NCBI GenBank assembly: GCA_903842455.1 | Contig: CAIMLX010000162.1 | Coordinates: 1 to 49,523 of the forward strand | Source: an uncultured Hyphomicrobiales bacterium | Lineage (GTDB): Bacteria > Pseudomonadota > Alphaproteobacteria > Rhizobiales > Devosiaceae | Length of the DNA: 49,523 bases | Direction of reading: 5' to 3' | In this document: positions 1 to 49,523 of the stretch, piece by piece | How positions within the stretch are numbered: position 1 is the first letter of the stretch | Layout of the letters: each line of letters opens with the position of its first letter | The notes under the pieces: model-generated | What the model was told of the DNA's origin: nothing | Databases searched by the model: none | What the model saw: only the letters and a program-made list of their open reading frames with translations | Position numbers and translations under genes: made by a program

Positions 1-131
1 CAACTCGCGGAACGCCGCGATCGTCTCGCCGTCGGCCTGCGCTGCCACCCCCCGCGTTACAACAGTCTTACAACTGGAGACGCGACAGCATGTCTAAACT
101 ATTGGCAACCCTATGTAATTCTGATGGTACG
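1..131. other. Flank left of the truncated dusA start, probably end of an integrated element
   Basis: No gene can be supported here. The stretch from about 60 to 131 reads as less GC-rich than the rest and replaces what should be the continuation of dusA, which is read leftward from 206 and loses similarity at about 132. Positions 1-48 are open on the minus strand from a GTG, but 16 codons running off the edge are too few to call. The inference is that this is DNA of an element integrated in dusA, or a deletion scar. Confidence 0.4.
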
Positions 132-206
132 CGTCCAGTCCATCATCGGCGCCACGGAAAAGCGGCGGCTCTCCCGCAGGGTCTCGGTCAGGTTATCCTC
201 TCGCAT
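132..206 (-). pseudogene. dusA: 5' remnant of dusA, tRNA-dihydrouridine synthase A (25 codons)
   Basis: Read leftward from an ATG at 206, the sequence encodes MREDNLTETLRESRRFSVAP and then MMDWT. The RRFSVAPMMDWT part is the hallmark N-terminus of DusA, which normally continues DRHCR. Here it continues with unrelated residues and stops at 111. DusA reduces uridine in the tRNA D-loop; this fragment cannot be functional. The dusA 5' end is an established integration site for a family of phage and island integrases, and similarity is lost exactly at the MDWT codons, so this is probably an attachment half-site. An intact dusA is expected elsewhere. Confidence 0.72.
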
Positions 207-266
207 GGCCACGCCTATACAATGCAAGCCGGGCAGAACCAAGGGGCCGGACGCGGCGTCAGAGTT
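171..266. repeat. Direct repeat copy 1 (dusA promoter and first 12 codons)
   Basis: This segment of about 96 bases recurs at 2277-2373 in the same orientation. The first 56 bases (171-226) are identical, followed by one substitution, about 20 more identical bases, and then a few substitutions and a one-base indel. It covers the promoter and first 12 codons of dusA read on the minus strand. It is not part of an insertion sequence: no transposase or terminal inverted repeats accompany it. Confidence 0.9.
214..242 (-). promoter_or_regulatory. Predicted dusA promoter, copy 1
   Basis: On the minus strand a TTGGTT -35 box (242-237) and a TATAGG -10 box (219-214) are separated by exactly 17 bases. 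The -10 box ends 7 bases before the dusA ATG at 206, so the predicted transcript would begin at or next to the start codon (leaderless). The same arrangement is kept in the second repeat copy. Assignment is by motif only. Confidence 0.45.
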
Positions 267-505
267 GCATTAAGCGCATGACGCGCAGCCAGACACTTCA
301 AAACTGCCGTAGGCAACGGGGCGGCGACACCTAACAAAGGCGTGATCAATTGGCGGCTGGTCGTACAGTTCAGCGCCCCCCGATGTTGATCTCCGGGTAA
401 CGCCCGGACCCTATACTGGTAACAGCAGGGAACGCGGTCCTCGATCAGTCGCCACATCGTGGCTGGGCTCTTTCGAAAAGCTTGACCGATTTCGACGGGG
501 ACCCG
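267..505. other. Gene-free stretch upstream of the EAL gene
   Basis: No coding frame with convincing composition is seen. It holds a short CCGGG-TAAC-GCCCGG hairpin near 393-407 and a TATACT hexamer at 412-417 that could be a -10 box for the EAL gene, but no well-spaced -35 box accompanies it. Confidence 0.3.
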
Positions 506-2080
506 ATGGGGCGCGGTAGGATAGTCGCAGTCTGGACCGTGGTGTGCATTGCATGCATCGGCCTGTTTTCCGCAGCGGGATACTTCATCGGCTCGGCGAG
601 CATAGCCGCCGAGAACCGCCGACAACTGGACGAACTCAACCGGCTGGTGCTGGCGCGCAGCGAGCACGAGATCGACTTTGCCTTCATCGCCCTGGGCGAG
701 CTGGTCGAGGCCGGTGCGGCGGGGTGCGATGCCGTTTCGCTGGGCTCCATGCGGCGGCAGGTCTATGTCCGCTCCACCATCAAGGACATCCGGGTCATCG
801 ACGCGGCAGGAATGGTGACATGCTCGGCATTTCCCGAGACCCAGAGCTTCGATTCACCGTCGCCGCTTGCTGACCGGTCGGTGCCGTCGCGAGTCGCCAG
901 CATCGAACTGTCCCGCATCGATCAGGTGTCGTCGGTGGCGGTGGGCGTGTCGTGGAAAGTGTTACCAGACCTCGCGCTGACTGCAGTCCTCAGTACCGAC
1001 TCGCTGCTGTTTGGCGCCCTTCCCCCGGGGCTGCGCGAAGGCGCGACCATGACGCTTTCCCTCACCAATGGCGATGTAGTCGCAGGGTATGGCAATACTT
1101 CCGAGAGCGGGCTGGGTGAGCCGCAGACTTCGACCTTCACCAGCAACTCGGACCGCTACCCCCTGTCCCCGCAACTGCGGGTGGAGGCGGCCTCCTTCGA
1201 TACATGGAATCGGGATTCCATCATCTATTTCGTCGCGTCGGGTGCCGTACTTGGGCTGATTTTTGGCCTGCTGCTCGCCCGCCTTCTCACCCTGCCGAAG
1301 TCACCCCTGCGGGAACTCGATGATGCGCTCGCTGCCGGCGAGTTCGTTCCCTACATGCAGCCGGTATTCTCGCTGGCGTCCGGCAGGATCGTCGGCTGCG
1401 AAGTGCTGGTCCGCTGGCATCGCCAGAATGGCGAAACCGTTCCGCCATCACGCTTCATAACCCTGGTCGAGCAATCCGATCGCATCGCGCGGCTGACGCA
1501 TGATCTGATGACCCTCGCGCTACGCGAACTGCGGCCGCTGATCGACCGCGATCCGGAATTCTCGGTGGCCTTCAACATTGCGCCTGGCCATTTTCTCGCG
1601 GACGGCTTTTCGCAGTCGGTGGAGGCGCTGGTGCGAACCGCGGGCGTGCGTCCCAGTCAGATCATCCTCGAACTGACCGAACGCCAGGAACTCTCGGATC
1701 CGGTGAGGGCTGCCACGCTGGTTCTGGCCCTGCGCGCAAAAGGCTTCAAGATCGCCATCGACGACGCGGGCACCGGCCATAGCGGGCTTTCCACGGTAAA
1801 GAGTCTTGGCGCCCAAATCCTCAAGATCGACAAGTTCTTTGTGGACTCCATCCTGATCGACCACTCCGCCAGGGTCATCGTCGAAATGCTCGTGAAGGTT
1901 GCCCATGAACTGCAGATGACGCTGGTCGCCGAGGGCATCGAAAAGCCCGAGCAGATGGCGTGGCTCAAGGCGGCCGGCGTCGACGATGGGCAGGGCTATC
2001 TGGTGTCGCCGGCAGTTCCGATCGACAAGTTCCTGACGCTCGTCGATGCCCGCAACGGGATCATCGGCCGCCCTGGTTGA
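506..2080 (+). CDS. CSS-motif/EAL cyclic-di-GMP phosphodiesterase
   Basis: A 524-residue inner-membrane enzyme predicted to hydrolyse c-di-GMP to pGpG. A transmembrane helix (about 7-30) and a second (about 239-261) enclose a periplasmic CSS-type sensor with Cys74 and Cys106 in VTCSAF; in characterised CSS phosphodiesterases such a cysteine pair forms a redox-sensitive disulfide. The EAL domain follows (about 270-515). The signature reads EVLVRW rather than EALxRW, but the catalytic Glu299 is kept, as are LTERQ, DDAGTG, LKIDKFFV, VAEGIE and the QGY motif, so activity is likely. The ATG at 506 is preferred; a TTG at 482 would add eight hydrophilic residues ahead of the helix. The gene lies between two direct repeats carrying dusA starts and has no co-directional neighbour, which suggests a laterally acquired cassette. 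Redox control of the enzyme is an inference. Confidence 0.9.
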   Translation: MGRGRIVAVWTVVCIACIGLFSAAGYFIGSASIAAENRRQLDELNRLVLARSEHEIDFAFIALGELVEAGAAGCDAVSLGSMRRQVYVRSTIKDIRVIDAAGMVTCSAFPETQSFDSPSPLADRSVPSRVASIELSRIDQVSSVAVGVSWKVLPDLALTAVLSTDSLLFGALPPGLREGATMTLSLTNGDVVAGYGNTSESGLGEPQTSTFTSNSDRYPLSPQLRVEAASFDTWNRDSIIYFVASGAVLGLIFGLLLARLLTLPKSPLRELDDALAAGEFVPYMQPVFSLASGRIVGCEVLVRWHRQNGETVPPSRFITLVEQSDRIARLTHDLMTLALRELRPLIDRDPEFSVAFNIAPGHFLADGFSQSVEALVRTAGVRPSQIILELTERQELSDPVRAATLVLALRAKGFKIAIDDAGTGHSGLSTVKSLGAQILKIDKFFVDSILIDHSARVIVEMLVKVAHELQMTLVAEGIEKPEQMAWLKAAGVDDGQGYLVSPAVPIDKFLTLVDARNGIIGRPG

Positions 2081-2276
2081 TGCGCAACCGACCTGAAGCC
2101 GAGCGCCAGGCTCTACAGGAGTGTAGCGTCGCAGTAGTGCAGGCGCCTGATCTCCTGCCGGCGAACGCTCAGGGCTGCAGCGCCAAGGTCTTCTTTTGCG
2201 CGCCATGATAACACGCTGGGTTTGAAACCCAATCGAACCCGGCACGCAGCCTTATTGGCCAGGTGCGTTGATCTGC
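2081..2276. other. Gene-free stretch between the EAL gene and repeat copy 2
   Basis: Nothing convincing is coded here on either strand. Together with the repeat and the region to 2483 it makes a gap of about 400 bases between the EAL gene and marR. No clear terminator for the EAL gene is visible. Confidence 0.3.
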
Positions 2277-2312
2277 CTCCCGCAGGGTCTCGGTCAGGTT
2301 ATCCTCTCGCAT
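2277..2312 (-). pseudogene. Second dusA 5' remnant (12 codons)
   Basis: From an ATG at 2312 the minus strand encodes MREDNLTETLRE, the same as the dusA remnant at 206, and then diverges into unrelated sequence. It lacks the diagnostic RRFSVAPMMDWT part, so its identity as dusA rests on the near-identity with copy 1. Confidence 0.55.
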
Positions 2313-2319
2313 GGCCACG

Positions 2320-2348
2320 CCTATACAATGCACGCCGGGCAGAACCAA
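2320..2348 (-). promoter_or_regulatory. Predicted dusA promoter, copy 2
   Basis: Same boxes as in copy 1: TTGGTT (2348-2343) and TATAGG (2325-2320) with a 17-base spacer, ending 7 bases before the remnant ATG at 2312. If still active it fires leftward, antisense to the 3' end of the EAL gene. Confidence 0.4.
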
Positions 2349-2483
2349 GGGGGGCGGGACGTGGCGTCACAATTGCAGCAGGTGCATGGATTCGGGAGAG
2401 CAGATGTAAACACCGCCCACATCGGCCGTGACCGGCTCATGCCAGCCCTGCAGGGATCGTTAGAATTCTACCGATCTACCGCG

Positions 2484-2514
2484 TTGACTTGGTAAGTACA
2501 CATATTATATGTAC
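2484..2514 (+). promoter_or_regulatory. Promoter and palindromic operator of the marR-tetR-hxlR operon
   Basis: A TTGACT -35 box (2484-2489) precedes an AT-rich -10 region around 2506-2513. The imperfect palindrome GTACACATATTATATGTAC (2496-2514, arms matching at 8 of 9 positions) covers the -10 region and ends five bases before the marR ATG at 2519. This is the usual layout for MarR autorepression. If the boxes are right, transcription starts at or beside the ATG, which would make marR leaderless. Confidence 0.6.
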
Positions 2515-2518
2515 GCTT

Positions 2519-2989
2519 ATGACATCCAGCGACCCTGATTTCAAACACCATGCGCCGCTGAGCTACCTCATCCACGAGGTAGCTCGCCTGCTGAAGCGCC
2601 GCTTCGAGGAAGAAGCGAAGACCCACGGCATCACGTTGCCGCAGTGGAAGGCGCTGGCGCAGATCGCGCTGAGGGACAACATCACCCAGCGCGCCCTTGC
2701 CGACGCCATCGACGCCGACCCGATGACCATGTCCGGCATCCTCGACCGCCTTGAGAAGCGCGGGCTGATCAACCGCTTCCCCGACCCCAAGGACAGCCGC
2801 GCCAAGCTCGCCCGGCTGACCCCCGACGGCGAGCTGATGTTCCAGAAGGCCCGCGAAGTCGGGCTCGCTATGTACGAAGCCGCCACTGTCGGTCTCTCCG
2901 AGACCGAGCGCGAAACCATGAAGTCCGCGCTCTGCAAGATGCGCCACAACCTGTCCGGGCTCGCAACTTCGTCACCGGTCCCGTGCTGA
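2519..2989 (+). CDS. MarR-family transcriptional regulator
   Basis: A 156-residue winged-helix DNA-binding protein. The MarR core is clear: N-terminal helix SYLIHEVARLLKRRFEEEA, then TLPQWKALAQIAL, the recognition region TQRALADAIDADPMTMSGIL, and a wing with PDPKDSRAKLARLTPDG, which carries the D-x-R signature. ATG 2519 is chosen because the upstream TTG extension (from 2489) would run through the palindromic operator. It is the first gene of an overlapping operon with a TetR and an HxlR regulator. Members of the family usually respond to small aromatic or oxidising ligands and repress themselves; the ligand here cannot be told. Confidence 0.9.
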   Translation: MTSSDPDFKHHAPLSYLIHEVARLLKRRFEEEAKTHGITLPQWKALAQIALRDNITQRALADAIDADPMTMSGILDRLEKRGLINRFPDPKDSRAKLARLTPDGELMFQKAREVGLAMYEAATVGLSETERETMKSALCKMRHNLSGLATSSPVPC

Positions 2990-2994
2990 CCCTG

Positions 2995-3519
2995 ATGACC
3001 GGCACAAAATCGCCCGCGCCGCGCCGCGTTCCCAACTTCCGCCGCCAGGCGGGGCGGCGTGATGAGATCATCGCAGCGGCGCTCGAAGTGTTCTTCAAGC
3101 ATGGCTACGACCAGGGCCGTCTCGAGGACGTGGCGAGGCTCTCGGGCGTCGGCAAATCGGCCGTGCTCTATCATTTCGGCTCGAAGCTCGGGCTCGTCGC
3201 CAGCGTGGTCGCCGAGCATTGCCTGCCGCTCGTGCCGCTCGGCAATGGCTCCGTCGACCAGCAGATCGAGACCAGCCTGGCTGATCCCGCGGCAACCAAG
3301 GTGCTGCGCCTCGTGATGATGGAACAGCGCCGCCTGCCCAAGCTCGGCCGGCTCTACGTCACCGCCATCCTGCGGCGGGTGTCGAGCTGGCAGGGGTTCG
3401 ACAGCATCGAAGTGGTGCGGCACGCGGTAGCGCAAGCCTATGGGCGTCTGGCGGGGCGCGTGCTGCTCGAAGGCTACCCAATTATCGATGGAGGCCCCGA
3501 TGGCACCGCATCAGTCTGA
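2995..3519 (+). CDS. TetR-family transcriptional regulator
   Basis: About 174 residues. The N-terminal TetR helix-turn-helix is unmistakable (RRDEIIAAALEVFFKHGYDQ, then LEDVARLSGVGKSAVLYHFG). The C-terminal ligand domain is short for the family (about 190-210 residues is usual) and ends just inside the next gene. ATG 2995 lies five bases after the marR stop; a GTG at 2983 would overlap marR by seven bases and is an equal alternative. Neither has a strong ribosome binding site, so translational coupling to marR is likely. The last 20 bases overlap hxlR. The missing C-terminus might reflect truncation by the junction with the following gene. Confidence 0.85.
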   Translation: MTGTKSPAPRRVPNFRRQAGRRDEIIAAALEVFFKHGYDQGRLEDVARLSGVGKSAVLYHFGSKLGLVASVVAEHCLPLVPLGNGSVDQQIETSLADPAATKVLRLVMMEQRRLPKLGRLYVTAILRRVSSWQGFDSIEVVRHAVAQAYGRLAGRVLLEGYPIIDGGPDGTASV

Positions 3520-3847
3520 ACTCGTGCACGATCTGCTCGACCTCGCCGGCGCCCGCTGGACGATCGACGTGATCGCCACGCTGCACGACAACCGCATGCG
3601 CTTCAACGAGATCGCCCGCGCGATGGACGGTATCTCGCAGAAGCAACTGACCTCGACGCTGCGCTCCCTGCAGCGCCACGGTTTCGCCATCCGGGTCGCC
3701 TTTGCAACCATCCCGCCGCGCGTCGATTATGAGCTGACTGACCTTGGGCATGACTTTGCGCGGAGCTTCGTGGCGCTCGGCGCGTTTGCCCTCGAGAACC
3801 AGCGGCATATCGAGGCCGCACGGCGCGACTTCGACAGCGTCGCCTGA
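3500..3847 (+). CDS. HxlR-family transcriptional regulator
   Basis: 115 residues with the typical HxlR winged helix: LAGARWTIDVIATL at the start of helix 1, then RFNEIARAMDGISQKQLTSTL, LQRHGFAIRVAFATIPPRVDYELTDLG and a C-terminal dimer helix. The ATG at 3500 is chosen because GGAGG (3490-3494) sits five bases upstream; it overlaps tetR by 20 bases. The conserved N-terminal cysteine of redox-sensing HxlR members (YodB/HypR type) is absent. It is the third regulator in one transcript; the target may be the following ndh gene or something outside the window. Confidence 0.88.
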   Translation: MAPHQSELVHDLLDLAGARWTIDVIATLHDNRMRFNEIARAMDGISQKQLTSTLRSLQRHGFAIRVAFATIPPRVDYELTDLGHDFARSFVALGAFALENQRHIEAARRDFDSVA

Positions 3848-3891
3848 ACAACCACGGTTCCGCCCCCGTATCCTTCGCGGGAGGCGGTGCA

Positions 3892-3952
3892 GGCGCGAAA
3901 GCGCCGCCGGAGGGGGCCTGCCCCATGCATGCACCTGCAGGCCCCCCTCCGG
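3892..3952 (+). terminator. Double stem-loop after hxlR
   Basis: Two hairpins follow the regulator operon. GGCGC-GAAA-GCGCC (3892-3905) is a perfect five-pair stem with a GNRA tetraloop. A larger one pairs CCGGAGGGGGCCTG (3907-3920) with CAGGCCCCCCTCCGG (3938-3952), with one bulged base and a 17-base loop. No U-tract follows, so factor-dependent termination, an mRNA-stabilising role or a small palindromic repeat are all possible. Confidence 0.5.
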
Positions 3953-4055
3953 TTCCCGCCCGGCCTGGGAGGCATGAGAGCGGTGCGACACCTGGCATTG
4001 TGATTGCCGGCCGAGGTCCTTACATCCCCCGCGGGGCGCATAGCGAGGTAGCACG

Positions 4056-5387
4056 ATGACCACCGGGGCCCACAAACATCGCGTCGTCATCATTGGCGGC
4101 GGCTTCGGCGGCATTGCCGCCATCGAGCAACTCAAAGGCACCGGCGTCGACATCACGATCATCGATCGCCGCAACCACCACCTGTTCCAGCCGCTGCTCT
4201 ACCAGGTGGCGACCACATCGCTCTCCCCATCCGAGATCGCCTGGCCGATCCGCATGCTGGTCCGCCACCGGCCCGAAGTGACCACAGTGCTCGGCAACGT
4301 CACGGGCATCGACAAGACCGCCCAACTGGTGGAGCTCGAGGATGGCGCCCGGATTGCCTATGACAGCCTGATCATCGCCACCGGCGCGGCGCACGCCTAT
4401 TTCGGCCACGACGAATGGGCGCCTTACGCTCCCGGCCTGAAGACGCTCGAGGATGCGACCGCGATGCGCCGCCGGCTGCTGCTCGCCTTCGAGGCGGCCG
4501 AGCGGCAAACCGATCCCGAGAAGCGGAAGGCCCTCCTGACCTTCGCCATCATCGGGGCCGGCCCGACCGGCGTGGAGCTGGCGGGCGCCGTGATCGAACT
4601 CGCCCGCCTGACGTTGCGCGACGATTTCCGCACCATCCATCCGGAGGAGGCTCGGGTGGTGCTGATCGAAGCGGGGCCGCGCGTCCTGCTCAACTTCCGC
4701 GAGAGCCTGTCGGAGTACACGAAATCGGCGCTTGAACGCCTGGGCGTCGAGGTACATCTCGGCGATGCGGTGACCAACATCACGGCGGACTCGGTTGCCT
4801 ACGGCGACAAGGTGCTGCGCGCTGGAACCATCGTCTGGGCCGCGGGCGTACTCGCCTCCCCGGCCGCAAAATGGCTCGAGGTCGAGGCCGATCGCGCCGG
4901 ACGCATCAAGGTGAACCCAGACCTCACCGTGCCGGGCTATCCGAACATCTACGCCATCGGCGACACCGTCAGCGTCCTCGGGCCGAACGGCAAACCGGTG
5001 CCGGGCATCGGCGACGCCGCAAAGCAGGGTGGCCGGCAGGCGGGCCGGGCGATAGAGGCGCAACTGGCTGGAAAGCCGGTGCCGCCGTTCCGCTACCGGC
5101 ACCTGGGCGACATCGCCACCATCGGCCGCAGCGCAGCGGTGATCGATTTCGGCTGGGTGCAGCTCACCGGCTGGGTCGGCTGGTGGGTCTGGGGCCTCGC
5201 CCACATCTACTTCCTGATCGGGCTGAAGAACCGCATCTCGGTGGCGGTGAGCTGGATGTGGATCTATCTCACCGGCCATCGCAGTGCCCGGCTGATCACC
5301 TGGGGCGAGGCCGGCGGCGCCCGCCAGACCCCGTTGGCCCCCAAGGATATGGCAAAGCCCCCCGATCCGGACCCGGGGGCTGCCTGA
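4056..5387 (+). CDS. ndh: Type II NADH:quinone oxidoreductase (NDH-2)
   Basis: A 443-residue flavoprotein that passes electrons from NADH to quinone without pumping protons. The FAD-binding motif VVIIGGGFGGIAA (about 10-22), the family motif HLFQPLLYQVATTSLSPSEI, the NADH-binding AIIGAGPTGVELAG (about 165-178), and the second FAD motif PNIYAIGDTV with the quinone-site segment following are all present. The C-terminus has a Trp-rich amphipathic or membrane segment (WVQLTGWVGWWVWGLAHIYF) typical of membrane anchoring. Length matches the family. GAGG lies eight bases before the ATG. It follows the three-regulator operon in the same direction after 208 bases with hairpins, so it is probably a separate unit. 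A role in balancing NADH under high flux is usual for the family. Confidence 0.93.
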   Translation: MTTGAHKHRVVIIGGGFGGIAAIEQLKGTGVDITIIDRRNHHLFQPLLYQVATTSLSPSEIAWPIRMLVRHRPEVTTVLGNVTGIDKTAQLVELEDGARIAYDSLIIATGAAHAYFGHDEWAPYAPGLKTLEDATAMRRRLLLAFEAAERQTDPEKRKALLTFAIIGAGPTGVELAGAVIELARLTLRDDFRTIHPEEARVVLIEAGPRVLLNFRESLSEYTKSALERLGVEVHLGDAVTNITADSVAYGDKVLRAGTIVWAAGVLASPAAKWLEVEADRAGRIKVNPDLTVPGYPNIYAIGDTVSVLGPNGKPVPGIGDAAKQGGRQAGRAIEAQLAGKPVPPFRYRHLGDIATIGRSAAVIDFGWVQLTGWVGWWVWGLAHIYFLIGLKNRISVAVSWMWIYLTGHRSARLITWGEAGGARQTPLAPKDMAKPPDPDPGAA

Positions 5388-5392
5388 AAGCA

Positions 5393-5422
5393 AACCGGGC
5401 GCCCCTCGCGGAGCGCCCGGTT
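5393..5422. terminator. Bidirectional terminator between ndh and cspA
   Basis: A perfect 10-pair stem, AACCGGGCGC (5393-5402) with GCGCCCGGTT (5413-5422), and a 10-base loop, lies between two convergent genes. On the minus strand it is followed by a T-rich run (TTTGCTTTC), a good intrinsic terminator for cspA; on the plus strand the tail is weaker. Confidence 0.75.
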
Positions 5423-5446
5423 CAAAACTTGTCCCTGTCGATCAGA

Positions 5447-5656
5447 TCAGGCGGGCGCGATTTCGGTGACCGCAACCTTGCCGGTGCGACGGTCTTCGCC
5501 AGTCTCGAAGGAGACCTTCTGGCCCTCAGCGAGACCGGCCATGCCGGAGCGCTGCAGCGCAGTGGCGTGGACGAACACGTCCTTGGCGCCGCTATCGGGC
5601 TGGATGAACCCATAGCCCTTCTGATCGTTGTAGAATTTGACGGTGCCCTTTTCCAT
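5447..5656 (-). CDS. Cold-shock domain protein, CspA family
   Basis: A 69-residue single OB-fold nucleic-acid chaperone. Both RNA-binding motifs are present in recognisable form: KGYGFIQPD (RNP1, usually KGFGFI) and DVFVHATAL (RNP2, usually VFVH). Such proteins melt RNA structure during cold or other stress. Start: ATG 5656 with GAGGGA upstream. The gene is monocistronic, with 190 bases free upstream that could hold the long 5' leader common for this family, although no cold-shock box could be identified. It ends at a strong shared terminator. Confidence 0.95.
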
Positions 5657-5846
5657 CGGGTAGTCCCTCTTCGCATTGTGTTGTGGACAGAGCGATGTGG
5701 GATCAGCCTGTCCGGTCAGTCGATGTTTGGTATTTCAAAGCGTGCGCCTGACCGGAAGCGGTGGCATACGGCATTTCAGCCAAATGTCGATGCTCGAAGA
5801 GATAAGACTTGACGGTCAAATTGGCAAGCGGTGCGAACGCTTCGCA

Positions 5847-7235
5847 TCACGCTCGCGCAACGATCCGGTCAGGGCTCTGCCAGAACGGCGGCATCGCTGC
5901 GGCGAGGTTCGACATCGGCAGAACTTCGGGCTTCAGCCTGATGCCGAGCACATCGGCCATGAAGGCCCGCCGCGCCTCCGTTCGTGCCCACACGTCGGGG
6001 AACTCGGCCTTGAGCTGATCGCGCCCAGCCTTGTCGAGCAGCGCGATCCCGTCCTCGATATTGGCGCCGTAGTAGGGCGGTCCGGCGGCGGGGATGATGT
6101 CGACCTGCACCATCTGGTGCGAAACGAACGGCTCGCGCGAACCGGGGTAGACCTGGGTGTTCATCCACTCGTCGAGGTGGATCAGGTGGCCTGGATTGAG
6201 AACCAGGTTGAAGAACGGCGTATCGAGATGCTTGCGCGCGATGGCGTCGAGTTCGCCGCCCGTCACGCCGATGCCGATCGTCTCGTACCACTCGGCGACG
6301 CAGGCGAAGTACGGACCAGCCAGCCTTTCGACGTAATCACGCACGCCCTCGGGCAGGCCGGATTCGTCTTCGGCCAGCCAGCCCATCCGGCTCGACAGGC
6401 CACCGAGGTAGCCCACTGCGGTGGTCATCGGGTCGCCGGCTTTCAGCACGGTGTTCGATGGGCTGTTCAGCCCCACCAGGTTTTCGCCCGACGAGAACAT
6501 GGTGTGGCATGAGTGCGGCAGCACACCGAGACGCATCGTCTGCGCCGCGTCATAGCCCGTCATGCCCGGCTTCACCGAACGGATCAGCGCCTTCACGGCT
6601 TCGGAGCAGGCCACGGCGCCGAACTCGAACTGGGCGATCTGCACGATCTCGTTGACCGCGCGGAGCCCGGTGACGGGATGCATCATCAGCGCGTTGGCAT
6701 TGACCACGCGCCCATCGGCTCCGACGATGCGCCGCAGCACATCGACGATATAGCTCGGCGTCTCGAGCCAGGACTCGGGCTTCGCCGCCTCATAGGGGCC
6801 GAAATATTTCCAGCCCAGCACCCCGACCCGATGGTTCGGCCGGATGCCGGCATTGCGCAGCACTTCCTCGAGCGACGGGGTCTTGGAGCGGTCCTGGCCC
6901 AAGAGGCCGAACGGTGGATAGAGCCGGGCCTCGACATTGATCATCGATGCGGCGGCGCGGCCGAGGTTTTCCGGCCCCGCCAGCAGCGTCGGCGTCGTGT
7001 CGGGCACGATCACCAGCAGCGCTTCCTCGAAGCGCGGATCGAAGCCGGTGATATAGCTCAGGTTGGCCGAGTGCTCGCGGTCGGAATAGACGATCAGCGC
7101 GTCGAGTCCGGCTGCCCTGCGGGCCCGCGACAGCGCGGCGAAACGCTGGGCATAAACCGAGCTGTCGAGCTCGGGGCGTGTCTTGGGGACACCAAACTCC
7201 GGGAGCTTGGCATCCACCAGTTTGATCGACGGCAT
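5847..7235 (-). CDS. M24 (creatinase / Xaa-Pro peptidase fold) family protein with altered metal site
   Basis: 462 residues with the creatinase-type N-terminal domain (about 25-170) and a pita-bread C-terminal domain. In aminopeptidase P the five metal ligands are D, D, H, E, E. Here the region equivalent to IDAG...DITR reads TTAVGYLGGLSSRMGW, so both aspartates appear to be missing. The histidine region reads NPGHLIHLDEW, the first glutamate region VQVDII (Asp instead of Glu), and only the last, NIEDGIAL, keeps Glu. A dinuclear metal site is therefore unlikely, as in metal-free creatinase, which acts on C-N bonds. Start ATG 7235 is used: the frame stays open to 7793 but runs through ccdAB and lacks similarity there. 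Substrate unknown; hydrolase of a small amidino or amide compound is an inference. Confidence 0.8.
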   Translation of the reverse strand: MPSIKLVDAKLPEFGVPKTRPELDSSVYAQRFAALSRARRAAGLDALIVYSDREHSANLSYITGFDPRFEEALLVIVPDTTPTLLAGPENLGRAAASMINVEARLYPPFGLLGQDRSKTPSLEEVLRNAGIRPNHRVGVLGWKYFGPYEAAKPESWLETPSYIVDVLRRIVGADGRVVNANALMMHPVTGLRAVNEIVQIAQFEFGAVACSEAVKALIRSVKPGMTGYDAAQTMRLGVLPHSCHTMFSSGENLVGLNSPSNTVLKAGDPMTTAVGYLGGLSSRMGWLAEDESGLPEGVRDYVERLAGPYFACVAEWYETIGIGVTGGELDAIARKHLDTPFFNLVLNPGHLIHLDEWMNTQVYPGSREPFVSHQMVQVDIIPAAGPPYYGANIEDGIALLDKAGRDQLKAEFPDVWARTEARRAFMADVLGIRLKPEVLPMSNLAAAMPPFWQSPDRIVARA

Positions 7236-7367
7236 ACGGAGTCCACCCCTGGTTTTTTCCGAGTCTCCAAGAGTCTTGGTCGGAAAGCAACCGTCGGGCA
7301 GAGCGTATCGACAGTCCGGGCGTGATGGAGAACGAAGCGGGTGACGGGGTGTTCCTTCCTCGCACGC

Positions 7368-7396
7368 TTGACACCCGATCCTCGGGGCACCAAGTT
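7368..7396 (+). promoter_or_regulatory. Likely ccdAB promoter/operator
   Basis: A perfect TTGACA -35 box (7368-7373) is followed 17 bases later by a poor -10 (7391-7396). Between them sits a small inverted repeat, CCCGA-TCC-TCGGG (7374-7386), placed where the antitoxin could bind to repress its own operon. Confidence 0.4.
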
Positions 7397-7415
7397 CCAA
7401 AAGCGGAGATAGGAA

Positions 7416-7646
7416 ATGACCGGAATGCGCCGCTCGATAAAGGTGTCCTTGGACGTCGGCCTCGTAGAGGAAGCACGGTCCATGGAAATCGACGTATCGC
7501 AGGCGGCCGAGGCAGGAATAGCCCGAGCGGTGGCCGGAATGAAGGCCGCGAAGCAGTTCTCCGAAGAGTACCCTGACGTCGTCAAGAGCAACAACGAGTA
7601 CGTGGCCAGGCATGGCCTGCCGTTGCGCAAGTACCGCTCGTTCTAA
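7416..7646 (+). CDS. ccdA: CcdA-type antitoxin
   Basis: 76 residues. The N-terminal part (MRRSIKVSLDVGLVEEARSM) fits the ribbon-helix-helix DNA-binding domain. The C-terminal part (QFSEEYPDVVKSNNEYVARH, then GLPLRKYRSF) is the classical CcdA toxin-neutralising tail, which in F-plasmid CcdA is disordered until it wraps CcdB. AGGA lies just before the ATG. The stop codon overlaps the toxin start as TAATG, typical of translational coupling in toxin-antitoxin operons. The pair lies between the divergent M24 gene and the convergent EamA gene, in what looks like an insertion into an intergenic space. Confidence 0.92.
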   Translation: MTGMRRSIKVSLDVGLVEEARSMEIDVSQAAEAGIARAVAGMKAAKQFSEEYPDVVKSNNEYVARHGLPLRKYRSF

Positions 7647-7942
7647 TGTCGCGGCTCGACGTGTTCCGCTTGGCGGACGGTGAACTGGTGCTGGACGTCC
7701 AAACTGAGTTGCTAGGCTCGTTCGACACGCGCGTGGTGGTACCATTGATGTTATCGGACGAGGCGCCGATGCGACACCCGCGGCTAAACCCAACGGTCGT
7801 AGTAAGCGACCACGCCTATGTGATCGTTACACAATACATGATCGCTGTCGATCGACACGAACTTCGTACGCGGATCGACAACCTCGACCGGTACTACGAT
7901 CAGGTCAAACTCGCATATGACATGCTGTTCAACGGCTTCTAG
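7646..7942 (+). CDS. ccdB: CcdB-type toxin (gyrase-inhibitor family)
   Basis: 98 residues, the usual CcdB length, with the conserved start DVFRL and LVLDVQTELLGSFDTRVVVP, and the C-terminal helix DQVKLAYDMLFNGF. F-plasmid CcdB poisons DNA gyrase through its last residues Trp99-Gly100-Ile101; here the tail is Asn-Gly-Phe, so the glycine is kept but the tryptophan is not. Gyrase poisoning may therefore differ in strength or target. The stop codon overlaps that of the convergent EamA gene in a shared CTAG (7939-7942). The reading frame is intact, so the module may be functional. Confidence 0.9.
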   Translation: MSRLDVFRLADGELVLDVQTELLGSFDTRVVVPLMLSDEAPMRHPRLNPTVVVSDHAYVIVTQYMIAVDRHELRTRIDNLDRYYDQVKLAYDMLFNGF

Positions 7943-8856
7943 TCCTCGACGGCCACTTCGCGGATCACGCTTTTCGACAGCTGGCGTTCGCGGAGCCAGA
8001 TGTAGAAGCCGGAGGCCATGACGATGGGGGCACCGACGAACAGCCAGACGGTGGGTGGCTGGTTGAAGACGAACCAGCTCGAGCCGGTCATGAAGATGAT
8101 CTGCATGTAGCCGAACGGCGCCAGAACCGAGGCTGGGGCGTAGCGGTGCGCCGTGGTGACGAGCAGGTGCCCGATCAGCGCCGCCACGCCGATGCCGACA
8201 AAGGCGGTCCAGCCGACAATCTCCTGCGGCCAGGTCCAGTCGCCGAACGAGAACGGCGCGATGCACACGGTGGCAACGCCGGCGGCGAAGAACTGCTGGG
8301 TGGTCGTGGTATCGACGCCCGCCAGCTTGCGGGTCAAGAGGTTGTAGAGCGCGCTGAACATAGCGGTGATCAGCGACAGGATTACTGCGGGCTGGAACGC
8401 CTCGGTGCCAGGCTGCACGATCACCAGCACCCCGACAAAGCCAACGCCGATGGCCAGCCAGCGACGCCAGCCGACGGTCTCGCCGAGCAGCGGGATGGAG
8501 AGTGCGCAGAGGATCAGCGGCATGGTGAAGGAGATGGCCGAGGTCACCGTCAGCGGCAGGAAGGTGATGGCCATGAAGTTGAAGACGGTTGACCCCAGCA
8601 GGCAGAGACCACGCGCCACCTCCAGCTTCCAACTGCGGGTCGTCACCAGCGCCTTGCCTTCGCGGGGCAAAAAGATCGCCAGCACCAGCACGAACTGGCC
8701 GAGATAGCGGATGAACACCACCTCCATCGTCGGCATGCCGGAGGCGCTCAGCAGCTTGGCGAAGCTGTCGATCACCGTGTAGCAGAACAGCGCGGCGATC
8801 ATCATGCCGATGCCGAGCAGCCGCCGGTCCTCCACCGGTTTGAGAGCGCTCGCCAC
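7939..8856 (-). CDS. EamA/DMT-superfamily transporter, copy 1
   Basis: 305 residues, ten predicted transmembrane helices in two repeated five-helix EamA units. The hallmark segments are present: VVFIRYLGQFVL after helix 2, the first-repeat motif with LPLTVTSAISFTMPL, LLGETVGWRRW and, in the second repeat, LAGVDTTTTQQFFAAG. Members export amino acids, metabolites or drugs; substrate not predictable. It starts with GTG at 8856, three bases after the stop of the paralogous upstream gene, with GAGG nearby, so the two are co-transcribed and could act singly or as a pair. Confidence 0.87.
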   Translation of the reverse strand: MASALKPVEDRRLLGIGMMIAALFCYTVIDSFAKLLSASGMPTMEVVFIRYLGQFVLVLAIFLPREGKALVTTRSWKLEVARGLCLLGSTVFNFMAITFLPLTVTSAISFTMPLILCALSIPLLGETVGWRRWLAIGVGFVGVLVIVQPGTEAFQPAVILSLITAMFSALYNLLTRKLAGVDTTTTQQFFAAGVATVCIAPFSFGDWTWPQEIVGWTAFVGIGVAALIGHLLVTTAHRYAPASVLAPFGYMQIIFMTGSSWFVFNQPPTVWLFVGAPIVMASGFYIWLRERQLSKSVIREVAVED

Positions 8857-8859
8857 CGC

Positions 8860-9774
8860 TCAGTCCTCCACCGGTTCGACGGTGATCGGGCGACTCATCT
8901 TCCGCTCCCGCAGCCAGATATAGATGCCCGAGCCGATGATGATCGGCGCGCCGAGGTAGAACCAGGCATCCGGCGGCTCGTTGAAGATGATCCAGCTGGC
9001 GAGGGCGAGCAGGATCAGCCCGGTATAGCTGAAAGGCGCCAGCGCCGAGGGCGGGGCGAAACGGTGGGCGATGGTGTTCATCTGGTGCGCGATCATGCCG
9101 GCGACGCCCGCCGCGATGAAGGCGAACCACCCCGCCCCCTCGGTCGGCCAGACCCAGCCGTTGAACGCGAACGGCGTGACGCAGGCGAGGGCGATAAGGC
9201 CGGCATAGACCTGCTGGGTGGAGGCGGAATCGACGCCGGCCAGTTTTCGCGTGGTGATCGAATAGAACGCGGCCGAGAGCGCTCCTGCCAGCGCAATCAG
9301 CGAGGCGGGCTGGAATGTCTCGGTGCCGGGGCGGACGATGATCAGGATACCGATGAAGCCGATGCCGACCGCCATCCAGCGGCGCCAGCCGATCTTTTCG
9401 CCGAGCAACGGGCCGGAGAGCGCCGTCACCATCAGCGGCATGGTGAACATCAGGGCGCCGGTGACCGTGAGCGGCAGGTAGCGCTGCGCTCCGAAATTGG
9501 CGGCGGTCACACCGAGCAGGAACAGGCCGCGCAGCAGTTCGAGTTTCCAGTTGCGGGTGATGAACAGCGCGCCCTTCAGCACCGGCAGGAACAGCGCGAG
9601 GGCGAGCGCCACGTGGACGGCGTAGCGGACGAAAACGATCTCGGTGAGCGGCAGGCCGATGAAGCTCAGGTACTTGGCCGAGGTATCGAGCGTGGCGAAA
9701 AACAGCTGCGCGAACAGCAGGATGCCGATGCCGAGATTGCGGCGCTCCTCGATGGGCGCGATCGTGGTCGTCAT
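8860..9774 (-). CDS. EamA/DMT-superfamily transporter, copy 2
   Basis: 304 residues and plainly paralogous to the next gene: the same start (ERRNLGIGI versus DRRLLGIGM), LLGEKIGWRRWMAVGIGFIG and LAGVDSASTQQVYAG. Ten transmembrane helices in two EamA repeats are expected. The promoter should lie in 9775-9892. A tandem duplication followed by divergence is the simplest history. Substrate unknown; beta-mannosidase lies upstream on the same strand but with a 118-base gap, so a shared sugar role is only a guess. Confidence 0.87.
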   Translation of the reverse strand: MTTTIAPIEERRNLGIGILLFAQLFFATLDTSAKYLSFIGLPLTEIVFVRYAVHVALALALFLPVLKGALFITRNWKLELLRGLFLLGVTAANFGAQRYLPLTVTGALMFTMPLMVTALSGPLLGEKIGWRRWMAVGIGFIGILIIVRPGTETFQPASLIALAGALSAAFYSITTRKLAGVDSASTQQVYAGLIALACVTPFAFNGWVWPTEGAGWFAFIAAGVAGMIAHQMNTIAHRFAPPSALAPFSYTGLILLALASWIIFNEPPDAWFYLGAPIIIGSGIYIWLRERKMSRPITVEPVED

Positions 9775-9892
9775 GTCTGGTCCGGAGCCGCGAGGGGAGC
9801 GGCGGCGGTTTCACCAAAGGTGCGCCGCCCTCCCCTGTCAATGCCGCGGGGCGGTGGAACCGTTCCCCGACAACGAAAGTGTTACAGCGAAC

Positions 9893-12382
9893 TCAGTAGG
9901 TCTCGCGCAGGTGACTGAGCTTCAGGCCTGCAGCGAGCGCGTCCTTTGTGACGTTAGCGCCGTGGCGCGGCGTGAAGCTGAGCCGACACTCGCGGCCCGG
10001 CAGCAGGGTGACGGCGTTGTCGGAGAAGTAGCCGGGCACGTCCACCGTGGCCGTGACGAACACGGACGGCTTGTCGGCAGTGAGGGTCAGCACTGGACCG
10101 GTATCGCCTGACGACCAGACGGCGGTCACGCTGGGCTCGCCGATCTCGTAGGCCTTGTAGGGCTTCGGGAAGTAGTCGTTCTCGCCTAGCAGCTCGCCAT
10201 CCTCGCCGGTCCAGGAGAAGAACAGGAACTCGTTGGGACCGAGGTCTTCGAGCGCGATGCGGGTCGCAACGATGGCCTTGTCCGGATTGGTCTTCACCGT
10301 CGCGGTAGCGATGATGCGCGCGCCACCGTCCGCATCCACGGCCTGCACTTCAAGTTCGATCGCCGTCTTGCTGGCGGTGTCGTTGATGGCCTTGAGGATC
10401 AACTGGTCGCCATCGGGCACGGCTACGACGGTGATGGGATTGTCAAAGCGCTTTGCCATGTACTGCAGCAGCTTCCACTGCCCGCCATAGTCGAGGCTCG
10501 ACCAGCTCGCCACCGGGTAGGTGTCGTTGATCTGCCAGTAGAGCGTGCCCATGCAGCGCGGCTTGGTGGAGCGCCAGTATTCGATGGCGGTCTTGATCGC
10601 GAGACCCTGCTGGATCTGGGACAGGAACACCATCTGCTCGAAGTTCGACGGGAAGCGGAAATAGCGCGTCATCGTTTCGAGGATGCGGGCATTGCCGCCG
10701 GTGTTCCGCTGGTGGCTCTCCATCACCGGCGAGGACGGGTTGCGGTCCTTCGGTTCGGTGAACGTCTCGATGACGTTCATCGAGGTGAAGCTCTGGAAGC
10801 CGAACTCCGAGGCGAAGCGCGGGTTGACGTCGCGGTAGGCGGAGAAATCCTTAGCCGAGTGCCAGACGCTCCAGTAGTGCGTGTCGCCGCGTGTATCCAT
10901 CTGCCAGCCGTCGGAGAAGTCGAGGTAGCCCATGGAGGGCGAACTCGGCCAGAAGCGGCGGCCGGGGTCCTCGTCCTCGGCGATGTTGCCGAGCATGGAG
11001 TTCAGGCGATCGTAGTTGGCGACGTAGCGCTCGGGCGCCGCCTTGGTCTCGGGGTACCAGTGCAGCGAGCCGATCACCTCGTTGTCGCCGCACCACAGCG
11101 CGATCGAGGCATGGTGCTGCAGGCGGCGGACCTGCTGGGTGATTTCGGTGCGGACGTCGGCGAGGAAGGCGCGATCCGACGGGTAGCTCATGCAGGCGAA
11201 CATGAAATCGTGCCAGATCAGCAGGCCGAGCTCGTCGCACATCTCGTAGAAATAGTCGGGCTCGTACTGCCCGCCGCCCCAGATGCGCAGCATGTTCATG
11301 TTGACCGCCCTGGCGCTTTCCAGCAGGTCGCGGACGACCGTCGGGGTGATGCGCGAGGGAATGGCGTCGGCGGGGATCCAGTTGGCGCCGAACATCGAGA
11401 TGTCGCGGCCGTTCACGCGGCACTTGAAGCTGTGGTCGATGTCGTCGGGCTCGACGATCCATTCGAGCTTCCGCAGGCCGAGCTTGCGGGTGGTGCGCTC
11501 GCCGTCGAGCGTGGTCCAAAGTTCGTAGAGCGGCTGCTCGCCATGCCCGCTCGGCCACCAGAGTTTTGGGTTTTTCACCGTGACGTTGTGGACAAAGGTG
11601 TTTTCGCCCGGCCGGACCACGACCTTGTCGGCGAGCTTCTGGCCGTCGATCTCGTGGGTGAGTTCAACCGAACCTTCAGCAAAGGCGAATACGCGAGTCG
11701 TTATCGCGAGTTCGACCGACTTCTTGCCGTGCGCCTGCTCGACGGTGACGCTCTCCTGCCGGGCGAGGCGCGACTTGCGGATGGCCATCTTGCCATAGAC
11801 GCCGGTGGGCATCAGGCAGATGCCCCAGTCCCAGCCTGCGTGGCAGGCGGTCTTGCGCACGAAGTTGAGGTGCACCCCGGGGAGGCCGTTCGAAAGGTAG
11901 TTGTAGGTGAACGGGATCGGGAACGGATGGGCGTCGGCGCGCGCCTTGGCGACATCCTTGGTCACCGCGAATTCGAGACGCAGCGTGTTGGTGCCGGCCT
12001 TCACCTTGCCGGTGACGTCGAGGTCGTAGCGGATGAACTGGTTCTGCGTTTCGGCAATCGCCTCGCCGTTGAGGAACACCGTGGCGATGGTGTCGACATT
12101 CTCGAGCGTCAGCGTCAGGTAGCCGTCGATATCGGCCGGGGTGGCGGTGAACTTCCGCTCCATCGTCCACGGGGTGTCGTGCACCCACATGACGCGCGTC
12201 TCGTTATCGGCGAAGTACGGGTCGGGGATCTCCCCAGCCTCGAGCAGCGCGGCGTGGACATCGCCCGGGAGCGCAATCGGTGCCTTGAGCTTCAGCTTGG
12301 GCGAGGTGAGCTGGAACTGGCCGGCGAGGCTCAACTCGCTGTACGAGCTCGCAGCAGTATCCAGTCCAGTGGCCTTGGCCAT
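9893..12382 (-). CDS. Beta-mannosidase, glycoside hydrolase family 2
   Basis: 829 residues. It releases beta-linked mannose from the non-reducing ends of oligosaccharides from mannans or N-glycan-like chains. Sugar-binding jelly-roll domain about 15-200 (with the motif CHAGWDWGICLMPTGVYG), Ig-like domain, TIM barrel about 310-600, C-terminal beta domains. Catalytic acid/base Glu435 is in WCGDNE and nucleophile Glu526 in SEFGFQSF, both family hallmarks. No signal peptide is evident, so the substrate is probably imported. Start ATG 12382 with GGAGAG upstream. No sugar transporter or LacI regulator lies beside it. Confidence 0.95.
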   Translation of the reverse strand: MAKATGLDTAASSYSELSLAGQFQLTSPKLKLKAPIALPGDVHAALLEAGEIPDPYFADNETRVMWVHDTPWTMERKFTATPADIDGYLTLTLENVDTIATVFLNGEAIAETQNQFIRYDLDVTGKVKAGTNTLRLEFAVTKDVAKARADAHPFPIPFTYNYLSNGLPGVHLNFVRKTACHAGWDWGICLMPTGVYGKMAIRKSRLARQESVTVEQAHGKKSVELAITTRVFAFAEGSVELTHEIDGQKLADKVVVRPGENTFVHNVTVKNPKLWWPSGHGEQPLYELWTTLDGERTTRKLGLRKLEWIVEPDDIDHSFKCRVNGRDISMFGANWIPADAIPSRITPTVVRDLLESARAVNMNMLRIWGGGQYEPDYFYEMCDELGLLIWHDFMFACMSYPSDRAFLADVRTEITQQVRRLQHHASIALWCGDNEVIGSLHWYPETKAAPERYVANYDRLNSMLGNIAEDEDPGRRFWPSSPSMGYLDFSDGWQMDTRGDTHYWSVWHSAKDFSAYRDVNPRFASEFGFQSFTSMNVIETFTEPKDRNPSSPVMESHQRNTGGNARILETMTRYFRFPSNFEQMVFLSQIQQGLAIKTAIEYWRSTKPRCMGTLYWQINDTYPVASWSSLDYGGQWKLLQYMAKRFDNPITVVAVPDGDQLILKAINDTASKTAIELEVQAVDADGGARIIATATVKTNPDKAIVATRIALEDLGPNEFLFFSWTGEDGELLGENDYFPKPYKAYEIGEPSVTAVWSSGDTGPVLTLTADKPSVFVTATVDVPGYFSDNAVTLLPGRECRLSFTPRHGANVTKDALAAGLKLSHLRETY

Positions 12383-12413
12383 GACTCTCTCCGATCGTTG
12401 GTGCCGGCGTTGT

Positions 12414-12432
12414 AGCGACGGGTTCCGTCGCT
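12414..12432 (-). terminator. Stem-loop after the DUF2892 gene
   Basis: A perfect eight-pair hairpin AGCGACGG-GTT-CCGTCGCT about 33 bases beyond the DUF2892 stop and before the beta-mannosidase start. No U-run follows, so its terminator role is tentative. Confidence 0.45.
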
Positions 12433-12464
12433 GCCAAGGCGGAGACGAGCGGAGAGGGTCGATC

Positions 12465-12686
12465 TCAGTGCTGCTGCTTCGGCCGGGTCGAGAGGCCGAG
12501 CACGCGATAGATTGGGCAGAACGAGAGGAAGGCAGTGGCGGCGAGAATCAGGCCGACGATCGGCGCGGCCCAGACGAGCCAGGTGCCCGCAATGCCCGCG
12601 ATACCAAGGAAGGGCAGCGCGATCAGGATGGCGCCGATAACCAGGCGAATGATGCGATCCGGAGTTCCTACATTGGCGGTGAACAT
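12465..12686 (-). CDS. DUF2892 (YgaP-type) inner-membrane protein
   Basis: 73 residues with two transmembrane helices (about 12-31 and 36-56), followed by the family signature FCPIYRVLG containing a conserved Cys. In E. coli the same membrane segment is fused to a rhodanese domain in YgaP, the partner of the sulfur-responsive repressor YgaV; free-standing versions such as this are common in proteobacteria. ATG 12686 is preceded by GGGAG. It is transcribed divergently from a BigR/YgaV-type repressor with an operator in between, so control by reactive sulfur species is likely (inference). Confidence 0.85.
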   Translation of the reverse strand: MFTANVGTPDRIIRLVIGAILIALPFLGIAGIAGTWLVWAAPIVGLILAATAFLSFCPIYRVLGLSTRPKQQH

Positions 12687-12740
12687 GGCGTTTTCTCCCG
12701 GCGGTGTTATTGATCGGTCTCGTCCGCCTATTGCGCTTTT

Positions 12741-12760
12741 ATATTCGAATGTTCTAATAT
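12741..12760. promoter_or_regulatory. Operator of the BigR-like repressor
   Basis: An AT-rich palindrome ATATTCGAATGTTCTAATAT whose ten-base arms match at eight positions each. It lies between the divergent DUF2892 and repressor genes and overlaps the first ATG of the repressor. Known BigR boxes are AT-rich inverted repeats of similar kind. This supports autorepression and control of the divergent gene. Confidence 0.65.
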
Positions 12761-13064
12761 GATCAAGATGGAACCGCAGCTTCTCGCGCAAAGATCCGAC
12801 GCAGCCGCCAGCCTGCTCGCTGCGATGGCGAACCAGAGCCGGTTGATGATCCTCTGCCACCTGCTCAACGAGGAACTGACGGTCGGCGAACTGGCCGAGC
12901 GCGTCGGGCTTAACCAGAGCCCGCTGTCGCAGCACCTGTCGAAGCTCCGCGCCCTGGGACTGGTGAAGACGCGGCGCGAAGGCCAGTCGATCCACTACCG
13001 CCTCGCCAGCCCGGAAGTCGAAGCCGTGCTGCAGACGCTCTATTCGATCTACTGCGCGGTTTAA
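12759..13064 (+). CDS. ArsR-family repressor of the BigR/SqrR/YgaV persulfide-sensing type
   Basis: 101 residues, winged helix. The recognition region is TVGELAERVGLNQSPLSQHL and the wing RREGQSIHYRL. The two cysteines that define the persulfide-sensing branch are both present: Cys33 in RLMILCHLL and Cys99 in TLYSIYCAV. In BigR and SqrR they form a disulfide or tetrasulfide with reactive sulfur species and release DNA. Metal-binding ArsR motifs (CxC on the recognition helix) are absent. The ATG at 12759 lies in the operator; M4 at 12768 is an alternative start. The only visible target is the divergent DUF2892 gene; no rhodanese, ETHE1 dioxygenase or SQR lies beside it in the window. Confidence 0.88.
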   Translation: MIKMEPQLLAQRSDAAASLLAAMANQSRLMILCHLLNEELTVGELAERVGLNQSPLSQHLSKLRALGLVKTRREGQSIHYRLASPEVEAVLQTLYSIYCAV

Positions 13065-13069
13065 GGGCG

Positions 13070-14938
13070 CTACTCGGCCGACTTGGGGTCGAGGAAGCCA
13101 CCGGACTGCCGCGCCCACAGGCTGGCATAGTGGCCGCCGAGCGCCAGCAGTTCGGCGTGGGTGCCTTCCTCGACGATCCGGCCCCGCTCGAGCACGATCA
13201 GCCGGTCCATCTCGGCAATGGTCGAGAGCCGGTGGGCGATCGCCAGCACGGTCTTGCCCTGCATCAGGGTCTTCAGTTGCGACTGGATGGCGGCCTCGAC
13301 TTCGCTGTCGAGGGCCGAGGTCGCCTCGTCGAGCACCAGGACAGGCGCATCCTTGATCAATACGCGGGCGATGGCGACGCGTTGGCGCTGGCCACCCGAG
13401 AGTTTTACCCCGCGCTCGCCGACAAAGGCGTCGTAGCCAGCCCTGCCCTTCTGGTCGACCAGTTCGGCGATGAACTCGTCGGCCTCGGCGCTCGCGGCGG
13501 CGCTCGCCATCTCGTCGTCGGTAGCGTCGGGGCGGCCGTAAACGAGGTTAGCGCGGATCGAGCGGTGCAGCAGCGCCGTATCCTGCGTAACGACACCGAT
13601 CTGGCGGCGCAGCGACTCCTGCGTCACCTGCGCGATGTCCTGCCCGTCGATGGTGATGCGTCCGCCGCGCAGGTCGTAGAAGCGCAGCAGCAGGTTGACC
13701 AGCGTCGACTTGCCGGCGCCGGAGCGGCCGATGAGCCCGACACGCTCGCCAGGCGCAAGCTTGAGGTCGAGGCCGTCGATCACCGGAGTGACCTTGTCGT
13801 AGTGGAAGCGGACATGATCGAAATGGATCGCGGCCTTCGTCACCACCAGCGGCTTTGCATCGGGCGCGTCGAGGAGGCCGAGCGGCCGGGCGATCAGTTC
13901 GGCGGAGTTTTGCGCGGTGCCGTAGTTGCGCATCAGGCCGTTGAGTTGCTTCATCAGCCGGCCGAGCAGGTTGTAGAGCCGGAGGATCAGGCCGGTGGTG
14001 AAGGCGACGCCGCCGACCGTCACGACGCCCTCCGTCCAAAGATGCACCGACAGCCCCGCGATGCCGGCAATGGCGACGCCCGAGAGCAGCCCCATCCAGG
14101 TACGAACGCCGACCAGGGTGCGGGCCAGCTTCGTCATCGCGGCGATGAAACTGTCGAAACCGGAGCGCACGAACTTGTCGTCGGCCTCTGCCGAACCGAA
14201 CAGTTTCAGCGTCTGGATGTTGGAAAAGCTGTCGACGATGCGGCCAGACAGTCCTGAGGCCTGCTCAGCTGCAGCAGACGAAAATTTCCGCATGCGCGGC
14301 ACGTAGGTCCAGGCGAGGAACGAGAACGCCACCACCCAGGCGATCACGGCCACCGACAGCCGCCAGTCGAGCTGGCCAACGAGGACGATGGTGGTGATGG
14401 TGTAGATGGCGATGAACCACACCACCTGCAGCAGCGACACCATGAAGTCGCCGATGGCGCCACCTGACTGCCACACCTTGCTGGCGATCGAGCCGGCGAA
14501 ATCGTTCTGGAAAAAGCTGAGGTTCTGCCGGATGACGTGGGCGTAGGCCTGCCAGCGCACGAGGTTGTAGAAGCCGAGGTTGACGGTCTGCTCTTCCACC
14601 GTGGCCGAGAGCCAGGTGATGATCGAGCGGAACACCAGCGTCACCACCAGCATCCAGACGAGTTCGTTGCCATAGCCGGCAATCAGCCCGCCCCAGCCGT
14701 CCGACTGGCTCGAGACGTCGAGAATGTCGACGAGGCGACCGATGTAGTAGAACAGCGCGCCCTCGACCAGCGCCACCAGGCCACCGAGGATGAGGAGGCT
14801 CGCAAATGCCAGCTTCGCCTGCCGGATGTAGAACCAGAAGAACTTCCACGTGACCGCAGGCGGTTGCAGGTCGCCTGTGCGGCCGAACGGGTCGGTCCAG
14901 CGTTCAAAGAAATGGTGGATGGGCTCGAGGAGCTTCAT
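13070..14938 (-). CDS. ABC exporter, fused membrane and ATPase domains, paralog 1
   Basis: 622 residues. Six transmembrane helices (about 40-340) of the exporter type I fold, then a nucleotide-binding domain with Walker A GLIGRSGAGKSTL (402-414), signature LSGGQRQRVAIAR, Walker B VLVLDEATSALDS and H-loop AIAHRLST. All catalytic residues are present, so it can work as a homodimer. It is most similar to the two paralogs upstream on the same strand. The family covers MsbA-like lipid flippases and multidrug or peptide exporters; substrate unknown. The ATG is 19 bases from a perfect GCTTGGATCCAAGC palindrome. The C-terminus lies five bases from the convergent repressor stop. Confidence 0.9.
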   Translation of the reverse strand: MKLLEPIHHFFERWTDPFGRTGDLQPPAVTWKFFWFYIRQAKLAFASLLILGGLVALVEGALFYYIGRLVDILDVSSQSDGWGGLIAGYGNELVWMLVVTLVFRSIITWLSATVEEQTVNLGFYNLVRWQAYAHVIRQNLSFFQNDFAGSIASKVWQSGGAIGDFMVSLLQVVWFIAIYTITTIVLVGQLDWRLSVAVIAWVVAFSFLAWTYVPRMRKFSSAAAEQASGLSGRIVDSFSNIQTLKLFGSAEADDKFVRSGFDSFIAAMTKLARTLVGVRTWMGLLSGVAIAGIAGLSVHLWTEGVVTVGGVAFTTGLILRLYNLLGRLMKQLNGLMRNYGTAQNSAELIARPLGLLDAPDAKPLVVTKAAIHFDHVRFHYDKVTPVIDGLDLKLAPGERVGLIGRSGAGKSTLVNLLLRFYDLRGGRITIDGQDIAQVTQESLRRQIGVVTQDTALLHRSIRANLVYGRPDATDDEMASAAASAEADEFIAELVDQKGRAGYDAFVGERGVKLSGGQRQRVAIARVLIKDAPVLVLDEATSALDSEVEAAIQSQLKTLMQGKTVLAIAHRLSTIAEMDRLIVLERGRIVEEGTHAELLALGGHYASLWARQSGGFLDPKSAE

Positions 14939-14956
14939 GGGGCGCGGACCTCAATA

Positions 14957-14970
14957 GCTTGGATCCAAGC
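14957..14970. promoter_or_regulatory. Perfect palindrome upstream of ABC exporter 1
   Basis: GCTTGGATCCAAGC, 14 bases with perfect dyad symmetry, 19 bases before the start codon of the exporter gene. Position and symmetry suggest a repressor site, for instance of MarR or TetR type. No regulator gene adjoins it. Confidence 0.4.
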
Positions 14971-15187
14971 AAAGGGAATGTGAAATCATCGAACGAGTGA
15001 GCTAGGTACGTCGCGCCATCCCAAATTTTGCACCCAAACCGGGTATTAGTGCGTATCCCGAACTTGATCTGCATCCGCATGGCATCACTCCATCGGGCAG
15101 ACAGTCAGGCGTGCGGCGCCTCCTTTGGTGCGCGCGCGGCGCTGTTGCTCCTGCTTGCGTCCACAAGGAGAAGAACGGCGCTTCTAC

Positions 15188-15219
15188 GAGGGTGGGGAGC
15201 CTTTGGGCTCCCCACCCTC
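15188..15219 (-). terminator. Strong stem-loop after ABC exporter 2
   Basis: A perfect 14-pair stem, GAGGGTGGGGAGCC with GGCTCCCCACCCTC, and a TTTG loop, three bases beyond the stop codon of the exporter gene. It has no U-tract but is very stable. It probably ends or trims this transcript and separates exporter 2 from exporter 1. Confidence 0.65.
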
Positions 15220-15222
15220 TAA

Positions 15223-17091
15223 TCACTCCGCCGCAGCCGCTTCGGCTTTCACGTCGAGGAAGCCGCCGGACTGGCGTTCCCACAGCGCGGCGTAGTGGCC
15301 GCCTCGAGCCAGCAGTTCGGCGTGGGTGCCCTCCTCGACGATCTGGCCCTTTTCCAGCACCACCAGCCGGTCCATTGCGGCGATGGTCGAGAGGCGGTGG
15401 GCGATGGCGATCACCGTCTTGCCCTGCATCAGCGACACCAGCTGCTCCTGGATCGCCGCCTCGACCTCGGAATCGAGGGCGGAGGTGGCTTCGTCGAGAA
15501 CCAGGATAGGGGCGTTCTTGAGCAGCACGCGGGCGATGGCTACGCGCTGCCGCTGGCCGCCCGAGAGCTTGACGCCGCGTTCGCCCACATGGGCGTCGTA
15601 GCCGCGGTTGCCCTTGGGGTCGACCAGCCCCGCGATCACATCCGCCACCTTCGACTGCTCGGCGGCGCGGATCATCTCCTCGTCGGTCGCAGTCTGGCGG
15701 CCGTACTTGATGTTCTCGCGCACCGAGCGGTGCAGCAGCGAGGTGTCCTGGCTGACGAGGCCGATGGCGGCACGAACGCTCTCCTGCGTCACCTTCCGCA
15801 CATCCTGCCCGTCGATCAGGATGGAACCCGCTTCCACGTCGAACAGGCGCAGCATCAGGTTGACCATGGTCGACTTGCCGGCGCCGGACCGGCCGACCAG
15901 CCCTACCTTCTCGCCTGGCTTGATGGTGAGGTTGAACCCCTCCATCACGGTGCCTTCCTTGCCGCGCCAGTAGTTGAAGCTCACGTCCTTGAACTCGATG
16001 CCGCCTTCGCGGACGACGAGTTTGGGGGCGGTGGGCGGATCGAGCATGGCGATGGGCTCGGCGATGGTTTCCATCGAGTCCCGCGTGGTGCCGATCTGGC
16101 GGAAGATGTTGGAGCCCACATCGAGGATCCAGCCACTCATGTTCATGATCTGCAGCGCGAACGGGATCGCCGTCGCTACCGCGGCGGCGTTGAGCGTGCC
16201 GTTGTTCCAGCTCGCAAGCGCGATCCAGGCGATCGAGATCACGAGGCCGGCGTTGAGCAGGAACAGCGTCGACCACATGTAGGTGAAGATACGCATCAGC
16301 TTGCGGAACTCGACCGCATGCGCTTCCACCGACTCGGCGACGTATTTGTCCTCGTGGCCATCGGTGGAGAAGGTCTTCAGCGTGTGGATGTTGGTGTAGC
16401 TGTCGACGATGCGGCCGGTCATCACCGACTTGGCCTCCGAAAGCTCCTCGGAGTGCCGGGCGATCAGCGGCATGACGATGGTGAACAGCACGCCATAGAG
16501 GATGAGCCAGATGGCGATCGGCACCAGCAGCACCCAGTCGAGCCCCGCCATCACCACCACCGCGACGATGACGAAGATGCCGGCGTACCACACCGCGTCG
16601 ATGGTCATGTTGACCGAGGTCTCGATCGATTCCCCCGCCTGCATGATCTTGTTGGCGATGCGGCCGGCGAAGTCGTTCTGGAAGTAGGTCCAGCTCTGCC
16701 GGATCACGTGCCAGTGGCTCTGCCAGCGGACGATATCGACGAGGTTCGGCGTGATCGAGTGGTTGCGCACCAGCGTGTCGAGCAGGAAGGTCAGCGGCCG
16801 GATCACCGCGATGGTGGCGATCATCCAGACGAAGGTCTGCCCGTGCAGGTCGAATATCTGGCCGGGTGGCGTGGTGGCCAGCATTCCGACCACAAGGCCG
16901 ACGAAGACCGGCATCATCGCATCGGCAACCGAACCAACGGCGACCAGCACGATGCGCAGCATGAAAGCGGTGCTGAACTGCTTGACGAAGTAGAAGGTGA
17001 ACGCGGTGACGCCCTTGGGGGGCTGCGTGTCGCTGGCCAGCGCTACCGGTGCGTAGCGGCTGTCGAACCAGGCAATGACTCGGTTGAGCAT
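15223..17091 (-). CDS. ABC exporter, fused membrane and ATPase domains, paralog 2
   Basis: 622 residues with the same architecture as its neighbours: N-terminal cytosolic stretch with QPPKGVTAF, six transmembrane helices, then GLVGRSGAGKSTM, LSGGQRQRVAIAR, VLDEATSALDSEVEAAI and AIAHRLST. Both halves of the ATP sites are complete. The ribosome binding site directly ahead of ATG 17091 is poor, and a 30-codon ORF with a near-perfect Shine-Dalgarno lies 37 bases upstream, so translation may be coupled or attenuated (inference). Bounded downstream by a 14-pair stem-loop. Substrate unknown. Confidence 0.9.
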   Translation of the reverse strand: MLNRVIAWFDSRYAPVALASDTQPPKGVTAFTFYFVKQFSTAFMLRIVLVAVGSVADAMMPVFVGLVVGMLATTPPGQIFDLHGQTFVWMIATIAVIRPLTFLLDTLVRNHSITPNLVDIVRWQSHWHVIRQSWTYFQNDFAGRIANKIMQAGESIETSVNMTIDAVWYAGIFVIVAVVVMAGLDWVLLVPIAIWLILYGVLFTIVMPLIARHSEELSEAKSVMTGRIVDSYTNIHTLKTFSTDGHEDKYVAESVEAHAVEFRKLMRIFTYMWSTLFLLNAGLVISIAWIALASWNNGTLNAAAVATAIPFALQIMNMSGWILDVGSNIFRQIGTTRDSMETIAEPIAMLDPPTAPKLVVREGGIEFKDVSFNYWRGKEGTVMEGFNLTIKPGEKVGLVGRSGAGKSTMVNLMLRLFDVEAGSILIDGQDVRKVTQESVRAAIGLVSQDTSLLHRSVRENIKYGRQTATDEEMIRAAEQSKVADVIAGLVDPKGNRGYDAHVGERGVKLSGGQRQRVAIARVLLKNAPILVLDEATSALDSEVEAAIQEQLVSLMQGKTVIAIAHRLSTIAAMDRLVVLEKGQIVEEGTHAELLARGGHYAALWERQSGGFLDVKAEAAAAE

Positions 17092-17128
17092 CTTGAACTC
17101 ATGTTCCGAGCCCGTCTGACGGATTGAG

Positions 17129-17221
17129 TCAGGTGAGGGCTACAAGGGATTGTTTTCGTTTCTCTTTGGCCAGGCCGAGAGCAGCGGGTGCGATGCGGCG
17201 CGGGAAGTTACGAGTTTCCAT
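17129..17221 (-). CDS. Possible leader peptide upstream of ABC exporter 2
   Basis: A 30-codon ORF (METRNFPRRIAPAALGLAKE, then KRKQSLVALT) starts at ATG 17221 with AAGGAGG five bases upstream, a near-perfect match to the anti-Shine-Dalgarno sequence and far better than that of the exporter gene itself. The peptide is basic (seven Arg/Lys) with no membrane segment. It ends 37 bases before the exporter start. Leader peptides before ABC or resistance genes can sense translation stress, but nothing here proves it is translated. Confidence 0.35.
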   Translation of the reverse strand: METRNFPRRIAPAALGLAKEKRKQSLVALT

Positions 17222-17298
17222 TTGTCCCTCCTTGGGGTGGTTGTTGGTGTGGGCACGGCACGGCTTAGGCGGTGGAGCACGGCGTGGTCACATCGTCT

Positions 17299-17417
17299 CC
17301 CGCCCCCTCGTGGGGAAGGATCAAGGGTGGGGGGCAGCACGCGCCGCCCTACCCCCACCCCAGCTACGCCAAGCCGCTACGCGACTGGCTGCGCTACCCT
17401 CCCCACAAGGGGGAGGG
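17299..17417. repeat. Palindromic intergenic repeat element between ABC exporters 2 and 3
   Basis: About 119 bases bounded by imperfect 23-base inverted repeats (17299-17321 and 17395-17417, five mismatches), with an inner hairpin GGGTGGGGG (17325-17333) / CCCCCACCC (17352-17360). Read through, it gives the Pro/Gly-rich LPPTLDPSPRGGG that marks such palindromic repeats in alphaproteobacteria. It accounts for much of the 346-base gap 17092-17437; the rest holds the possible leader ORF and nothing else seen. Confidence 0.65.
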
Positions 17418-17437
17418 AGGAGAGGCGTCGGCGGTTG

Positions 17438-19297
17438 TCACTCCGCCGCCTCCTCCAGGATGTCGGGCAGGAACCCACCCGACTGGCGGCTCCAGAGGCT
17501 GGCATAGGTGCCGCCCTGCTGGATCAGTTCGGCGTGCGTGCCCTCTTCGATTATCTTGCCCTTGTCGAGCACAACGAGCCGGTCCATGGCGGCGATGGTG
17601 GAGAGTCGGTGGGCGATGGCGATCACCGTCTTGCCCTCCATCAGTCGGGTCAGCTGGCCCTGGATCGCTGCCTCGACCTCGGAGTCGAGCGCCGAGGTCG
17701 CCTCGTCCAGCACGAGGATCGGGGCGTTCTTGAGCAGCACGCGCGCGATGGCGATGCGTTGGCGCTGCCCGCCCGAGAGCTTCACGCCGCGTTCGCCGAC
17801 ATGGGCGTCAAAGCCCCTGCGCCCCTTGAAGTCGACCAGCCCATCGATGAACAGATCGGCCTCCGCCAGCCTGGCGGCTGCCAGCATCTCTTCCTCGGTC
17901 GCATCCGGGCGGCCGTACATGATGTTCTCGCGCACCGAGCGATGCAGCAGCGAGGTATCCTGCGTGACCACGCCGATCTGCTCGCGCAGCGACTCCTGCT
18001 GCACCTTGGCGATGTCGTTGCCATCGATCGAGATCACGCCGCCTTCGCGGTCATAGAACCGCAGCAGCAGGTTGACGATCGTCGACTTGCCGGCCCCAGA
18101 ACGGCCGACGAGGCCGATCTTTTCGCCCGGTTTGATCCGCAGGTTGAGCTTGTCGATGACGCCCGACTGCTTGCCGTAGTGGAAGTTCACGTTGTCGAAG
18201 GCGATGTCACCCTTCACCGGGCCGAGGGGCTTGGCGCCCGGAGGATCGGCCACGACACGCGGCAGCGAGATCGAATTGATGCCGTCGCGGACGATGCCGA
18301 TGTTCTCGAACAGCTGCGACATCTCCCACATCACCCACTGGCTCATGCCTTGGAAGCGCAGCACGAGTGCCGTCGCCACGGCGATCGCTCCGGGCGTCAT
18401 GGCACCGTTCAGCCATTGCGTGATGCCGACGGCCATCACGGCGAACAGCAGCAGGTTGTTCATCAGCGGGATGACGATCTGCAGCAGCGAAAACATCCGC
18501 ATCTGCTTGTGCACGGTGCCCATGAACTGATCCATGGCCTCGTGGGCGTAGGCCTCCTCGCGGTTCGAATGCGAGAACAGCTTCACCGTCGCGATGTTTG
18601 TGTAGCTGTCGACGATACGGCCGGTCATCAGCGAGCGCGCGTCGGCCTGCGCCTCGGCCACCTTGCCGAGCCGCGGCACGTAGTAGCAGAGCAGCGCGAC
18701 ATAGCCGGCGAGCCAGACGAGGAACGGCAGCGCCAGCCACAGGTCGCTCATCGCCGCTAGCACCACCGCGCCGGCGAAATAGACGACCACGAACACCGTG
18801 ACGTCCAGCAGCTTCATCACCACTTCGCGCACCGCCAGCGACGTCTGCATCAGCTTGGCGCCGATGCGGCCGGCGAACTCGTCCTGGAAGTAGCTCATCG
18901 ACTGGCGCAGCAGGTAGCGATGCGCCATCCAGCGGATGCGCTGCGGCAGGTTGCCGATCAGCGTCTGGTGAATGATCAAGGTGTCGGCAATCTGCAGCGC
19001 CGGCAGGATCAGCAGCAGCAGGCCCGCCATCAACGCCAGCTTCCAGCCCTCATCGGCGAGGAACGTCGCCCTGTCGGCGGTGCCGAGCCAGTCGATGATC
19101 GAGCCCATGAAGCTGAACAGCATGATCTCGCCCAGCGCCACGCCAGCGCCGAGCACCGCCATGGCGATCAGCCACCGCTTGGCGCCCTGGCAAAAGTGCA
19201 GGCAGAAGGCCACCAGCCCCTTGGGTGGCTGTGCCGGCTCATCGAGCGGATAAGGCTCCAGCCGCGTTTCGAACCACTTGAATACCGGGCCGATCAT
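17438..19297 (-). CDS. ABC exporter, fused membrane and ATPase domains, paralog 3
   Basis: 619 residues with exporter-type transmembrane domain (about 30-340) and a complete ATPase: GLVGRSGAGKSTI, LSGGQRQRIAIAR, ILVLDEATSALDSEVEAAI and AIAHRLST. The N-terminal tail shares QPPKGLVAF with paralog 2. AAGGAG lies eight bases before ATG 19297, and a perfect GACCTCAA-N6-TTGAGGTC inverted repeat lies 43 bases upstream. It is first in the series of three exporters, but the gap of 346 bases to paralog 2, with a palindromic element, argues for separate transcription. Substrate unknown. Confidence 0.9.
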   Translation of the reverse strand: MIGPVFKWFETRLEPYPLDEPAQPPKGLVAFCLHFCQGAKRWLIAMAVLGAGVALGEIMLFSFMGSIIDWLGTADRATFLADEGWKLALMAGLLLLILPALQIADTLIIHQTLIGNLPQRIRWMAHRYLLRQSMSYFQDEFAGRIGAKLMQTSLAVREVVMKLLDVTVFVVVYFAGAVVLAAMSDLWLALPFLVWLAGYVALLCYYVPRLGKVAEAQADARSLMTGRIVDSYTNIATVKLFSHSNREEAYAHEAMDQFMGTVHKQMRMFSLLQIVIPLMNNLLLFAVMAVGITQWLNGAMTPGAIAVATALVLRFQGMSQWVMWEMSQLFENIGIVRDGINSISLPRVVADPPGAKPLGPVKGDIAFDNVNFHYGKQSGVIDKLNLRIKPGEKIGLVGRSGAGKSTIVNLLLRFYDREGGVISIDGNDIAKVQQESLREQIGVVTQDTSLLHRSVRENIMYGRPDATEEEMLAAARLAEADLFIDGLVDFKGRRGFDAHVGERGVKLSGGQRQRIAIARVLLKNAPILVLDEATSALDSEVEAAIQGQLTRLMEGKTVIAIAHRLSTIAAMDRLVVLDKGKIIEEGTHAELIQQGGTYASLWSRQSGGFLPDILEEAAE

Positions 19298-19339
19298 TGA
19301 ATACGCTCCTTGGCTCCCGCCTGGTTATCCGACGCCTAC

Positions 19340-19361
19340 GACCTCAAGCACGGTTGAGGTC
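19340..19361. promoter_or_regulatory. Inverted repeat upstream of ABC exporter 3
   Basis: GACCTCAA-GCACGG-TTGAGGTC, perfect eight-base arms with a six-base spacer, 43 bases before the exporter start. It resembles an operator for a dimeric repressor. It could also serve pepN, which starts 199 bases away on the other strand, though less likely. Confidence 0.45.
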
Positions 19362-19559
19362 AAGCGCTTCGTCCCCAGGCAGGGCTTACTCTCTTTATCG
19401 TTTTGGATTACGCACACGACACGCTTATGGCGCGGCGGAGGTGCGTGCTGCGACGCTGGAATTGCCCGGTCGGCAGCCGCACAGAATACAGCAACGGCTG
19501 GATTCGGCTGTAGCCGCCGTGCCACAGTAAAACAACGAGTTGAAGTTGCGGAGATTTTG

Positions 19560-22202
19560 ATGCGCGGCGAGAACGACGAGACGATCTACCTCAAGGACTA
19601 CGCCCCTACCCCCTACATCATCGAAAAGGTCGAGCTGGACGTGGCAATTGCGCCCGACACCAGCCGCGTGCGGACGCTGCTGACCATTTCGCCACGCGCC
19701 GGCACCCCGCCCGGGACGCCGCTGGTGCTCGATGGCGAAGAGTTGAAGCTGCTGTCGATCGCCATCGACGGGCTGCCGCTGGCGCTCACCGCCTACGAGG
19801 AAACGCCCACGACGCTGTGCGTGCTTGAACCGCCGATCAAGCGTTTCGTGCTCGAAACCGAAGTGCAGGTCGAGCCGGAAAAGAACCTCAAGCTGATGGG
19901 CTTTTACCGCTCGAGTGGCACATGGTGCACCCAGTGCGAGCCGGAGGGGTTCCGCCGCATCACCTGGTACTACGACCGGCCGGACGTGCTGGCGCCGTTC
20001 CGGGTGAAGATGACGGCCGACAGGACGCTGGCGCCGGTGCTGCTGTCGAACGGCAATCGCGTCGAAACGGGCGAGCACAGCGACGGCCGTCACTTCGCCA
20101 TCTGGGAGGATCCGTTCCCCAAGCCCGCGTACCTCTTCGCCATGGTGGCAGGCGATCTCGGCGCCATCCACGACAGTTTCACCACCGCTTCCGGCCGCAA
20201 GGTATCGCTCGGCATCTATTGCGAGCACGGCAAGAAAGGCGAGTGCGGCTACGCCATGGATTCGCTGAAACGCTCCATGGCCTGGGACGAGCGCCGCTTC
20301 GGCCGCGAGTACGACCTCGACATCTTCAACATCGTCGCCGTGAGTGACTTCAACTTCGGCGCGATGGAGAACAAGGGCCTCAACATCTTCAACGACAAGC
20401 TGGTGTTCGCGAAGCCCGAATCGGCCACCGACGCCGACTACGCCTCGATCGAGAGCGTCATCGCGCACGAGTATTTCCACAACTGGACCGGCGACCGCAT
20501 CACCTGCCGCGACTGGTTCCAGCTCTGCCTCAAGGAAGGGCTGACGGTCTATCGGGACCAGGAATTCTCGATGGACGAGCGCTCGCGCCCGGTGAACCGG
20601 ATCGAGGATGTGCGGCTCTTGCGGCAGGCGCAGTTCCCCGAGGATGGCGGCCCGCTGGCGCATCCGCCGCGGCCGGATCACTACAAGGAAATCAACAACT
20701 TCTACACGACGACGATCTACGAGAAGGGCGCCGAGATCGTCCGCATGCTGGCGACGCTGCTCGGCGAAGCCGGCTTCCGCAAGGGGATGGACCTCTATTT
20801 CGAGCGCCATGACGGCGACGCGACGACCATCGAGGCCTTCATCAAGGTGTTCGAGGATAGCTCGGGGCAGGACCTGCAGCATTTCCAGCAGTGGTACCTG
20901 CAGGCCGGCACGCCGGAGGTCACGGTCTCCGACAGCTACGACGCTGCTAGCCAGACCTACACCCTGACCCTCAGCCAGGAAACCAAGCCGACGCAGGGGC
21001 AGCCGGACAAGCAGCCCATGGTGCTGCCGGTGAAGTTCGGGCTGATCGGCCCCAACGGTTCGCCGATGGGCTGGAGCGGGGTTTCGGGTGCGGAGCTGCG
21101 CGGCGACGACCTCCTTGTGGTCGATACGGCCTCCGCCACCATCACCTTCACCGGCGTGCCGAACCGGCCGGTGCCATCACTGTTCCGCGGCTTCTCCGCC
21201 CCGGTGAAGCTCAACTCTTCGATCAGCGAAACCGACCAGTTGTTCCTCGGGCGGCACGATGCCGATCCGTTCAACCGCTGGCAGGCGCTGCAGGATGTGG
21301 CTGGCCGGCTGATGATCGATGCGGTGCGCGGCACGCCCTGGAGCGCGCCGCAGGCCAGCGCGCTGGCCGAGGCGCTGGAGGAGACGCTCAACGCCAAGGA
21401 GCTCGACCCAGCCTTCAAGGCGCACGCCCTCAGCCTGCCCAACGAGCTGACGATTGCCCGCACCATCGGCGAGGACATCGACCCGGACCGCATCCACGTG
21501 GTGCGTGGCACGCTGATCCGCGACATCGTCGGCCGCATCGGACCGTCGCTCGAGCGGGTCTATCTCACCAATGACAGCGGCCTCGCCTATTCGCCTGATT
21601 TCCAGCAGGCTGGCCGGCGATCGATGAAGAACACGGCGCTGTCGCTGCTGGTGCATGCCGGTGCCGAAGGTGGGGCGAACCTGGCGCGCGAGCAGTACAG
21701 CCGCGCGCTCAACATGACCGACCGCCTGGCAGCGCTCGGCGCCATCGTCGGCGCCTGGACGGCCGATGCCGAGCCGCTGCTGGCCGATTTCCGTACCCGC
21801 TTCACCGCCGATCCGCTGGTGCTCGACAAGTGGCTGTCGCTCAACGCGCAGTCGCCCGACTCCGGCACCGTCGACCGGCTGAAGGCGATCCTCGCGGCGC
21901 CGGACTTCCCGCGCAACAACCCCAATCGCCTGCGGTCGCTGGCGGCGGTGTTCGGCATGAACAACCCGACGCAGTTCGCCCGCGCCGACGGCGAGGGCTT
22001 CCGCTTCCTCACCCAGTTCGTCGCCGACGTGGACGGCCGTAACCCGCAGGTTGCGGCTCGGGTGCTCACGGCCTTCCGCATCTGGCAGAGCTTCGAGCCG
22101 ACGCGGCGCGAAGCTGCCCGGTTGGCCATGCAGGCGCTCCAGGATGCCGGGAACCTCAGCCGCAACACGGCGGAGATCCTCGACCGGACGCTCGCGGGGT
22201 AG
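19560..22202 (+). CDS. pepN: Aminopeptidase N, M1 family
   Basis: 880 residues. A zinc aminopeptidase that removes N-terminal residues from peptides in the cytoplasm. The exopeptidase motif GAMEN is at 267-271, the zinc site HEYFH at 303-307 with the third ligand Glu326 in CLKEGLTVYRDQEFS. Four-domain PepN layout: N-terminal beta saddle, thermolysin-like centre, beta sandwich (about 435-540) and a large helical C-terminus. Length agrees with proteobacterial PepN. Start ATG 19560 is chosen because GGAG lies seven bases before it and the DETIYLKDY start matches the family; the open frame back to 19278 runs through the exporter promoter region. Confidence 0.96.
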   Translation: MRGENDETIYLKDYAPTPYIIEKVELDVAIAPDTSRVRTLLTISPRAGTPPGTPLVLDGEELKLLSIAIDGLPLALTAYEETPTTLCVLEPPIKRFVLETEVQVEPEKNLKLMGFYRSSGTWCTQCEPEGFRRITWYYDRPDVLAPFRVKMTADRTLAPVLLSNGNRVETGEHSDGRHFAIWEDPFPKPAYLFAMVAGDLGAIHDSFTTASGRKVSLGIYCEHGKKGECGYAMDSLKRSMAWDERRFGREYDLDIFNIVAVSDFNFGAMENKGLNIFNDKLVFAKPESATDADYASIESVIAHEYFHNWTGDRITCRDWFQLCLKEGLTVYRDQEFSMDERSRPVNRIEDVRLLRQAQFPEDGGPLAHPPRPDHYKEINNFYTTTIYEKGAEIVRMLATLLGEAGFRKGMDLYFERHDGDATTIEAFIKVFEDSSGQDLQHFQQWYLQAGTPEVTVSDSYDAASQTYTLTLSQETKPTQGQPDKQPMVLPVKFGLIGPNGSPMGWSGVSGAELRGDDLLVVDTASATITFTGVPNRPVPSLFRGFSAPVKLNSSISETDQLFLGRHDADPFNRWQALQDVAGRLMIDAVRGTPWSAPQASALAEALEETLNAKELDPAFKAHALSLPNELTIARTIGEDIDPDRIHVVRGTLIRDIVGRIGPSLERVYLTNDSGLAYSPDFQQAGRRSMKNTALSLLVHAGAEGGANLAREQYSRALNMTDRLAALGAIVGAWTADAEPLLADFRTRFTADPLVLDKWLSLNAQSPDSGTVDRLKAILAAPDFPRNNPNRLRSLAAVFGMNNPTQFARADGEGFRFLTQFVADVDGRNPQVAARVLTAFRIWQSFEPTRREAARLAMQALQDAGNLSRNTAEILDRTLAG

Positions 22203-22222
22203 CCTGCCCGGTTAACAGGACG

Positions 22223-22254
22223 TTACGGTTAGAAGAATTTTTCTTCTCCCGTAA
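22223..22254 (+). terminator. Long stem-loop downstream of pepN
   Basis: TTACGG-TT-AGAAGAA pairs with TTCTTCT-C-CCGTAA around a TTT loop: thirteen base pairs with a small internal loop, 20 bases past the pepN stop. The lower half is AT-rich. There is no U-run after it, so it might end pepN transcription or act as an mRNA 3' stabiliser. Confidence 0.5.
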
Positions 22255-22396
22255 GTGACTCTGGGGACTCGGCTTTTCGGCCTGCGCGCCGCAAGCGCGT
22301 GGGCAGCCCTATTGCTTCAAATCACGAAGCAGATTCAAAGTCCTGTCCAAGGGCAGTGGGTCCCGGGTCGCCCCCAATAATGAGACGGAGAACTTG

Positions 22397-23662
22397 ATGC
22401 GGTCGACGGAGCAATCCGACGCCGGCGGCGGACGATTCCGCACGCCTGTGTCGGCACAAACGATGCAGGGCCTGCGCGGCCTGAAGCATCGGCTCAGCGC
22501 CGCGCTCGCCGCCTTCCGCTCCTCCGGGGCGCCCGGCACCGTCGCGTCCCACACCGATTCGCTGATCGCCACCCTGCCCTTCGGCGTGGCCTGCTGGAGC
22601 GCGGATGCCCGACTGGTTGCCGCCAACGAACGCTTCGCCGAGCGCCTGCGCGTTCCGCCCCACATGCTGCCGCCGGGCGCTGCCTATCACGAGGTCATCC
22701 AGCAGCTGAGCGTCGGCGGCGCCATGCAGCCGGTGCGCGAGGATTGGCAGAACCGACTGCTCGAGCTGCACCGCGAAGACGGCTCGACCCTCCTCATCGA
22801 GGAGCGTCCGCTCGCCGCCGGTGGCTTCGTCACGCTCGTCATGGACGTCACCGAGAGCCGTCGGACCAACCAGTTGCTGACATCGATCCGCGAGGAGCAG
22901 CGCCAGCTGGCCCGTCGATTCCACGAAGAAAAGATCCGGGCCGAGGCGGCGAGCCGCGCCAAGACCAGCTTCCTCGCGCATCTGAGCCATGACATCCGCA
23001 CGCCGCTCAACCACATCATCGGGTTTGCCGACATGCTGCGCCAGCAGCCGTTCGGGCCGCTCGGCGATGGGCGCTACCTCAACTATGTGGAGGCGGTGAA
23101 GGGTTCGGGCGAGCGACTGCTCGGCTTCTTCGCCAATATCCTCGAGCTCGCCGAACTCGAGGGCGGCCGCCGCGAGCTGAAGCGTGAGCGCTTTACCGCC
23201 GACGAGCTGCTGATCACCATCCTCCGCCGCTTCTCGACCCAGGGCCAGCGCGCCGGCATCACCATGGGTCTCGGTGGCGCCTGCGACGCCATCCTCACTG
23301 CCGATCGCTTCGCCCTCGAGCGCATGGTTGCCAACCTCGTGGAAAACGCTATCCGTTTCACCCCGCGCGGCGGCAAGGTCACCCTCGGCGCCTACGCCGC
23401 CCATGACGGCGTGGTTCTCGAAATCACCGACACCGGCATCGGCATGAGCCCCGATCGACTGGAATCGCTGTCGCAGCCCTTCGTCTTCGGCGACGCAGCC
23501 CTGACGCGCGACCGCGAAGGTGCGGGCCTCGGCGTCGCCATCAGCCGCGCCATCGCCGAACTCAGCGGCGGCAGGCTGGCGATCGACAGCCGGCAGGGGC
23601 TTGGCACGACGGTCGCCGTGTCGTTGCCGCTGCTGATGGAGGAAGAGGCGCGGGCGGCCTAG
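22397..23662 (+). CDS. PAS-containing sensor histidine kinase (cytoplasmic)
   Basis: 421 residues. No transmembrane helix. An N-terminal PAS-like domain (about 55-155, with LPFGVACWSADARLVAANERF) is followed by a coiled segment and a HisKA dimerisation domain with phospho-acceptor His198 in LAHLSHDIRTPLNHIIGF. An ATP-binding domain follows with N-box MVANLVENAIRF, G1 ITDTGIGM and G2 GAGLGVAI. The layout recalls PleC/DivJ-type alphaproteobacterial kinases. No partner regulator lies next to it, so it is an orphan here. ATG 22397 with GAGACGGAG upstream; a TTG directly before it is in frame. The stop overlaps that of the convergent PIN toxin in a CTAG. Confidence 0.9.
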   Translation: MRSTEQSDAGGGRFRTPVSAQTMQGLRGLKHRLSAALAAFRSSGAPGTVASHTDSLIATLPFGVACWSADARLVAANERFAERLRVPPHMLPPGAAYHEVIQQLSVGGAMQPVREDWQNRLLELHREDGSTLLIEERPLAAGGFVTLVMDVTESRRTNQLLTSIREEQRQLARRFHEEKIRAEAASRAKTSFLAHLSHDIRTPLNHIIGFADMLRQQPFGPLGDGRYLNYVEAVKGSGERLLGFFANILELAELEGGRRELKRERFTADELLITILRRFSTQGQRAGITMGLGGACDAILTADRFALERMVANLVENAIRFTPRGGKVTLGAYAAHDGVVLEITDTGIGMSPDRLESLSQPFVFGDAALTRDREGAGLGVAISRAIAELSGGRLAIDSRQGLGTTVAVSLPLLMEEEARAA

Positions 23663-24044
23663 AACACGCGGATCGGGCCTGGATACTGCGCCAGCTGAGT
23701 GTCGACGGTCCACAGAGTTCCAGCCCTTCGACCATCGCCTGTGCCAGCAGCATTCTGTCAAACGGGTCTCGATGAAGCATCGGAATGGTCGCTACCGCCA
23801 CGCCATGGATGCCGAGGACCGGTAGTTCAGAGTACCCGGTGCCCAACAAGCCAGCGCGCAAATCTGCTGTGTCGAAATCAAAGTCCCTTCGCCCCTGGGA
23901 TTGCTTTATCGCGATCTCCCAGATGCTCGCCACACTGAAGATCAACTCCGCTTCCGGCTTCAATATCGTGTCGCGGACTGCCAGAGGAAGTCTTGTGCTC
24001 CGAGTCGCAGCCCACAGGAGAAGGTGAGTGTCGAGGAGCGGCAT
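23659..24044 (-). pseudogene. PIN-domain toxin (VapC-like), frameshifted near its C-terminus
   Basis: The N-terminal 100 or so residues are a clean PIN domain of the type paired with Phd antitoxins: PLLDTHLLLWAA (first Asp), SVASIWEIAIKQ (Glu), HRDPFDRMLLAQAMVEGLEL (Asp). After GLEL the frame changes: the next residues make no sense, while the frame two bases on reads WTVDTQLAQYPGPIRVF and stops at 23659, which is the expected end. The shift lies at about 23711-23718, where a duplicated TG (CTCTGTGG on the coding strand) would explain it; removal of two bases restores canonical spacing. Unshifted, the frame runs on to 23562 inside the kinase gene. Either the toxin is inactivated or this is a sequencing error. 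ATG 24044 overlaps the antitoxin stop as TGATG. Confidence 0.8.
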
Positions 24045-24292
24045 CACTTCTTGCCGTAGAACATCTCTTCGATTTCGTCCTGCATCATGGTGTCGAAGTC
24101 CTCTGGCACCTTGAACTCCCCTTCCATGAAACCTATGCGCCGGGAAGTGTCGACCACCGGCTTCTCCAGCGGCACGATCCTAGCGACCGGCTTGCCGGCC
24201 CGGGCGATAATCAAAGTCTCGCCATGCTCCGCGCGCTCGATAAGCCTTGAGAAGTGCGTCTTGGCCTCATGAATGTTCACAGTTACGGGCAC
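24044..24292 (-). CDS. Phd/YefM-family antitoxin
   Basis: 82 residues. The start VTVNIHEAKTHFSRLIERAE and GETLIIARAGKPVARIVPLE are the standard Phd/YefM DNA-binding fold. The C-terminal FMEGEFKVPEDFDTMMQDEI is the acidic toxin-binding tail normal for antitoxins paired with PIN toxins. It overlaps the downstream toxin by one base and precedes it, as usual. The antitoxin is intact while the toxin carries a frameshift, a state often reached as modules decay; a lone antitoxin can still protect against related toxins. Confidence 0.9.
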   Translation of the reverse strand: MPVTVNIHEAKTHFSRLIERAEHGETLIIARAGKPVARIVPLEKPVVDTSRRIGFMEGEFKVPEDFDTMMQDEIEEMFYGKK

Positions 24293-24344
24293 GATGACCT
24301 CCAGCCAATTAGTCCACTAGACTTAGTCCACCCGGATCGCTGGT

Positions 24345-27119
24345 TCAACCCAGCGCCCTTGCCTTAGCATACCAAGCCTCTCCCGCCGCGCTCACCTCTA
24401 CCTCCATCTCCCTGATATCGCTCGCCAATCGGTCGAAGTTGGGGGTGTTGGTGCGTTGGGCCAGGAGTTCGCGGAAGGCTTCGGTCCAGCCTTCTTCCTT
24501 GAAGGGGTCGGCGAGGGCGGCGCTCATTACCTGCAGGACGGTGGAGTAGAGCGTGTGGATCTCGGCCAGCCGCTCGCCGGCAGGGACGAGGCCCGTCTCG
24601 CCGAGGCGGCGGAGCACTTCGTCGACCAAGGCCTGCGGGGCGGCCACCACCTCGCGGGCGACGAGCTGGGCCGATTGGGCAATGAACTCGAGGTCGATCA
24701 ACCCACCCGGCGCGAGCTTCAGGTCGAAGGCGTGGCGTCGTGGCCGCTCCTTCGCCATCAGCGCCCGCATCGTCAGCACGTCGTCGATGGTCTTGGGCAC
24801 ATCGCGCGGGCGCGAGAGGATCTCGGCGATGGCCGTGTCGATCACCTCGCCCAGCCCGTCATCGGCCTGCACGACGCGGGCCCGGCTCAAGGCCATGTGC
24901 TCCCAGGTCCAGGCGCTCTCGTGATGATACTGGATGAAGCCCGCTAGCCGCGTCGCCAGCGGGCCGGCATTGCCCGAGGGACGGAGCCGCATGTCGACCT
25001 CGTAGAGCACGCCTTCGGAGGTGGGGGCGCTGACGGCGGCGATCAGGCGTTGAGTCAGCCGGGCGAAGTACTGGCTTGCCGCCAAAGGCTTTTCGCCGTT
25101 CGACTCCTCGCTCCCGTCGAGATCGTAGAGCATGATGAAGTCGAGGTCGGAGCGCGCCGTCATCTCGCGGCTCGCCATCTTGCCGAAGGCCAGCAGCGCT
25201 ACCCGCGCACCGGGCACCACGCCGTGGCGCTTCTCGAACTCGTGCCGCACCGCGTCGAACAGCTTCAGCAGCAGCGCCTCCGCCAGCGTGGTGAACTGCT
25301 CCCCGGCCCGGCGCGCATCGAGCGTGCCGGCCAGTAGCCCGGCGGCAATCAGGAACAGCTGCTCCTGCCCCAGGATGCGGGCCCGATCGATAACATCCTG
25401 GTAGTCGCGCGCGTCGGCGAAAAAGTCCTCGATCTTCTCGAGCAGCGCTTCCTTGCGCCGCACGATGTCGGCGAAAGCCGGGTCGATCAGCGAATCCATC
25501 ACATGGGCGCGATAGATCACCGCGTCGGCCATGCGCGGCGCCGATGCCATCAACGCGACGAGCAGGCTGCGGAGGTTCTCGTGGTTGCGCAGCAGCGAGA
25601 ACAGCTGCACGCCGGACGGCAGGCGCGACAGGAAATCGTCAAAGCGGCGTAGGGCATCGTCGGGGTTGCCGGCCTCGGAGATGGTTTTGAGTAGCGCCGG
25701 CAGCAGTTCGGTGAGGTGCGCGCGGGCGGCAGAGGTACGGGTCGCGGCGTAGCTGCCATAATGCCATTTCTTCACCGTATCGATGGCCCGGGATGGCTGC
25801 TTGAACCCCATGCCGCTCAGCGTCTCGAGCGTCTCGGGGTCGTCGTCGGTGCCGGTAAAGACGAGGCTGCCGGTGCCACTGCCGAGCGTCTCGCCCTCGG
25901 CGAACAGGTCGGCGTAGTAGCCGACAACCAGATTCAACGCCGCCCGGTAAGTGCCTTCAAATGCGGGCAGATCCTGCCCCATGAGCGCCGCGATCACGCC
26001 GATGTCCGCCTGGCTCTCGGGCATCGTCTGGGTCTGCTCGTCGCGCAGCATCTGCAGCCGGTTCTCGACGGCGCGGAGGAACCAGTAGGTGCGCGTCAGG
26101 TCGTCGGCGGCCTCGGGCGAAATCCAGTTGGCACGGGCCAGCGCCGCGAGCGCCTCGGCGGTGGGCCGAACGCGCAAGCTCAGGTCGCGACCGCCGGCGA
26201 TCAGTTGCTGGGTCTGGGTGAAGAACTCGATCTCGCGGATACCGCCCAGCCCGAGCTTGACGTTGTGGCCCTCGACGCGGACATCGCCGACATTCTTGGC
26301 GATGTTGATCTGGCGCTTCATCGCCTGGATGTCGGCGATGGTCGCGAAGTCGAGGTGCTTGCGCCAGATATAGGGCGCCAGTTCCTTGATGAACGCCTCG
26401 CCCACCGTTCGATCCCCGGCGCAGGGCCGGGCCTTGATCCAGGCGGCGCGCTCCCAGTTCTGGCCGCGGCTTTCGTAGTAGTTCAGCGCCGCGTCGATCG
26501 GCAGCGCAACGGGGGTCGCGCCCGGATCGGGGCGAAGCCGCAGGTCGGTGCGGAAGACGTAGCCGTGCTCGGTGCGGTCCTGCATCAGGTTGGCGAGCCG
26601 CTGCACGATGCGGCTCATCAGCTTCGTCTCCTCGCCCGGTTCGGCGGCGCCAACCTTGTCGGGGTCGAAGAAGGTGACGATGTCGATGTCGCTCGAGTAG
26701 TTGAGCTCGCGGCCGCCATGCTTGCCGAGTGCGAACACGGCGAGACCCGAGCTGGCGGCGGTGCTGTTGCGCACTTGCCCGCGCGCTGCCGCGAGCCGCA
26801 TCAGCGTTTCGAGCCCGGCCTCGAGCGCGAAATCGGCAAGGTCGGAGAGCGCGGCGGTCGACTGCGCCGTGGTCCAGCGCCCCTCGACCTCCGATACTGC
26901 CGCAAGCAGCGCCACGCGGCCCTTGGCGATCCGCAACTCGCGGCTGATTTCAGCCTCGTCGGCGGCACTTTCGCCAGCCCGCTTCACCCCCAGCAGCACG
27001 GTCTGCAACGCCGTATCCGGGGAGATGGCGCGGCTGGCGGCGAACCAGTCGGCATGACGTTCGGCCAGCCCATCGAGATAGGGCGCGGACTGCAGCAGGG
27101 TTTCGAGCGAGACGGTCAT
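24345..27119 (-). CDS. glnE: Bifunctional glutamine synthetase adenylyltransferase/deadenylylase
   Basis: 924 residues. It adds AMP to glutamine synthetase when nitrogen is plentiful and removes it when nitrogen is short, under control of PII proteins. Two nucleotidyltransferase domains are seen, each with the G-x5-EL/EM-x3-SDxD motif: LGKHGGRELNYSSDIDIV (131-148, Asp144 and Asp146; the deadenylylating half) and FGKMASREMTARSDLDFI in the adenylylating half. GlnD-like helical domains follow each. Length fits the family (about 940-980). Start ATG 27119 is chosen over an upstream codon at 27155 because MTVSLETLLQSAP begins the family-like region. In rhizobia glnE is often near a degP-linked two-component pair, as here. 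Confidence 0.96.
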   Translation of the reverse strand: MTVSLETLLQSAPYLDGLAERHADWFAASRAISPDTALQTVLLGVKRAGESAADEAEISRELRIAKGRVALLAAVSEVEGRWTTAQSTAALSDLADFALEAGLETLMRLAAARGQVRNSTAASSGLAVFALGKHGGRELNYSSDIDIVTFFDPDKVGAAEPGEETKLMSRIVQRLANLMQDRTEHGYVFRTDLRLRPDPGATPVALPIDAALNYYESRGQNWERAAWIKARPCAGDRTVGEAFIKELAPYIWRKHLDFATIADIQAMKRQINIAKNVGDVRVEGHNVKLGLGGIREIEFFTQTQQLIAGGRDLSLRVRPTAEALAALARANWISPEAADDLTRTYWFLRAVENRLQMLRDEQTQTMPESQADIGVIAALMGQDLPAFEGTYRAALNLVVGYYADLFAEGETLGSGTGSLVFTGTDDDPETLETLSGMGFKQPSRAIDTVKKWHYGSYAATRTSAARAHLTELLPALLKTISEAGNPDDALRRFDDFLSRLPSGVQLFSLLRNHENLRSLLVALMASAPRMADAVIYRAHVMDSLIDPAFADIVRRKEALLEKIEDFFADARDYQDVIDRARILGQEQLFLIAAGLLAGTLDARRAGEQFTTLAEALLLKLFDAVRHEFEKRHGVVPGARVALLAFGKMASREMTARSDLDFIMLYDLDGSEESNGEKPLAASQYFARLTQRLIAAVSAPTSEGVLYEVDMRLRPSGNAGPLATRLAGFIQYHHESAWTWEHMALSRARVVQADDGLGEVIDTAIAEILSRPRDVPKTIDDVLTMRALMAKERPRRHAFDLKLAPGGLIDLEFIAQSAQLVAREVVAAPQALVDEVLRRLGETGLVPAGERLAEIHTLYSTVLQVMSAALADPFKEEGWTEAFRELLAQRTNTPNFDRLASDIREMEVEVSAAGEAWYAKARALG

Positions 27120-27244
27120 GCGCCAACCGATAGCGGCGGGCTTGCAACTGAGCAAGGAAACTGAGGGACGACATGCATTTGGCGGCTTCCCAGCGGCAAG
27201 TGTTTCGCTACATTCCGGCCGCCCCGCATTCCCATGAGCGTCCC

Positions 27245-27850
27245 ATGAACCTGCGCATTGCCGCCCTCTGCCTCGCCCTCGCCGTCGCCATCACGCCCGC
27301 TTCCGCCGCCCAGCTGGGCGGCATGGGCGCCGCCATCCACGGCAACACCTTCAACTTCGCCAAGGCCAACCTCGAGAAGACGCCGGTGAAGCAGATTACC
27401 GTTGGCAAGCTGGCGGTCACCTTGCAGCGCACCAAGCTCAAGGACGTGCAGAAGGCGTTCGGTGGCACGCTGCAGACTTCCGGCGAAGGCGGGTCGCGCG
27501 CCGACTGGCTCTGCTACGGCGCTGACGGCAACAATGTGTGGTTCATCTCCAACGCGCTTGGCGGCTACGAGTTCGTGATGATGGTCGCAGCCGAAGCCGG
27601 GAACGCGGCGAAGGGCTGCGACGCGGCCCCCGCCGACCTTACCTCCCCCGATTTCGGCATCCCCGGCCTTGGCGCCGCAACGGCCGACCTCAAGGCAACC
27701 TTCGGCGCCGCCTCGGGCAACAAGATCGCCTACCGCAACGACCGCCCGGGCGGCTACACCAACGTGGCGCAGTATATCGGGTATGTGCTCAAGGGCGGGA
27801 AGGTCGCCGGCATCGGCGTCGGCGAGACGTCGGTGCAGACGGATCACTGA
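27245..27850 (+). CDS. Secreted protein of unknown function
   Basis: 201 residues starting with a good Sec signal peptide (MNLRIAALCLALAVAITPASA, cleavage after about residue 21). The mature protein has LGGMGAAIHGNTFNF, two cysteines (in DWLCYG and KGCDAAP) that could pair in the periplasm, and no transmembrane segment. The family was not recognised. The longer open frame from 27173 lacks any reason to be used. It is transcribed divergently from glnE across 125 bases and faces a sensor kinase end-on. A periplasmic role is an inference from the signal peptide alone. Confidence 0.75.
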   Translation: MNLRIAALCLALAVAITPASAAQLGGMGAAIHGNTFNFAKANLEKTPVKQITVGKLAVTLQRTKLKDVQKAFGGTLQTSGEGGSRADWLCYGADGNNVWFISNALGGYEFVMMVAAEAGNAAKGCDAAPADLTSPDFGIPGLGAATADLKATFGAASGNKIAYRNDRPGGYTNVAQYIGYVLKGGKVAGIGVGETSVQTDH

Positions 27851-27862
27851 GGGGGTAAGCTC

Positions 27863-29269
27863 CTACCCCGCCACCCCCGGCAACTCGATCACCGCACGCA
27901 CGCCCGGCGCGTTGTCCTCGATCCGGAACTCGCCCCCATGCAGCCGCGTTACCGCTGAAACCAGAGACAGCCCGAGCCCCGAGCCCGGCATGGTCCGGCT
28001 CTTTTCCAGCCGCACGAAGCGCTCGACTACCCGCGTCCGATCTTCGGCCGGAATGCCCGGACCGTTGTCGGTCACCTCGATCAGCACGCGCGGACCCGCC
28101 TTGCGCAGCGACACCGTGATCTTCCCCGCCTTCCCCTCGACGGGCTCGTAGTATTTCAGCGCATTCTCGACGAGGTTGACCAGCGCCTGCCCCAGAAGCT
28201 CGCGGTTGCCGTTGAGCCGGACGCCCTCGACCACCTCGGCGACGAGCTCCAGACCCTCGTCCTCCGCCAGCGGGCCGTAGAGTTCGGCGACGTCGGCCAC
28301 CACCGCGCTCAAGTCCAGCTCCGAGAACGCTCCGGAGGGCGTGCCGGCTTCGGCGCGGGCGATCATCAGCAGGGCGTTGAAGGTCTTGATCAGCCGGTCG
28401 CTCTCCTCGATCGTCGTTTCCAGCGCCTCGCGCTGCGCGTCGTCGCCCTGCCCGTCCCGCAAGGCCGATTCGGCCCGGTTGCGCAGGCGGGTGAGCGGGG
28501 TCTTGAGGTCGTGGGCGACGTTGTCGGTCACCTCCTTCATGCCCTGCATCAGTTGCTCGATGCGGTCGAGCATCTGGTTGAGGCTGGTGGCGAGGCCGTC
28601 GAACTCGTCGTTCCTCCGGGTCACCGGCACGCGCTCGGACAGGCTGCCCGACATGATCTTGCGCGAGGTCGCGTTGATGGTCTCGACCCGGCGCAGCACG
28701 CGCACCGCCGTCACAACACCGGCGATCAGCGAGAACACCATGATGCCGGCGACGCCGATGCCGAACCATTGCAGGATGATGGCGGAGTAGCCGCGCCGCT
28801 CAACCACGTCGCGGCCCACCACCAGGATCAGGCCGGACTCAAGCCGAACGGAGCGCACCAGCGCAGTGCCGGTCGGCGCCGGCGCGTCCTCGTCCACACC
28901 CGGCGGTCGGGAGCGTTCGTAGTTGAAGGTGAAGGTCCCGGGGTCGGACAGCACTTCGGGCGGCAGGTCGGTGACGTTGCCGAGCAGCATCTGGCCGGAC
29001 TGGTCGGCGACGAAATAGATGCCCGGGCCGGGCTGCTGGGCGAGGCGCAGCACGGCGTTCAGCGTCTCCCGGAAGCCGCCATCGGCGTCGATCCGCACCA
29101 GCGCCGCCGCCTCGCGATCGATGGCGTCGGTCTGCGCCTTCTGCAGCTGCATGGTGGTCTGCCACCAGATGAGACCGAGCAGCAACACGGAAAAGACGAC
29201 GAAGATCAGCAGGAACAGCGCCGTCAGGCGCACCGTCGTCGTTCGCCACAGCTGGCTCAGTTTCAGCAC
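27863..29269 (-). CDS. Sensor histidine kinase with HAMP domain
   Basis: 468 residues. Transmembrane helices at about 13-35 and 165-190 enclose a periplasmic sensor of about 130 residues. HAMP domain about 188-240, HisKA with His253 in VTDNVAHDLKTPLTRLRN, then N-box GQALVNLVENALKYY, VTDNGPGIP and GSGLGLSLV. It is the second gene of a two-gene unit with the upstream OmpR-type regulator (seven bases apart). Together with degP upstream this resembles envelope-stress systems; in rhizobia such a pair commonly follows degP. Signal unknown. Confidence 0.93.
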   Translation of the reverse strand: MLKLSQLWRTTTVRLTALFLLIFVVFSVLLLGLIWWQTTMQLQKAQTDAIDREAAALVRIDADGGFRETLNAVLRLAQQPGPGIYFVADQSGQMLLGNVTDLPPEVLSDPGTFTFNYERSRPPGVDEDAPAPTGTALVRSVRLESGLILVVGRDVVERRGYSAIILQWFGIGVAGIMVFSLIAGVVTAVRVLRRVETINATSRKIMSGSLSERVPVTRRNDEFDGLATSLNQMLDRIEQLMQGMKEVTDNVAHDLKTPLTRLRNRAESALRDGQGDDAQREALETTIEESDRLIKTFNALLMIARAEAGTPSGAFSELDLSAVVADVAELYGPLAEDEGLELVAEVVEGVRLNGNRELLGQALVNLVENALKYYEPVEGKAGKITVSLRKAGPRVLIEVTDNGPGIPAEDRTRVVERFVRLEKSRTMPGSGLGLSLVSAVTRLHGGEFRIEDNAPGVRAVIELPGVAG

Positions 29270-29276
29270 GGGGGGC

Positions 29277-29948
29277 TTACTCGCGGATCATGTAGCCGGC
29301 GCCGCGAATGGTATGCAGCAGCGGATTGTCGTGGCCCTTGTCGATCTTGCCGCGCAGCCGCGACATGTGCACGTCGATGACGTTGGTCTGCGGGTCGAAG
29401 TGGTAGTCCCAGACGTTCTCGAGCAGCATGGTGCGGGTCACCACCTTGCCGGCATTCTTCATCAGGTATTCGAGCAGCCGGAACTCGCGCGGCTGCAGCA
29501 CGATGGTCTCGCCGTCGCGCTCCACCTTGCGGCTGAGGCGGTCGAGGTTCAGGCCGCCGACGGCAAAGCTGGTCGCCGCCTCCGCCGGGGACGAGCGCCG
29601 CGCCAGCACTTCGATACGGGCGAGCAGTTCGGTAAAGGCATAGGGCTTGACGAGGTAGTCGTCGCCGCCGGCCCTGAGGCCGGTGACCCGGTCATCGACC
29701 TCGCCCAGCGCCGACAGGATCAGCACCGGGGTGTGGTTGTCCTCGGCACGCAGGCTTTCGATGATCGACAGGCCATCGCGGCGGGGCAGCATGCGATCGA
29801 CGATCATCACGTCGTAGTCCATCGACGAGCCCATGGCGTAGCCGGTCTCGCCGTCGGCGGCGTGGTGGGTGACGTGACCCGCCTCGTCCAGCGCCTGAAT
29901 CAGGTAGCTCGCTGCCTCGCGATCGTCCTCGATCAGCAGAATTTTCAT
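29277..29948 (-). CDS. OmpR-family response regulator
   Basis: 223 residues: receiver domain (phospho-acceptor Asp51 in MIVDRMLPRRDG, Lys in GGDDYLVKPYAF) and a winged-helix DNA-binding domain (LQPREFRLLEYLM, then VIDVHMSRLRGKID and IRGAGYMIRE). ATG 29948 is chosen because MKILLIEDD is the family start; the frame extends to 29984 without support. It pairs with the kinase seven bases downstream. Two hairpins separate it from degP, so the pair probably has its own promoter, perhaps with read-through. Confidence 0.94.
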   Translation of the reverse strand: MKILLIEDDREAASYLIQALDEAGHVTHHAADGETGYAMGSSMDYDVMIVDRMLPRRDGLSIIESLRAEDNHTPVLILSALGEVDDRVTGLRAGGDDYLVKPYAFTELLARIEVLARRSSPAEAATSFAVGGLNLDRLSRKVERDGETIVLQPREFRLLEYLMKNAGKVVTRTMLLENVWDYHFDPQTNVIDVHMSRLRGKIDKGHDNPLLHTIRGAGYMIRE

Positions 29949-29995
29949 GTCATCGCCCCCGCCATGCCACTCACTGTGCGTCATTTGCTAAAGGA

Positions 29996-30064
29996 CCGGA
30001 ACCCTCGCGAGTTCCGGCCCCGAACGAGTAGCAGATGGTTCCGGGGCGTTGCCGCCCCGGAACC
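29996..30064 (-). terminator. Two stem-loops between degP and the response regulator
   Basis: First in the direction of transcription is a perfect 12-pair stem GGTTCCGGGGCG-loop-CGCCCCGGAACC (30064-30037). Then CCGGAAC / GTTCCGG (30017-29996) follows, trailed by TCCTTT, the more terminator-like of the two. They lie within 80 bases of the degP stop and likely reduce read-through into the two-component genes. Confidence 0.65.
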
Positions 30065-30072
30065 GGTTGCCG

Positions 30073-31629
30073 TTACGAGTTGTCGGTGCTCACCGGCAGC
30101 CCGACGAAGCGGGTGTTGCCGTCGCGCTGGGCCTTCACCAGTGCGGTGCCACGGCCGGCATCCTTGACGCCCTCAATGGCCGCCTCGAACTCCTCGACCG
30201 TGTTCACCGGCTGATTGTTGACCTCGAGGATGCTGTCACCCACCGCGAAGCCCTTTTCGGCTGCGGGAGAGGCCTCGTCGATCTCCTGGATCAGCAGGCC
30301 CTCGCCATCCGAGTTCGGCACGAGCGTCAGGCCGACACTGGTGGATGCCGGAGCGGCGGGCGCCTCGGGCTCGACCTGCTGCTGCGCGTCGTTCTCGGCG
30401 ATCTTCGCCTCGTCCAGCTTGCCCAGTTCGACCGTGACGGTCGTCTCGGCCCCGTCGCGCCAGATCGTCAGCTCGACGCTGGTGCCCGGGTTCTTGCCGG
30501 CAATGGTGCGGCTCAGGTCCAGTGCGTCGTCGATGGCCTGGCCGTCGACGGCGGTGATCACGTCGCCAGACTCAACGCCGGCCAGATCAGCCGGGCTGCC
30601 CTCGGTCGGCTCGGTGACGAGCGCGCCACGGGCGCCGTCGAGGCCAACGCTCTCGGCGATGTCACGCGACACGTCCTGGATGCCGACGCCGAGGAAACCG
30701 CGGGTCACGGTGCCCGACGCGATCAGCTGGTCGGTGACCTGCTTGACTACCGAGGCGGGGATGGCAAACGCAATACCGACATTGCCACCGTTGGGGGAGA
30801 AGATGGCGGTGTTCACGCCCACCACTTCGCCCTGCATGTTGAAATCGGGGCCACCGGAATTGCCGGTGTTCACCGCCGCATCGATCTGCAGGAAGTCGCC
30901 ATAGGCCGAGCCCTGGATATCACGGCCGCGGGCCGAGATGATGCCGGCGGTTACCGTACCGCCGAGGCCGAAGGGGTTGCCGACGGCGACCACCCACTCG
31001 CCGACGCGCGGCTCGACGTCGCTGAGCTTGACGAACGGCAGGTCGGTTTCGCCTTCGAGCTTCACGACCGCGAGGTCGGTCTTCACGTCGGTGCCGATGA
31101 CCTTGGCTTCCCGTTCGGTGCCGTCGTCGAACACGACAGTGACCTTCGAGGCATTGTCGACCACGTGGTTGTTGGTCACGACGTAGCCGTCAGCGGAAAT
31201 CACGAAGCCCGAGCCGGCTGCCGTGAACTTGCGCGGCTGCATAGGACGGCCATCGTCCTGGCCCTGGCCCGGACCACCCTGGCCGAACTGATCGAAGAAG
31301 TCCTTGAACGGGTGATCGTCCGGCAGGTCGGGGAAGTTGAAGTTGAACTGGCGGCCGCCGCGCTGCAGCTGGCGGCTCTCGGTCTCGTTGCCTTCGACGA
31401 TGATCGAGACAACGGCCGGCTTAACGGCCTCGACGAGGTCGGCGAAGTTCGGCGCGGTGGTCACGGCCGGCGCCATGATCTGTGCCGCCGGAACGAGTTT
31501 GGCGTCCTGCTGAGCACTGGTCGGCGCGGTAGCGGCCACGAGGGCGGTGCCCCCGCCGATGCCGGCGAGAATGGCCAGCGCCGAGGCGCCGATCCAGCGA
31601 CGGGCACGGGATGAGAAAGTCGAGCGCAT
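30073..31629 (-). CDS. degP: Do-type periplasmic serine protease DegP/HtrA
   Basis: 518 residues with an N-terminal export signal (RRWIGASALAILAGIGGGTA), a trypsin-like domain with the triad His155 (VVTNNHVVD), Asp185 (VKTDLAVV) and Ser258 (GNSGGP), and two PDZ domains (about 290-385 and 420-510). It degrades or refolds misfolded envelope proteins. The residue after GNSGGP is Asp where Leu is nearly universal, next to the oxyanion region, which is worth noting. The linker after the signal is rich in Gly and Gln (about 90-130), as in many Do proteases. AAGGAG precedes the ATG. Confidence 0.95.
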   Translation of the reverse strand: MRSTFSSRARRWIGASALAILAGIGGGTALVAATAPTSAQQDAKLVPAAQIMAPAVTTAPNFADLVEAVKPAVVSIIVEGNETESRQLQRGGRQFNFNFPDLPDDHPFKDFFDQFGQGGPGQGQDDGRPMQPRKFTAAGSGFVISADGYVVTNNHVVDNASKVTVVFDDGTEREAKVIGTDVKTDLAVVKLEGETDLPFVKLSDVEPRVGEWVVAVGNPFGLGGTVTAGIISARGRDIQGSAYGDFLQIDAAVNTGNSGGPDFNMQGEVVGVNTAIFSPNGGNVGIAFAIPASVVKQVTDQLIASGTVTRGFLGVGIQDVSRDIAESVGLDGARGALVTEPTEGSPADLAGVESGDVITAVDGQAIDDALDLSRTIAGKNPGTSVELTIWRDGAETTVTVELGKLDEAKIAENDAQQQVEPEAPAAPASTSVGLTLVPNSDGEGLLIQEIDEASPAAEKGFAVGDSILEVNNQPVNTVEEFEAAIEGVKDAGRGTALVKAQRDGNTRFVGLPVSTDNS

Positions 31630-31749
31630 GAAGATCTCCTTGGTCAGGCATGCTTCGTATGACCGGAGATATGGCGTCGGGCGCCTTTCTGCAGGGTGTC
31701 ACCAGCGTTAAAGGTTGGTAATGTTTCCCGGAATGGCCGGGGAAGGCGG

Positions 31750-33003
31750 TCAACCGCCGAACACGAACGCGTCAAGGAAGGCGTTGCGGAACTTGCCGCC
31801 CGGATCGTGCCGCGTGGCCAGGGCGCGGAAGTCGGCGAGCCGCGGGTGCCCTGCCCGCACCTCGGCCGCCGGCATCACGAACAGCTTCCCCCAGTGGGTG
31901 CGCGGCCTGAACGGCGCCAGCGCCGCCTCGATCACCTTGAGCGCCTTGCTGACCTCGGCCCAGTCGCGCGCCATCGAGAAATGGAAGCCGACGCTGTCGG
32001 GGCCATAATTGGTGCTGAGCCAGAAGTCGTCGCCGGCGATCGTTCGCACCTCCGACACCACCAGCGCCGGATGCAAGGCCGACTGCACCGCCTTCAGCGC
32101 CCGCATCGCAGCCGGGGCATCCTTGCGCGCGATGAAATACTCGGACTGGTATTCATACCCCTCAGTTGGCAGCGCGCCGATCCGCGCATGCGGCAGCCGG
32201 TCGTACCACGTGCCGACGCTGCCCAGCTGCCCGGTCGTGCCGTAGGGCTCCTTGCCGAGCACCGGGCTCATCTCGGTCGCGGCCGGCGTGCCACCGAAAA
32301 ACTCCGCACCCGGAGGCCGAGCGGTCGCCAGGTCCTTGAGCCAGGTCTGGTCGACGACCTCGCTGTTCCAGTGGGTGAAGAGGCTCACCGAATAGGCACT
32401 GCCCATCAGCTCGTCGAAGTTCTCGACCACGGTCTCGAACGGCAGGTTGCGGTAGACGGTCTGGCGGATATCGAAGCGCGGCACGAGGTCGAGCGTCATC
32501 GCCACCACGACCCCGAGCGCGCCGAGGCCAACCACGGCGCCATCGAAGTCGGCATCGCCGCGCCCAAGCATCAGGAGGTCGCCGGAGGCGGTAACGATCT
32601 CAAGCGCCGCCACCGAGGCCGCGAGGTTGCGGTTGGCATTGCCCGAGCCATGCGTCGCGGTCGACACCGCGCCGACAATGGTGAAATCCGGCACAGAGGG
32701 CAGGTTGAACAAGGCAAAGCCGGCGGCATCGAGCACCGGCGCCAGCTCGGCGTAAGTGGTGCCGCCATCGATGGTGACGGTCTTTGCCACCACGTCGATC
32801 TCGGTCCGCCGCGGCAGCGCCCGCAGCGATATCAGCGCCCCGGCCGTATCGGCGATGTGGTTGAACGAGTGCCGCGCCCCGACCACCCGAACCTTGCCCG
32901 CCCCGCGCACGATCTCCTGCACCTCGGCGACGCTCGCAGGGTAGTGCGTCGAAGCCGCCCCGAACGCGACGTGCTCGGACCAATTGTGGCTGATCTTGTT
33001 CAT
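31750..33003 (-). CDS. FAD-linked alditol (xylitol) oxidase family protein
   Basis: 417 residues, closely resembling Streptomyces alditol oxidase (AldO), which oxidises xylitol or sorbitol at C1 with oxygen, giving hydrogen peroxide. FAD domain (about 15-185) has the flavin-linking histidine in VGARHSFN (His45) and the pyrophosphate loop THGSGNANRNLA. The substrate domain keeps the AldO active-site residues Glu and Arg in SEVRTI and Lys in THWGKLF; the AldO Thr is a Ser here (GFHFSM). The alternative family reading, gulono/arabinono-lactone oxidase, is less likely because of these matches. No signal peptide. It sits between ccmH and degP on the same strand and looks like an insertion there. 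Confidence 0.88.
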   Translation of the reverse strand: MNKISHNWSEHVAFGAASTHYPASVAEVQEIVRGAGKVRVVGARHSFNHIADTAGALISLRALPRRTEIDVVAKTVTIDGGTTYAELAPVLDAAGFALFNLPSVPDFTIVGAVSTATHGSGNANRNLAASVAALEIVTASGDLLMLGRGDADFDGAVVGLGALGVVVAMTLDLVPRFDIRQTVYRNLPFETVVENFDELMGSAYSVSLFTHWNSEVVDQTWLKDLATARPPGAEFFGGTPAATEMSPVLGKEPYGTTGQLGSVGTWYDRLPHARIGALPTEGYEYQSEYFIARKDAPAAMRALKAVQSALHPALVVSEVRTIAGDDFWLSTNYGPDSVGFHFSMARDWAEVSKALKVIEAALAPFRPRTHWGKLFVMPAAEVRAGHPRLADFRALATRHDPGGKFRNAFLDAFVFGG

Positions 33004-33085
33004 GGAACCTACCCCCGATGGGGCGGATATTCATGAGGCGGGGGTCGGATGGCAAGGGATCTCGGGCTATTGGCCGGACTTCGGC

Positions 33086-33541
33086 CTACTTCCCCTCGAG
33101 TTCCCGCAGCGCCTCGGTCTCCTCGGCTGTCAGTTCGCTGACCCCGGTCACCACCCGCCGCTTCCGCCGCGCCGCCAGGAACACCACGGCGACTCCGCCC
33201 AGCAGCACTACCGGCCCGGCGATCCACAGCAGCAGCGTGTGCGGCGCAAGCACTGGGTTGAGCAGCACATACTCGCCGTAGCGCGCCACGAGGAACGCCC
33301 GCACCTGGTCGTCGCTGTCACCCGCCACCAGCCGCTCGCGCACGATCACCCGCAGGTCGCGTGCCAGGTCGGCCTCGGAATCGTCGATCGACTGGTTCTG
33401 GCAGACGAGGCAGCGCAGCCCGCCTGAAATGTCGCGCGCCCGGGACTCGAGCACCGGGTCGGCGAGGATCTCGTCCGGCCGCACGGCCAGCGCCGGAGCG
33501 CTCAGCGTCAGCAGCAGCAGGAGTGCGACAAGCCACCTCAT
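33086..33541 (-). CDS. ccmH: Cytochrome c maturation protein CcmH (CycL)
   Basis: 151 residues: signal peptide (MRWLVALLLLLTLSAPALA), then the periplasmic three-helix domain with the redox motif LRCLVCQNQSI (Cys44 and Cys47), and a C-terminal transmembrane helix (about 103-124). It reduces apocytochrome cysteines and hands them to CcmF/CcmI for haem ligation. The start overlaps the end of ccmF by four bases, so the two are coupled. This is the last gene of the ccm operon. Confidence 0.95.
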   Translation of the reverse strand: MRWLVALLLLLTLSAPALAVRPDEILADPVLESRARDISGGLRCLVCQNQSIDDSEADLARDLRVIVRERLVAGDSDDQVRAFLVARYGEYVLLNPVLAPHTLLLWIAGPVVLLGGVAVVFLAARRKRRVVTGVSELTAEETEALRELEGK

Positions 33542-35505
33542 TCGGCCGCAACCCGCGCCTGCGAGGGCTTAGGCGCCCCGACCCGCAGCCGGCGATAGCT
33601 CAGCGACAGGAAGCCGGCGCCGGCCATCAGCACGCAGCCGAGCCAGATCAGCGTCACATACGGCTTGTACCAGAGCCGCACCACCGACTGCCCGTCGGCC
33701 TGCGGCTCGCCCAGCTGCAGGTAGAGCTGGCTGAAGCCGTAGGTCAGGATCGCGGCCTCGGTGGTCGGCATGCCGCTCGCGACGTAGGTGCGCCGCTCGG
33801 CCGCAGCGGTCCGCACCTCGCCGCCCGGCGAGGCGATCGAGAACGTGCCGGTGTCGGAGGTGAAGTTCGGTCCTTCCTCGTGGCGGATGCCCTGGAAGCT
33901 GACTTCATGCCCGGCAATGGTGGAGACCTGCCCTTCGGTCATCGTGGTCACAACTTCGACCTGCCAGGCGCTGGCGGCTACAATGCCGATGACCGACAGC
34001 CCCATGCCCAGATGCGCCAGGGCGGTCGCCCAGGCGGTGCGCGGCAGGCCGAACAGGCGGCGGAACGATGTGACCACGTCGGTGCGGAAGAACTTGGCGC
34101 GGTCGACAAGTTCGGCCAGCGCGCCGAAGCTCACCCAAAAGCCGAGCAGCAGGCCAAGCGGCGCCAGCGAGATCGAGGCGCCGGTCAGCGCGAAGCAGAG
34201 GATGGTGACGAACAGCGCCAGCCCCGCCGCCCCCGCCAGCCGTTGCGTCACCGCGATCAGGTCGCCGCGCTTCCAGCCGAGGAACGGGCCGAACGGCAGG
34301 ACGATCAGCAGCGGCACCATGATGATGCCGAAGGTGAAATCGAAGAACGGCGCGCCGACCGAAATCGTCTCGCCAGTCAGCGCATCGAGCAGCAGCGGGT
34401 AGAGCGTCCCCACCAGCACCGCCGCCGTCGCCGAGGCGAGGAACAGGTTGTTGAGGATCAGCGCGCCCTCGCGCGAAATCGGCGCGAACAGCCCGCCATG
34501 CTTCAGCGAGCCGGCCCGGAAGGCGAAGAGCGCAAACGCTCCGCCGATGAACAGCGCCAGCAGCGCCAGGATCACCATGCCGCGCGTCGGATCGGAGGCG
34601 AAGGTGTGGACCGAAGTCAGGATGCCCGAGCGCACCATGAAGGTGCCGAGCAGGCTGAGCGAGAAGGTGATGATGGAGAGAAAGATCGTCCAGATCTTCA
34701 GCGCATTGCGCTTTTCCATCACCAGCGCCGAGTGCAGCAGCGCGGTGCCCGCAAGCCACGGCATGAAGCTGGCATTTTCCACCGGGTCCCAGAACCACCA
34801 GCCGCCCCAGCCGAGCTCGTAGTAGGCCCAGTACGACCCCATGGCGATGCCGAGCGTAAGGAACGCCCAGCTGAACAGCGTCCACGGCCGCACCCAGCGC
34901 GCCCACGCCGCATCGATCTTGCCCGAGATCAGCGCCGCGATGGCAAAGCTGAAGCAGATCGAGAAGCCGACATAGCCGGCGTAGAGCAGCGGTGGGTGGA
35001 TCGCGAGGCCGATATCCTGCAGCACCGGATTAAGGTCCTGCCCCTCGAACGGCGCAGGCACGAGGCGTGCGAACGGGTTCGAGGTGAACAGCGTGAAGCC
35101 GAGGAATGCCGACGCCAGCAGGCTCTGCATTGCCAGAACCAGCGTCAGCAGGTCCTTGGGCAGGCTGCGGCCCGATGCGGCAACGGCGGCGCCCATGATC
35201 ACGAGGATCAGCACCCACAGCACCATCGAGCCTTCGTGGTTCCCCCACACGGCGGTGATCTTGTAGATCAGCGGCTGCAGCGAGAACGAATGGTCGGCGG
35301 CAAGCTTGAGCGAGAAATCCGAAACGACGAAGGCCTGGATCAGCGCGCCGAACGCCGCCGCCACCAGCAGGAACTGCAGCAAAGCCGCCTGCTGCAGGTA
35401 ACCGGCAAACGCGTCGCGCTTCCAGAACACCAGCCCCATCACCGCCGACACCGTGGCGATGGCGAAGGCCAGGATCAGCGCGAAATGTCCAAGCTCAATG
35501 CTCAT
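33538..35505 (-). CDS. ccmF: Haem lyase CcmF (CycK)
   Basis: 655 residues, polytopic inner-membrane protein with about 14-15 helices. It joins haem from CcmE to apocytochrome c. The tryptophan-rich haem-handling motif WGGWWFWDPVENASFMPWL is present, as are conserved periplasmic histidines (for example in WGNHEGSMVLWVL and SVHTFASDP). Length agrees with the family. Start ATG 35505. Separated from ccmE by 235 bases holding a large palindromic repeat, which is unusual, because ccmE and ccmF are normally close. Overlaps ccmH by four bases. Confidence 0.96.
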   Translation of the reverse strand: MSIELGHFALILAFAIATVSAVMGLVFWKRDAFAGYLQQAALLQFLLVAAAFGALIQAFVVSDFSLKLAADHSFSLQPLIYKITAVWGNHEGSMVLWVLILVIMGAAVAASGRSLPKDLLTLVLAMQSLLASAFLGFTLFTSNPFARLVPAPFEGQDLNPVLQDIGLAIHPPLLYAGYVGFSICFSFAIAALISGKIDAAWARWVRPWTLFSWAFLTLGIAMGSYWAYYELGWGGWWFWDPVENASFMPWLAGTALLHSALVMEKRNALKIWTIFLSIITFSLSLLGTFMVRSGILTSVHTFASDPTRGMVILALLALFIGGAFALFAFRAGSLKHGGLFAPISREGALILNNLFLASATAAVLVGTLYPLLLDALTGETISVGAPFFDFTFGIIMVPLLIVLPFGPFLGWKRGDLIAVTQRLAGAAGLALFVTILCFALTGASISLAPLGLLLGFWVSFGALAELVDRAKFFRTDVVTSFRRLFGLPRTAWATALAHLGMGLSVIGIVAASAWQVEVVTTMTEGQVSTIAGHEVSFQGIRHEEGPNFTSDTGTFSIASPGGEVRTAAAERRTYVASGMPTTEAAILTYGFSQLYLQLGEPQADGQSVVRLWYKPYVTLIWLGCVLMAGAGFLSLSYRRLRVGAPKPSQARVAAE

Positions 35506-35537
35506 CGGTAAGCCTCCGCACCCAGCCTTGCCACATC

Positions 35538-35708
35538 GCCTCCTCCCCCTTGGCGGGGGAGGATAGTGGAGCCTGGCGGCGTGCCGCCTGGCGAAACTGA
35601 GGAGAGGGGGTCAGCGCCCGTACTCGTACGCTGCCCCCCTCTCCTCAGCTCTGCTACGGCGCTGTCGCGCCAAGCGCCGCTATCCTCCCCCGCCAAGGGG
35701 GAGGAGGC
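35538..35708. repeat. Large palindromic repeat element inside the ccm operon
   Basis: 171 bases bounded by a perfect 29-base terminal inverted repeat (35538-35566 and 35680-35708); each end is itself nearly a hairpin (CCTCCCCCTTGGCGGGGGAGG). Inside, CTGAGGAGAGGGGG (35597-35610), plus a further CAGCG, pairs with its complement ending at 35648, making a 19-pair stem with one mismatch. No gene is encoded. Such palindromes are scattered in alphaproteobacterial genomes and are probably non-autonomous mobile elements. As part of the ccm mRNA it would form a very stable structure between ccmE and ccmF. Confidence 0.88.
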
Positions 35709-35740
35709 GCCGTTGCCATACCTGTCGTTCGACCCCATCC

Positions 35741-36265
35741 TCACGTCCCCGTCGCCGCGACGGTCTGTGCCAACGTGCGGGCCGCGCAGTTATCGTTCGC
35801 GAGCACCTCGGGGATCACGGCGCCATCCGCGTTCGCCTGGCGCTGCCACTCCCCGGTGGCCTTCAGCTTGTCGACGACTTCCTTGGGCATGTAGTTCTCG
35901 TCGTGCTTGGCGAGGACGTTGGACGCCGTGAACTTGCCGTCGATGGCCATCGCCCCCTCGACCACGACCCCCTGGTTGGAGCGGAACAGGTCGGGCAGCA
36001 ACCCGGTATAGGCCACGGTCATCTCGGTCGCGCCATCGGTGACGATGAAATCCGTGGTTTCGTCAGCCCGCGAACAGGAATTCTCCTTCACCAGCCCGCC
36101 CAGCCGGATCGGCGTTCCAGCCGCGATCTGCTTTTCGCGGATTTCGCTCGGCGAATAGAAGAACACGATCTGGTCGCGCAGCGCAAAGAAGATCAGTCCG
36201 GCGGCAACCACGAGCACAGTGCCGAGGCCGGCGATGATCGAGAGGCGTTTCTGCTTACGGGTCAA
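35741..36265 (-). CDS. ccmE: Periplasmic haem chaperone CcmE (CycJ)
   Basis: 174 residues: N-terminal membrane anchor (about 8-29), OB-fold domain, and the haem-binding motif LAKHDENYMPKEV with the covalent haem ligand His121 and axial Tyr125. It carries haem from CcmABCD to CcmF. The tail beyond residue 135 is long and of low complexity, as often in alphaproteobacteria. The start overlaps the ccmI stop as ATGA. A palindromic repeat begins shortly after its stop. Confidence 0.96.
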   Translation of the reverse strand: MTRKQKRLSIIAGLGTVLVVAAGLIFFALRDQIVFFYSPSEIREKQIAAGTPIRLGGLVKENSCSRADETTDFIVTDGATEMTVAYTGLLPDLFRSNQGVVVEGAMAIDGKFTASNVLAKHDENYMPKEVVDKLKATGEWQRQANADGAVIPEVLANDNCAARTLAQTVAATGT

Positions 36266-37338
36266 TTGCTTGCCACCAATCCATTGTCTGCCGCCAGAAC
36301 ATCCAGTTCGGTCCGCGCACTGGCGTCCGGAAAGGCCTTGCGGGCCGCGTCATACGCCTCTTGCGCCAGTTCGTCTTGACCCTGGACAAGCCGCGAGCGC
36401 ACCAGCCGCGTCCATTCCTCGATCGTACCGCCATTCTGCGCGAGCCGCGCCGCGAGGCCATCGACCATCGCCGCCACTGCGGTTGCATCGGGCAGCGCCG
36501 CGTCCCCGTCAAGCGCCGCCACCGCCGCTTCGAGCCCGGCCTGGACATTGGGCAGCCACGGTTCGTCGCCCTTGCCCAGCGCGATCAGGGCTTCCCATTG
36601 GCCCTTGGCGGCCTCGAAGTCGCCGCGCTGCATCGCCTCGCCGGCAATATAGTAGCGCGAACGGACATGCGCCGGGTCGCGTGCCGCGGCACTTTCGAAC
36701 AGCGTCAGCGGCTCGCCCGTGGCACTACCGCCCGCCGCCAGCATCAAGGCTTCGCCGAGGTCGGTTTCCCGATCGGCAGTCGGACCGTCGAGCGCTATCA
36801 CCCGACGCAGCGCCGCGGCCGCGTCGTCGAAGCGGCCAAGCTGCATGTAGGCCGGCGCGATCACCGTCCAGCCCTGCAATTCGTCGGGGGTCTGCTGCAG
36901 GCGCTTCTCGATCTGCGCCACGGCGGCATCGAGCGTCATCTCCGTGGGGGGCATGTCGACGCGGGCCTCGAGCGGGGCTGCCGGGACCTCCGGCCGCCCG
37001 ATGGCGGCATAGACGCCTACGCTCAGCAGCGCCGTCGCTGCCACGGCAACGCCGACGAGCAACTGGCGCTGTGCCCTGGTGCCGGTGGTCGCCGGCGTTT
37101 CCGCCTTCACCCGCATCACCTCGCGAGCCACCTCGCCGCGGGCCGCGATGGCCTCGGCGGGTTCAAGGCGGCCAAGCGCGGCGTCGGACTCGATTTCACG
37201 CAGCTGCTGCTTCAGGTGCGCGAGTTCGGGCGACTCGTCGGGCTCGGCCGGCGCATTGCCCCGGCGCCCCGCACCGGCATAGTAGAGCGCGGCGCAGGCA
37301 ATGGCGGTAACGAGTAGAGCAAGCAGCCAAAAAAGCAT
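36262..37338 (-). CDS. ccmI: Cytochrome c maturation protein CcmI (CycH)
   Basis: 358 residues. Two N-terminal transmembrane helices (about 1-20 and 92-113) flank a cytoplasmic loop with a leucine-zipper-like stretch (ELAHLKQQLREIESDAALGR). The periplasmic remainder has TPR-like repeats (GWTVIAPAYMQLGRFDDAAA; RSRYYIAGEAMQRGDFEAAK) that hold apocytochrome c C-termini for CcmF/CcmH. ATG 37338 is chosen because MLFWLLALL begins the first helix; an in-frame codon at 37410 lies in the divergent promoter region. It is first in the operon, overlapping ccmE by four bases. Confidence 0.93.
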   Translation of the reverse strand: MLFWLLALLVTAIACAALYYAGAGRRGNAPAEPDESPELAHLKQQLREIESDAALGRLEPAEAIAARGEVAREVMRVKAETPATTGTRAQRQLLVGVAVAATALLSVGVYAAIGRPEVPAAPLEARVDMPPTEMTLDAAVAQIEKRLQQTPDELQGWTVIAPAYMQLGRFDDAAAALRRVIALDGPTADRETDLGEALMLAAGGSATGEPLTLFESAAARDPAHVRSRYYIAGEAMQRGDFEAAKGQWEALIALGKGDEPWLPNVQAGLEAAVAALDGDAALPDATAVAAMVDGLAARLAQNGGTIEEWTRLVRSRLVQGQDELAQEAYDAARKAFPDASARTELDVLAADNGLVASN

Positions 37339-37483
37339 GTGCAGTAATCCTGCCCCGACGACGCGAACTGAAGACGCGCCGATATAATGGCATTCGGGCG
37401 GAATATGCACCGGTGCACATCAAAGTGTGGGAGGCGCATTGCCGCACTCCGCTACAAGGGACGCAATTCGCCTCGGGGACGGC

Positions 37484-38551
37484 ATGCAGGACGACGCCTA
37501 CGACAACCTGATCATCGGCTCGCCGCCGCTCGCTGGCCTTGTCGCGGGCCTGTTGCGGCGCGAGCACGGCAAGCGCGTGTGCCTTGTCGCCGAGCCCTAC
37601 TCCTCTTACGGGCTGGAGCGGCGGTTCGATTGCAGCATCGAGCCCATCACCCGCCCGCAGACGCTGATTCTCCTCAAGCGCCTGGCCGCTGAAACGCTGA
37701 AGCTGGTCAACGGCATCGGCAGGAACCTGACCGACAAGGTCGATCCGCTGCTCGTCGCCGAGAGCCCGGCCAGCCGGGCGGTGCTGGGACACTTCCAGCA
37801 CCTCGGCCAGTTGCTCGGAATGGAGATCGAGCGGGCCGCCGACCGGTCGATCGGCGAGGCCAGCCTGGTGCGGGTGCGCGGCCAGCACCTCATCGCGCAC
37901 CATCGCTTCGCCCCGGCGCTCGAAGCCTGGCTCGACCAGGCCGAAGTCCGGCGTATCGAGCCCGCTGGGGCCGAGATCACCCTGCGCAAGGATGGCACGG
38001 CCCGGGTCGTCGCCAACGGCCGCGCGGCTGAAGCAGCCACGGTGCTGCTCGCCGACGACGCCGCGGTCCTCGGTCACCTCAGACCCGATGCCTGGGACCG
38101 GTCGATCGTCCGCACGGCATCGACTGCCCTGCTGCTGCAGCCGGCAAAGCCCGCGCCGACCGGCTTCAGCCTGTGGCTCGATCGCAGCCTCATGCTGCGC
38201 CAGGAGGCCAAGGGCCCCTTGGCCGCCACGCTGACGGGCGAGCGCGGCACGGTCGAGGCCCGGGTGGCCGGCGCCACTACGCGTTCGCTGCCGCTCCGCC
38301 GGGCCGGCGAGGCGCGCGTCGATTCGCTCGCGACCAGCGATGGCGCCCCGCTCCTGGCCCCCGCGCGCGGCATCAAGGTCATGCACCTCGCGGGCTTCGG
38401 GCTGAGCGGGGCCTTCTTCGCCCCGGCCATCGCCCGGCACCTCGCGGGCATAGCGACCGAGGAGGAGGTGGCGTGGTTCACGGCGCACGGTGCCACGCGC
38501 GGCAACCTGCGCCTCAACGCCGCCGACTACGCCCTGGCCGCCATCGCATGA
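37484..38551 (+). CDS. Putative FAD-dependent oxidoreductase subunit, unrecognised family
   Basis: 355 residues. The N-terminus (DNLIIGSPPLAGLVAGLLRR, then KRVCLVAEP) looks like a dinucleotide-binding fold in which the usual GxGxxG has become GSPPLAG. The end (GIKVMHLAGFGLSGAFFAPAIARHLAG) resembles the second FAD contact of glutathione-reductase/DAO-type flavoproteins, where LxGxGxxG is followed by a helix. The middle was not recognised. It is coupled by an ATGA overlap to a SoxA-like gene, so the two likely form a complex. Start ATG 37484; an in-frame GTG at 37427 gives an unlikely extension. Divergent from ccmI across 145 bases. Function unknown. Confidence 0.65.
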   Translation: MQDDAYDNLIIGSPPLAGLVAGLLRREHGKRVCLVAEPYSSYGLERRFDCSIEPITRPQTLILLKRLAAETLKLVNGIGRNLTDKVDPLLVAESPASRAVLGHFQHLGQLLGMEIERAADRSIGEASLVRVRGQHLIAHHRFAPALEAWLDQAEVRRIEPAGAEITLRKDGTARVVANGRAAEAATVLLADDAAVLGHLRPDAWDRSIVRTASTALLLQPAKPAPTGFSLWLDRSLMLRQEAKGPLAATLTGERGTVEARVAGATTRSLPLRRAGEARVDSLATSDGAPLLAPARGIKVMHLAGFGLSGAFFAPAIARHLAGIATEEEVAWFTAHGATRGNLRLNAADYALAAIA

Positions 38552-40512
38552 AGAACCAGCCCCACCGCCTTCACGCGGACGCAAGGCACGGCCTCGGCGG
38601 TACGGAACTCGACCGCTCGCAGCCGTTGCGCTTCCGCCTCAATGGCCGCGAGGTGAGCGGGTTCGCAGGCGATACGGTGCTGTCCGCGGCGCTCGCCAAC
38701 GGCATCCAGTCGGCCGGCCGGCATGGCGACATCCCGCTCGCGCTCGACGAAACCTTTGCGCCACTGATCGCCACCCGGACCAGTGGAGCGCTGCCCATGG
38801 ACCGGACGCCCGCCATCGACGGGGCGGAGTTCACCACCATCGGCAGCCGCCGCGACCCGATCGGCTCGAGCGGCCTGCTTGGCGCCGTGCGCAACCTGAT
38901 GGTCGGCCCGAACCGCACCCTCAACCACCGCTACGGCGACGTTCCGCCGGCGCCCGAGCCCTGGCGCAGCGCGCCCACGGAGGACCACCTCACCGCCGAG
39001 TTCGCCATCATTGGTGGCGGGGTCGCCGGGCTTGCTGCGGCGGGCGCGATCGCTGCCGCGGGCAAGACCGCGGTGCTGATCGAGCGTGCCGGCAGTCTCG
39101 GCGGCGCCATCCGCTTCTTCGGCGCCGTGGAGGCCGAGGATTCCCCCGACGAGACGCTCGCCGGCCTGATGCGGGGCCTCGAGGGCAACGCCGCCGTCAC
39201 CCGCCTCACCGGCGCCGAAGCCTTCAGCATCGACGGCGGCACAGTGAAGGTGCACCAGGTCAAGGCGGAGGGGACGCGCCTCGTCTCGCGCGTCATCGCG
39301 GTCACGGCTGGCACCATCATCCTCGCCACCGGAGCGCTCGAGCGCCTGCCGGTGTTTGCGGGCAACCGCGCACCCGGGGTCATCGGCGCCCTCGCCGCCC
39401 ACCTCCGGGCCCGGCGGCACGGCATCTGGGTCGGCCGGCGCGTCATCGTCAACACGCCGCACAGCTTCGCCTATCGGCTGGCGCTGCAGGCGGCCGATGC
39501 CGGCATCGACGTGCAGCGCATCGTCGATACCCGCATCAATCCGCATTCGCGCTTCGTCGATTTCGCCAAGGCCAGCGGTATCACGCTGGGGTCCGGCCTC
39601 GTCGCCAGCCGCGCCGATGCGATCAAGCGCAACGAGCCCGGCCTGCGCGTCGGCTTCGCCGTCGCCATCGACGATATCGCGCAGGACAGCCAGACCATCG
39701 AGACCGACACGCTGATCGCGGCCGGCGGCTGGCAGCCCGACCTGACGCTGTGGCTCTCGGCCGGTGGCAGCGTCGCCTGGGACGCGCCGAACCACTGGCT
39801 CGGCCCCCGCGGGACGCGCGAAAACCTGGTGCTTGTCGGTTCGGCAGCCGGTTGGCGCACCACCACCGCCGCCATCGGCAGCGCCCGCGCCGCGGTTGCC
39901 ACCGCCCTCGGCAAGCCGCCCGTCCCGTTCGAGGATATCCGCATCGACGCCCTGTTCGAGACGCCGGACGCGCCGACTCCGGTGGCGCCGAGACGGGTCA
40001 CCGGCCCGGCCTATCTCGATCGGGGCATCAGCCTCGTCACCCGTCGCTCCGCCGCGCCCGACCTGGCGCAGCACCCCGTGGCGCTCAGCCTCGGCGATAT
40101 CGCCGCCGCAGTGCAGATCGGCGCCATGGAGCCACGCGATGCCGGCCCCGTGGCGGCCGAACGCGGCGGCATTTCGGGCGATATCCTGGGTGGCAGCTGG
40201 ACCGTTCCGGCAGTGCCGGCCGCCGCGGGCACGCCACCCATCCCAGCCTATCTCACCGGCCGATTCGGCTCAAAGCCGCAGGTCTGCGTCGTGACCGCGT
40301 TCGATCCGCGTCACTTCGAGCCGGGCTGCCTGATGTTCGAGCGCTCCGAACACCTCGACCCGCTCAAGGCGATCGGCGTCGTCTACGCCCCAGCGCCGGC
40401 CGGCGCTCCGGGCGGCATTGCGGTCATCGGCACGCTACCGCCCGATGGAACGCTGTTCGTGCGCGACAGCAGCGGCGCGGTCTCGTCGAAGGCGGAGAAA
40501 CTGAAGCTTTAG
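38548..40512 (+). CDS. SoxA-like FAD/NAD oxidoreductase lacking the folate domain
   Basis: 654 residues. The first 100 match the N-terminal domain of sarcosine oxidase alpha (ELDRSQPLRFRLNGREVSGF, then AGDTVLSAALANGIQSAGR), without cysteines for an iron-sulfur cluster. A FAD/NAD-binding module follows (AEFAIIGGGVAGLAAAGAIA at about 151-170, ATGALERLPVFAGN, TLIAAGGWQPDLTLW). SoxA proteins are about 1000 residues and end in a GcvT-like tetrahydrofolate domain; here the protein stops after a short Cys-containing tail (QVCVVTAFDPRHFEPGC), so that domain is absent. SoxB, SoxD and SoxG are not nearby. Coupled to the preceding flavoprotein gene. Oxidation of an N-substituted amino acid, with electrons to NAD or the membrane, is a guess. 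Confidence 0.8.
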   Translation: MKNQPHRLHADARHGLGGTELDRSQPLRFRLNGREVSGFAGDTVLSAALANGIQSAGRHGDIPLALDETFAPLIATRTSGALPMDRTPAIDGAEFTTIGSRRDPIGSSGLLGAVRNLMVGPNRTLNHRYGDVPPAPEPWRSAPTEDHLTAEFAIIGGGVAGLAAAGAIAAAGKTAVLIERAGSLGGAIRFFGAVEAEDSPDETLAGLMRGLEGNAAVTRLTGAEAFSIDGGTVKVHQVKAEGTRLVSRVIAVTAGTIILATGALERLPVFAGNRAPGVIGALAAHLRARRHGIWVGRRVIVNTPHSFAYRLALQAADAGIDVQRIVDTRINPHSRFVDFAKASGITLGSGLVASRADAIKRNEPGLRVGFAVAIDDIAQDSQTIETDTLIAAGGWQPDLTLWLSAGGSVAWDAPNHWLGPRGTRENLVLVGSAAGWRTTTAAIGSARAAVATALGKPPVPFEDIRIDALFETPDAPTPVAPRRVTGPAYLDRGISLVTRRSAAPDLAQHPVALSLGDIAAAVQIGAMEPRDAGPVAAERGGISGDILGGSWTVPAVPAAAGTPPIPAYLTGRFGSKPQVCVVTAFDPRHFEPGCLMFERSEHLDPLKAIGVVYAPAPAGAPGGIAVIGTLPPDGTLFVRDSSGAVSSKAEKLKL

Positions 40513-40514
40513 GG

Positions 40515-41723
40515 CTAGGAGACGCGGCGCTCGGCGCTGTCGCGGGCGCGCTTCAGCACATCGGCATATTCGCCGTTGAAGCGCAGCTCGGTCATCTTGA
40601 TCGCCGCATCGAGCCGCTGCCCGGTGACCCGGTCGGATGGATTGGAGCGGAACAGCTCGAGGTTGCGCTGCACGTGGATTTCGAGTGCCTGGCCCACCTG
40701 CTGCCAAGTCTGGTCGAACACGGCGTTCAGCGCCAGCGAGTCGCGGCAGTCACGCACCGTCGCGAGCACGTAGCAGCCGTTCAACGCTGCCAGCAACTGG
40801 TCGGGGTCCACCCGGTCGGTGCCCGCATGCCGGCGCAGCGCCAGGTTGATCGAGGGCCCGACATCCTTGAGCTTGGGTTCCACCAGTTCAGACACCGTTG
40901 TCGTCAGCCCGGCGGCGATCGACGACCAGCGCGACAGGCGGTTCAACTCGACAAAGCCCATCACCGCGCGCATCAGGCGGTGGAAGCGGTCGATGGCGCG
41001 GCACACCATGTCGATGTCGGCGAAGGCGCCATGCTGCTGCAGCGCCGGGATCTGCGCCTGGGCATGCGAAAAGATCGCATCGACCAGCGGTCCGAACCCG
41101 GCCCGGCTGATGGCCTGCTCGGTGGCGGCCCCGGAAATGCGGATCACCGCCTGCATCAGCTTGGTGGGATTGTTCACCTGCCCGACCGCGCCCTGCATCA
41201 GCACGGCGGTCACGGCATGGTCGTTCAGCGGCATGGACTGGAGCGCCATCGCCAGGCCGGCCTCGTCGCCGATGGAGTTGGCGGCCCGGCCGAAGCTCTG
41301 CGCCTTTTCAAGGAGATTCCGGCACTTGAGGGCGTTGCGCACCACCGCCATGCGGCCGTACGCGGCCTCACCGCCCACCTGCACGATCAGCCGGCGCTCG
41401 GCCTCGGCGTTCGCCGTTCCGGCAGTCACCGCGTCGCGGGCCCGCTGCAGAATTTCCGGCATGGCTCGATCGAGTGCCTCGCGCGCGGCCGGATCATCGG
41501 GCGGAAGGTCGAGCCGCATCAGGTCCGGCGCGATATCGCGCGAGAGCCAGGTCCAGACCGCCTGGGCGTGCGCTTCGGAGATCGCGCCGTCGAAGTCGAA
41601 CGTCGTCGGACCGGGGACCAGCACCGCGTCGATCAGCCCGTGAAACGGCCTGCCCGCATGCTCACGCGCCCGTCGCGTTGACGCGGCCTGCGACTTGTTC
41701 GGGCTGGCAGTGATTTCGGGCAT
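40515..41723 (-). CDS. Protein of unknown function
   Basis: 402 residues, no signal peptide or membrane helix, mostly helical by composition. Recognisable words include FHGLIDAVLVPGPTTFDFDG near the start, then ERRLIVQVGGEAAYGRMAVV and DIDMVCRAIDRFHRLMRAVM. No known domain could be assigned. ATG 41723 is preferred over the frame start at 41855, which has no similarity to coding sequence. Its stop is two bases from that of the convergent SoxA-like gene. The nearest same-strand neighbour upstream is a lipoprotein gene 100 bases away. It is a long intact frame with the local codon pattern, so it is surely real. Confidence 0.72.
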   Translation of the reverse strand: MPEITASPNKSQAASTRRAREHAGRPFHGLIDAVLVPGPTTFDFDGAISEAHAQAVWTWLSRDIAPDLMRLDLPPDDPAAREALDRAMPEILQRARDAVTAGTANAEAERRLIVQVGGEAAYGRMAVVRNALKCRNLLEKAQSFGRAANSIGDEAGLAMALQSMPLNDHAVTAVLMQGAVGQVNNPTKLMQAVIRISGAATEQAISRAGFGPLVDAIFSHAQAQIPALQQHGAFADIDMVCRAIDRFHRLMRAVMGFVELNRLSRWSSIAAGLTTTVSELVEPKLKDVGPSINLALRRHAGTDRVDPDQLLAALNGCYVLATVRDCRDSLALNAVFDQTWQQVGQALEIHVQRNLELFRSNPSDRVTGQRLDAAIKMTELRFNGEYADVLKRARDSAERRVS

Positions 41724-41823
41724 GTTTCCGTCGGGGGCAAGAGGTGCCAAAGCTCCGACAAACCTACCGCCCCGAAGTAAACAAACACTATCGATGCACG
41801 CTACGTTAACGCTGAGCGTGGCT

Positions 41824-42306
41824 TCAGCCGGCGACGCTCCAGGTGCCCGTCGCATCCTTGCAGGCGGTGCCCTGCTTGGTGAAGGCGGCGCCCGCGATCG
41901 TCACCACATGGGTGAAGTTGCGGCAGCTGGTATTGTTGACCTGCACATAGGGCCCGACCGTGACGCTGCCGGACGTAGTGCCGACCTTGCCCCAGTTGCG
42001 CGGCGCACCCGGGCGGCCGAAATTCAGCGCGTTGATCTGGGCGGTGGCGGCGTCGGCGCGGTCGATGCCCGACAGCCTGGCGTAGGCGCCGGCATCGACG
42101 AAGGCGCTGGCATCGCCCGCCGTCTGCGCGTTGACCGCGACCATCACCGGCTCGGCCGGCGCGACCGCTACCGGTGCAATCACCGATCCCGGCGTCGGCT
42201 GGATCGGCGTCGGCTGGGACTGGATGTCGGACGACGACGGACCCATACTGCAACCGGCCAGCAGGACGGCCAGGAGAAGCGGGGCGAAACGGATGGTCTG
42301 CTGCAT
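41824..42306 (-). CDS. Lipoprotein, surface-antigen (17 kDa type) like
   Basis: 160 residues with a signal peptide and lipobox LLAVLLAGC (lipidated Cys19), a Pro/Gln/Thr-rich linker (about 25-55), then a small domain with SVTVGPYVQVNNTSCRNFTH and a final GTACKDATGTWSVAG. The C-terminal part resembles the outer-membrane surface-antigen family known from Rickettsia and rhizobia, with two cysteines that may pair. Likely anchored in the outer membrane facing the periplasm. It lies 49 bases after the sensor kinase feuQ on the same strand and may be co-transcribed with it. Confidence 0.75.
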   Translation of the reverse strand: MQQTIRFAPLLLAVLLAGCSMGPSSSDIQSQPTPIQPTPGSVIAPVAVAPAEPVMVAVNAQTAGDASAFVDAGAYARLSGIDRADAATAQINALNFGRPGAPRNWGKVGTTSGSVTVGPYVQVNNTSCRNFTHVVTIAGAAFTKQGTACKDATGTWSVAG

Positions 42307-42355
42307 GGGTGCTCTATCGAAGCGGAGGGTGGCCGGGCCAAGGACGCCCTTGGCC

Positions 42356-43852
42356 TTAATCCTTGCGTATTGAGGCGAAAGTGCGGAACCCGGCTACTTT
42401 CGCGGCCGGAAGCCGGAGCTCGGCCAACAGGCCGCCCAGCACCGAGCGCTTCAATTGCAGCGAGCCCCCGTAGACGTCAACCAGTTCCTTGACGATATCC
42501 AGCCCCAGGCCCGAGCCCGGCGTCTTCTCGTCGAGCCTGACGCCGCGGCGCAACACCTTCACCGCTTCTTCCTCGGTGAGGCCAGGGCCATCATCGTCGA
42601 TCTTGATCAGCAGGTTGGTCACCTGCCCGGTCCGCTCCGCCACCACGGTGACGCCGATCGAGGACTTCGCCCATTTGCAGGCATTGTCGAGCAGGTTGCC
42701 CGCCATTTCCTCGAGATCGCCCTCGTCCCCCCGGAACCAGGGCAGCGATGCATCCGGCCGCACCATGGCGATGGTCACCCGCGGATTGAGCTTCTGCATC
42801 ACCCGCGTCAGCCGCAGCATCACATGCGTCGCGTCCGCCCGCTTGCCGACCACCGTCGAACGGGTCGCCAGCCGCGCCCGGTCGAGATAGGTCGAGACCA
42901 GCTGGCTCATCTTCTCGGTCTCGGAGGAGACCACCTTGGCCAGCGGGTTCTTCTTGTCGCTCGCCGCCTCGTTGCGCAGCACCGCGATGGGTGTCTTCAA
43001 CCCATGCGCCAGGTTGCCCACCTGGTTGCGGGCGCGCTCGACGATCTGGGCGTTGGAGCGCAGCAGTTCGTTGATCTCGTCCGACAGCGGCGCCAGTTCC
43101 GCCGGGTAAACATGCGTCAGTGCCGCCGTTTCGCCCTCGCGGACCTGCTCGACCTCGCGCCGCAGCCGGCCGACCGGCCGCAGCGCGATACGCGCCACGA
43201 TGGTCGACATCACCGCCAGCATGATCGCCACCGCGCCAAGCACGATCAGCGTCTGTCCGCGGAATTCGTCGACCAGCTTCAGGATCTCGTCGAGCGAGCC
43301 CGTCACCATGATGTGGAGTGGCAGGCCATTCACCGTCACCAGCCGCTCGAGCACGCGGATCTTGGTGTCGAACGGGTCGGTCACCACGGCCGTCTTGGAG
43401 TTCTTGGCGTCGAACTCACCCGGCAGCGGGTTCAGCACCATGCCGACATAGGAATTGGAGAAATTGAGCAGGTTGCCGCCGTCGTCGCGGATGGCCCAGT
43501 ACCAGCCCGAGCCAGTCCGGTCGAAGCGCGGATCAGCGACCCTGATCCCCTCGGAAGTCGGCGTGGCCGATAGCAGAGTGAGGTCGGTCAGCGTCTCGAC
43601 CTGGAATGCCAGAGTATCCTGCAGCGAGGTATCGAGCGCCCGCGAATAGAGCTCGGTGAGCAGGAACGCCGTCGCCACCAGCGCCACGATCAGCCATCCG
43701 GCCGACAGCAAAAAGAGCGAGGCCGCAATCGACCCGCGCTTCGAGTTCCCCGGCGTCGCCACCGCCGGCCTGGGCAAAAACCGCTTCGCCAGCGCATCGT
43801 AACGCGCAGCAACGGCACCCCAGGCAGTTTCGACGGCGGCGGGAAGTTTCAT
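42356..43852 (-). CDS. feuQ: Sensor histidine kinase, FeuQ-like
   Basis: 498 residues. Cytoplasmic N-tail, transmembrane helices at about 44-67 and 200-222 around a periplasmic PhoQ-like sensor, HAMP, HisKA with His283 in NLAHGLKTPIAVLRNEA, and the ATP domain with NLLDNACKWA, IDDDGPGLT and GSGLGLDIV. The HGLKTP H-box and the partner regulator point to the rhizobial FeuQ/PhoQ branch. In Sinorhizobium FeuQ senses osmotic conditions and drives cyclic glucan export. Forty bases after feuP, same unit. Symbol assigned by resemblance and context. Confidence 0.82.
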   Translation of the reverse strand: MKLPAAVETAWGAVAARYDALAKRFLPRPAVATPGNSKRGSIAASLFLLSAGWLIVALVATAFLLTELYSRALDTSLQDTLAFQVETLTDLTLLSATPTSEGIRVADPRFDRTGSGWYWAIRDDGGNLLNFSNSYVGMVLNPLPGEFDAKNSKTAVVTDPFDTKIRVLERLVTVNGLPLHIMVTGSLDEILKLVDEFRGQTLIVLGAVAIMLAVMSTIVARIALRPVGRLRREVEQVREGETAALTHVYPAELAPLSDEINELLRSNAQIVERARNQVGNLAHGLKTPIAVLRNEAASDKKNPLAKVVSSETEKMSQLVSTYLDRARLATRSTVVGKRADATHVMLRLTRVMQKLNPRVTIAMVRPDASLPWFRGDEGDLEEMAGNLLDNACKWAKSSIGVTVVAERTGQVTNLLIKIDDDGPGLTEEEAVKVLRRGVRLDEKTPGSGLGLDIVKELVDVYGGSLQLKRSVLGGLLAELRLPAAKVAGFRTFASIRKD

Positions 43853-43892
43853 GGGCGCATCCTAGCGCAACGCTGGGCCTGTCGCCGCCCCC

Positions 43893-44552
43893 TCAGTCTT
43901 CCGCGATCTGGTAGCCGAGCCCGCGCACCGTCTGGATACAATCTTCCGGCAGCTTCTTGCGCAACCGCCCGACGAACACTTCGATGGTGTTCGAATCCCG
44001 GTCGAAATCCTGGTCGTAGAGGTGCTCGGTCAGTTCGGTGCGCGAGATCACCTTGCCCTTGTGGTGCATCAGGTAGCTCAAGAGCCGCAACTCGTGGCTG
44101 GTCAGCTTCACCGAGTGTCCGTCCACCGTCACCTTGCCGGCCTTCACGTCGAGCCGCACCGAACCGGCGCTGATCTCGTTGCTCGCCTGCCCGGCCGCCC
44201 GGCGCACCAGCGCCCGCACCCGCGCCAGCACCTCTTCCATGTGGAAGGGCTTTGCCACGTAGTCGTCGGCGCCGGCATCGATGCCCTGCACCTTGTCGCT
44301 CCAGCGGTCGCGGGCGGTGAGCAGCAGCACCGGCGTCTTCTTGCCGGAGCGGCGCCATTCCTCGAGCACCGACAAGCCGTCCATCTGCGGCAGGCCGATA
44401 TCGAGCACGATGGCATCGTAGGGCTCGGTATCGCCGAGGAAGTGACCTTCCTCGCCGTCGAACGCCACGTCAACGACGTAGCCGCCCTCCGTCAGCGCTT
44501 CCTTGAGCTGCCGGTTCAGATTGGTGTCGTCCTCAACGACGAGAATGCGCAT
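43893..44552 (-). CDS. feuP: OmpR-family response regulator, FeuP-like
   Basis: 219 residues: receiver with Asp51 in IVLDIGLPQMDG, the Lys switch in DDYVAKPFHMEEVLAR, and a winged helix with VKLTSHELRLLSYLMHHKGK and LYDQDFDRDSNTIEVFVGRL. These long segments are very like rhizobial FeuP as recalled. In S. meliloti FeuP activates the cyclic-beta-glucan exporter gene ndvA under low osmolarity. ATG 44552 (MRILVVEDD) is the family start; the frame extends to 44720 without support. The likely upstream gene is a small FeuN-like protein. Confidence 0.87.
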   Translation of the reverse strand: MRILVVEDDTNLNRQLKEALTEGGYVVDVAFDGEEGHFLGDTEPYDAIVLDIGLPQMDGLSVLEEWRRSGKKTPVLLLTARDRWSDKVQGIDAGADDYVAKPFHMEEVLARVRALVRRAAGQASNEISAGSVRLDVKAGKVTVDGHSVKLTSHELRLLSYLMHHKGKVISRTELTEHLYDQDFDRDSNTIEVFVGRLRKKLPEDCIQTVRGLGYQIAED

Positions 44553-44650
44553 GGACAAGTCCCCTGTAGCCGCCCGGCAGGTCTTTTCGCGCCCCTGCCC
44601 CAAGCAGATCAACGCACTTTTCTCGCCAAGCCTAAGTTCTAGTGCGTCTC

Positions 44651-44947
44651 TTACTGCGCGGGCAAGGTCACAGGGCGGCTTTCGCCCGAAGAATCCATGA
44701 CGTTGACCCGCCACTGCCACTGGCCGCCCACTTCGCAGACCTGCAGCGCCGAGGAAATGATCTTCCCCTGGACCCCCGCCCGGTCCATCGCCTGGCTCAA
44801 CTGAACGAGTTCACCAGTATCGATCTTCTCCTGGATCTCACGACGATCAAGGCAAGGCCCATCCTGCGCAGAGGCCGGCAGAACGCCACCCCCCAACGCC
44901 CCCGCCAGCACCGCGGCCGCCAAAAAAGCTGCAATAAGGTTTTTCAT
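44651..44947 (-). CDS. Small periplasmic protein, FeuN-like
   Basis: 98 residues: signal peptide MKNLIAAFLAAAVLAGALGG to about residue 27 (PASAQ), then about 70 residues with two cysteines (in GPCLDRRE and LQVCEVGGQ) and the pattern WQWRVNVMDSSGESRPVTLP of PepSY-like beta domains. It lies directly before feuP-feuQ on the same strand. In Sinorhizobium a small periplasmic protein, FeuN, encoded ahead of feuP restrains FeuQ activity. Size, location and position fit that role; residue-level homology could not be tested. Confidence 0.7.
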   Translation of the reverse strand: MKNLIAAFLAAAVLAGALGGGVLPASAQDGPCLDRREIQEKIDTGELVQLSQAMDRAGVQGKIISSALQVCEVGGQWQWRVNVMDSSGESRPVTLPAQ

Positions 44948-45001
44948 AAGGGGGTTATGGGGGGGAACGGCTGAATATGGGATGAACGGTTGCGTGAACG
45001 C

Positions 45002-45187
45002 TCAGCGCTTGGGCAACTCGCCCCCGCCATGGTCGATGGACCCAGAGTACGCCATCGCCTTGCGCCGCTGTTCATCGGTCATTTGCAGACCCTTCATCGC
45101 GCCCCGACGTTCCCGCAGCAGCGCCTCGAACTCGACGTCACTCAGGTCCTCAAGCGCTTTCTCGGTCAGCTTTGCTGTGGCACTCAT
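45002..45187 (-). CDS. Small protein of unknown function
   Basis: 61 residues, charged and helical at the start (LTEKALEDLSDVEFEALLRE), ending in SGSIDHGGGELPKR. No signal peptide or domain recognised. Its ATG directly abuts the TGA of the preceding GNAT-like gene (TGA at 45190-45188, ATG at 45187-45185), so the pair is translated together. The two may act as partners. Confidence 0.6.
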   Translation of the reverse strand: MSATAKLTEKALEDLSDVEFEALLRERRGAMKGLQMTDEQRRKAMAYSGSIDHGGGELPKR

Positions 45188-45688
45188 TCAAACTCTCCGC
45201 CTCCAATATAGTGCATTTGCTGTCGAAAGAACACGCTCAAAGCCGTATGCATTCTCATAGAGGGCCGCGAGCCCGGGGTTCTTGGCCTCAAGCCGCAGTT
45301 CGGGCTTCGACCGTAACTGGGCGTAATTCGCAAACGCATCGAACAAAATGACCAACCTGGCACCGGTCACCGGTGACGAGCGGTCGGGATTGCCCTCGAT
45401 CAATTCGATCCACAGTGCATTCGTCCTCGTCGTGGCTAAACCCAGGGCTAGAAGGCGCTCCCCAGCCCACAGCGCCAAATCCAGTCGATCGGGTTCGCCG
45501 AATTTTCTCAGCACCGTTGGCCAGTCGTAGTACACCGACTTCCAACCCGCCGCCGCGTCCAGAGCGCGACCGCTTATCTCGGTGAGCTGGAATTCTGTTC
45601 CGACGAGAGGCGACAGCTTCCCCACTGTCGCGGATCTGGCTTCATGCCCCAGACGCCCATATCGCTGACGTAGCGAAGCGACGCTCAT
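45188..45688 (-). CDS. GNAT-fold-like protein
   Basis: 166 residues. The C-terminal half follows the order of strands and helices of N-acetyltransferases: LALGLATTRTNALWIELIEG, a helix after SPVTGARLVILFDAFANYA, and PELRLEAKNPGLAALYENAY-GF, which matches the classic end of the fold. The acetyl-CoA loop (usually Q/R-x-x-G-x-G/A) is degenerate (PVTGARL), so activity is uncertain. ATG 45688 is used because the longer frame to 45829 would overlap a small plus-strand gene at 45798. Its partner downstream is a 61-residue protein. Function unknown. Confidence 0.6.
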   Translation of the reverse strand: MSVASLRQRYGRLGHEARSATVGKLSPLVGTEFQLTEISGRALDAAAGWKSVYYDWPTVLRKFGEPDRLDLALWAGERLLALGLATTRTNALWIELIEGNPDRSSPVTGARLVILFDAFANYAQLRSKPELRLEAKNPGLAALYENAYGFERVLSTANALYWRRRV

Positions 45689-45797
45689 CTCGTTACACGA
45701 CCCCAAGATCGTAGGTGCAAACCCTATTCGGATTCTCCGTTTAACTCCGACTCGCCACGGCACTCTAGTCTCGGTTCTTCCTCTAGGGAGCATGTGC

Positions 45798-45950
45798 ATG
45801 ACTAAGAAGTCGCCCTGGCACTCCATCAAGCAGAACGTTCACCACAACAATACTGACTGCAACACCGGCAATAATATAGAGCGCGAAAATCTCCGGGACG
45901 GAACGGGTGGCAAACCGCTCTGCGCGGAGTGCGCCCGGCTTTCCAGGTAG
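45798..45950 (+). CDS. Small Cys/His-rich protein
   Basis: 50 residues. After MTKKSPWHSIKQ it reads NVHHNNTDCNTGNNIERENL, then RDGTGGKPLCAECARL. The pattern HxN..C..GN.IE....GTGG.PLC..C is one recalled from many short uncharacterised rhizobial proteins. Cys and His spacing suggests a small zinc ribbon (inference). AGGGAG lies seven bases before the ATG at 45798; an earlier in-frame ATG at 45792 is too close to it. Divergent from the GNAT-like gene, sharing a 109-base promoter region. Confidence 0.65.
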   Translation: MTKKSPWHSIKQNVHHNNTDCNTGNNIERENLRDGTGGKPLCAECARLSR

Positions 45951-45966
45951 AGACGGGAGATCGGAG

Positions 45967-46149
45967 TCAGCCTCCCGCCTTCATCCCCTTGCGCAAGAAC
46001 AGGATCGCCAGCCCCTCCATCAGCAGCTGGCCCGCCGCGTGGCCGTCGAAGCTCGGGATGTCGACGCCGACGAGTTGCCCGAGGGCGGCCAGCACCATGG
46101 CGGTGGCGACGATGTAGGTCTTGAAGCCGTCGAGAAGGTTGAGATTCAT
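45967..46149 (-). CDS. Holin-like small membrane protein
   Basis: 60 residues with one clear transmembrane helix (FKTYIVATAMVLAALGQLVG, about 9-28), a short loop, and a second weaker hydrophobic stretch (GQLLMEGLAILFL), ending basic (RKGMKAGG). Start ATG 46149 is chosen because GAGGAG lies seven bases upstream; the open frame to 46272 overlaps the tail gene. It directly follows the GTA/phage tail gene, where small holin-like proteins are often found. A role in release of particles is plausible, not shown. Confidence 0.6.
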   Translation of the reverse strand: MNLNLLDGFKTYIVATAMVLAALGQLVGVDIPSFDGHAAGQLLMEGLAILFLRKGMKAGG

Positions 46150-46240
46150 CAGAAAACTCCTCAGGTTGGACATGATGATGGATATGAGGAACCGCGCCTG
46201 CGCCGCCTCGAGCCGCTGACCGATCCCATCGAAGATCGTC

Positions 46241-49200
46241 TTACGCACTGAACGCCCCCGTCGCCGCTGCACCCGGCCCGAACTCGGCGCCGAGCTGGCT
46301 CACGGCAAAGTCGAAGCCCGCCGGCAGTACCCCGAAATCGGCCACCTGCGCCGCAGCCGGATAGCTCGCCGAAGGGGTCGAAACCTCGAACTCCCGCACC
46401 GGCACCGCCCCATCGAAGATCGTCACGCGATACGCCTTAGGCGCAAAGTCGAGCCCCACTTCGAGCGCCGCCCAACTGCCCGCATCGGCGCGCGACCGTC
46501 GCGTCCAGTGCAGCGCGACGTCGCCCGAACTATCGCGCGCCGCCCGCAAATGCCCGGGCGCCAGCGGCGTCAGCGGCCCGAGCCCGACCTCGGCGGCAAA
46601 CTCCGTCCCCTCGGCATCGCGCCGCCCGGCAAAGGCCCGCAGCGCCAGCGTGTCACCGACCCAGCCCGGCTCGACCGGCAGCACCGCCACCGCCTCGTCG
46701 AGCACCACCACCCGCGCCCCCGCCGCCACGACCCCGACCGCCGTGCCGCCCTGTCCGCGCAATAGTCGCGTCAGCCGATACGCCCCTGCCGAGACCAGTT
46801 CGGCCCCGGCAAAGCCGATCACCTCCCAGCCCGCGTCCGTCTCGACCGCGATGCGATTGCTGCCCGCCAGCGCCGCCCCCGCGTCGACATCGGCAAGATG
46901 CCCGCCGAACAGCGTCACCGTCAGCGCCTGCCCGTCCCAGAGGTGCAGCGGCCCCGCCGCCAGCGCCGACACCAGTTCCCCCATCGCCGCCGGCCGCGTC
47001 AGTCGCGCCAGCGAGGCCCCGGTCGATGCCAGTTGCATTTCCACCGTCCCCGGCCACGGCGACGCCCAGGCCGCGAGCAGCAGCCGCGACACCCCCGGCG
47101 AACTCGCCTCGCCCGGCAGATGCGCCGCCACGAGCAGCGGCTCAGCCACCGGGGCCGGCGCGGCCGACCCGCGCGAACCCCGCTCGCTCAGCACCGCCGG
47201 ATGCAGCACAGGCGCCACCGCCCGAGCCGAAATCTTCCGCGCCACCCCATCCCGGATCTCGGTGATCTCGAACGGCCCCTCGCCCTCGCCCGCCACCGCG
47301 ATCACGTCGCCCACTTCGAGCGCCGCGAAGGATGGCGGCAGCGTCAGCTCCAGCGTGTCGCGCGACACGCTCGCCGCCACCAGCGCCCGCTCCGCCGCCA
47401 CACGCCCCCCGGCCGGATCCAGCACCAGCCCGGCATTGACCCCGGCCACCGCCCCGCCCTCGGCCAGCATCGCGGTCGCCGTCCCCGCCAGGTAGTCGTG
47501 CTCGCGATCGACATAGGTCAGCGCCAGCCGCCCCACCGCCTCGAACGGGTCCGGCCGCCGCCGCGACCGCATCGGCCCATCGCCCACCACCACGTCGTCG
47601 ACAGCCACCGCCGCCCGCACCGACGGCGACACCAGCGCGAGCCCGTCCTCACCATCGCGCACCGACAAGCCGGTCGCGCCGAGCAGCCCGTCGAACGCAT
47701 CGCGCGCCGAAACCACGCCCTCGACCGCCAGCCCATGCACCAGCGGCAACGCCGCGACGCCCGACACCGCCGTGCGCCAGTCTGCCGCTACCGCCACCGC
47801 CAGTTCATCGCTCGCCAGCGCCCCGAGCCGCCCGGTCAGCCAATGCCCCGCCGCATGGTTTTCCGCATCCGACCAGGTCTCGCCATCTCCGGGGAACGCC
47901 GGAAACGGCCGCGCATCCCAGGTCCACACACTCACCCGCTCCACCATCGGGCTTTCTGCCCAGTAGCCGAGCGCCGCGCGCAAGAACTGCCGCTGCATCA
48001 ACCCATCCGGCGCCCCCGACGAGAAATACGGCCGCCCGCCCTCGACGCTCTTGCCATCGGGAAACACGTTGGGCTGGTTCGCCCCCTTGTCCACCGCCCC
48101 GCAGCCGAGCTCGGTGAACCAAACCGGCTTCGACCCGGGCACCCAGGCCGTCGGCGACGCCGAACGCACCCCACCCACCCGGTCGTGATGGGCGTTGCTC
48201 CACCACCCGGCAATGTCCTTGAACCGCCAGACCCAGTCCTCGCCATGCGCCCCATCGGCGATCGGCGTCCGCACCCCGTCGAACCGGTCGGCGTCCGACG
48301 CATAGAACCAGTCGAACCCCTCGCCCCCGGCAATCCCTGCCGTCAGATAGTCAAGCGAATGCGGCCCGTCCCACAGCGCGAAATCCGCATGCGCCTCGCC
48401 GTCGCGCCAGTCGGTCACCGGCATGTAGTTGTCGATCCCCACCGCCGCGATATCGTCAGAGGCCCAGAGCGGATCGAGGTGAAACAGCTTGTCCCCCGGC
48501 GCGTCAGCCGGCTGGAACCCATGATACTCGCTCCAGTCCGCCGCATAGGTCAGCGCCACCTCCGGCGCGAGCCCGTTCGCCTCCTCCGCGAGGTCCACCA
48601 GCGCCTCGACGAACGGAAACCCGTCGCCGCCATCACGCACTGTCGTCATCCCGACCATTTCGGAGCCAAGCACCAGCGCATCCGCCCCGGCCTCGTCGGC
48701 CAGCGCCGCGTAGTGCCGCACCATCCGCCGCAGCCCCCAGTCCGACGCCGAGCCGACAAAGCCCGTCACATCAGGCGCCGCCCCGGTGATCCGCCCGCGC
48801 CACGGATAGGCCGGCTGCCCCATGGCGTTCCCCTCGGGGATGTCCATCAGCAGCATCGGATAGAGCGTCACCCTCAGCCCGCGCGCCTTGAGGTCGGCAA
48901 TCGCCGCCCGCACCGCCGCATCCGACGGCGTCCCGCCATAAGCTGGCCCGCCGTCATGCGTCGACACCACCTCGGCGCCGCCGCGCGAAACGCCGGCGAC
49001 GTTCCACTCGGTGCCCCGCACGGAACGCGTAGCCGCCTCCACCTTCGGCCGCATCGTGCAATGCCCGGCCCGCAGGTCATCCCCGAACCAGCTCACCACC
49101 AGCGACACATGTTCGAGGTTCGGACACAGCGCCACGAGTTCGTCGATCGACAGCGTCCAGTCGCTCAGCACAGCGGATTGGTGCGCATTCTCGGTCGCCG

Positions 49201-49523
49201 CCGAACCCGGCCCCACCACCCGCACCCGCGGCACCGGGTCATAGCCGAACTCCGTCGCCCCGGGGATCACCGTCACCGCCCGGATCAGCGGCTCGAGCGC
49301 GCCGACCACCCGGCACAGCTCCACCGTGATATTGGGCACCCGGTTGCCGAACTCGCCGAGCGGCAGCCGCTCGAACACCAGGTAGCAGAGCCCGCGATAG
49401 GCCGGCGCGATCCCCTGCTTGGCCTCGATCAGGCTATCCGCCGCCTGATCCTCCGTCCCCCGGTAGAAGCGCGCTGAAACGCCCTCTAGCTCCAGCAGTT
49501 TCCCATCGGCCCACACCCGCCCG
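46241..49523 (-). CDS. Gene transfer agent / phage tail tip protein with TIM-barrel domain (partial)
   Basis: At least 1094 codons, open at the right edge, so the N-terminus is missing. It matches the large RcGTA ORFg15-type host-specificity protein: a TIM-barrel-like domain (LRVTLYPMLLMDIPEGNAMG, LVLGSEMVGMT, WFTELGCGAVDKGANQPN) in the first half and a phage-tail (TipJ/gpJ-like) domain with beta-rich modules in the second (LALTYVDREHDYL, VAGVNAGLVLDPAGGR, LEVGDVIAVAGEG). Such proteins form the tail tip that contacts recipient cells. This would be the last large gene of a cluster lying beyond the right edge. The protein is unusually rich in Ala, Gly and Val. Confidence 0.92.
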   Translation of the reverse strand, partial: GRVWADGKLLELEGVSARFYRGTEDQAADSLIEAKQGIAPAYRGLCYLVFERLPLGEFGNRVPNITVELCRVVGALEPLIRAVTVIPGATEFGYDPVPRVRVVGPGSAATENAHQSAVLSDWTLSIDELVALCPNLEHVSLVVSWFGDDLRAGHCTMRPKVEAATRSVRGTEWNVAGVSRGGAEVVSTHDGGPAYGGTPSDAAVRAAIADLKARGLRVTLYPMLLMDIPEGNAMGQPAYPWRGRITGAAPDVTGFVGSASDWGLRRMVRHYAALADEAGADALVLGSEMVGMTTVRDGGDGFPFVEALVDLAEEANGLAPEVALTYAADWSEYHGFQPADAPGDKLFHLDPLWASDDIAAVGIDNYMPVTDWRDGEAHADFALWDGPHSLDYLTAGIAGGEGFDWFYASDADRFDGVRTPIADGAHGEDWVWRFKDIAGWWSNAHHDRVGGVRSASPTAWVPGSKPVWFTELGCGAVDKGANQPNVFPDGKSVEGGRPYFSSGAPDGLMQRQFLRAALGYWAESPMVERVSVWTWDARPFPAFPGDGETWSDAENHAAGHWLTGRLGALASDELAVAVAADWRTAVSGVAALPLVHGLAVEGVVSARDAFDGLLGATGLSVRDGEDGLALVSPSVRAAVAVDDVVVGDGPMRSRRRPDPFEAVGRLALTYVDREHDYLAGTATAMLAEGGAVAGVNAGLVLDPAGGRVAAERALVAASVSRDTLELTLPPSFAALEVGDVIAVAGEGEGPFEITEIRDGVARKISARAVAPVLHPAVLSERGSRGSAAPAPVAEPLLVAAHLPGEASSPGVSRLLLAAWASPWPGTVEMQLASTGASLARLTRPAAMGELVSALAAGPLHLWDGQALTVTLFGGHLADVDAGAALAGSNRIAVETDAGWEVIGFAGAELVSAGAYRLTRLLRGQGGTAVGVVAAGARVVVLDEAVAVLPVEPGWVGDTLALRAFAGRRDAEGTEFAAEVGLGPLTPLAPGHLRAARDSSGDVALHWTRRSRADAGSWAALEVGLDFAPKAYRVTIFDGAVPVREFEVSTPSASYPAAAQVADFGVLPAGFDFAVSQLGAEFGPGAAATGAFSA

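Follow-up and report, generated by a model that had tools for sequence, protein, structure and literature searches.

Judged from its sequence, the window (the whole stretch of DNA analysed here, 49,523 nucleotides from a bacterium of the family Devosiaceae) has at its left edge one of the junctions of a dusA-specific integrative element; scars of this kind are already known. The dusA gene is split, its displaced start lies at an element end, and the working gene on another contig has a different start behind a common core. Beside this scar the leader of the displaced dusA occurs twice, on either side of a gene for an EAL-domain protein. A duplicated leader next to a dusA-element scar is unusual, and the movable cassette that the initial annotation had proposed from it is not supported. 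The features concerned are the following (positions in the window).

1 to 141, no strand assigned: right end of the dusA-targeting integrative element, closed by the core GTCCAGTCC (minus strand, GGACTGGAC); from identity with the start of contig C36
111 to 206, minus strand: orphan remnant open reading frame MREDNLTETLRESRRFSVAPMMDWTRTIRIT followed by a stop, the displaced dusA start; from its translation
133 to 168, minus strand: att core, the conserved DusA codons RRFSVAPMMDWT; from sequence comparison
171 to 280, minus strand: leader copy 1, comprising the displaced dusA's first 12 codons and the region upstream of them, presumed to hold the promoter
281 to 2276, no strand assigned: segment between the leader copies, the presumed insert; from comparison with genomes of the family
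506 to 2080, plus strand: gene for a CSS-EAL c-di-GMP phosphodiesterase of 524 amino acids; from Pfam, the frame being open from TTG 482
2277 to 2388, minus strand: leader copy 2, no att core detected, with the open reading frame MREDNLTETLREADQRTWP... of 47 amino acids
2437 to 2518, plus strand: upstream region of the MarR gene, similar to that of relatives by blastn from about 2480 and by eye further left
2519 to 2989, plus strand: MarR regulator, a dusA neighbour in part of the genus; from Pfam and comparison with relatives

The working dusA of this genome is found on contig C198, and its product is assigned to DusA by NCBIfam (491 bits, cut-off 269). Its start codon lies 59 nt from the contig end, which is upstream of it, and its first residues are MNGGEKMPETPGKYNVSVD-RRFSVAPMMDWTDRHC. 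The stranded start in the window instead reads MREDNLTETLRES-RRFSVAPMMDWT on the minus strand, then runs into the non-DusA residues RTIRIT and a stop at position 111. The two leaders are unrelated, and what the two starts have in common is the core. That is, the insertion lies within the dusA 5′ end (window 1-280 together with C198), that end has been replaced by the element's own (29/36 core bases identical over window 133-168), and semi-conserved direct repeats are present at both element ends (21/24 identical, window 132-155 against C198 8456-8479). In the parts of their paper available to us, Farrugia et al. 2015 (PMC4482086) describe dusA-specific islands in the same terms: a new 5′ end is supplied, the old one is stranded, and 21-bp semi-conserved repeats mark the ends. 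The insertion in the dusA 5′ end, the semi-conserved att direct repeats, and the replaced and stranded 5′ ends are thus common to those islands and to our case. Copy 1 had been read as a 5′ end displaced by a dusA-targeting element, and the different start and common att core of C198 bear this out. Alignment to the genome's intact dusA, which had been suggested as a check, recovers the core, whereas the 5′ end of C198 differs. We infer integrase action at dusA, with the interior of the element not found in the assembly.

The element ends may also explain where the contigs break. Window 1-141 equals the first 141 bases of contig C36 letter for letter, with divergence at base 142, and the last 141 bases of C198 start right after GTCCAATCCA; a single occurrence of the C198 end was found in the genome, so the recurrence seen is that of the right end. 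From the 141-base identities we infer that assembly halted where 141-base words branched, because more than one neighbour is attached to the ends of the element. In C36 (G000, L225; 1-413) the element end interrupts an open reading frame with a CGNCH motif, which reads into the tail DWTRTIRIT and a stop and adjoins ureC, ureF and a gene of the CobW/HypB/UreG family. From that motif we take the interrupted frame to be cytochrome-c-like; the fragment had no match in PDB (E up to 1), Pfam or plasmids. If C36 (7.7 kb) truly belongs to this genome, its passage from window 1-141 into this frame means that the element, or its right end, occupies a second, non-dus site as well. This site and the dusA site have GGACTGGAC in common. 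The abstract of PMC4482086 reports non-dus sites at much lower frequency; an element end that also lies in a cytochrome-c-like frame sets our case apart from the islands described there.

Looking left of the window for a dusA-type integrase had been suggested as a check. The contig begins with the window, and none was found in the genome. In particular, an integrase like that of the related genome G004 gave no match in this assembly, an empty result that alone is not proof of absence, and the nine places with a Phage_integrase domain gave at most weak matches (best, 24% identity over 119 residues, E 7e-5, between contig C22 and the integrase of phage Haddon). One integrase gene, on contig C261 (L202, 18-1190), begins 18 nt from its contig end; it was rejected as this element's because it has the Arm-DNA-bind_3 architecture and is not similar to the dusA-adjoining integrases of G004 and G007 by tblastn (E 1e-4 or better). 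Beyond it, ABC-transporter-like genes were seen by eye. Searches with window 1-300 gave no match in plasmids and a single phage record, Pseudomonas phage Haddon, in the core region only. The leader was not found in viral contigs as an exact 25-base pattern, and no tRNA site was found in the window. The one Rfam match on window 1-4100 (E 5) was set aside as chance. The missing interior and integrase are a further difference from the islands in the available portion of the Farrugia paper.

A matched case in the same genus shows what such an integration leaves behind. In G007 (L089 and L195), dusA is also split: its start and an adjoining integrase are on contig C27, and a stranded start, MTPDLATARRFSVAPMMDWTY and a stop, is on contig C208. 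The two cores are identical (36/36), whereas the two leaders are not significantly alike (22/300 shuffles scored equally well). The stranded leader is related to those of G010, G011, G013, G014 and G017 (0/300 shuffles in each case). An integrase adjoins dusA in both G004 and G007; the two agree at 80% over 354 residues, and their identity to an integrase of Pseudomonas phage Haddon, a phage that also has the core, is about 49-50%. We call them dusA-type from this likeness and from their position, the latter following PMC4482086 as far as its text was available, where DAI integrases are those of dusA-specific genomic islands.

The leader repeat itself is beyond doubt, as had been noted at the outset. 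Positions 171-246 and 2277-2352 are a direct repeat with 75/76 bases identical, and a weaker homology extends to 280 and 2388 (24/32; 0/300 shuffles equally good). The alignment score of the two copies is 166 against a shuffle maximum of 25. Composition predicts about 6.5e-23 exact repeat pairs of 56 bases, so a chance origin is excluded. All 17 exact direct 40-mer repeats in the window fall within the leader repeat, and only two copies were found in this genome, both in the window. The two parts of the repeat differ in their divergence (1/76 against 8/32; Fisher p 2e-4). The claim that both segments are dusA 5′ ends holds for the first codons, which are present on the minus strand of each; a promoter within the copies is presumed, and a consensus scan of the minus strand of window 1-2600 showed no sigma-70-like site. 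Likewise, copy 1 had been said to encode RRFSVAPMMDWT. The motif does lie on the minus strand at 168-133, just beyond the repeat edge and hence outside the repeated segment, and it is present at copy 1 only. Copy 2 reads MREDNLTETLRE and then unrelated residues, its DusA reading ending at codon 12.

This arrangement is the reverse of that left by an integrase. In the genuine integrations (this genome and G007) the core is common and the leaders are unlike; copies 1 and 2 have a common leader, with the core at copy 1 only. Neither copy 2 nor 2081-2276 yielded an att core, so the EAL unit (171-2276) does not show a core at each of its two ends. The EAL gene is the only gene found in the unit; no integrase was found within it, the EAL frame being the sole one searched and the other long frames overlapping it. 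Given the common leader and the undetected copy-2 core, a second copy from another or nested dusA integration, as well as a cassette excised by an integrase, is not supported. Loss of the unit between the copies would be possible only via homologous recombination or slippage.

The leader is also peculiar to this genome among those compared. A search of 396 other genomes of the order, in which the two best first-look candidates per genome were scored, did not recover it. When leader and core were used together as the query within the family, 87 of 135 other genomes matched (six candidates per genome scored), 86 of them at the core; the remaining one, G078, matched at query positions 30-61 only (E 0.001). 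Among 21 leaders, a comparison that left out G009, 17 of 210 pairs were significant, and the only one involving the window was copy 1 with copy 2; both were unlike the 19 other leaders. For the segment between the copies (281-2276), the matches listed across 136 family genomes fell within the EAL coding part, with one exception, a 26-nt match in the right flank in G087 (E 7.7e-4; two first-look candidates per genome scored).

The gene in this segment has a probable start at ATG 506 and a stop at 2080. Its product matches the Pfam families EAL (1.6e-58) and CSS-motif (1.6e-07), both above the Pfam cut-offs, in the domain order of CSS-motif EAL phosphodiesterases, with the CSS-motif N-terminal and the EAL domain C-terminal. 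The catalytic residues of EAL domains are the E of E-x-L, N, E, DD, K, E and Q; when the protein is aligned with four relatives (one of which ends at a contig edge before the last motifs), these motifs prove intact. Its domains suggest a c-di-GMP phosphodiesterase that is probably active, anchored in the membrane and subject to periplasmic control through CSS, and no functional link to dusA is apparent. Its GC3 is 0.776 against 0.826-0.910 in nine of the ten other window genes listed; the tenth, an M24 gene, is lower still (0.749), which leaves GC3 as weak evidence of a foreign origin. The best relatives among 60 sampled genomes are 38-47% identical, and relatives in the range of 37-47% stand in other neighbourhoods. 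The one in G013 (47%, contig C487, L197) lies on a contig that also has a relaxase-like gene, which we take to be TraA-like, a hint that it may travel with a conjugative element. Among plasmids the protein matched at least 5000 records, all of those counted below 60% identity, and in genome_contigs there were 47 loci (best 38%); no relative of the protein was confirmed in viral contigs. It is probably a wandering phosphodiesterase gene. At its present place it is chromosomal, between the stranded dusA leader and MarR, and lies outside the element rather than being its cargo.

In several relatives MarR is the divergent neighbour of dusA. We fetched 18 dusA stretches from relatives, some of which end early at contig ends. 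Seven have a MarR relative and, with the MarR gene beside the stranded start of G007, there are eight genomes with core and MarR on one stretch; none was seen in the other 11 stretches, some of them ending at contig edges, so the view of MarR as a native dusA neighbour applies to only part of the genus. Measured from the core's first base, the MarR start is 165-313 nt away in five of the eight (G010, G011, G013, G014 and G015); the distances in G017, G007 and G001 are about 0.9, 1.9 and 2.0 kb. In the window the gap is about 2.4 kb, with copy 2 on the MarR side. MarR is the first of three consecutive regulator genes of different families at 2519-3847 (MarR, TetR, HxlR). Further along the window, three consecutive ABC exporter genes of 619-622 aa (Pfam ABC_membrane and ABC_tran) occupy 13070-19297 on the minus strand, and at the right end (46241-49516) there is a gene whose product has GTA TIM-barrel and phage tail domains like those of gene transfer agents.

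Because the copies have a leader but no detected core in common and no integrase was found in the unit, we prefer, with somewhat better than even confidence, a dusA-element scar beside which the EAL segment was inserted without site specificity, about 110 bp of leader being duplicated in the process. A tyrosine integrase would have recombined at GGACTGGAC inside dusA, giving the gene a new start (now on C198) and stranding the old one at window 133-280. The EAL-bearing segment, about 2 kb, would have entered between dusA and MarR by non-site-specific recombination, either a single crossover with leader-bearing DNA or staggered-break repair, leaving about 110 bp of the dusA leader on either side. 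The mosaic identity of the copies (75/76, then 24/32) is consistent with, though not proof of, a crossover or conversion tract. On the other hand, target duplication alone leaves the uneven divergence of the two parts unexplained, so that conversion or constraint is also needed, and the lack of any intermediate or empty site among the genomes seen counts against an insertion.

The window leader is unlike the others compared and was not recovered from the 396 genomes searched with two candidates each. It could therefore be an old start that an element once supplied, and this would revive an earlier dusA integration. This leads to an alternative that we consider less likely, nested integration. 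Copy 1 and the EAL gene would then have arrived with an earlier dusA-specific element, of which the 2.1-kb unit is what remains; the att core at the far end of that element would since have been deleted, and copy 2 would be the older start. Besides the distinct leader, this reading draws on the use of dusA as a site in the genus (the adjoining integrases of G004 and G007) and on the G013 relative beside its presumably TraA-like gene. However, it has to account for the undetected core at copy 2 and in 2081-2276, the failure to find an integrase in the unit, the lack of confirmed protein relatives in viral contigs, and the two genuine integrations, which have a core and not a leader in common.

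An assembly artefact or strain chimera, with leader copies from different molecules misjoined, is improbable. The assembly is a draft of 280 contigs, and the contig ends at the element ends resemble assembly-graph branches. Yet the overlap of exactly 141 nt between the window and C36 suggests a word length above that of the 110-nt repeat, making a false join through the repeat unlikely, and the two copies have distinct tails. An ordinary dispersed 96-bp repeat without relation to dusA hardly merits consideration: outside the core there is no convincing match to other dusA upstream regions, but just two copies were found in the genome, and copy 1 continues in frame into the DusA motif, which already contradicts this reading.

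Set against known systems, the non-site-specific insertion that we prefer places a leader duplication with an EAL gene outside the element, unlike the islands in the available text of Farrugia et al. The titles and abstract openings that we surveyed do not describe a leader duplicated on either side of a cargo gene. IMEVchUSA3 and related dusA-specific elements (PMC8409611, as far as available) are found in Vibrio and relatives, with cargo unrelated to the present one. A bolder thought, to which we give little credence, is that a chromosomal segment can capture a working dusA promoter and first codons along with a cargo gene. If true, such a unit could be gained or lost by recombination between leaders with dusA expression kept, and it would offer a possible route by which dusA-targeting elements first obtain a replacement start.

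The case suggests a simple test for the dusA site: a real integration has a common core and different leaders, and a look-alike has a common leader and no core. It also provides another dusA-element scar, for which the relative G007 offers a matched example, and points to a second, non-dus landing site with GGACTGGAC.
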